Virus record (IMG/VR): IMGVR_UViG_3300001460_000201
Coordinates: 1-24,098 of that record
DNA: 24,098 bases
DNA from: a virus
Reading direction: 5' to 3' (one strand)
Part shown: positions 1 through 24,098 of the stretch, piece after piece
How positions within the stretch are numbered: position 1 is the stretch's first letter
Layout: every line of letters starts with the position of its first letter
Program-made: the position numbers and the translations under genes
The notes under the pieces: model-generated
Databases searched by the model: none
What the model was told of the DNA's origin: nothing
The model's input: only the letters and a program-made list of their open reading frames with translations

Positions 1-120
1 CGCCAAAAAATTGGAACAAATATGAAAGAAAATGCACCCCCTATACCAATAAATAATGACTTTCCAACACGCAATACCTATTCTATATATATATATTATC
101 TAAAATCTGGATGTAACTAA
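1..120 (+). CDS. Short hypothetical ORF, possibly the 3' end of a gene cut by the window edge
   Basis: This frame is open from the first base and ends in TAA at 118-120. An internal ATG at 22 would give a 32-residue peptide beginning MKENAPPIPINND. I do not recognise a family. The C-terminal half is coded by an AT-rich run (tatatatata), so the Ile/Tyr repeat there may reflect composition only. It could be the tail of a longer gene starting left of the window, an independent small gene, or non-coding. The best argument for coding is that it ends just before a promoter-like element and another small ORF, as expected of a gene boundary. Confidence 0.3.
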   Translation, partial: RQKIGTNMKENAPPIPINNDFPTRNTYSIYIYYLKSGCN

Positions 121-130
121 CCGGTTTCTT

Positions 131-138
131 TACCTTTG
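131..138 (+). promoter_or_regulatory. Bacteroidota -7 promoter element TACCTTTG
   Basis: TACCTTTG matches the Bacteroidota -7 consensus TAnnTTTG. It lies five bases before the ATG of the 46-residue ORF at 144, so a transcript from it would be leaderless or nearly so. No clear -33 TTTG is seen about 19-21 bases upstream. It is weaker evidence than the element before groEL. Confidence 0.4.
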
Positions 139-143
139 CGGCA

Positions 144-284
144 ATGATAGAAATAAACATTATAAACACAATTCGGTACGGGTTCACGATTGGATTTGAG
201 TACTTTGATAAGGATGAAATGAACGACTTTTACACCATAAGTATAAGGCTTGGAATGGTCCAAATTAACATAAATATTATATGA
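144..284 (+). CDS. Small conserved-looking phage protein (46 aa)
   Basis: This short ORF (MIEINIINTIRYGFTIGFEY...) alternates hydrophobic and polar residues and carries the stretch NTIRYGFTIGFEYF. I recall similar tiny proteins in Bacteroidota phages, where an NTxRYGxxIG segment is followed by an acidic patch and a hydrophobic C-terminal strand. There is no Cys and no obvious membrane helix; it is more likely a small beta-rich protein. Function is unknown. ATG at 144 is the only sensible start and sits just after a TAnnTTTG element. Confidence is moderate because the family recollection cannot be checked here. Confidence 0.55.
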   Translation: MIEINIINTIRYGFTIGFEYFDKDEMNDFYTISIRLGMVQININII

Positions 285-290
285 TCAAAA

Positions 291-395
291 ATGCAAGGTC
301 GACATAGGAAAAATCCACGCCCTCCAAGACCATATGCGGAGCATGTCAAGAATCGAGTAAAACCAACAACAAATGTCGAGCTATGTCAACTTTAA
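291..395 (+). CDS. Doubtful short Arg/Pro-rich ORF (34 aa)
   Basis: An ATG at 291 opens a 34-residue frame (MQGRHRKNPRPPRPYAEH...) rich in Arg and Pro, ending in TAA at 393-395. It starts six bases after the stop of the preceding small ORF, as in an operon. However, it overlaps two of the five ATGTCGA repeats, has no recognised family, and could be chance. Treat it as a candidate only. Confidence 0.25.
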   Translation: MQGRHRKNPRPPRPYAEHVKNRVKPTTNVELCQL

Positions 396-569
396 AAGTT
401 AAAGCGACATGTTAAGTAAACGCTATAACTTGCTGTAAATAAGATAGTTATAAAATTATTTTTATAGTAAATGTCGAGATGTCGACTTTATATAGTAATA
501 TAAAAAAAAAAAAAATATATATAAATACTGTATATATATAGAGTGTAGGGGTCACCCATAGGTCGACAT
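299..569. repeat. Cluster of five ATGTCGA heptamers in both orientations
   Basis: Exact ATGTCGA occurs at 373-379, 471-477 and 479-485, and its complement TCGACAT at 299-305 and 563-569. The pair at 471 and 479 is spaced by 8 bases. One-base variants (ATGTCAA at 343 and 383, GCGACAT at 404) fill in between. AGGTCGACAT is repeated exactly at 296-305 and 560-569. One specific heptamer on either strand is expected far less than once in such a stretch. The cluster lies upstream of the groEL promoter in a mostly non-coding, AT-rich leader, so it is likely a binding-site array (repressor, transcription activator or replication initiator). Which protein binds is unknown. Confidence 0.6.
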
Positions 570-582
570 TAGGGTTATGAGT

Positions 583-601
583 ATCACAAGCAAGTTGTGA
601 T
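583..601. promoter_or_regulatory. Perfect 7-bp inverted repeat abutting the groEL -33 box
   Basis: ATCACAA (583-589), loop GCAAG, TTGTGAT (595-601). The right arm ends three bases before the TTTG -33 element of the groEL promoter. This placement suits an operator read as a dyad in DNA. In RNA it could form a hairpin followed by the T-rich run at 604-610, so a weak terminator for transcripts from the left is an alternative. Confidence 0.45.
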
Positions 602-604
602 GGT

Positions 605-635
605 TTTGTTTTTATGGTTTTTTTGGTTACCTTTG
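605..635 (+). promoter_or_regulatory. Bacteroidota-type promoter for groEL operon
   Basis: TTTG at 605-608, a 19-base spacer, then TACCTTTG at 628-635 match the Bacteroidota housekeeping promoter (-33 TTG/TTTG, -7 TAnnTTTG, spacing about 19-21). It is the only site in the window with both boxes clearly present. The ATG of groEL follows at 653, giving a leader of roughly ten bases and no strong Shine-Dalgarno sequence, which is usual for this phylum. Confidence 0.7.
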
Positions 636-652
636 GTTCAAAATTTAATTGA

Positions 653-2257
653 ATGGAGAATCCGAAATTAATTACCTCAGGGAATGAGGGTCGTAATAAA
701 CTTTTCAGTGGTATAGAGAAATTATCTAATGCGGTTAAGAGTACGCTTGGTCCTTTAGGTAATACGGTGATACTTGAGTCACCCAACCATACTAGGGGGC
801 TCACTGTTACGAAGGATGGTGTAACGGTAGCTAAGAGTATAAGCCTACTCGACCCTATAGAGAACCTTGCGGTTAGGATGATGAAGGAGGCAGCCGATAG
901 GACTGCGTCCCAAGCAGGGGATGGTACTACAACGGCTATCTTGATTACTGAGGCTATCATAAAGTACGGAATGGAGGAGTTGTCGGATTTTCCTGATTTG
1001 AATAGAACCGAGTTTACAAGGAGTATCGTTGAGATCAGTGAGCGTGTAATTAAAAAACTTGAGGGGTTGTCTAGGAAGGTGAATAAAAGTAACCTAAAGG
1101 ATGTTGCCACTATATCATCAAACAATGACAAAGAACTTGGTGAGATGATAGCACATGCATATGACACCGTTGGAAAGAATGGGGTTGTAACGGTTGAGAA
1201 GTCTCAGACGTCTAAGACGTACTTTGAGCACACGAATGGTATAAAGGTTAAGAGGGGGTATTCTTCTAACTCATTCGTTAATGACCACAGAAAGGATGAG
1301 TGTATTCTGGAGGATGTGTTGGTTTTGGCAACCGGTCAAGAGATAAACAACCTTCTATCTATAGAGCGTGTACTTAAGACGGTTATACAACAAGGCAAGA
1401 AGTTGCTTATTATTGGTGAGTGTTCCCAGAATGTTATAAATACGCTTGCAGCGAACGTTGTAAAGAATGGATTAAAGTTCTGTAATATACAACCACCTAA
1501 CTTCGGGTACAAGCAGAAGGAGATGATGAACGACATTGCGTTGTCAGTTGGTGCTAAGTATTTCTCTGAGGATACAGGAGATAATCTAGAGATGATTACG
1601 ATGGATGACTTGGGTCAGGTTGATAAAATGATATCATCAAAGGATGAGACAATACTTATCGGATCATCAAAGGGATCTAAAAGCGATATAGAGGCACGAA
1701 TTTTAGAGCTTTATGCTCAAATGGATTCTACCCCTTCAGAAACAGATAAAGCGTTTATTTTGGACCGTATAGCCGGGTTAAATGGTGCTATTGGAGTTAT
1801 CTACGTTGGAGGAGAGTCTGACATAGAGCAAAAGGAGAGATATGATAGGGTTGATGATGCTGTATGTGCTGTACGTTCAGCTATTGAGGAGGGGATACTT
1901 CCCGGAGGTGGATCTGCCTTAATGTATGTCCTTCCACGTCTTTTTGATAATATAGTTGATAGCCAAGAATGGATTTCAGCTCGTAGCGTAATTTCATCAG
2001 CTATTTCAGCTCCATTTGAGAGGTTAGTTGATCACTTAGATGTTGATAAGTATGATGAGTTGTATTATTATGTTACTAAAGAAAAAAATCATGGAATGAA
2101 TATTAAGACAGGAGAAATTGGTGACATGTTTAAGATGGGTGTAATTGATCCATTGAAGGTCACTAAGAATGCGTTACGCAACGCTGTTAGTGTTGGTACA
2201 ACTATATTAGCAACTAACGCTATAGTCACAATACAGAGGGCTGATGAAGAAGTATAG
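653..2257 (+). CDS. groEL: Phage-encoded chaperonin GroEL (Hsp60)
   Basis: The product is a 534-residue group I chaperonin subunit, expected to form the ATP-driven folding ring with a GroES lid. Nucleotide-binding features are intact: TLGPLGN (31-37), TKDG with D55, AGDGTTTA with D90, GGG at 418-420, and the hydrolytic Asp at 402 in RVDDAV (equivalent to E. coli D398). The apical domain starts near 190. By hand alignment several substrate/GroES contact positions differ from E. coli: Y203 to Ser (S207), L234 to Glu (E238), V263 and V264 to Ala (A266, A267), while Y199, F204 and L237 are kept. The Gly-Met-rich C-terminal tail is missing. It opens an overlapping operon that ends with groES. It probably helps fold a virion protein, such as the capsid protein, in the host cytoplasm; that role is inference. 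Confidence 0.95.
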   Translation: MENPKLITSGNEGRNKLFSGIEKLSNAVKSTLGPLGNTVILESPNHTRGLTVTKDGVTVAKSISLLDPIENLAVRMMKEAADRTASQAGDGTTTAILITEAIIKYGMEELSDFPDLNRTEFTRSIVEISERVIKKLEGLSRKVNKSNLKDVATISSNNDKELGEMIAHAYDTVGKNGVVTVEKSQTSKTYFEHTNGIKVKRGYSSNSFVNDHRKDECILEDVLVLATGQEINNLLSIERVLKTVIQQGKKLLIIGECSQNVINTLAANVVKNGLKFCNIQPPNFGYKQKEMMNDIALSVGAKYFSEDTGDNLEMITMDDLGQVDKMISSKDETILIGSSKGSKSDIEARILELYAQMDSTPSETDKAFILDRIAGLNGAIGVIYVGGESDIEQKERYDRVDDAVCAVRSAIEEGILPGGGSALMYVLPRLFDNIVDSQEWISARSVISSAISAPFERLVDHLDVDKYDELYYYVTKEKNHGMNIKTGEIGDMFKMGVIDPLKVTKNALRNAVSVGTTILATNAIVTIQRADEEV

Positions 2258-2519
2258 CACAAGTACAACATTCCCTCAGGATCATAAGCAACCTGTATCT
2301 ATTGATAGGGATGTTATAAATAATTTTGACAAAGACCCCATTGTTGAGAAAGTTATTCGCAAGTTTTCCGAAAGGAGTGAGGTTGGTATTAAGAAGTACA
2401 ACACTACTCTACAAGAAAACAGTGATGGATTGTTGAAATTCCTTACTCATTTGCAAGAAGAACTAATGGATGCTACGCTTTATGTAGAAAAAATTAAATC
2501 AATTATAGATGGAAAATAG
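2244..2519 (+). CDS. Small phage protein with MazG-like EELMDA motif
   Basis: This 91-residue protein overlaps the end of groEL by 14 bases, so it is translationally coupled. Its core reads RSEVGIKKYNTTL (about 45-57) followed by HLQEELMDATLY (68-79). I recall this pattern from a widespread family of small phage proteins in which a KYGxTL segment precedes an EExxDA helix. The acidic EELMD helix resembles the metal-binding helix of all-alpha NTP pyrophosphatases (MazG-like), so nucleotide pool clean-up is a possible role. The second acidic helix of a full MazG domain is not evident, so the enzymatic role is speculative. A real gene on composition, overlap and conservation of pattern. Confidence 0.75.
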   Translation: MKKYSTSTTFPQDHKQPVSIDRDVINNFDKDPIVEKVIRKFSERSEVGIKKYNTTLQENSDGLLKFLTHLQEELMDATLYVEKIKSIIDGK

Positions 2520-2670
2520 TATTACAATTAAAATAGAGATAGATGACAAAATCTATTCAGCTACAATGCCAGATGATGTTAATTTTGAAACATTTATGGA
2601 TCAGGTGAGGCAATTAACTAAGGTTATTTATTTACAAGAAACTGTTGAAAAATATTGGGAATGCGATTAA
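2509..2670 (+). CDS. Small acidic hypothetical protein (53 aa)
   Basis: ATG at 2509 overlaps the preceding stop by 11 bases and the TAA at 2668-2670 overlaps the next start, so it sits inside a tightly packed operon. The sequence (MENSITIKIEIDDKIYSATM...) looks like two beta strands, then a helix beginning DVNFETFMDQVRQLTKV. No family is recognised. Coding status is supported by the overlaps on both sides and by a balanced, acidic composition; the function is unknown. Confidence 0.6.
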   Translation: MENSITIKIEIDDKIYSATMPDDVNFETFMDQVRQLTKVIYLQETVEKYWECD

Positions 2671-3050
2671 TAAAAGCTATAAAGAGTAACACCACTGCGT
2701 TTATTACTGCGGTTAGTGTTATTATGTTTGTACAAGTGCCACACTTGATGATTGTTTTTGCAGGACTATCCGAACTACCCGAACTGTATGCTTACATACA
2801 TGGAGGGTTATATGCGGTTTCTGTTGACTTAGGTGTATTGTTTTTTGCAGTTAGAGGTAAAACCTTGCAAACAATAATTTTCATGTTTGTATCGGCTTTG
2901 ATTACTGTTGAGTATTACTACTTAGAAGTAGTGAATAGAATTGCAGAACAAAACTATTTAGGTGCATTAATTATTATATTGGTTGCTATTACGCCTTCTA
3001 TATTGATATATTTCATTAGTGAGGAGATGAAGACAAGAAAGAGAAAGTGA
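2661..3050 (+). CDS. Four-helix membrane protein, unknown function
   Basis: The 129-residue product has four hydrophobic segments, roughly 12-35, 42-64, 70-92 and 98-120, and a basic C-terminal tail (EEMKTRKRK), which suggests an inner-membrane protein with its tail in the cytoplasm. I chose ATG at 2661; a TTG at 2655 would add two residues. It overlaps the preceding gene by 10 bases, and its stop overlaps the next start (TGATG). No signal peptide or catalytic motif is visible. It lies between nucleotide-metabolism-like and chaperonin genes, far from the lysis genes, so a holin role is not favoured. Confidence 0.75.
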   Translation: MRLIKAIKSNTTAFITAVSVIMFVQVPHLMIVFAGLSELPELYAYIHGGLYAVSVDLGVLFFAVRGKTLQTIIFMFVSALITVEYYYLEVVNRIAEQNYLGALIIILVAITPSILIYFISEEMKTRKRK

Positions 3051-3307
3051 TGAGAGATGATATAATAGAACTATATGGTGAACATGATGAAGAAGGTTTA
3101 TTGTTTGCGGATGGATTTGATGATGCTATCATTGGTATCTGCCCAAACTCTCTTAGGATAGTCTACTCAAGGTCTAAGTGTATAAAGATCTTGATGAAGG
3201 ATATGACTGAAGAGGATGCGATTGATTTCGCTGAGTATAATACTTTTAATGCTTATGTTGGTGAAAAGACACCTATATGGGTTGATGATTTAGATTGGAA
3301 AATATGA
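3050..3307 (+). CDS. Conserved small phage protein (85 aa)
   Basis: The acidic product contains GFDDAIIGIC (about 23-32), a YSRSKCIKILMKD segment and MTEEDAIDFAEYNTFNAYVGE. I recall this arrangement (DDAIIGxC ... CIxILM ... MTEEEAxEYxExN ... AYVGxxTPI) as one of the commonest uncharacterised small proteins of tailed phages. Function is unknown. ATG at 3050 overlaps the upstream TGA and is preferred over a GTG at 3047. The stop TGA at 3305-3307 overlaps the groES ATG, so the pair is translationally coupled. Confidence 0.85.
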   Translation: MRDDIIELYGEHDEEGLLFADGFDDAIIGICPNSLRIVYSRSKCIKILMKDMTEEDAIDFAEYNTFNAYVGEKTPIWVDDLDWKI

Positions 3308-3555
3308 AAGCAATAGGTAAGTACATTGTAATTACTCCTGTGGTTGAGGAGTTGAGAACAGACTCAGGTTTAATACTGACGGATGAGGACGCTGTTCGTT
3401 ACAAAAAAGGTGTTGTTATTGAGTCAGGTAGTCTCGTTGACGTTATCAAGTCTGGTGACGAGATATTTTATGACAAGAACGCTGGTCACACGATTATGTT
3501 GGGTGGTAAGACTTATTCAATTATTCTTGAGAGAGATGTCGTTGTTGTTTTATAG
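3304..3555 (+). CDS. groES: Co-chaperonin GroES (Hsp10), short form
   Basis: The 83-residue product is the expected lid of the phage GroEL. It begins with the typical strand MKAIGKYIVITPV. It has a mobile loop whose GLIL (about 21-24) takes the place of the GroEL-binding IVL triplet, then KKGVVIESG, GDEIFYDKNAG and a final strand ending VVVVL. Cellular GroES is about 95-97 residues. The deficit lies between GVVIESG and the KSGDEIF strand, where the roof beta-hairpin normally sits, so the dome may be open, as described for T4 gp31. ATG at 3304 was chosen; a TTG at 3295 is possible. It closes the rightward operon, and its end overlaps the convergent regulator gene by 35 bases. Confidence 0.85.
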   Translation: MKAIGKYIVITPVVEELRTDSGLILTDEDAVRYKKGVVIESGSLVDVIKSGDEIFYDKNAGHTIMLGGKTYSIILERDVVVVL

Positions 3556-3991
3556 TCTTGTTCATTTCTATTATTACGTTCCGGTATACCTTGTCCATGT
3601 AGCTAGCTCCCTTTAGGAAGAGGGGGTTTCTTTCAGAGATCTCCTCACCGTTAAGTTTCTTATATACGATCCTTACAAGTTTCTTTCCCTTGTGTGATAT
3701 TTCATAGAGTGCTTTTTTCTTACCCTCCCTTTTCTTCCATACGATTATCCATCCCTCTTGTCTTAGTCTCTCGAATCGGTTTTTATCCCAAGACATGATC
3801 TCCTCGAACTCTGAGAACTTATCCTTAGAAAATATCTGTTCGCTATGTAAGAACAGTAGCATCTCAAGATCTGGTGTTGTTAACCCATAAACAGCTTTAA
3901 CCCAGTACCTTATAACTCTCCAATATTTTAGGTAGTCCTGAGGTGGCTCTTTTCTGTCGTATCTTTTCCTTATTTTCCTTTCAATTTTCAT
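3521..3991 (-). CDS. Putative winged-helix (MarR-like) transcription regulator
   Basis: This is the only convincing leftward gene in the window. The 156-residue basic protein has the order expected of a winged-helix DNA-binding domain: a helix YWRVIRYWVKAVYGLTTPDLEMLLFLH (two short motifs joined at YGLT), a recognition-helix region around MSWDKNRFERLRQEGW, and a wing KKREGKKKALYEIS followed by a dimerisation-type helix. I recall the pattern YGLT..DLEMLLFL from phage proteins often labelled MarR-like. The start at 3991 is preceded on the minus strand by TATATTTG, 14 bases upstream. It is transcribed divergently from the basic-protein cluster through a shared palindrome, so it probably controls that cluster and itself. 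No terminator separates it from groES. Confidence 0.8.
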   Translation of the reverse strand: MKIERKIRKRYDRKEPPQDYLKYWRVIRYWVKAVYGLTTPDLEMLLFLHSEQIFSKDKFSEFEEIMSWDKNRFERLRQEGWIIVWKKREGKKKALYEISHKGKKLVRIVYKKLNGEEISERNPLFLKGASYMDKVYRNVIIEMNKTIKQQRHLSQE

Positions 3992-3995
3992 TTTG

Positions 3996-4013
3996 TATCT
4001 TTGTACAAATATA
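3996..4013. promoter_or_regulatory. Face-to-face promoters sharing palindrome TTTGTACAAA
   Basis: On the plus strand TATCTTTG (3996-4003) lies 20 bases before the ATG at 4024. On the minus strand TATATTTG (4013 down to 4006) lies 14 bases before the regulator ATG at 3991. The ends of the two -7 elements together form the perfect 10-bp palindrome TTTGTACAAA at 4000-4009. The two polymerases cannot bind at once, and a dimer binding the palindrome would block both. Clear -33 boxes are not seen on either strand. Confidence 0.6.
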
Positions 4014-4023
4014 TTTAAAAAAA

Positions 4024-4302
4024 ATGGCTCTAGGGCGAACTGCTAAGTATTATCGAGACAATCCAGAGGCTAGAAAGAAGCGTTTGGAGTACCAGAAGAA
4101 GTACGACAAGCGGAAGTCTCAGAGGATGAAGCGTTCGAAGCTTAATCAGGAGAACAGACGTAGGGGTACTTACGGAAACGGTGACGGTCTTGATGTTTCG
4201 CACATGGGGAACGGTAAGACTAAGCTTGAGAAGCAGAGTAAGAACAGGGGCAATAAGTCGAGGACCTGTGGAGATCGACGATCTCGTGGTAAAAAGAAAT
4301 AA
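4024..4302 (+). CDS. Small basic phage protein, first of the basic cluster (92 aa)
   Basis: ATG at 4024 follows the TATCTTTG promoter by 20 bases and is preferred over upstream starts that would precede the promoter. The 92-residue product is very rich in Arg, Lys and Asn: YRDNPEARKKRLEYQKKYDKR near the N terminus, then GDGLDVSHMGNGKTKLEKQS (about 53-72) and a Lys/Arg tail. I recall a family of small marine-phage proteins with a similar D-x-x-H then S-x-N-R layout, sometimes compared with HNH-type zinc folds. I see no complete HNH catalytic set, so nuclease activity is not claimed. Nucleic-acid binding is plausible from charge alone. Confidence 0.75.
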   Translation: MALGRTAKYYRDNPEARKKRLEYQKKYDKRKSQRMKRSKLNQENRRRGTYGNGDGLDVSHMGNGKTKLEKQSKNRGNKSRTCGDRRSRGKKK

Positions 4303-4303
4303 T

Positions 4304-4465
4304 ATGGCTGCTAAAGGTAGAACTAAAAAGAGTGGTAACAAAATTTGCCCTGCTGGGATAGCATGGGCTAAGAGAACGTTTGACAGGTATCCGTCTGCAT
4401 ATGCAAACATGGCTGCAAGCAAATATTGTAAAGATCCAAATTACGCTAAAAAATCTAAAAAATAA
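4304..4465 (+). CDS. Small basic two-Cys phage protein (53 aa)
   Basis: The product starts MAAKGRTKKSGNKICPAGIAW and continues with RTFDRYPSAYANMAASKYCKDPNY. I recall the pattern WAKxTFxxxPSAYANxxASxYCK from tiny proteins shared by phages and some giant viruses, of unknown function. Two cysteines (KICPAG and KYCKD) and a Lys-rich tail (KKSKK) are present. It begins one base after the previous stop. The start is unambiguous. A virion-internal or DNA-associated role is possible from charge and from the company it keeps, but is not shown. Confidence 0.8.
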   Translation: MAAKGRTKKSGNKICPAGIAWAKRTFDRYPSAYANMAASKYCKDPNYAKKSKK

Positions 4466-4468
4466 GTT

Positions 4469-4588
4469 ATGGCTTTTAAAATACATAATATGTATAGTAA
4501 GACGGGGATTAAAAAAGTTGCAAAAACTATGAAAGAACATCTTGCATTAAAGAATAAAGGATATACTCATACTAAAAACAAAAAATAA
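4469..4588 (+). CDS. Tiny Lys-rich protein (39 aa)
   Basis: The 39-residue product (MAFKIHNMYSKTGIKKVAKT...) is basic and predicted helical in the middle, ending KNKK. It starts three bases after the preceding stop, and its own TAA overlaps the next ATG (TAATG), so it is packed as a normal member of this operon. No family is recognised. Its size, charge and tight spacing match its neighbours. Confidence 0.65.
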   Translation: MAFKIHNMYSKTGIKKVAKTMKEHLALKNKGYTHTKNKK

Positions 4589-5070
4589 TGACAAGTAGAA
4601 AACCTGCTGCTTCTAGAGCAGCAACACAAAGATCAAAAAGACCTGTAAAGGTTGAAAAGACAAATGCTCAAAAAAAAATGGCTAGGTTTAAGCTAGGTAA
4701 CTTTCTTAAGTCTGAAGAGGCTGAGTTTAAAAGATTTGTTAACCGAAAAAAGAATAAAAAATCTGGAGATTTTGATGTCTTGACAGGGAAAACAAGTAGT
4801 AAGACTCAAACTGTTTCAAATAAACCTAAAAAGAAAGCTGCTCCTGCTACTCCTAGAAAAAAGACCACTACTTCAAGTGCTATCAATTCTACCGGGGTAA
4901 AAAAGATGGGTACATCTAAAGCTAAAGGTAGTACATCTGGATTGAAATCTAGAAAAATTAATGAGTCAGATAAGAAGGCTAAACTTAGAGCTAAGGGTGA
5001 GAAGGCTTTGGCTAAAGGTAAAACTGCTAAAGCTCAACGAATTAGAAAAAGATACGATAAAAAGAAATAA
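4588..5070 (+). CDS. Histone-H1-like Lys/Ala/Ser/Thr-rich basic protein (160 aa)
   Basis: The largest of the basic cluster. The N-terminal third is mixed helical (KMARFKLGNFLKSEEAEFKR at about 31-50), the middle is a low-complexity Lys/Thr/Ser/Ala/Pro stretch (KPKKKAAPATPRKKTTTSS), and the C terminus alternates Lys and Ala (KAKLRAKGEKALAKGKTAKA), ending RKRYDKKK. This resembles eukaryotic H1-tail-like or bacterial Hc1-like DNA-condensing proteins in composition only. No catalytic motif is visible. It may coat or condense phage DNA or be packaged with it. The start ATG overlaps the previous stop. Confidence 0.75.
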   Translation: MTSRKPAASRAATQRSKRPVKVEKTNAQKKMARFKLGNFLKSEEAEFKRFVNRKKNKKSGDFDVLTGKTSSKTQTVSNKPKKKAAPATPRKKTTTSSAINSTGVKKMGTSKAKGSTSGLKSRKINESDKKAKLRAKGEKALAKGKTAKAQRIRKRYDKKK

Positions 5071-5072
5071 TT

Positions 5073-5180
5073 ATGCCAACAGTAGGAAAGAAAAAATTTG
5101 CTTACACCCCTAAGGGGAAATCTAAAGCTAAGGCTTACGCCAAGAAGACAGGTAAAAAAATGGTAAAAAAGAAATATTAA
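5073..5180 (+). CDS. Tiny basic phage protein (35 aa) of the MPxVGxKKFxYT type
   Basis: The sequence MPTVGKKKFAYTPKGKSKAKA then AYAKKTGKKMVKKKY is almost entirely Lys, Ala, Gly and aromatic residues. I recall near-identical tiny proteins (MPxVGxKKFPYTxxG) in many marine and gut phages, function unknown. It begins two bases after the previous stop and ends two bases before the next start. It is easy to miss because of its size. Confidence 0.75.
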   Translation: MPTVGKKKFAYTPKGKSKAKAYAKKTGKKMVKKKY

Positions 5181-5182
5181 TT

Positions 5183-5488
5183 ATGTTAAAAAGTTTTTTG
5201 AAACAAATATCTTACGCTGCTATTGATGTATGGTACTCAGTATTAGATTCACTGGACGATGTTCGTAATGATTACTTACTTCATATGTTCTATGGTTTCT
5301 TGATGGCTATTCCATTGGTTTTTATTTTTGGATGGGTTGGCATTGTTTTTATATTCTTTATTGCAGCACTGAAGGAGGTGTTGGATTTTATTAGGTCTAC
5401 TCAGTTTAAAACTGAGTTTAATTATAAAAATAGTGTTATTGACATAGTCTTCACTGTTGCTCCATCAATTATAGTATGGGCGATTTAA
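5183..5488 (+). CDS. Phage membrane protein with KEVLDF motif (101 aa)
   Basis: Hydrophobic segments lie near 32-50, 51-64 and 84-101, with DDVRNDYLLHMFYGF just before the first and ALKEVLDFI (62-70) after the second. The pattern (D...LLHxxYG ... KExxD ... D..xTxxG-like) recalls a family of small phage membrane proteins sometimes grouped with VanZ/DUF2279-like proteins; I am not certain of the assignment. It is the only non-basic member of this cluster. Its last 13 bases overlap the next gene. Its role is unknown; a membrane change during infection is possible. Confidence 0.7.
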   Translation: MLKSFLKQISYAAIDVWYSVLDSLDDVRNDYLLHMFYGFLMAIPLVFIFGWVGIVFIFFIAALKEVLDFIRSTQFKTEFNYKNSVIDIVFTVAPSIIVWAI

Positions 5489-5721
5489 AGAAGTGGAGAG
5501 ATGAAAAATGGGTTCGCATAGGCTCTGATGGTGAAATCAAAGGAGCCTGTGGAACTAGTAAGAATAAAAAAAACCCTGACAGGTGTCTTCCTTTGAATAA
5601 GGCTAGGAGTTTGTCTAAAAGGCAGAGATCTGCAACAGCTAGAAAAAAGAAGCGTGAGGGGGCAAAAAAACAATTTGTTTCAAACACGAAACAAGCAAAA
5701 GTGACTAGAGGTGGCAGATAA
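5476..5721 (+). CDS. Small basic phage protein with WVRIGSDGEIKG motif (81 aa)
   Basis: The N terminus MGDLKKWRDEKWVRIGSDGE is followed by KGACGTSKNKKNPDRCLP (22-39) and then KARSLSKRQRSATARKKKREG. I recall this layout (KWVxIxxDGxxKGxCG...NPDRCLPxxKAxSLSxxxRxxxAxxKK) as a widespread small protein in aquatic phages and some giant viruses. The two cysteines are in the conserved positions as I remember them. No function has been assigned to my knowledge. It overlaps the membrane-protein gene upstream. Confidence 0.85.
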   Translation: MGDLKKWRDEKWVRIGSDGEIKGACGTSKNKKNPDRCLPLNKARSLSKRQRSATARKKKREGAKKQFVSNTKQAKVTRGGR

Positions 5722-5728
5722 AAGTAAA

Positions 5729-6001
5729 ATGGCTTGTAACAAGCCTAGAAGTTCTGACAGGGCTGGAAAGAAGAAGATGGTAAAGGCTTGTGCTGGTGGG
5801 AAAGAAAAACTCATACATTACGGTGCTAAAGGTTATGGTCATAACTATAGTGCTGCTGCAAGAAAATCATTCAAGGCTAGACACAAATGTGGTACTGCTA
5901 AGAATAAATTAAGTGCTAGATATTGGGCTTGCAAAAATTTGTGGGCTGGAAAGGGTGGATCAACAAAAAGTTCTCCTTCTAGTAGAAGAGGTAAATATTG
6001 A
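5729..6001 (+). CDS. Small basic Cys-rich phage protein starting MACNKP (90 aa)
   Basis: Key segments are MACNKPR at the start, KKMVKACAGGKEKLIHYGAKG (split at ACAGG), RKSFKARHKCG and SARYWACKNLW. This matches my memory of a widespread phage family (MACNKPxR...VKAC.GGKEKxIxFGxxG...RKSFKARHxC...YWxCKxLW). Its regularly spaced Cys and His could bind zinc. I chose ATG at 5729 because remembered relatives begin MACNKP; a GTG at 5711 would overlap the upstream gene and add six residues. Function is unknown. Confidence 0.8.
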   Translation: MACNKPRSSDRAGKKKMVKACAGGKEKLIHYGAKGYGHNYSAAARKSFKARHKCGTAKNKLSARYWACKNLWAGKGGSTKSSPSSRRGKY

Positions 6002-6005
6002 TGTT

Positions 6006-6113
6006 ATGAAAAAATTCACTAAGAAGCAAGTTAAAATTGCTAAAGCTGCGAAGCCTTATAATAAAATAAATGCTGCTGATTTTAAAGCATTAAAGAAGAG
6101 GAAAAAGAAATGA
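6006..6113 (+). CDS. Tiny Lys-rich protein (35 aa)
   Basis: The 35-residue product MKKFTKKQVKIAKAAKPYNK continues with INAADFKALKKRKKK. The layout KQxKIAxAAxPxNKIxxxDFxxL is one I recall from tiny phage proteins of unknown function. The ATG at 6006 follows the previous stop by four bases and its TGA overlaps the next ATG (ATGA). Longer upstream extensions of this frame run through the preceding gene and are not favoured. Confidence 0.7.
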   Translation: MKKFTKKQVKIAKAAKPYNKINAADFKALKKRKKK

Positions 6114-6256
6114 GGTCAAGAGGTTTAGGAGACTCAATAGAAAAGATAACCAAGGCTACTGGAATAAAGAGCATGGTTGATAAGGTTACAAAAGGAGGCT
6201 GCGGTTGTGGTCAAAGAAGAGATAGTTTAAACAGGGTATTTCCCTACAAAAAATAG
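6110..6256 (+). CDS. Small conserved phage protein with GLGD...GCGCxxR...LNxxFPY (48 aa)
   Basis: MRSRGLGDSIEKITKATGIK is followed by a short amphipathic helix, KGGCGCGQRRDSLN and FPYKK. I recall this as a conserved tiny protein in many Bacteroidota and cyanobacterial phages, with the same GLGDxIxxxxxxTGI start and a Cys-x-Cys next to a LNxxFPY tail. The Cys pair may bind a metal, but two cysteines alone would need a dimer. Its start overlaps the previous stop. It ends the basic cluster; the next gene is a structural protein. Confidence 0.8.
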   Translation: MRSRGLGDSIEKITKATGIKSMVDKVTKGGCGCGQRRDSLNRVFPYKK

Positions 6257-6259
6257 ATT

Positions 6260-6526
6260 ATGGCATATCAAAAATTACAAGCTTATAGGGCTGCTGGTGT
6301 TACACCTAATGACAACGCAAACATACCAAGCGTCTCAACTCAGGACGGTTCTGGGAACAATGGATGCGTTCTTTTCATTGGAACTGGTGGTAATATAAAG
6401 GTTAAGACTGCCGGAGGTGATGATGTTATATTTACAAATGTTGCTGATGGAACATTTTTTCCGGTACAAGTTGTGAAGGTGTTTGCTGGAAGTACAACTG
6501 CATCTGGAATTATAGCACTTTGGTAG
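6260..6526 (+). CDS. Small virion structural-type protein (88 aa)
   Basis: The product MAYQKLQAYRAAGVTPNDNA... has NIPSVSTQDG, CVLFIGTGGNIKVKTAGGDDV and GTFFPVQVVKVFAGSTTASG, ending IIALW. The all-beta composition and the NIP...GTGG.(I/L)KVxTxGGDxVxF...GTFxPVQV pattern are ones I recall from small phage structural proteins often found near tail or capsid genes. It is probably a decoration or spike-type protein. The switch from the basic cluster to glycine/threonine-rich beta proteins occurs here. Which virion part it belongs to is not shown by the sequence. Confidence 0.75.
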   Translation: MAYQKLQAYRAAGVTPNDNANIPSVSTQDGSGNNGCVLFIGTGGNIKVKTAGGDDVIFTNVADGTFFPVQVVKVFAGSTTASGIIALW

Positions 6527-6527
6527 G

Positions 6528-7421
6528 ATGATTATAGGGAGTGGTATAGGTATACAGTTTACTTCAGGGGCAGGTTTTTCTTTGGCTGACTCGTTGATAA
6601 ATTCTTTGTGTAAGAGAAGTACTACTTGTGAAAACAAGACTGGAACTAAAAGTATATTGAATGATTTAAATGTATCTAACGAGTGTGGTGATGTTTTGTT
6701 GATTATAGCAGGACAATCAAATGCTAAGGGGTCAACAGGAGGTGTTCCTTCTGAGTCTTACTTAAATGATCCCATACCATCAACTTATATATGGACCGGT
6801 TCTTCTTTTGATCAGTTAGAGATAAATGTAAATAATGAGTCTAGCAATAATAGTCACGGTATAGAATTAAACTTTGGATACTTGTCTCAACTTTCACGAA
6901 ATGGGAATGTATATATAGTTAAAGAAGCTGACGGTGGTACGGGTTTTGTAGACAACCAGTGGAATCCCGGAGACCCTCTTTATAATAACTTAGTTACGAA
7001 AGCTAACGCAGCTATAGCTAATTTAACCTCTGCTGGTACTCAATTTCATTTTGCTGGGATTTATTGGAATCAGGGAGAGAAGGAAACAAGTACTAATGGT
7101 ACATATGATATTTACGCTTCATTGCTAGGGACTATGGTTTCTAATCTTAGGAGTGATATCACCGGAGCTTCTAATATGCGTTTTATGTTCACTAGGCTTG
7201 GAACATATTACACTACTAGAACTAATGCTGGAAATGCAACACAATTATTGAGAGCTGTTGAGGTTAGAGCTCAGCAGGAGTTAGCGGATACACAAATATC
7301 TAACTCTTTTATGATAAACCAAGATGATTTAACTGCTAGAGATGATCAAGTGCATGCTAATAGTGCTTCTCAAAACATATTAGCTAGTAGAGTTTTTAAT
7401 ATAATAAAAGATTTATTGTAA
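6528..7421 (+). CDS. SASA-type carbohydrate esterase (SGNH-like), tail-associated
   Basis: The 297-residue product has the family signatures of sialate O-acetylesterase/CE6-like enzymes: IIAGQSNAKG (59-68) with nucleophile S64, GIYWNQGEKE (177-186) as the Q-G-E block, and DDQVHAN (272-278) with the catalytic D273/H276 pair. It probably removes O-acetyl groups from host capsular or surface polysaccharide. Residues 1-50 form a short Gly/Ser-rich, then Cys-containing N terminus (two Cys at 28 and 34) that could anchor it to the virion. It lies directly before the carbohydrate-binding tail-spike-like gene, whose ATG shares its last base. No export signal is seen, which suits a virion enzyme. Confidence 0.85.
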   Translation: MIIGSGIGIQFTSGAGFSLADSLINSLCKRSTTCENKTGTKSILNDLNVSNECGDVLLIIAGQSNAKGSTGGVPSESYLNDPIPSTYIWTGSSFDQLEINVNNESSNNSHGIELNFGYLSQLSRNGNVYIVKEADGGTGFVDNQWNPGDPLYNNLVTKANAAIANLTSAGTQFHFAGIYWNQGEKETSTNGTYDIYASLLGTMVSNLRSDITGASNMRFMFTRLGTYYTTRTNAGNATQLLRAVEVRAQQELADTQISNSFMINQDDLTARDDQVHANSASQNILASRVFNIIKDLL

Positions 7422-8971
7422 TGGATAGTTTATTAAAAAAAGCAAGTATTATCATTACACCAACTGCTCATAATGTTGGAAGTATCAATGCTATTAAGCC
7501 AATTCAAACTATTGGTGTTGAATTAGGAGATGATTCAACTATTACTAATGCAGGTAACGCTGTAATGACCAAAATTTCAAATTTAAATTATAATGCAACA
7601 AGTGATGGAACTCAAACAAGTAGTATTAGACCAAGATTAGGTTTTAATAATACAATAGTTGGTTCTAAATATAAAATATCAATAAAAGCAACAAATAAAT
7701 CGGGTACTATTTTATTTAAATTATTTAATGGTAGTTCTTATGTTATTTCAGGTAATGATTTAAGTTCTGATATTGATTTTATTTTTACAGCACAAAGCAC
7801 AAGTACTGTGAACTTTAATTTCGATGGTAGAGAAGTATTTAATGTAGATTTAGAAATAAGTTTAAAACAAATAATAAACGCTGATTTAGACTTCGAAAGA
7901 GCAACAAGTGGTAGTGTTGTTGGAACTGCTCAACGTGAGAAAGCAGATGGTGTATTAGAGCAAGTTGCAGAGAATGTGCCAAGAATAGATTATACTGGAG
8001 GTGTTGCTCATTGGCTTATAGAACCACAGAGTAGGAATTTGATAACTTATAGTGAGGACTTTCTAAATAGTAATTGGCAACATAACAGTGCTTTAAATAT
8101 AACGGCAAATGCCACAACAAGTCCAAATGGAGCGATTAATGCAACGAGAGTTGAATATTCGGGAAGCGGTAGTAGGTTAGGCGTTGACATTGCTTTAACA
8201 AGTGGTAATTCTTATACTTTATCGTTTTACGCTAAAAATAATGGGGGTACTGCAAATTTAAATGTTAGAGTCGATGGGCAATCTTTACCACTCCAACCAT
8301 ATACAATTACTGATGATTTTGAGAGATATGAATTTACTTTTACTGCAACAGCAACAGCAACATCAGAAATTAGACTTTTTACTAGCACAACTGGTATAGA
8401 TGCGTTTATTTGGGGCGCACAATTAGAAGAACTATCGTATGCCACATCATACATTCCTACAAGCGCACAAACAGTAACAAGAGAAAAAGATTCATTCGGA
8501 CTAAACACAACGTTAGACACATCTTTAATAGATTCAACAGAAGGAACATTTTATGTTGAAATGGCTGCTTTAGATGATAACCAAATAAATAGAATTGTTA
8601 GTTTATCAGAGGGAAATAATAATAATACTATTAGGGTTAGATTTGAAGAAAGTGTTTCTAATAAAATAAGGATTGATATTAAAACACAAAGTGGTCAAAG
8701 TTCAATATACAGTACAACATCGTATGATATTCTTAATTTTTCAAAAATTGGAGTAAGATTTAAAACAAATGATTGTGCTTGTTTTGTGAATGGAACTGAA
8801 TTAACCGCATCATCAGGAGGTAGTACGGGTGACACTTATCCTGCAAATACTTTAACTAAAATAGAAAGTTCAAGAGGAGGTGGTTCATTGCCATTCGAAG
8901 GAAAAATTAAATGTATTGCAGTATTTAAAGAAGGATTAACAGATGCAGAATTAACTTGTTTAACAACATGA
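7421..8971 (+). CDS. Tail-spike-like protein with carbohydrate-binding and LamG-like regions
   Basis: 516 residues, almost all beta by composition. The middle holds AENVPRIDYTGG (about 183-194), LIEPQSRNLITYSEDF (200-215) and a beta-sandwich module resembling CBM4/9 folds, ending EELSYATSYIPTSAQTVTRE. This run is one I recall from many phage tail-tip proteins. From about 365 a laminin-G/concanavalin-like region follows (EGTFYVEM ... FEGKIKCIAVFKEGLTDAEL). A likely role is receptor recognition with the esterase next door. The gene reads A-richer, with more TTA and CAA codons than the head genes, which suggests that this adhesin module was exchanged. The stop overlaps the next ATG. Confidence 0.8.
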   Translation: MDSLLKKASIIITPTAHNVGSINAIKPIQTIGVELGDDSTITNAGNAVMTKISNLNYNATSDGTQTSSIRPRLGFNNTIVGSKYKISIKATNKSGTILFKLFNGSSYVISGNDLSSDIDFIFTAQSTSTVNFNFDGREVFNVDLEISLKQIINADLDFERATSGSVVGTAQREKADGVLEQVAENVPRIDYTGGVAHWLIEPQSRNLITYSEDFLNSNWQHNSALNITANATTSPNGAINATRVEYSGSGSRLGVDIALTSGNSYTLSFYAKNNGGTANLNVRVDGQSLPLQPYTITDDFERYEFTFTATATATSEIRLFTSTTGIDAFIWGAQLEELSYATSYIPTSAQTVTREKDSFGLNTTLDTSLIDSTEGTFYVEMAALDDNQINRIVSLSEGNNNNTIRVRFEESVSNKIRIDIKTQSGQSSIYSTTSYDILNFSKIGVRFKTNDCACFVNGTELTASSGGSTGDTYPANTLTKIESSRGGGSLPFEGKIKCIAVFKEGLTDAELTCLTT

Positions 8972-9288
8972 TTTATAAAAAATATAGCTTTGATTCAGAA
9001 GCACAAGCGATTGGATTAATAAATGCTTTAGGGACTTTTGAGGAAGAAGGTAAGGTTTACCCTTCTCACATACATACAGTCGTTAAATTAGGTTTTTTAA
9101 CCACTAACGTTGCAGACGAAGATAATCCTCCAATATTCAGCGATAAGTATTCAGTTGATGTGCTTTGGAGAGGATTAGAAGTTGATGAAGAAGAAAACGC
9201 TATCTTTCCAGAAGGATGGCAAGAATATGAAGTTACAGGTTTGTCAAATTACAAACACAACTTTTTTGGTTTAACATACGAAGAATAA
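8968..9288 (+). CDS. Small tail-associated protein, unknown function (106 aa)
   Basis: ATG at 8968 overlaps the stop of the spike gene (ATGA). The acidic product (MIYKKYSFDSEAQAIGLINA...) has HTVVKLGFLTT, then KYSVDVLWRGLEV, and ends with a hydrophobic FFGLTYEE. Proteins with a helical start, a HxxVxLGF strand and a YxVDVLW strand are common beside phage tail-tip genes, as far as I recall. A role in tail-fibre assembly or attachment is possible but unproven. The TAA overlaps the start of the holin candidate (TAATG). Confidence 0.7.
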   Translation: MIYKKYSFDSEAQAIGLINALGTFEEEGKVYPSHIHTVVKLGFLTTNVADEDNPPIFSDKYSVDVLWRGLEVDEEENAIFPEGWQEYEVTGLSNYKHNFFGLTYEE

Positions 9289-9452
9289 TGGAAGATTTGA
9301 GAATATACGGATTTAATATCGGTGCTATCTTAGTTAGCACAGTAAATGAAATAAACCCATACCTGCAAACTATTGTTCTTATATCAACTGCTGTTTATAC
9401 TATTTTAAGAATATATAAAAACATAAAAGGGGATGACGAAAGAGATTTGTAA
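9288..9452 (+). CDS. Small single-helix membrane protein, holin candidate (54 aa)
   Basis: The product MEDLRIYGFNIGAILVSTVN... has one clear membrane helix at about 24-43 (PYLQTIVLISTAVYTILRIY) and a second weaker hydrophobic stretch at 8-18, with a charged C terminus (KNIKGDDERDL). Size, topology and position two genes before the amidase suit a small holin or pinholin. Its start overlaps the stop of the preceding gene and its stop overlaps the next mini-gene. The other candidate is the gene at 9990. I recall similar short proteins beginning with xxYGFN in Bacteroidota phages. Confidence 0.7.
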   Translation: MEDLRIYGFNIGAILVSTVNEINPYLQTIVLISTAVYTILRIYKNIKGDDERDL

Positions 9453-9522
9453 ATGTGATTATCCTCTAATAAGAGAGGATAATGTAGAGTATTGTGCAAT
9501 TTGTCAAAAAGATTTAGAATGA
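9433..9522 (+). CDS. Mini Cys-pair protein within the lysis cassette (29 aa)
   Basis: A 29-residue ORF, MTKEICKCDYPLIREDNVEY then CAICQKDLE. The CxC at 6 and 8 and the CxxC at 21-24 have the look of a single zinc-ribbon or zinc-knuckle. It overlaps the holin candidate by 20 bases, and its TGA overlaps the amidase ATG (ATGA), exactly as a translated, coupled gene would. A 90-base frame could occur by chance, but the paired cysteines plus both overlaps argue for a gene. Confidence 0.6.
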   Translation: MTKEICKCDYPLIREDNVEYCAICQKDLE

Positions 9523-9938
9523 GAGAAATAAATAAAATAATTATACATTGTTCAGCTACGAGAGAGGGGCAAGATGTTTCGGTTAAAACTATCAGAAGGT
9601 GGCATGTTGTAGAGAGAGGTTGGTCTAATATAGGTTATCATTATGTCATTGGACTTGATGGGAGTATTCATAAAGGTCGTTTAAATAACGTTCAAGGAGC
9701 GCACACTAAAGGACACAATAAAGACAGTATTGGTATTTGTTATATTGGTGGCTGCGACCAAGATATGAATCCAAAGGACACAAGGACAGATGCACAAAAA
9801 GAATCACTTGAAATATTGTTGGAAGGTTTAGTTTCGGGCTATGAAAGAAAAGGTTTTATTAGCATACACGGACATAACGAATTTAGCGACAAGGCTTGTC
9901 CTTCGTTTGATGTACAAGAAGAATACGGACATATTTAG
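9519..9938 (+). CDS. N-acetylmuramoyl-L-alanine amidase, T7-lysozyme type (endolysin)
   Basis: The 139-residue enzyme cleaves the amide bond between muramic acid and L-alanine in peptidoglycan. It consists of one zinc amidase (Amidase_2/PGRP) domain: HCSAT with zinc ligand H10, GYHYVI with catalytic-type Y40, HTKGHNKDS around 62-70, and HGHNEFSDKACPSFD with H119, K125 and C127. The spacing of the last three matches T7 lysozyme H122, K128 and C130. There is no signal peptide, so a holin must release it. The start at 9519 (MREIN) is preferred because it overlaps the stop of the mini-gene; an upstream non-ATG start would add nine residues. Confidence 0.93.
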   Translation: MREINKIIIHCSATREGQDVSVKTIRRWHVVERGWSNIGYHYVIGLDGSIHKGRLNNVQGAHTKGHNKDSIGICYIGGCDQDMNPKDTRTDAQKESLEILLEGLVSGYERKGFISIHGHNEFSDKACPSFDVQEEYGHI

Positions 9939-9949
9939 TAAACATTTAA

Positions 9950-9975
9950 GTTTACATAATAAAATAAATGTAAAC
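9950..9975. repeat. Perfect 8-bp inverted repeat between amidase and second holin candidate
   Basis: GTTTACAT (9950-9957) and ATGTAAAC (9968-9975) are exact complements with a 10-base A/T spacer. The left arm is preceded by the related AAACATTTAA. There is no T-run after the right arm, so a terminator is unlikely; an operator or RNA-stability hairpin in front of the gene at 9990 fits better. A TATATTTA sequence follows at 9978-9985, one base off a TAnnTTTG promoter. Confidence 0.4.
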
Positions 9976-9989
9976 ACATATATTTACGA

Positions 9990-10430
9990 ATGAAGAATAA
10001 AAAGAAATTTAAAGATACTAAGGTCGGTGCTTTTCTATTAAAGAAAGCACCTAAGTTTGTTGCAGGTATGTTGCCCTCTGGAGGTGTTTTGGACGTTGTA
10101 AAGTCTTTAATTGATAGCGATAGTAATATCACTATCGAAGAGAAAGAGCAAATGCACAAAGAACTTATTGAGATATACTCCTTGGAAGTTCAAGACAGAG
10201 ATTCTGCACGTAGAAGAGAGGTAGAAATAAGAAAAAAAGGCATCGATTTTATGTTTATTTTGACAGGTGTTATAGGTTTAGCTTCTTTCTCTTATTTAGT
10301 ATATACCATTATTAACGTAGAAGTACCCGAATCTAATAAAGAATTATTTATCCACTTGATAGGTATAGTAGAAGGTGTAGCTTTAAGTATTTTCTCTTAC
10401 TACTTTGGTCAGTCTATAATAAAGGAATAA
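9990..10430 (+). CDS. Holin-family membrane protein (146 aa)
   Basis: The product has a basic N terminus, an amphipathic region (PKFVAGMLPSGGVLDVV, 21-37), an acidic/charged helix with LEVQDRDSARRREVE (65-79), and two membrane helices at about 87-108 and 120-140. The charged VQDRDSAR(R)RE segment before two C-terminal helices is typical of the 3-TM gene-transfer-agent-type holin families as I recall them. It follows the amidase, so it is the stronger holin candidate of the two in this cassette. The smaller membrane protein at 9288 may be a partner, an antiholin or a pinholin. Confidence 0.7.
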   Translation: MKNKKKFKDTKVGAFLLKKAPKFVAGMLPSGGVLDVVKSLIDSDSNITIEEKEQMHKELIEIYSLEVQDRDSARRREVEIRKKGIDFMFILTGVIGLASFSYLVYTIINVEVPESNKELFIHLIGIVEGVALSIFSYYFGQSIIKE

Positions 10431-10452
10431 GGTTCAAGACTTATATTCAATA

Positions 10453-10475
10453 CTTATAAGGTTGTAAGCTTATAA
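10453..10475. repeat. CTTATAAG palindrome with a 7-bp inverted repeat
   Basis: CTTATAAG (10453-10460) is self-complementary. TTATAAG (10454-10460) also pairs with CTTATAA (10469-10475) across an 8-base loop. Related ACTTAT runs lie on both sides (10439 and 10486). It lies 33 bases before the TAACTTTG promoter and has no following T-run, so an operator is more likely than a terminator. Confidence 0.35.
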
Positions 10476-10507
10476 TATTAGCTTCACTTATTTATATTAA
10501 TAATTAA

Positions 10508-10515
10508 TAACTTTG
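10508..10515 (+). promoter_or_regulatory. TAACTTTG promoter, near-copy of the scaffold/capsid promoter
   Basis: TAACTTTGCGTAAAATTAAA at 10508 closely matches TAACTTTGCATAAAATTTAA at 17420, well beyond the -7 element itself. The downstream ATG is at 10531. No -33 TTG is evident. The lysis genes end 78 bases upstream, so this element probably starts a new unit containing the coiled-coil and fibre-like genes. Confidence 0.6.
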
Positions 10516-10530
10516 CGTAAAATTAAATCT

Positions 10531-10755
10531 ATGAGTAAATTAAATAAAGAAGAGCTTGATTATATAAGACAAGCTGAGGTTGACTTCAAGGAAAAGAAGA
10601 GTGAAATTTCTGATTTAGAGATAAGAAAGCATTATCTAATAGATGAGATAAAAGATATTCAACGTCAATTTTCTGGATTTGAAGCTGAGTTAATTAAAAA
10701 ATATGGAAAGGACTCTGTAATAGATATGAGTACCGGAGAAGTAAAAAAGAAATAA
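10531..10755 (+). CDS. Small coiled-coil protein (74 aa)
   Basis: ATG at 10531 lies 16 bases after the promoter element; a TTG at 10513 overlaps the promoter and is unlikely. The product is almost wholly charged helix (LDYIRQAEVDFKEKKSEISD and onward) with regularly spaced Leu/Ile, suggesting a short coiled coil, then KKYGKDSVIDMSTGEVKKK at the end. I recall similar small phage proteins with a YGxxxIDxxTGEIxxK tail near tail genes. No function is known. It begins the unit that continues into the fibre-like gene two bases downstream of its own end. Confidence 0.7.
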   Translation: MSKLNKEELDYIRQAEVDFKEKKSEISDLEIRKHYLIDEIKDIQRQFSGFEAELIKKYGKDSVIDMSTGEVKKK

Positions 10756-10756
10756 C

Positions 10757-11659
10757 ATGCCAAAAATATCATCACTATCTACGTCTACAAATTTACAATC
10801 AACAGATATATTGGTTGGAACTGATGTTAGCGATTCTAATAAGAGTAAGAATTTCACTTTAGGGGATTTAGCTTCTTTTGTAAATACTACTCCAAATGGA
10901 ACAGGAACTACTGCTTTCGTACCTAGGTTTAGTAGTTCTACAACTGTTGAAGATTCAATTATTTACGCTTCTACTACTGGAGTTGGTATTAATAATGCGA
11001 GTCCTCAAGCGGCTCTTCATATTAATGGAAAAGTTCAGTTAACTCCTGCGTCTTCTAATGAGATAACTAGTATTACAGCTCAGGGAAATATTGACTCAAA
11101 TGACGGTCTTTATTTAGGAAGGACAGCGGACTCTGCTGTAGTAGTTGTTGGTGGAAATACTTCTGAAACGTTTGTTAGATCACATTTGAATAGTCTTGTA
11201 ATGAAAACTGTTAGGGATAGTGACCACTTTAAAGTAAAAGTGGGGCTATTAGAAAAAGAGTTAATTACTGTAAGAGCAGATAGTCCCAATACAGGTATTA
11301 ATAACACAAACCCTCAGTATACATTAGATGTTGGAGGTAATATTAATTCTAACAAATTAGTGTTAACGCCAGTAGCCAGTGTAGATACTGCTTCTATTGA
11401 GTATAGTTTTAATACTGATAGACTTTACTTGACACCTCAAAATAATGACAGTGTCATGGTTGGTTCTGAAACAACTAATGCCGACTTGATTGTTAAGGGG
11501 GATACAAAAAGTGAGACTTATTCAGTTTCTTCTTTGAACACGGCTCCAGCTTCTGCTTCGGCTACAGGTACTGTTGGTGATATAAGGTTTACTGCTAATC
11601 ACATCTATTTATGTGTAGCTTCAAACACTTGGAAGAGAGTTGCTATAGCTACTTTTTAA
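10757..11659 (+). CDS. Tail-fibre-like structural protein with internal duplication
   Basis: The 300-residue product starts with a head often seen on phage fibre or tail proteins (TDILVGTDVSDSNKSKNFTL, 16-35). A beta module is then repeated: TGVGINNASPQAALHINGKV (74-93) corresponds to NTGINNTNPQYTLDVGGNI (178-196), and the following strands also match (VQLTPASSNEITSI with LVLTPVASVDTASI), giving a period near 104-108 residues. It ends with GDIRFTANHIYLCVASNTW, a common C-terminal cap. No S74 self-cleaving chaperone is present. It is probably a trimeric virion fibre. Confidence 0.75.
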   Translation: MPKISSLSTSTNLQSTDILVGTDVSDSNKSKNFTLGDLASFVNTTPNGTGTTAFVPRFSSSTTVEDSIIYASTTGVGINNASPQAALHINGKVQLTPASSNEITSITAQGNIDSNDGLYLGRTADSAVVVVGGNTSETFVRSHLNSLVMKTVRDSDHFKVKVGLLEKELITVRADSPNTGINNTNPQYTLDVGGNINSNKLVLTPVASVDTASIEYSFNTDRLYLTPQNNDSVMVGSETTNADLIVKGDTKSETYSVSSLNTAPASASATGTVGDIRFTANHIYLCVASNTWKRVAIATF

Positions 11660-11677
11660 TATAAATTAAATAAAATT

Positions 11678-11905
11678 ATGGACATAAGAAAAATATCGGT
11701 GGGGGCTGACTATAAGGGCAGTTGTATGCACTATATTAAATCCCAACCTGTTTTGAATGGTAATTACGAGATATGTGATATAATCATTGATGATGAGTGT
11801 TACAAAATTTATATTAAGAATATTAAGGAAGATATAACTCTTCTTTGGAAGTCTTTTAATAGGAATATGCCTGTATCTATTGAATATAATATAAATTTTG
11901 CATGA
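11678..11905 (+). CDS. Conserved small phage protein (75 aa)
   Basis: MDIRKISVGADYKGSCMHYI... with KSFNRNMPVSIEYNINF at the end. I recall the bracketing motifs MDIRKISVGxDYK and WKxFNxxMPVxxEYNI from small phage proteins that sit immediately upstream of the gene at 11902 in related phages. The middle alternates Ile and charged residues, suggesting beta strands. Function is unknown. The stop overlaps the next ATG, so the two genes are coupled and their products may act together. Confidence 0.75.
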   Translation: MDIRKISVGADYKGSCMHYIKSQPVLNGNYEICDIIIDDECYKIYIKNIKEDITLLWKSFNRNMPVSIEYNINFA

Positions 11906-12483
11906 GGTCACCTTTTAGCTTCATAGTAAAGCCAAGTAAGGGTCTTCGTTACGACAATATTCGAGAGTATGGTGATATTAATTTTATCACGAGTGTGTCA
12001 AAAGAAGATCACACTGTATCTAATAGATTTGCTGAGGTGGTATCTACTCCGTTAGGTTACAAGGGAGAGATATCTAAGGGTGACATATTACTAGTCCATC
12101 ATAACGTTTTTAAGTTTTATTACGATATGAAGGGTAGGGAGAAGAGTGGTAAGAGCTTTTTTAAAGATGACTTATTCTTTATAGATGAGGACCAGTTCTT
12201 TTTGTATAGATCTAAAAATGAATGGACTACTCATTCAAAGTATTGTTTTGTCGAACCATTAAAGGTATTAGACTCTGTTATATATAAGAATACAACCAAT
12301 GAACCTCTTGTGGGGACTTTGATTTATGGTAACAAGGATCTATCAAGACTTGGTGTTAATAAGGGAGATGTTGTTTCTTATACCCCTAACTCTGAGTACG
12401 AGTTTGAAGTGGATGGAGTGAAACTTTACAGGATGTTTACTAATAATATAACTTTAGTTCATGAAAACAAACAAGCAGTATAA
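11902..12483 (+). CDS. Conserved phage protein with possible tandem GroES-like fold
   Basis: The 193-residue protein (MRSPFSFIVKPSKGLRYDNI...) has VSKEDHTVSNRFAEVVSTPL, then GEISKGDILLVHHNVFKFYYD (split at ILLVHH), DEDQFFLYR, and a second half with LVGTLIYGNKDLSRLGVNKGD followed by YEFEVDGVKLYRM. Each half reads like a GroES-type strand order: a variable loop, a gain-of-turn GD(I/V)V strand, then a strand ending near a metal- or partner-facing loop. I recall some relatives annotated as co-chaperonin-like. This is a fold inference from strand pattern, not a proven homology. It lies between the fibre genes and the terminase, and overlaps the next gene by 23 bases. Confidence 0.65.
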   Translation: MRSPFSFIVKPSKGLRYDNIREYGDINFITSVSKEDHTVSNRFAEVVSTPLGYKGEISKGDILLVHHNVFKFYYDMKGREKSGKSFFKDDLFFIDEDQFFLYRSKNEWTTHSKYCFVEPLKVLDSVIYKNTTNEPLVGTLIYGNKDLSRLGVNKGDVVSYTPNSEYEFEVDGVKLYRMFTNNITLVHENKQAV

Positions 12484-12736
12484 AGAGGAAATTATAATTG
12501 CAGGTAAGAAAGCTGTAGAGGAATTAATACGTGTAGCTGAAGAGAAAATTATAACTGGTGACGAGGATGACTTGTCTGCTGACCGGTTAAAAAACGCAGC
12601 AGCAACTAAGAAGCTTGCTGTTTTCGATGCGTTTGAAATATTAACTAAGATAGAATTAGAGAAAAATAATATAGAGGCTGAGGTAAGTGGTAAGGCTTCT
12701 TCAAAACAAGGTTTTGCAGAACGTAGATCAAAGTAG
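12461..12736 (+). CDS. Small helical protein, terminase small-subunit candidate (91 aa)
   Basis: The all-helical, charged product (MKTNKQYKEEIIIAGKKAVE...) contains DDLSADRLKNAAATKKLAVF and DAFEILTKIELEKN, a pattern I recall from genes lying directly before phage large terminase genes. Position and size suit a small terminase subunit, which recognises phage DNA and regulates the large subunit. No helix-turn-helix can be pointed to with confidence. It overlaps the terminase gene by up to 50 bases. The assignment is by position and composition. Confidence 0.55.
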   Translation: MKTNKQYKEEIIIAGKKAVEELIRVAEEKIITGDEDDLSADRLKNAAATKKLAVFDAFEILTKIELEKNNIEAEVSGKASSKQGFAERRSK

Positions 12737-14966
12737 TTTATATAAGTTAGTATTTGATTGGATTCCTTCCTCTGTAATAACTAGGAAGAATAATTCAAAG
12801 AGCTGGTCTTATGGTTATGATCCTAAGTATGATGTTATTATTATCTCTAAGACAGGACAAATAGGAGATATAGTATCTATAAAGGGATTAACTATAGCCC
12901 TTCCTAAAATTCCTAAGAAGGTTTACAAGAAGAGTGAAAATAAGTCTAAGCAATACTGGGAGTCTTTTGAGTATCCTAAGGAGCTATCTAGTATACAGAC
13001 TATATTCCAGTGGAATGAAAAGTCAGACGCTTTTAGGGAGAACTGGGTTGATTACATTGAGAGAGAGTTTGATAGAAGGGATGAAGGTTTTTGGTTCTAC
13101 AATAATGGAAAGCCTACGTATGTTACAGGATCACATTACACGTACTTACAATGGTCTAAGATAGATGTTGGTTACGCAGACTACCGTGAAGCTAATAGAA
13201 TATTTTATTTGCATTGGGAAGGGTGTAAGGCTGACAATAGATCTTTTGGTCAAACATATTTAAAGATAAGACGTTCAGGTTTTTCTTATATGGCTTCTAG
13301 TGAGTGCGTTAATGTAGCAACCGTTGCTAAGGAATCTCGTGTAGGTATTCTATCTAAGACAGGTGCTGATGCTAAAACCATGTTTACGGATAAGGTTGTT
13401 CCTATATCTAGTAATTATCCATTCTTTTTTAAGCCAATACAGGATGGTATGGATAAGCCTAAGACTGAATTAGCGTATAGGCTTCCTCCGTCTAGGATCA
13501 CTAGGAAGAACATGAATATTGTTGATGACAGTAATCATATAGAAGGGCTAAATACTAGTATTGACTGGAAGAATACTGACGATAACTCTTATGATGGTCA
13601 GAAGTTAAAACTACTAGCCCATGATGAGAGTGGTAAGTGGCTAACTCCTAATAATATATTGAATAACTGGCGTGTAACTAAAACATGTCTAAGGCTGGGT
13701 AGAAAGATTATAGGTAAGTGTATGATGGGTTCTACTTCTAATGCGCTTGATAAGGGTGGTTCAAACTTTAAAAAATTATACGAAGACTCCAAAATTAATA
13801 AAAGGAATAAGAATGGACAGACAAAGTCAGGTCTTTACTCTTTATTTATTCCTATGGAATGGAATATGGAGGGCTTTATAGACAGGTACGGTATGCCTGT
13901 TTTTAGGACCCCTGAAAAACCTGTCATGGGTGTTGATGGTGAGATGATATATGACGGAGCTATTGACTACTGGGAGGCTGAAGTTGAGTCTCTAAAGAAT
14001 GACTCAGATGCCTTAAATGAATTTTATAGACAGTTTCCTAGAACTGAGGCTCATGCCTTTAGGGATGAAAGTAAACAGTCGTTATTTAATTTAACTAAGA
14101 TATACCAACAGGTAGACTACAATGACACGCTTGTTAAAACTCAATACTTAACTAGGGGGTCTTTTAGTTGGAAGAATGGGATTAAGGATACTAAGGTTGT
14201 TTGGAACCCTAATAATAGTGGCAGATTTTTGATTGGATGGATACCTCCTGATAATATGCAGAATAAGGTTTTAAAAGACAGGAATGGTAACTTTATTCCG
14301 GGCAATGAAGATATAGGTGTATTTGGATGTGATAGTTATGATATATCGGGTACTGTTGGGGGGATAGGGTCTAATGGTGCTTTACATGGGCTCACTAACT
14401 TTAACATGAGTGGCGCACCTAGTAATGAGTTTTTTTTAGAATACATAGCTAGACCTCAGACTGCTGAAATATTTTTCGAGGATGTATTAATGGCTTTAGT
14501 TTTTTATGGAATGCCTATGCTTGCTGAGAATAATAAGCCAAGGTTGCTTTACCACTTAAAAAACAGGGGGTATCGAAAATTTTCCATAAACAGACCTGAT
14601 AAACCATTTAATAAGTTGTCTATAACTGAAAAAGAACTAGGAGGAATACCTAACACTTCTCAGGACGTTAAGCAATCACACGCTACTGCTATCGAGAGTT
14701 ATATAGAAAAGTATGTGGGTCTTGACTTGAATGGTGTGTATAGAGATGTAAATGATATGGGGTCGATGTACTTTAATAAAACCCTCAACGATTGGTCTAG
14801 GTTTGATATAAACAATAGAACCAAGCATGATGCTTCTATAAGTTCAGGGTTGGCGATAATGGCTAGTCAGAAACACTTGTATATGCCCGAAAAAAAGCAA
14901 TCAAAAATAAGCATTAACTTTGCAAGATATAATAATAAGGGTAATATAAGTCAACTAATAGATTAA
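12687..14966 (+). CDS. terL: Terminase large subunit (packaging ATPase-nuclease)
   Basis: The product pumps DNA into the prohead and cuts the concatemer. The ATPase part has a deviant Walker-A-like segment IRRSGFSYMASSE (194-206), a Walker B LKLLAHDE (307-314) and a coupling-type MGSTSN (347-352). The nuclease part shows GCDSYD (548-553), AENN (613-616) and RTKHDASIS (711-719), giving the expected acidic residues. The length of about 759 residues is large for the family. No in-frame ATG precedes the conserved start, so translation begins at GTG 12687 or more likely TTG 12714 (MQNVDQSS); the exact start is uncertain. It overlaps the small upstream gene, and its TAA overlaps the portal ATG. Confidence 0.92.
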   Translation: MVRLLQNKVLQNVDQSSLYKLVFDWIPSSVITRKNNSKSWSYGYDPKYDVIIISKTGQIGDIVSIKGLTIALPKIPKKVYKKSENKSKQYWESFEYPKELSSIQTIFQWNEKSDAFRENWVDYIEREFDRRDEGFWFYNNGKPTYVTGSHYTYLQWSKIDVGYADYREANRIFYLHWEGCKADNRSFGQTYLKIRRSGFSYMASSECVNVATVAKESRVGILSKTGADAKTMFTDKVVPISSNYPFFFKPIQDGMDKPKTELAYRLPPSRITRKNMNIVDDSNHIEGLNTSIDWKNTDDNSYDGQKLKLLAHDESGKWLTPNNILNNWRVTKTCLRLGRKIIGKCMMGSTSNALDKGGSNFKKLYEDSKINKRNKNGQTKSGLYSLFIPMEWNMEGFIDRYGMPVFRTPEKPVMGVDGEMIYDGAIDYWEAEVESLKNDSDALNEFYRQFPRTEAHAFRDESKQSLFNLTKIYQQVDYNDTLVKTQYLTRGSFSWKNGIKDTKVVWNPNNSGRFLIGWIPPDNMQNKVLKDRNGNFIPGNEDIGVFGCDSYDISGTVGGIGSNGALHGLTNFNMSGAPSNEFFLEYIARPQTAEIFFEDVLMALVFYGMPMLAENNKPRLLYHLKNRGYRKFSINRPDKPFNKLSITEKELGGIPNTSQDVKQSHATAIESYIEKYVGLDLNGVYRDVNDMGSMYFNKTLNDWSRFDINNRTKHDASISSGLAIMASQKHLYMPEKKQSKISINFARYNNKGNISQLID

Positions 14967-17401
14967 TGAAGGACGTTTCAATAAATGTAGGATCTGTATA
15001 TTTTCCGACTCAGTTTGTTTCTGATTCAGAAAAGAAAACAACAGAATATGGACTTCAGGTCGGTCAAGCAATACAATACGAGTGGTTTCGTAGGGATGGT
15101 GGTGACTGTCGATTTTATTCGCAGTATCAGAATTTCTTAAGATTAAAAAGATACGCTAGAGGTGAGCAGCCTATAAGTAAATACAAAAATGAGTTATCCG
15201 TTAACGGAGACTTATCTTGGCTTAATATTGATTGGGCTATTGTTCCTATAGTTCCGAAATTTGTAGATATCGTTGTTAATGGAATGGCTGATAGGTTATT
15301 CGAAGTTAAGGCTTATGCTCAGGACGCTATGTCTGCTGAGTACAGAAATAAATTCCAAGATGAGCTAGAGGCTCAGATGGTTTCGAAAGACTTACTTGAA
15401 CAGGTTAAAGAAGACTTTGGTGTTAATCCATTTACAGGAAACCCTGATGATTTACCTGCTAATGATGATGAGCTAAATCTTTATATGCAGCTTAATTATA
15501 AGCCGGGTATAGAGATAGCGCAAGAGGAAGCTATCAATACAATATTTGCTGAAAATCATTATGATGATATCCGCACGAGGATAAATTATGATGCAACTGT
15601 TTTGGGTGTGGGTATGGCAAAGCATGAATTTAATCCCGGATCTGGAGTTACAATATCACATGTTGACCCACTAAATGTAGTATATAGTTATACTGAAGAC
15701 CCTTACTTTAAGGATTGCTTTTATTGGGGTGAAATAAAAACAGTTCCAATAACGGAGCTTATTAAAATAGATCCTAGTCTAACTAATGATGACCTTGAAG
15801 AAATATCTAAGTATAGCCAAGACTGGCATAACTATTATAATACTGATAGGTTTTATAAGAATAGTATGTTTAGTAAGGATACTGCTACACTACTTTACTT
15901 TAATTACAAGACAACAAATACATTTGTTTATAAAAAGAAAAACCTAAGTAACGGAAACAGTAGGGTTATAGAGAAGGATGATACTTTTAATCCACCTAAT
16001 GAAATTATGGATGAAGGAAACTTCTCCAAGGTTGAAAAAACCATTGATGTTTGGTATGAGGGTGTTATGGTTATGGGTACTAACATGGTGCTTAAGTGGC
16101 AGATGATGGAGAACATGGTCAGACCTAAATCAGCATCACAGTACGCCAAACCTAACTATATTGCTTGTGCGCCTAGAATGTATAAGGGCTCTATAGAGTC
16201 GCTTGTTAGTCGAATGATACCATTCGCAGATCTCATACAGATTACTCACTTAAAACTACAACAAGTCCTTAATAGGATGGTTCCTGATGGCGTATATATT
16301 GACGCTGATGGACTAAACGAGGTTGACTTAGGTAATGGTGGTGTTTATAGTCCAGAGGAAGCACTAAGACTTTACTTCCAGACTGGTAGTGTTGTTGGTA
16401 GGAGTTATACACAGGATGGTGATTATAATCAAGGAAAGGTTCCTATACAGCCATTGGTTGGAAACACTGGGACTGGAAAGATAAACTCATTGATAGGTAG
16501 TTATAATCATTACTTAGGGATGCTTAGATCTGTTACCGGTCTTAATGAGGCTCGTGACGCTAGCACTCCAGATGCCAACGCTCTTGTTGGTGTACAAAAA
16601 CTTGCTGCACTTAATTCGAATACTGCAACCAAACATATACAAGACTCATCTGTTTACATAGCTAGGTCTCTTGCTGAGTCTGTTGCGTGTCGTGTGTCTG
16701 ATATACTTCAGTATGCACCTTTCAAGGAGGAGTTTGCGATGCAAATTGGAAAGCATAACGTTGCTATCTTGGAACAAATAAAAGACCTCTACCTGTATGA
16801 CTTTGGTGTATTTATAGAAATGAGTCCTGACGCTGAAGAGAAGGCTGTATTGGAACAGAATATACAAATGGCTTTATCTAAGGGTGATATAAACTTAGAA
16901 GACGCTATTGATATACGTGAGGTTAGAAATATAAAGATGGCTAACCAGTTACTTAAAGTTAAAAGAATTAAGAAACAGGATAAGGATCAAAAGATGGCAT
17001 TAGAGCAACAACAGGCTCAGGGTCAGATACAAATGCAATCACAACAAGCTGCTTCTCAGGCTGCTATGCAGAAGTTGCAAATGGAGAGTCAGATTGATAT
17101 GCAGACTAAACAAGCTGAGGTTGCTTTTGACATTGAAAAAATGAAGAATGAGGCTGCATTAAAGTCTCAGTTGATGGACAAAGAATTTGCATTTAATATG
17201 CAACTACGTGGTATAGAGACAGATATGCTTCAGGGTCGTGAGGATAAGAGGGAAAAAGCTAAAGCTGAAAGGATAAGTCAGCAGAATACAGAGCAGTCTA
17301 AACTTATTGATCAAAGAAAAAACAACCTTGCTCCTATAAATTTTGAGTCTAATGAGGATACATTGGATGGATTTGATTTAGCGGAGTTTGGTCCTAAATA
17401 A
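14966..17401 (+). CDS. Portal protein
   Basis: The 811-residue protein forms the dodecameric channel through which DNA enters the head. It follows the terminase directly with a TAATG overlap. Supporting features are the N-terminal GLQVGQAIQYEW, the WLNIDWAIVPIVPKFVDIVV segment (about 88-107) typical of this portal type, a long alpha/beta body with YKTTN/WYEG strands, and VTGLNEARDASTPDANALVG near 520-545 in the clip region. The last 130 residues are a Gln/Met/Ala-rich coiled coil (QQQAQGQIQMQSQQAASQAA), probably a portal barrel reaching into the head. Assignment rests on position, size and this architecture. Confidence 0.85.
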   Translation: MKDVSINVGSVYFPTQFVSDSEKKTTEYGLQVGQAIQYEWFRRDGGDCRFYSQYQNFLRLKRYARGEQPISKYKNELSVNGDLSWLNIDWAIVPIVPKFVDIVVNGMADRLFEVKAYAQDAMSAEYRNKFQDELEAQMVSKDLLEQVKEDFGVNPFTGNPDDLPANDDELNLYMQLNYKPGIEIAQEEAINTIFAENHYDDIRTRINYDATVLGVGMAKHEFNPGSGVTISHVDPLNVVYSYTEDPYFKDCFYWGEIKTVPITELIKIDPSLTNDDLEEISKYSQDWHNYYNTDRFYKNSMFSKDTATLLYFNYKTTNTFVYKKKNLSNGNSRVIEKDDTFNPPNEIMDEGNFSKVEKTIDVWYEGVMVMGTNMVLKWQMMENMVRPKSASQYAKPNYIACAPRMYKGSIESLVSRMIPFADLIQITHLKLQQVLNRMVPDGVYIDADGLNEVDLGNGGVYSPEEALRLYFQTGSVVGRSYTQDGDYNQGKVPIQPLVGNTGTGKINSLIGSYNHYLGMLRSVTGLNEARDASTPDANALVGVQKLAALNSNTATKHIQDSSVYIARSLAESVACRVSDILQYAPFKEEFAMQIGKHNVAILEQIKDLYLYDFGVFIEMSPDAEEKAVLEQNIQMALSKGDINLEDAIDIREVRNIKMANQLLKVKRIKKQDKDQKMALEQQQAQGQIQMQSQQAASQAAMQKLQMESQIDMQTKQAEVAFDIEKMKNEAALKSQLMDKEFAFNMQLRGIETDMLQGREDKREKAKAERISQQNTEQSKLIDQRKNNLAPINFESNEDTLDGFDLAEFGPK

Positions 17402-17419
17402 CATAGTAAGAAGAAGAAT

Positions 17420-17427
17420 TAACTTTG
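17420..17427 (+). promoter_or_regulatory. TAACTTTG promoter for scaffold-capsid unit
   Basis: TAACTTTGCATAAAATTTAA lies between the portal stop and the scaffold ATG at 17444 and resembles the element at 10508 beyond the -7 core. No clear -33 box is seen. It lets the scaffold and capsid genes be transcribed apart from terminase and portal, ending at the terminator at about 19975. Confidence 0.65.
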
Positions 17428-17443
17428 CATAAAATTTAATCAA

Positions 17444-18514
17444 ATGGAAATAAAAGTTAGAGCCCTTGATGGCATTGAAGCTAAATCAACTCAAGAAATA
17501 GAAAAGGAGCTTTTAGATAAGCACGAAAAGGAGAGTAAACCTAAAGTGGTAAAAGAACCTGAAAAAGTTGATGAGCCGAAAGAGTTTGATGAAGGGGATG
17601 TTCTTTCATTTATTAATAAAAGATACAACAAGGAGATAAACTCTGTGGATGACTTGTTTCAACAAGTTGAAACTAACGAGGACCTCCCTGAAGATGTCTC
17701 TACGTACTTTAAGTACAAGAAAGAGACGGGTCGTGGCTTAGATGACTTTGTTCGTTTGAATAAAGATTACGACAGTCTAAGTGATGAACAAGTTCTGACT
17801 GAATATTATCTAGACACTGAAGAGGGTTTTGATAAAGATGATGTTTCTGATATGATCGAAGATAAGTTCTCGTTTGATGAGGAATTGGATGATGAATCAG
17901 ACATTAAGAAGATTAAGTTAGAAAAGAAAAGAGAACTTGCTAAAGCTAAAAAGCATCTTAACCAGATTAAGGAAAAATACAGCGCACCTCTTGAGTCAAG
18001 GGGATTAGATGTACCTAAGGAGGATAAAGAGGCTTACGAGGCTTACAAGAAATATGTATCTGAATCGTCAACAGTTCAGGAGCAGAACAAGAGAAGTGCT
18101 GAATGGTTTAATAAAGAAACCAGTAAAGTATTCAATGATGAATTTAAAGGTTTTAAGTTCAAGGTCAATGATAACGATATAAGCTTTTCACCCGGTGATG
18201 CAAATGAGTTGAAGTCAAAACAGTCTGATATTATGAACTTTATTTCGAAGTTCACTAATGAAGAGGGGATGATGTCTGACGCAAATGGATACCACAAGGC
18301 TTTGTCTGTAGCGATGAACCCTGACAAGTTTGCTAAGTTCTTTTATGAACAAGGTATGGCAGACGCAGTTGAAGATCAATCTAAGAAATCCAAGAATATA
18401 AACATGGATGTTCGAGGTGCTAATCAACTAAATGTTAAGTCAGGATTTAAAGCTCGTGCAATGTCAAGTAGTTCAGTAAATGGACTAAAGATAAAAAGTA
18501 TAAAACGAACTTAA
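17444..18514 (+). CDS. Head scaffolding protein candidate
   Basis: The 356-residue, strongly acidic and helical product lies directly before the major capsid gene, the usual place for a scaffold. Long charged runs (EKELLDKHEKESKPKVVKEP, about 20-39), an acidic middle (DDVSDMIEDKFSFDEELDDE) and Lys/Glu coiled coil (KIKLEKKRELAKAKKHLNQI) suit a scaffold that guides shell assembly and then leaves. The last 45 residues turn basic with Ser and Asn (VRGANQLNVKSGFKARAMSS ... KSIKRT), as expected for a capsid-binding tail. No protease motif is visible. Assignment is by position and composition, and I am fairly sure. Confidence 0.75.
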   Translation: MEIKVRALDGIEAKSTQEIEKELLDKHEKESKPKVVKEPEKVDEPKEFDEGDVLSFINKRYNKEINSVDDLFQQVETNEDLPEDVSTYFKYKKETGRGLDDFVRLNKDYDSLSDEQVLTEYYLDTEEGFDKDDVSDMIEDKFSFDEELDDESDIKKIKLEKKRELAKAKKHLNQIKEKYSAPLESRGLDVPKEDKEAYEAYKKYVSESSTVQEQNKRSAEWFNKETSKVFNDEFKGFKFKVNDNDISFSPGDANELKSKQSDIMNFISKFTNEEGMMSDANGYHKALSVAMNPDKFAKFFYEQGMADAVEDQSKKSKNINMDVRGANQLNVKSGFKARAMSSSSVNGLKIKSIKRT

Positions 18515-18526
18515 AAAATAAAGAAA

Positions 18527-19957
18527 ATGGCTGTATTAACAACCCCCGGATTTGCGTTACAACCTAGCTCACAGCAGGTTGCCTTATCCACAAATTATTT
18601 AACTGATTTTAATTTTTTAGATCAGTATTTGCCAGACCTCAAGCAAGATGAATTTGAGCGTTATGGTAACCGAAGCATTGCTTCATTTTTACGAATGGTT
18701 AGCGCAGAGATGCCAACCAACTCTGACCTTATTAAGTGGTCTGAGCAAGGTAGGTTACACATTAAGTACACTAACTGTACTTCTGCTGCTGCTGCTGCTG
18801 CTGACACTGCTGTTTGGACTATCAATGATGCCCTTAATCCTGCTAATCAAGGATCTATCGCTTTACGAGTTGGTCAAACTGTTATGATTTCAGATAAGAC
18901 TGCTGGATCTAACCTTAATAACAAGGCTATTATTACTGCTGTTGATACTGCAAATAAAACTATTACTGTAGGTTATTACGAAGCTGCTGGTCAAGGTGTT
19001 GCTGCTGGTGTAGTTTGTGATTTGTTTATTTATGGATCTGAGTTTGCTAAAGGTACTAATGGAATGCAAGGTTCTTTAGAATCTGATCCTGACATTTATG
19101 ACAATAAGCCTATCATTATTAAAGAAAATTATACGGTTTCAGGATCTGACATGGCTCAGATTGGATGGATTGAGGTAGATACTGACCAAGGTACAGGATA
19201 CTTGTGGTACTTAAAATCTCAGAGTGAGACTCGTATGCGTTTTGAGGATTACCTAGAAACTTCTATGATTGAAGCTGTACCTGCGGAGGCTGCTTCAGGA
19301 GCTAGTGATTACTTGCAAGGTGTTGGAGTTGGAGCTGGTGTTGCTAATAAAAGTGGATCGGAAGGTTTATTCTATGTTGTAAATGACCGTGGAAACGTGT
19401 TCGGAGGTGGTAACCCAACTAGTTTATCTGACTTTGATACTGTTATCCAACGTTTAGATAAGCAGGGTGCTATTGAGGAGAATGCAATATTCTTGAATCG
19501 TCAATTTGGTTTTGATGTCGATGATATGTTAGCTACTCAAAACTCTTACGGAGCTGGAGGTACTTCATATGGATTGTTTGACAATGACGAGCAGATGGCT
19601 CTTAATTTAGGATTTACAGGATTCCGTAGAGGTTATGACTTCTATAAGAGTGACTGGAAATACTTAAACGACCCAACAATGCGTGGAGGTGTTACAGGTG
19701 GAGCTATCAATGGGATTCTTGTTCCTGCCGGTTCAACAACCGTGTATGACCAAGTTCTTGGAAAGAATGCTACAAGACCATTCCTACACGTTCGTTACCG
19801 AGCTTCAGAAACTGAGGATCGTAAATATAAGACTTGGATCACTGGATCTGCTGGAGGTGCTGCTACAACTGACCTTGATGCGATGCAGGTGAATTTCTTA
19901 TCTGAGCGTGCATTATGTACGTTAGGAGCGAATAACTTCTTCTTGTTTACTAGCTAG
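18527..19957 (+). CDS. Major capsid protein (HK97-type fold expected)
   Basis: The 476-residue protein is the shell subunit. It starts MAVLTTPGFALQPSSQQVAL, contains the capsid-type segment RSIASFLRMVSAEMPTNSDL (49-68), a Gly-rich loop region and a C-terminal stretch MQVNFLSERALCTLGANNFF typical of capsid proteins of Bacteroidota podoviruses as I recall. Residues around 95-160 form an inserted beta domain (VGQTVMI, ITVGYYEAAG). There is no sign of a propeptide. The six-Ala run at 87-92 comes from six GCT codons. It shares a promoter with the scaffold gene and ends just before a strong terminator. The fold is inferred from position and pattern. Confidence 0.85.
   Translation: MAVLTTPGFALQPSSQQVALSTNYLTDFNFLDQYLPDLKQDEFERYGNRSIASFLRMVSAEMPTNSDLIKWSEQGRLHIKYTNCTSAAAAAADTAVWTINDALNPANQGSIALRVGQTVMISDKTAGSNLNNKAIITAVDTANKTITVGYYEAAGQGVAAGVVCDLFIYGSEFAKGTNGMQGSLESDPDIYDNKPIIIKENYTVSGSDMAQIGWIEVDTDQGTGYLWYLKSQSETRMRFEDYLETSMIEAVPAEAASGASDYLQGVGVGAGVANKSGSEGLFYVVNDRGNVFGGGNPTSLSDFDTVIQRLDKQGAIEENAIFLNRQFGFDVDDMLATQNSYGAGGTSYGLFDNDEQMALNLGFTGFRRGYDFYKSDWKYLNDPTMRGGVTGGAINGILVPAGSTTVYDQVLGKNATRPFLHVRYRASETEDRKYKTWITGSAGGAATTDLDAMQVNFLSERALCTLGANNFFLFTS
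18785..18802 (+). repeat. (GCT)6 trinucleotide run in the capsid gene
   Basis: Six consecutive GCT codons give Ala 87-92, flanked by further GCT/CTG. Perfect codon repeats can slip in replication and change the Ala length. It sits at the junction before the inserted beta domain, where length change would probably be tolerated. Confidence 0.7.
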
Positions 19958-19972
19958 GAGAGTTAGAATATA

Positions 19973-20005
19973 AAAAGGGGGTCTTTCGGGGCTCCCTTAT
20001 TTTTA
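19973..20005 (+). terminator. Factor-independent terminator after the capsid gene
   Basis: AAGGGGGTC (19975-19983) pairs with GGCTCCCTT (19990-19998), with two G-T type wobbles, across a short loop, followed by ATTTTT. The flanking A and T runs may extend the stem and let it act in both directions. It separates the scaffold-capsid unit from the gene at 20023, which has no obvious promoter of its own and may depend on read-through. Confidence 0.75.
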
Positions 20006-20022
20006 AGTTTAATTAAAATCAA

Positions 20023-20766
20023 ATGAAAAAAAATAAAGTATTAAAGGCGAAAGCCTACAAACTAAAGGGCAACTTCAAGCCCCTTACTTATATGTTGCCA
20101 TCAAGGCATACATCAAGATCACCGTTATTACACTTTGACGGAACTTCTAATAGACCTCTACGTTACGCTAAAAACCAAAAGTCACCTTTCGAGGATGAGC
20201 AGGATGGTAATGTTGTATTAGAGCCTATTATTTTTGAGGACGGCATGCTTGCTGTTCCAAAGGAGAACCCTGTACTTCAGGAGTTTCTTTATCTTCACCC
20301 ACAGAGGGATATGGTATTTGAGGAAATTGACAACGAAAGAGACGCTCAAGAAGATTTAGAAATAATCAACTATGAGGTTGATGCTCTTATTGCTGCGAAA
20401 GAATGTGGTATTGACACTATGGAAATTATGTGTCGTGTGTTAATAGGTTCTAACCCGGAGAAACTTTCTACTGCTGAGTTGAAGAGGGATATTCTCTTGT
20501 ATGCTCGTAATTACCCTGAAGAGTTTTTGGATGCATTGAATGACCCTATGGTTAAACTGCAAAACTTAGTAGCTAAGTGTTTTGAACAGAACAAGTTAGG
20601 TTTAAGAAACAAAGGAAAAGACGTTTACTTTAATTTAAAGTCTAATAAGACTAAGCTGTTGACTGTTCCTTTTGGAGAGAACCCTCAATATATTGTGGCT
20701 TCATACCTGAATAGTGATGATGGTTTAGAAACTTACAAATTATTAGATAAAGTAATTAATGAGTAG
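20023..20766 (+). CDS. Head- or connector-associated protein, unknown function (247 aa)
   Basis: The basic N terminus (KKNKVLKAKAYKLKGNFKPL) is followed by SRHTSRSPLLHFDGTSNRPL, AVPKENPVLQEFLYLHPQRD and a helical middle, with DPMVKLQNLVAKCFEQNK and GLRNKGKDVYFNLKSNK near the end. In Bacteroidota podoviruses I recall similar proteins next to the capsid gene, with a KENPxLxEFLxxHP motif and a C-terminal part suggesting nucleic-acid binding. A role in head completion or decoration is possible but unproven. It follows the capsid terminator by about 18 bases, with no TAnnTTTG element between. Confidence 0.6.
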   Translation: MKKNKVLKAKAYKLKGNFKPLTYMLPSRHTSRSPLLHFDGTSNRPLRYAKNQKSPFEDEQDGNVVLEPIIFEDGMLAVPKENPVLQEFLYLHPQRDMVFEEIDNERDAQEDLEIINYEVDALIAAKECGIDTMEIMCRVLIGSNPEKLSTAELKRDILLYARNYPEEFLDALNDPMVKLQNLVAKCFEQNKLGLRNKGKDVYFNLKSNKTKLLTVPFGENPQYIVASYLNSDDGLETYKLLDKVINE

Positions 20767-20777
20767 AGATATTTAAT

Positions 20778-20785
20778 TATATTTG
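20778..20785 (+). promoter_or_regulatory. TATATTTG promoter-like element before a short terminated segment
   Basis: TATATTTG matches TAnnTTTG and lies 24 bases before the terminator hairpin at 20809-20846. If used, it would give a transcript of only about 55 bases. The downstream ATG at 20791 opens five codons only. It may be chance in AT-rich DNA. Confidence 0.25.
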
Positions 20786-20808
20786 TATTCATGTTTCTTC
20801 AATATTAA

Positions 20809-20846
20809 ACCGGCACTTTACAGCTCTTAAGTGTCGGTTTTTTTTT
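20809..20846 (+). terminator. Strong factor-independent terminator
   Basis: ACCGGCACTT (20809-20818) pairs with AAGTGTCGGT (20829-20838) with one G-T wobble, loop of 10, followed by a run of nine T. It ends the gene at 20023 and insulates the promoter at 20852. Confidence 0.85.
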
Positions 20847-20851
20847 ATTCG

Positions 20852-20859
20852 TAACTTTG
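20852..20859 (+). promoter_or_regulatory. TAACTTTG promoter for the paralogue pair
   Basis: TAACTTTGC starts six bases after a terminator and lies 28 bases before the ATG at 20887. It shares TAACTTTGC with the elements at 10508 and 17420. No clear -33 box is seen; the position between a terminator and a gene supports it. Confidence 0.6.
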
Positions 20860-20886
20860 CTTTTTTAACCCATAAATTTTTAAAAC

Positions 20887-21246
20887 ATGGTGAAATATTT
20901 AAGAATTGATACTGGAAGTGATTCTCCAGACATCAATCAAGTACCTATAGGTACTGGAGTTTTTGTTAAACATAATAGTGCTACTCAGATTGATTTAGTG
21001 AATATGAGTAACTTAAACAGTTTTAATGAATCTGGAGATGCTGCTGATATATCTCGTATTCCGGTAATGAGAGTTACTGGTACGGGGTTTACTTCTGCAA
21101 CATTATTTAAAATTCATGAAGCTATAGAAGAAGCTCTTACAACTAGTTGGCATAAATCAATTGTTGATTTAGAATTAGTTCCGGGAGAAGTTGTTAGTGC
21201 TATCTCTGTTGTCAATGAAGTTATTTCTAAACCAGCAGCAAAATAA
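20887..21246 (+). CDS. Small structural-type protein, paralogue A (119 aa)
   Basis: The product (MVKYLRIDTGSDSPDINQVP...) has a beta-type N-terminal half (GTGVFVKHNSATQIDLVN), FTSATLFKIHEAIEEALTTSW (about 78-98) and a strand GEVVSAISVV near the end. The gene at 21255 encodes a related protein: same start (M-V/I-KYLR), same IxxAxxxALxxxxxxxWxxxI helix and VxxxISxI strand. It is probably a small head decoration or connector protein. The pair has its own promoter and terminator, so it can be expressed at a different level from its neighbours. No function is recognised. Confidence 0.7.
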   Translation: MVKYLRIDTGSDSPDINQVPIGTGVFVKHNSATQIDLVNMSNLNSFNESGDAADISRIPVMRVTGTGFTSATLFKIHEAIEEALTTSWHKSIVDLELVPGEVVSAISVVNEVISKPAAK

Positions 21247-21254
21247 TTAAGAAG

Positions 21255-21572
21255 ATGATAAAATATTTACGTTTTAAAACGACAGACTCAGGCAACCCTA
21301 CAGTTTTAATGCCTGTGGGAGGTGGTATTTATGCTCAGAGACATAATAATACTACTCAATACTTAGTTCCTTATGACAATCCTAATTATCAATACAAGAT
21401 TGTAAATACAGGTCTTAATGAATCGACTGATCCAAAATTAACTATAGCTATAAATTCAGCATTAGCTAATGCGTCTAGCACTATGTGGAAAGAGCCTATA
21501 TCAGATGTTGTTAACCCTGTTGGGATTACAATATCTAGTATAACTCTTCAGGATGCAACTGATACTCTCTAA
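21255..21572 (+). CDS. Small structural-type protein, paralogue B (105 aa)
   Basis: The product (MIKYLRFKTTDSGNPTVLMP...) matches paralogue A in layout: KYLR start, VGGGIYAQRHNNTTQYLVPY as the counterpart of GTGVFVKHNSATQIDLVN, then LTIAINSALANASSTMWKEP and VGITISSITL. It starts eight bases after A ends. The duplication has diverged a lot at residue level, so it is old or under different selection. The strong terminator follows 16 bases after the stop. Confidence 0.7.
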   Translation: MIKYLRFKTTDSGNPTVLMPVGGGIYAQRHNNTTQYLVPYDNPNYQYKIVNTGLNESTDPKLTIAINSALANASSTMWKEPISDVVNPVGITISSITLQDATDTL

Positions 21573-21587
21573 TACATTTAATTAATG

Positions 21588-21622
21588 AAGGGGCTCATTG
21601 AAAAATCGAGCCCTTTTTTTTT
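21588..21622 (+). terminator. Strong factor-independent terminator after the paralogue pair
   Basis: AAGGGGCTC (21588-21596) pairs with GAGCCCTT (21608-21615) and following T, loop of 11, then nine T in all. It ends the 20887-21572 unit just before the promoter at 21626. Confidence 0.85.
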
Positions 21623-21625
21623 GTG

Positions 21626-21633
21626 TATCTTTG
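21626..21633 (+). promoter_or_regulatory. TATCTTTG promoter for connector/tail genes
   Basis: TATCTTTGTA lies four bases after the T-run of a terminator and 15 bases before the ATG at 21649. The same TATCTTTGTA is present at 3996 before the basic-protein cluster. It is likely to drive the genes from 21649 to beyond the window. Confidence 0.65.
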
Positions 21634-21648
21634 TAAAAAATTTACACA

Positions 21649-22368
21649 ATGATCAACGAGGTACGTAATACTGTACTTGCTATTATAAATAAAAACAACT
21701 ACGGATACATATCTCCTGCTGATTTTAATTTATATGCAGAACAAGCTCAGTTGGATATATTTGAGGATTACTTTTATAACTATAATAGTCAAGTAAATAA
21801 AGAAAACTCTAGGCAGTCTGGAACAGGGCTTGCTGATATTAAAAAGGGTTTAGAAGAGGTGCTTGATAGTTTTTCTGTATTTGGTTCACTAACTCAAATA
21901 TCTTCAAATACTTATAATCTACCCTCTGATTATTACTTAGTTCAAGACTTAATATACGGTAATAAGATTATAGAAAGGGTATCTAATAACAAGATAAGAT
22001 TACTTCTTAACTCGAACTTAACCTCACCTACAAAGGGGTTTCCTGCTTACACGCTTAGTGGTGCTACATCTACAGAACTTGGAAACACTGTTACTATACA
22101 TCCGTCTACTATTAATGGTGCTAATGATGTTAGTGTTCAGTACATTAGGTATCCATTAACTCCTAAGTGGACGTTTCAATCTCTCTTAGGAGGTGAACCT
22201 ATATTTGATCAAAACCAATCTGACTATCAAGACTTTGAACTTCCGTTAAGCGATAGCATAAACATAGTTCAAAAAATATTGCAGTACGCAGGTTTATCTA
22301 TACGTGAAGGGGATGTGTATACTTATGCTCAGAATGAACAAGTAGAGCAACAAAACGAAGAGAATTAA
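21649..22368 (+). CDS. Head-to-tail connector (ring/adaptor) protein candidate
   Basis: The 239-residue product starts MINEVRNTVLAIINKNNYGYISPADFNLYAEQAQLDI (read as two joined motifs: NKNNYGYISP and DFNLYAEQAQL), a layout I recall from head-completion proteins of Bacteroidota podoviruses: a helix, a GYIxPxEFNxYA turn, and later NTYNLPSDYYLVQDLIYGNK (about 85-104) and VSVQYIRYPLTPKW. Helical at both ends with a beta middle, as in adaptor proteins that bind below the portal. The Gln/Glu-rich C terminus (NEQVEQQNEEN) is flexible. The next gene begins one base after its stop. Position after head genes supports the call. Confidence 0.7.
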   Translation: MINEVRNTVLAIINKNNYGYISPADFNLYAEQAQLDIFEDYFYNYNSQVNKENSRQSGTGLADIKKGLEEVLDSFSVFGSLTQISSNTYNLPSDYYLVQDLIYGNKIIERVSNNKIRLLLNSNLTSPTKGFPAYTLSGATSTELGNTVTIHPSTINGANDVSVQYIRYPLTPKWTFQSLLGGEPIFDQNQSDYQDFELPLSDSINIVQKILQYAGLSIREGDVYTYAQNEQVEQQNEEN

Positions 22369-22369
22369 T

Positions 22370-23323
22370 ATGTCATATATAACAGCATATCAGTATTATG
22401 AAAATGGAGGTAACGCTCCTGAGAACGAAAACTGGGGATCATACCAGTATGTATCTCTTCCAGATATTGTAAACAACTTCATGTTGATGTATCAAGGTAA
22501 CCATGAGTTGATCAATAACTTGAATAGGTATCAGGTTCTTTTTTATGCAAAGAGAGGTATACAAGAGCTTAATTATGATGCATTTAAAGAAATTAAAATA
22601 CTACAGCTTGATGTTTCAAGTAATTTAAGATTTATATTACCACAGGATTATGTAAATTGGGTCAGGTTAAGCCATTACAAGAATGGTGTTCTTTTTCCTA
22701 TGACTGAGAATTTTCAAACCAACTATAGTGGAGCGTATCTTCAAGATAATAGTGCTAATATTTTATTTGATGAGGATGGTCAAATACTTAAACCTCAGAA
22801 CTCTAAGTTAGACTTAGATAGAATAACTAGTCAAACAAAAACTTTGTATTTAAATACAGATAATCAATTTGATGGTGAGTTAGGTTATTTTTATGACGGT
22901 CTTTGGTACTTCGATTATGCTATAGGAGCTAGGTATGGTTTAAATACTGAGACTGCTAATAGGAATAAAGTGTTTAAAATAGATAATAAAGGGGGTGTTA
23001 TAAACTTCAACTCTGATATGTCTGGGGAGTCTTGTATCCTTGAGTATGTTTCTGATGGTATGGAAACAACTTATGATTCAGCTACATCATCTCAAGTTGT
23101 TAATGATGATAAGATAACTGTAAATAAACTGTTTGAAGATTATATATATGCGTTCATTCGTTATTCTATTTTGAATAACCGACTTGGTGTTCAAGAGTAT
23201 GTGGTTCGGAGAGCTCAAAAGGATAAATCATCACTACTTAGAAATGCTAAGATTAGATTGAGTAATATACATCCGGGTAAGCTGTTAATGACTATGAGAG
23301 GTCAGGATAAGATTATAAAGTAA
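22370..23323 (+). CDS. Tail-connector/stabilisation-type protein
   Basis: The 317-residue product has an N-terminal ITAYQYYENGGNAPENENWG, the segment LPDIVNNFMLMYQGN (about 30-44), VLFYAKRGIQELNYDAFKEI (52-71) and RFILPQDYVNWVRLSHYKNG (82-101). This order (NFxxxYxGNxELINN, YAKRGIQELNYD, LPxDYVxWxRLS) is one I recall from tail-connector proteins of crAss-like and flavobacterial podoviruses. The C terminus has ILEYVSDGMETTYDS and EDYIYAFIRYSILNNR. It probably forms part of the short tail below the portal. Exact ring position is not assignable by eye. Confidence 0.75.
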   Translation: MSYITAYQYYENGGNAPENENWGSYQYVSLPDIVNNFMLMYQGNHELINNLNRYQVLFYAKRGIQELNYDAFKEIKILQLDVSSNLRFILPQDYVNWVRLSHYKNGVLFPMTENFQTNYSGAYLQDNSANILFDEDGQILKPQNSKLDLDRITSQTKTLYLNTDNQFDGELGYFYDGLWYFDYAIGARYGLNTETANRNKVFKIDNKGGVINFNSDMSGESCILEYVSDGMETTYDSATSSQVVNDDKITVNKLFEDYIYAFIRYSILNNRLGVQEYVVRRAQKDKSSLLRNAKIRLSNIHPGKLLMTMRGQDKIIK

Positions 23324-24098
23324 ATGAAGTTACAAAGGAATTTTATTAGGGGTGTAATGAATAAGGGTGTGGATGAAAGAATCCTGCCTAAAGGTGAATA
23401 CATAGATGCCTTAAATATAAGTGTAAATTCAACTAATGGAGGACAAAATGGTCCTGCTAAAAATATAAAAGGTAACACACTTCTAACTCCAAGTATAAAG
23501 TATCAGGGGTCTGATATTACAAACGGTAGATGTATTGGTGCTTTTGCTGATGATGTAAATGAGACTATATACTGGTTTATAACTGCTGATGAGGGTGATT
23601 TGATAGTATCATATGACACTAAGTCAGATATACTTAAATACCATGTAGAGGGTGATTTGAGTTTTGATAAGCAATATTTAGTAACAGCAGTTGATAAGAT
23701 TGATGACTTATTGTTTTTCACTGATAACTTAAATCCACCTAAAAGGATAGATGTAACAAAGTCATACATAAATCCAAGTATAGAGGAGTTATTAGTTATA
23801 GTTAAACCACCAAATAGTGCTCCTACTGTTGAGTTGGCAACTGTTCCAAATCAAGAGAACTACTTGGAGGATAGGTTTGTTTCTTTTGCTTACCGATGGA
23901 AATATGAGGGTAATGAATATAGTTCTTTATCCCCTTTTTCAGATGTTGCTTTCCAGCCTGAGAGTTTTTCTTTTGATTCAGGTAAAGCTGAGAATGGTGG
24001 TATGAGGAACCAATACAATTCTTGTAATGTCACATTCAACACTGGAAGTTCTTTAGTTAAAGGTGTAGACCTTTGTTTCAAACTTGCTGATGGAGGTA
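23324..24098 (+). CDS. Large tail (muzzle/stabilisation-like) protein, 3' end cut by the window
   Basis: The frame starts at ATG 23324, directly after the previous stop, and is still open at the last base (258 codons seen). The N terminus MKLQRNFIRGVMNKGVDERI followed by LPKGEYIDALNISVNSTNGG closely follows the layout I recall (MNKDxDERLxPxGEYxDAxNIxVS) for the large tail-tip proteins of crAss-like phages, called muzzle or stabilisation proteins. Further signs are FADDVNETIYWFI, DDLLFFTDNLNPPKRIDVTK (about 126-145) and RWKYEGNEYSSLSPFSDVAF, the beta-propeller-like strand pattern of that group. It is probably a large protein; the rest lies outside the window. Confidence 0.75.
   Translation, partial: MKLQRNFIRGVMNKGVDERILPKGEYIDALNISVNSTNGGQNGPAKNIKGNTLLTPSIKYQGSDITNGRCIGAFADDVNETIYWFITADEGDLIVSYDTKSDILKYHVEGDLSFDKQYLVTAVDKIDDLLFFTDNLNPPKRIDVTKSYINPSIEELLVIVKPPNSAPTVELATVPNQENYLEDRFVSFAYRWKYEGNEYSSLSPFSDVAFQPESFSFDSGKAENGGMRNQYNSCNVTFNTGSSLVKGVDLCFKLADGG

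Follow-up and report, generated by a model that had tools for sequence, protein, structure and literature searches.

How does a chaperonin work when the groove that should take up both lid and substrate differs from that of E. coli GroEL, and the phage encoding it also provides a lid of its own? The question is raised by a viral window of 24,098 nucleotides (the whole stretch of DNA analysed here; IMG/VR record IMGVR_UViG_3300001460_000201, positions 1 to 24,098), which encodes a GroEL and a short GroES (Table 1). The virus belongs to a large group of podovirus-like phages, and its host is probably a marine Bacteroidota. We propose, with a probability of roughly one half, that the two proteins would form a self-sufficient phage GroEL/GroES machine, probably a single seven-fold ring, with a fixed, less hydrophobic and partly charged groove.

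Table 1. Features of the window and their coordinates (substitutions are relative to E. coli GroEL)
Feature	Position	Strand	Description
groEL	653..2257	+	intact 534-aa ORF, phage group I chaperonin
Left ring-ring contact	974..988	+	K105E, A109D
Apical helix H	1352..1390	+	GroEL residues 234-246; L234E, E238K, A241I; L237 kept
Apical helix I	1427..1468	+	GroEL residues 259-272; E257N, A260N, V263A, V264A; T261, N265 kept
Right ring-ring contact	2018..2056	+	R452E, E461D, S463Y, V464D
Small gene 1	2244..2519	+	91 aa, overlaps groEL end; weak PHROG families of unknown function
Small gene 2	2509..2670	+	53-aa ORF
Small gene 3	2661..3050	+	129 aa from ATG; probably a membrane protein, from hydrophobic segments read off the translation
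Small gene 4	3050..3307	+	85 aa; PHROG 13182, 5e-21
groES	3304..3555	+	83 aa from ATG 3304; roofless lid; ATGA overlap with small gene 4
GroES mobile loop	3346..3402	+	GLIL at 3367-3378; family-invariant Arg-Tyr
Convergent regulator-like gene	3521..3991	-	PHROG 12817 'transcriptional regulator', 4e-6; closes the module
Co-chaperonin-like gene	11902..12483	+	193 aa, putative tandem Cpn10 (Cpn20-like); directly upstream of terminase
Major capsid protein candidate	18527..19957	+	476 aa; PHROG 13704 'virion structural protein'; possible chaperonin client

Organization and distribution of the groEL-groES module

A preliminary description of this DNA had placed four small genes between groEL and groES, and these are indeed present, all overlapping or abutting and sharing one operon with groEL and groES. 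Homologues of the fourth were found in about two dozen other loci, and the listed ones sit between groEL and groES; small genes 1-3 were not found at this place in the relatives examined, and the search for relatives of the second and third gave none. The groEL-groES gap ranges from an overlap to approximately 3.5 kb, with a median of 234 bp, and the insert in the window measures 1,046 bp. As the gap varies this widely and the fourth gene recurs, the four-gene split was dropped as a special trait of the locus. The convergent regulator-like gene lies directly 3' of groES in 83 of the 87 loci with a match.

The pair had also been regarded as uncommon in phages, which our searches contradict. In each of the 80 IMG/VR loci examined, groES was located downstream of groEL with intact ORFs, and the annotated phages elemo, immuto and phi38:1 carry both genes. 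Given these annotated pairs, the 260 GroEL-like records among 50,697 phages (many of them near-identical elemo and Vibrio isolates) and the 193 related stretches in IMG/VR, rarity was abandoned as a point of interest. Matches to the phage GroEL in bacterial genomes were MAG contigs; these are probably phage contigs binned with bacteria, since two of them carry the same groEL-groES module.

The phage GroEL and its ATP site

The window GroEL matched Pfam Cpn60_TCP1 (PF00118) at 1e-52, with the sequence family and fold covering its full length, and PHROG 5725 'chaperonin groEL' with 450 bits. A search of the PDB gave 571 matches at E<=0.001, of which the best ones were all GroEL/Hsp60. In alignment the protein is 34.5% identical to E. 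coli K-12 GroEL and 38% identical to the closest host GroEL. For comparison we used 84 related phage GroELs vs. 31 GroELs of Bacteroidota hosts. The phage family forms one clade (97/93 support) far from the host proteins, and a recent capture of groEL from the host was rejected on these grounds; several long branches make the deeper placing of the clade uncertain.

The ATPase residues, described earlier as all kept, are retained at 19 of 21 positions, including D52, D87, D398 and the GDGTTT motif, but D83 is replaced by Ser. A Gly-Met-rich tail, which is a usual but non-defining trait of group I chaperonins, is missing as had been noted, being present in 24 of the 31 hosts vs. none of the 84 phage family members.

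The apical lid/substrate groove

The register of the groove was anchored by the invariant or nearly invariant N229, L237, F204, T261, L262 and N265 and is gap-free in both helices, and in the AlphaFold2 model both groove segments are helical with a local pLDDT of about 90. Alignment to E. coli K-12 GroEL confirmed L234E, V263A and V264A. The substitution Y203S, proposed together with these, is also real, but it is unique to the window GroEL; site 203 in the phage family is occupied by Leu (72), Met (9), Tyr (2) or Ser (1). Among the 84 family members L234E and V263A were each found in 83, V264A in 75 and A260N in all, with E238K likewise fixed. The altered sites were expected to fall in the lid/substrate groove and to be kept in relatives, and this was borne out also for members below 85% identity (L234E 40/40, V263A 39/40, V264A 39/40), and the 31 Bacteroidota host GroELs retain the E. 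coli groove residues.

Hydrophobic residues did reappear in part elsewhere, as A241I within helix H and R231L right at its start, yet the groove is still less hydrophobic overall; as judged from the alignment, it is rebuilt and not merely stripped. We found no excess of change at the groove over the apical-domain background (Fisher p = 1). Fixation of the new groove states exceeds that seen at the remaining changed sites of the apical domain (mean 0.87 vs. 0.69, p=0.012), and this fixation, not the number of changes, is the unusual feature of the groove sites.

The GroES lid

The window GroES matched Pfam Cpn10 (1.9e-11) and PHROG 3188. Its short length and GLIL mobile loop, with the tripeptide L-I-L, agree with the preliminary description, and so does the missing roof hairpin, for which 8 residues remain vs. 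17 in E. coli. All 84 family members have a roofless lid. The roof beta-hairpin is a usual but non-defining trait of GroES/Cpn10, and its absence is no bar to membership because the T4 gp31 lid is also without a roof (PMC6318259). In the family the tripeptide reads L/I/M - I/L/V - L/M, and the Arg-Tyr is invariant (84/84). This strongly hydrophobic Leu-Ile/Leu-Leu tripeptide may offset a weaker groove.

Co-evolution of the two proteins, as first suggested, stands only in part. A dedicated groEL/groES pair is likely because both genes travel together in 80/80 loci, but Y203S is not conserved and no covariation could be demonstrated: within the phage family the groove and lid tripeptide gave no signal, since the key sites barely vary.

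The ring-ring face

The seven ring-ring contact sites were taken from the literature (PMC7174398, PMC2741606) and not derived from coordinates. Residues that could form an R452-E461 salt bridge occur in 31/31 hosts vs. 2/84 phages, site 464 is hydrophobic in 31/31 vs. 5/84, and site 105 is basic in 31/31 vs. 11/84. Within the phage equatorial domain, constraint is lowest at these seven sites (0.29 vs. 0.72, p=0.0006); in the hosts they are average for the domain (0.80 vs. 0.80), with conservation of at least 90% at only four of the seven. Their mean net charge is -2.0 in phages vs. +0.3 in hosts, the phage sites being mostly acidic. The contact sites have lost constraint in the phage family.

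In E. coli GroEL the quadruple change R452E/E461A/S463A/V464A splits the rings (PMC2741606). One of these four, R452E, is present in the window GroEL, and AR9, a single-ring phage chaperonin, has similar residues at the ring-ring sites. As the contacts are lost and unconstrained, a single ring is predicted for the window GroEL, and we consider that the phage protein is probably of this form. Mitochondrial Hsp60 is a group I member able to act as a single ring (PMC7174398). An engineered single ring of E. coli GroEL fails to let go of its lid, and weakening of the lid interface rescues it (PMC5575113); in a single-ring phage GroEL the weakened groove would be a compensation of the same kind.

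It is possible, although we hold it to be doubtful, that the phage GroEL is instead an ordinary or alternative double ring that works like host GroEL/GroES, with a face that drifted or acquired lineage-specific contacts and a groove re-tuned to its own lid and substrates. The group I fold and ATP site agree with this, the Leu-rich lid tripeptide could restore affinity, and phage EL builds double rings although the contacts seen in E. coli are missing; by analogy with its in-register double ring, loss of those contacts may be compatible with a double ring held by others. Lineage-specific contacts should be conserved within the family; instead, no equatorial sites vary more than the contact sites, which are mostly acidic, and this speaks against the double ring.

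A proposed cycle without a second ring

In the cycle that we infer for the single ring, an unfolded phage protein would bind the groove of the phage GroEL, and ATP binding would recruit the roofless phage GroES lid, which would leave the cage open at its top, as T4 gp31 does. The lid would then depart after hydrolysis in the same ring, because its binding is proposed to be weaker, and the second-ring signal required by E. coli GroEL would be dispensed with. A virion protein could serve as the client. More tentatively, the protein may be a natural single ring in which decay of the ring face was paid for by a fixed weakening of the groove, with the Cpn20-like lid mixing with GroES or serving host GroEL in head assembly.

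A second, Cpn20-like candidate co-chaperonin gene

The product of the co-chaperonin-like gene upstream of terminase matched PHROG 13932 'co-chaperonin GroES' (9e-19), and its Pfam Cpn10 match was below the cut-off. Its AF2 model (pLDDT 75) had Cpn20 chain 7ekq_R as the top fold match (E 2e-5, 202 columns), suggesting with moderate confidence two Cpn10 folds in one chain. The tandem gene was found in 34/34 related genomes searched, two of which have no GroEL. Neither this gene nor the decay of the ring-ring face had figured in the preliminary description.

The capsid protein and the question of the client

In Calle_1, a homologue of the capsid candidate carries the annotation major capsid protein. 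We consider it unlikely that the two proteins co-evolved to serve a single virion client and cannot be exchanged with host GroEL or GroES, as was first put forward. The two genes are always together, the capsid gene is present in 23/23 long GroEL contigs, and E. coli GroES fails to bind the phage EL chaperonin (PMC7185714). However, shared ancestry alone explains the co-occurrence, the lid tripeptide is still of the normal GroES type, and capsid relatives occur with different groove types (40-53% identity, in elemo, phi38:1 and Panino), while more remote relatives (25%) are found in phages that have no GroEL (phi18:3, phi46:3). A capsid protein too large for the host cage was also considered as the reason for a phage GroEL and found unsupported, as 476 aa correspond to an estimated 51 kDa or so, less than the 56 kDa of T4 gp23.

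Least probable is a main role in holding or sequestering phage proteins, e.g. lysis enzymes, instead of capsid folding, with a loose lid and a weakened groove: EL blocks aggregation, cannot refold rhodanese and has endolysin as its proposed client (PMC7185714, PMC9598537), and the acidic cavity-wall residues 252-255 and 359 are replaced across our phage family in the alignment, but EL is without a lid gene, whereas the family always keeps one, its product having an intact mobile loop, and has also conserved the ATP site. An endolysin gene of the window lies at 9492-9938.

Comparison with known systems

It has long been asked how a lid can be released in the absence of a second ring, and work on this has so far used single-ring mutants of E. 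coli GroEL and mitochondrial Hsp60. The phage GroEL/GroES pairs, at least 80 and probably 190 or more, are a natural experiment with many replicates; they add lid-bearing candidates to the few laboratory-studied phage chaperonins (EL, OBP, AR9), all lidless, and draw attention to a putative tandem lid gene that has received little study and is linked to phage head genes.

With bacterial GroEL (E. coli, Bacteroidota) the phage family has in common the fold, the ATP site, Y199, F204, L237, T261 and N265; at 34-38% identity it differs in the groove, the ring-ring contacts and the Gly-Met tail. The mobile-loop plan is also that of bacterial GroES, but the phage lid is roofless and the gene order is reversed, with groEL before groES. 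Among phages, Podoviridae sp. ctfjg026 (MW202828) has a 53.5% identical GroEL whose groove is of the same type, and it likewise carries the convergent gene 3' of groES. Both it and the Flavobacterium phages elemo have groEL followed by groES on one strand and homologous terminase and capsid proteins, but in both groES abuts groEL, without the insert seen in the window. The elemo GroEL (36.6% identity) retains L234 and E238.

EL, OBP and AR9 are likewise phage-encoded; they are single-ring or ring-splitting chaperonins, as is predicted for the window GroEL, and the acidic ring-ring sites of AR9 are similar to those of the window protein. They are distant, the matches of EL and AR9 to the window GroEL covering part of it at 27-29%. 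These work lidless (no Cpn10 match was found in EL), whereas the window phage has a dedicated groES. T4 gp31, which was not among the PDB sequence matches, is a lid without roof loops like the window GroES and keeps the hydrophobic mobile-loop tripeptide; it partners host GroEL, whereas the window phage supplies its own. Chloroplast Cpn20, the best fold match of the tandem protein, also has two Cpn10-like units per chain, but the identity is approximately 15%, and the first loop of the putative phage lid is longer, with a family-specific conserved stretch. The logic of the proposed machine is closest to engineered single-ring GroEL (SR) and human mitochondrial Hsp60/Hsp10, in which ring contacts are gone and lid binding is transient (PMC5575113, PMC7174398); in the phage, as read from sequence, the weakening would sit in GroEL and not in the lid.

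The lid-binding groove of the phage GroELs

The GroEL of E. coli K-12 was aligned with 84 phage GroELs related to that of the window (the clade; median pairwise identity 64%) and 31 host GroELs, 30 from Bacteroidota and one from a further MAG. As judged from this alignment, the apical groove of the clade is rebuilt. Y203S, L234E, V263A and V264A (E. coli numbering), named for the window protein in the preliminary description, were all correct; the four sites are assigned to substrate and lid binding in the literature, and the E. coli residues are retained in all 31 hosts. Conservation in relatives, named there as a supporting criterion, held for L234E (83/84), V263A (83/84) and V264A (75/84), but not for Y203S, which occurs in the window only, the relatives having Leu or Met. 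We regard the register as safe because N229, L237, F204, T261, L262 and N265 show little or no variation, helices H and I are free of alignment gaps, and both are also predicted as helices by AlphaFold2 (local pLDDT ~90).

Further fixed or near-fixed groove changes in the clade (E238K/R, A241I, E257N, A260N, R231L) indicate that part of the hydrophobic character has been relocated within helix H. Thus some hydrophobic residues do lie elsewhere in the same helix, yet mean groove hydropathy stays below that of hosts: over the classic eight sites it is 1.61 vs. 2.50, and over the ten peptide-contact sites -1.21 vs. 0.09. No excess of change at groove sites over the apical domain at large was detected. 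The new groove states are held, with a mean majority frequency of 0.87, compared with 0.69 for the remaining changed positions of the apical domain (one-sided p = 0.012; 40 clade members, <85% identity), a pattern that argues for re-specialisation rather than decay. Throughout the family the acidic residues of the cavity wall have given way to Pro at 252, a deletion at 253, Ser/Asn at 255 and Lys at 359, which suggests a cage wall different from that of E. coli GroEL; the window protein retains Glu at 252 and 359 and has lost the acids at 253 and 255.

The ring-ring face

Not considered in the preliminary description were the GroEL ring-ring contacts K105, A109, E434, R452, E461, S463 and V464 (PMC7174398, PMC2741606), where the quadruple mutation R452E/E461A/S463A/V464A splits E. 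coli rings (PMC2741606). The window residues are E, D, Q, E, D, Y and D, respectively. Residues able to form a 452-461 salt bridge are present in 2/84 clade members, a hydrophobic residue at 464 is found in 5/84 and a basic one at 105 in 11/84, vs. 31/31 hosts in each case, and mean net charge over the seven sites is -2.0 vs. +0.3. In the phages no part of the equatorial domain is less constrained than these sites (0.29 vs. 0.72, p = 0.0006), whereas in hosts they are of average constraint, so the face appears to have been abandoned through loss of constraint.

Gene organization and a putative second lid

Features of the window related to the chaperonin
Feature	Position	Strand	Product	Remarks
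groEL	653-2257		534 aa	
Hydrophobic protein gene	2661-3050	+	small, strongly hydrophobic protein	within groEL-groES operon
PHROG 13182 gene	3050-3307	+	small, function unknown	between groEL and groES
groES	3304 (ATG)-3555		83 aa	
Regulator-like gene	3521-3991	minus	PHROG 12817, transcriptional regulator	convergent
Putative co-chaperonin gene	11902-12483	+	193 aa, tandem Cpn10/Cpn20-like fold	immediately upstream of terminase module

As first described, four small genes separate groEL from groES. Since these ORFs overlap or abut one another and the flanking genes, all six probably form one translationally coupled operon. The PHROG 13182 gene recurs between groEL and groES of relatives, and its product is possibly an accessory factor of the chaperonin; no relatives of the hydrophobic protein were found in the loci examined. 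The module is closed by the convergent regulator-like gene, which lies directly 3' of groES in 83/87 loci with a match. Beyond it, small, very basic Lys/Arg-rich ORFs of unknown function occupy 4030-6113, and the tail/fibre region encodes a SASA-type sialate O-acetylesterase domain protein (6528-7421; Pfam 3.7e-25), possibly directed at host surface sugars.

The tandem co-chaperonin gene encodes a putative second lid. Its product matches PHROG 13932 'co-chaperonin GroES', and its AF2 model (pLDDT 75) is most similar to the chloroplast tandem co-chaperonin Cpn20 (7ekq_R, E 2e-5). The gene was found in 34/34 related genomes, including the GroEL-less Cellulophaga phi18:3 and phi46:3, each with a small Cpn10; the annotation of phi18:3 virion proteins based on mass spectrometry does not include the counterpart in that phage.

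Distribution, host and client

The pair had been considered uncommon. Instead, groES lies 3' of groEL on the same strand in 80/80 IMG/VR loci. The two genes overlap in some loci and stand up to about 3.5 kb apart in others (median gap 234 bp); at 1,046 bp, the window has one of the longest gaps. Both genes are annotated in phages elemo, immuto and phi38:1. In the tree the clade is recovered as monophyletic (support 97/93), far from host GroELs. Close relatives of the window GroEL also occur in contigs L095-L098 of bacterial MAGs, binned as Cytophagales, Aliivibrio, TMED88 and Hyphomicrobiaceae; as L095 and L097 carry the groEL-groES module seen here, these are probably mis-binned phage contigs.

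The remainder of the window, a 24,098-base IMG/VR virus record, carries lysis, terminase, portal and capsid genes with relatives in Bacteroidota phages (Flavobacterium elemo phages, Cellulophaga phi38:1 and Calle, Maribacter Panino, metagenomic Podoviridae sp. ctfjg026), and from the phage relatives of these genes we infer a Bacteroidota host. The capsid gene is present in 23/23 long GroEL contigs, all of one virus lineage. The suggested sole virion client is possible but unsupported, since distant capsid relatives occur in phi18:3 and phi46:3 without any GroEL, and capsid is found in elemo and phi38:1 alongside other groove types.

A likely single-ring machine and known chaperonins

An E. coli single ring keeps its lid for hours, as the release signal originates in the second ring, and becomes functional again when the lid interface is weakened (PMC5575113). 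Human mitochondrial Hsp60 is active as single rings that bind the lid transiently (PMC5575113, PMC7174398). The phage family combines the two features, with its ring contacts lost and a groove that looks weaker, and because of this likeness a single ring, from which the lid would depart unaided after hydrolysis, is the most likely machine. Against a weakly held lid speaks its tripeptide, still strong (Leu-Ile/Leu-Leu), and a double ring, as in phage EL, is a possible alternative.

Phage-encoded GroEL/GroES pairs are an already known kind, given the annotated pairs and the report that some phages carry both (PMC7185714). What is newly recognised is a widespread phage GroEL/GroES with a re-fixed lid groove, probably single-ring, and an additional putative tandem co-chaperonin gene. 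The roof reported missing from the window GroES is absent in 84/84 family lids, as in T4 gp31, where its absence gives a wider opening (PMC6318259), and the acidic set at the ring-ring sites resembles that of the AR9 phage chaperonin, a proven single ring (PMC9598537).
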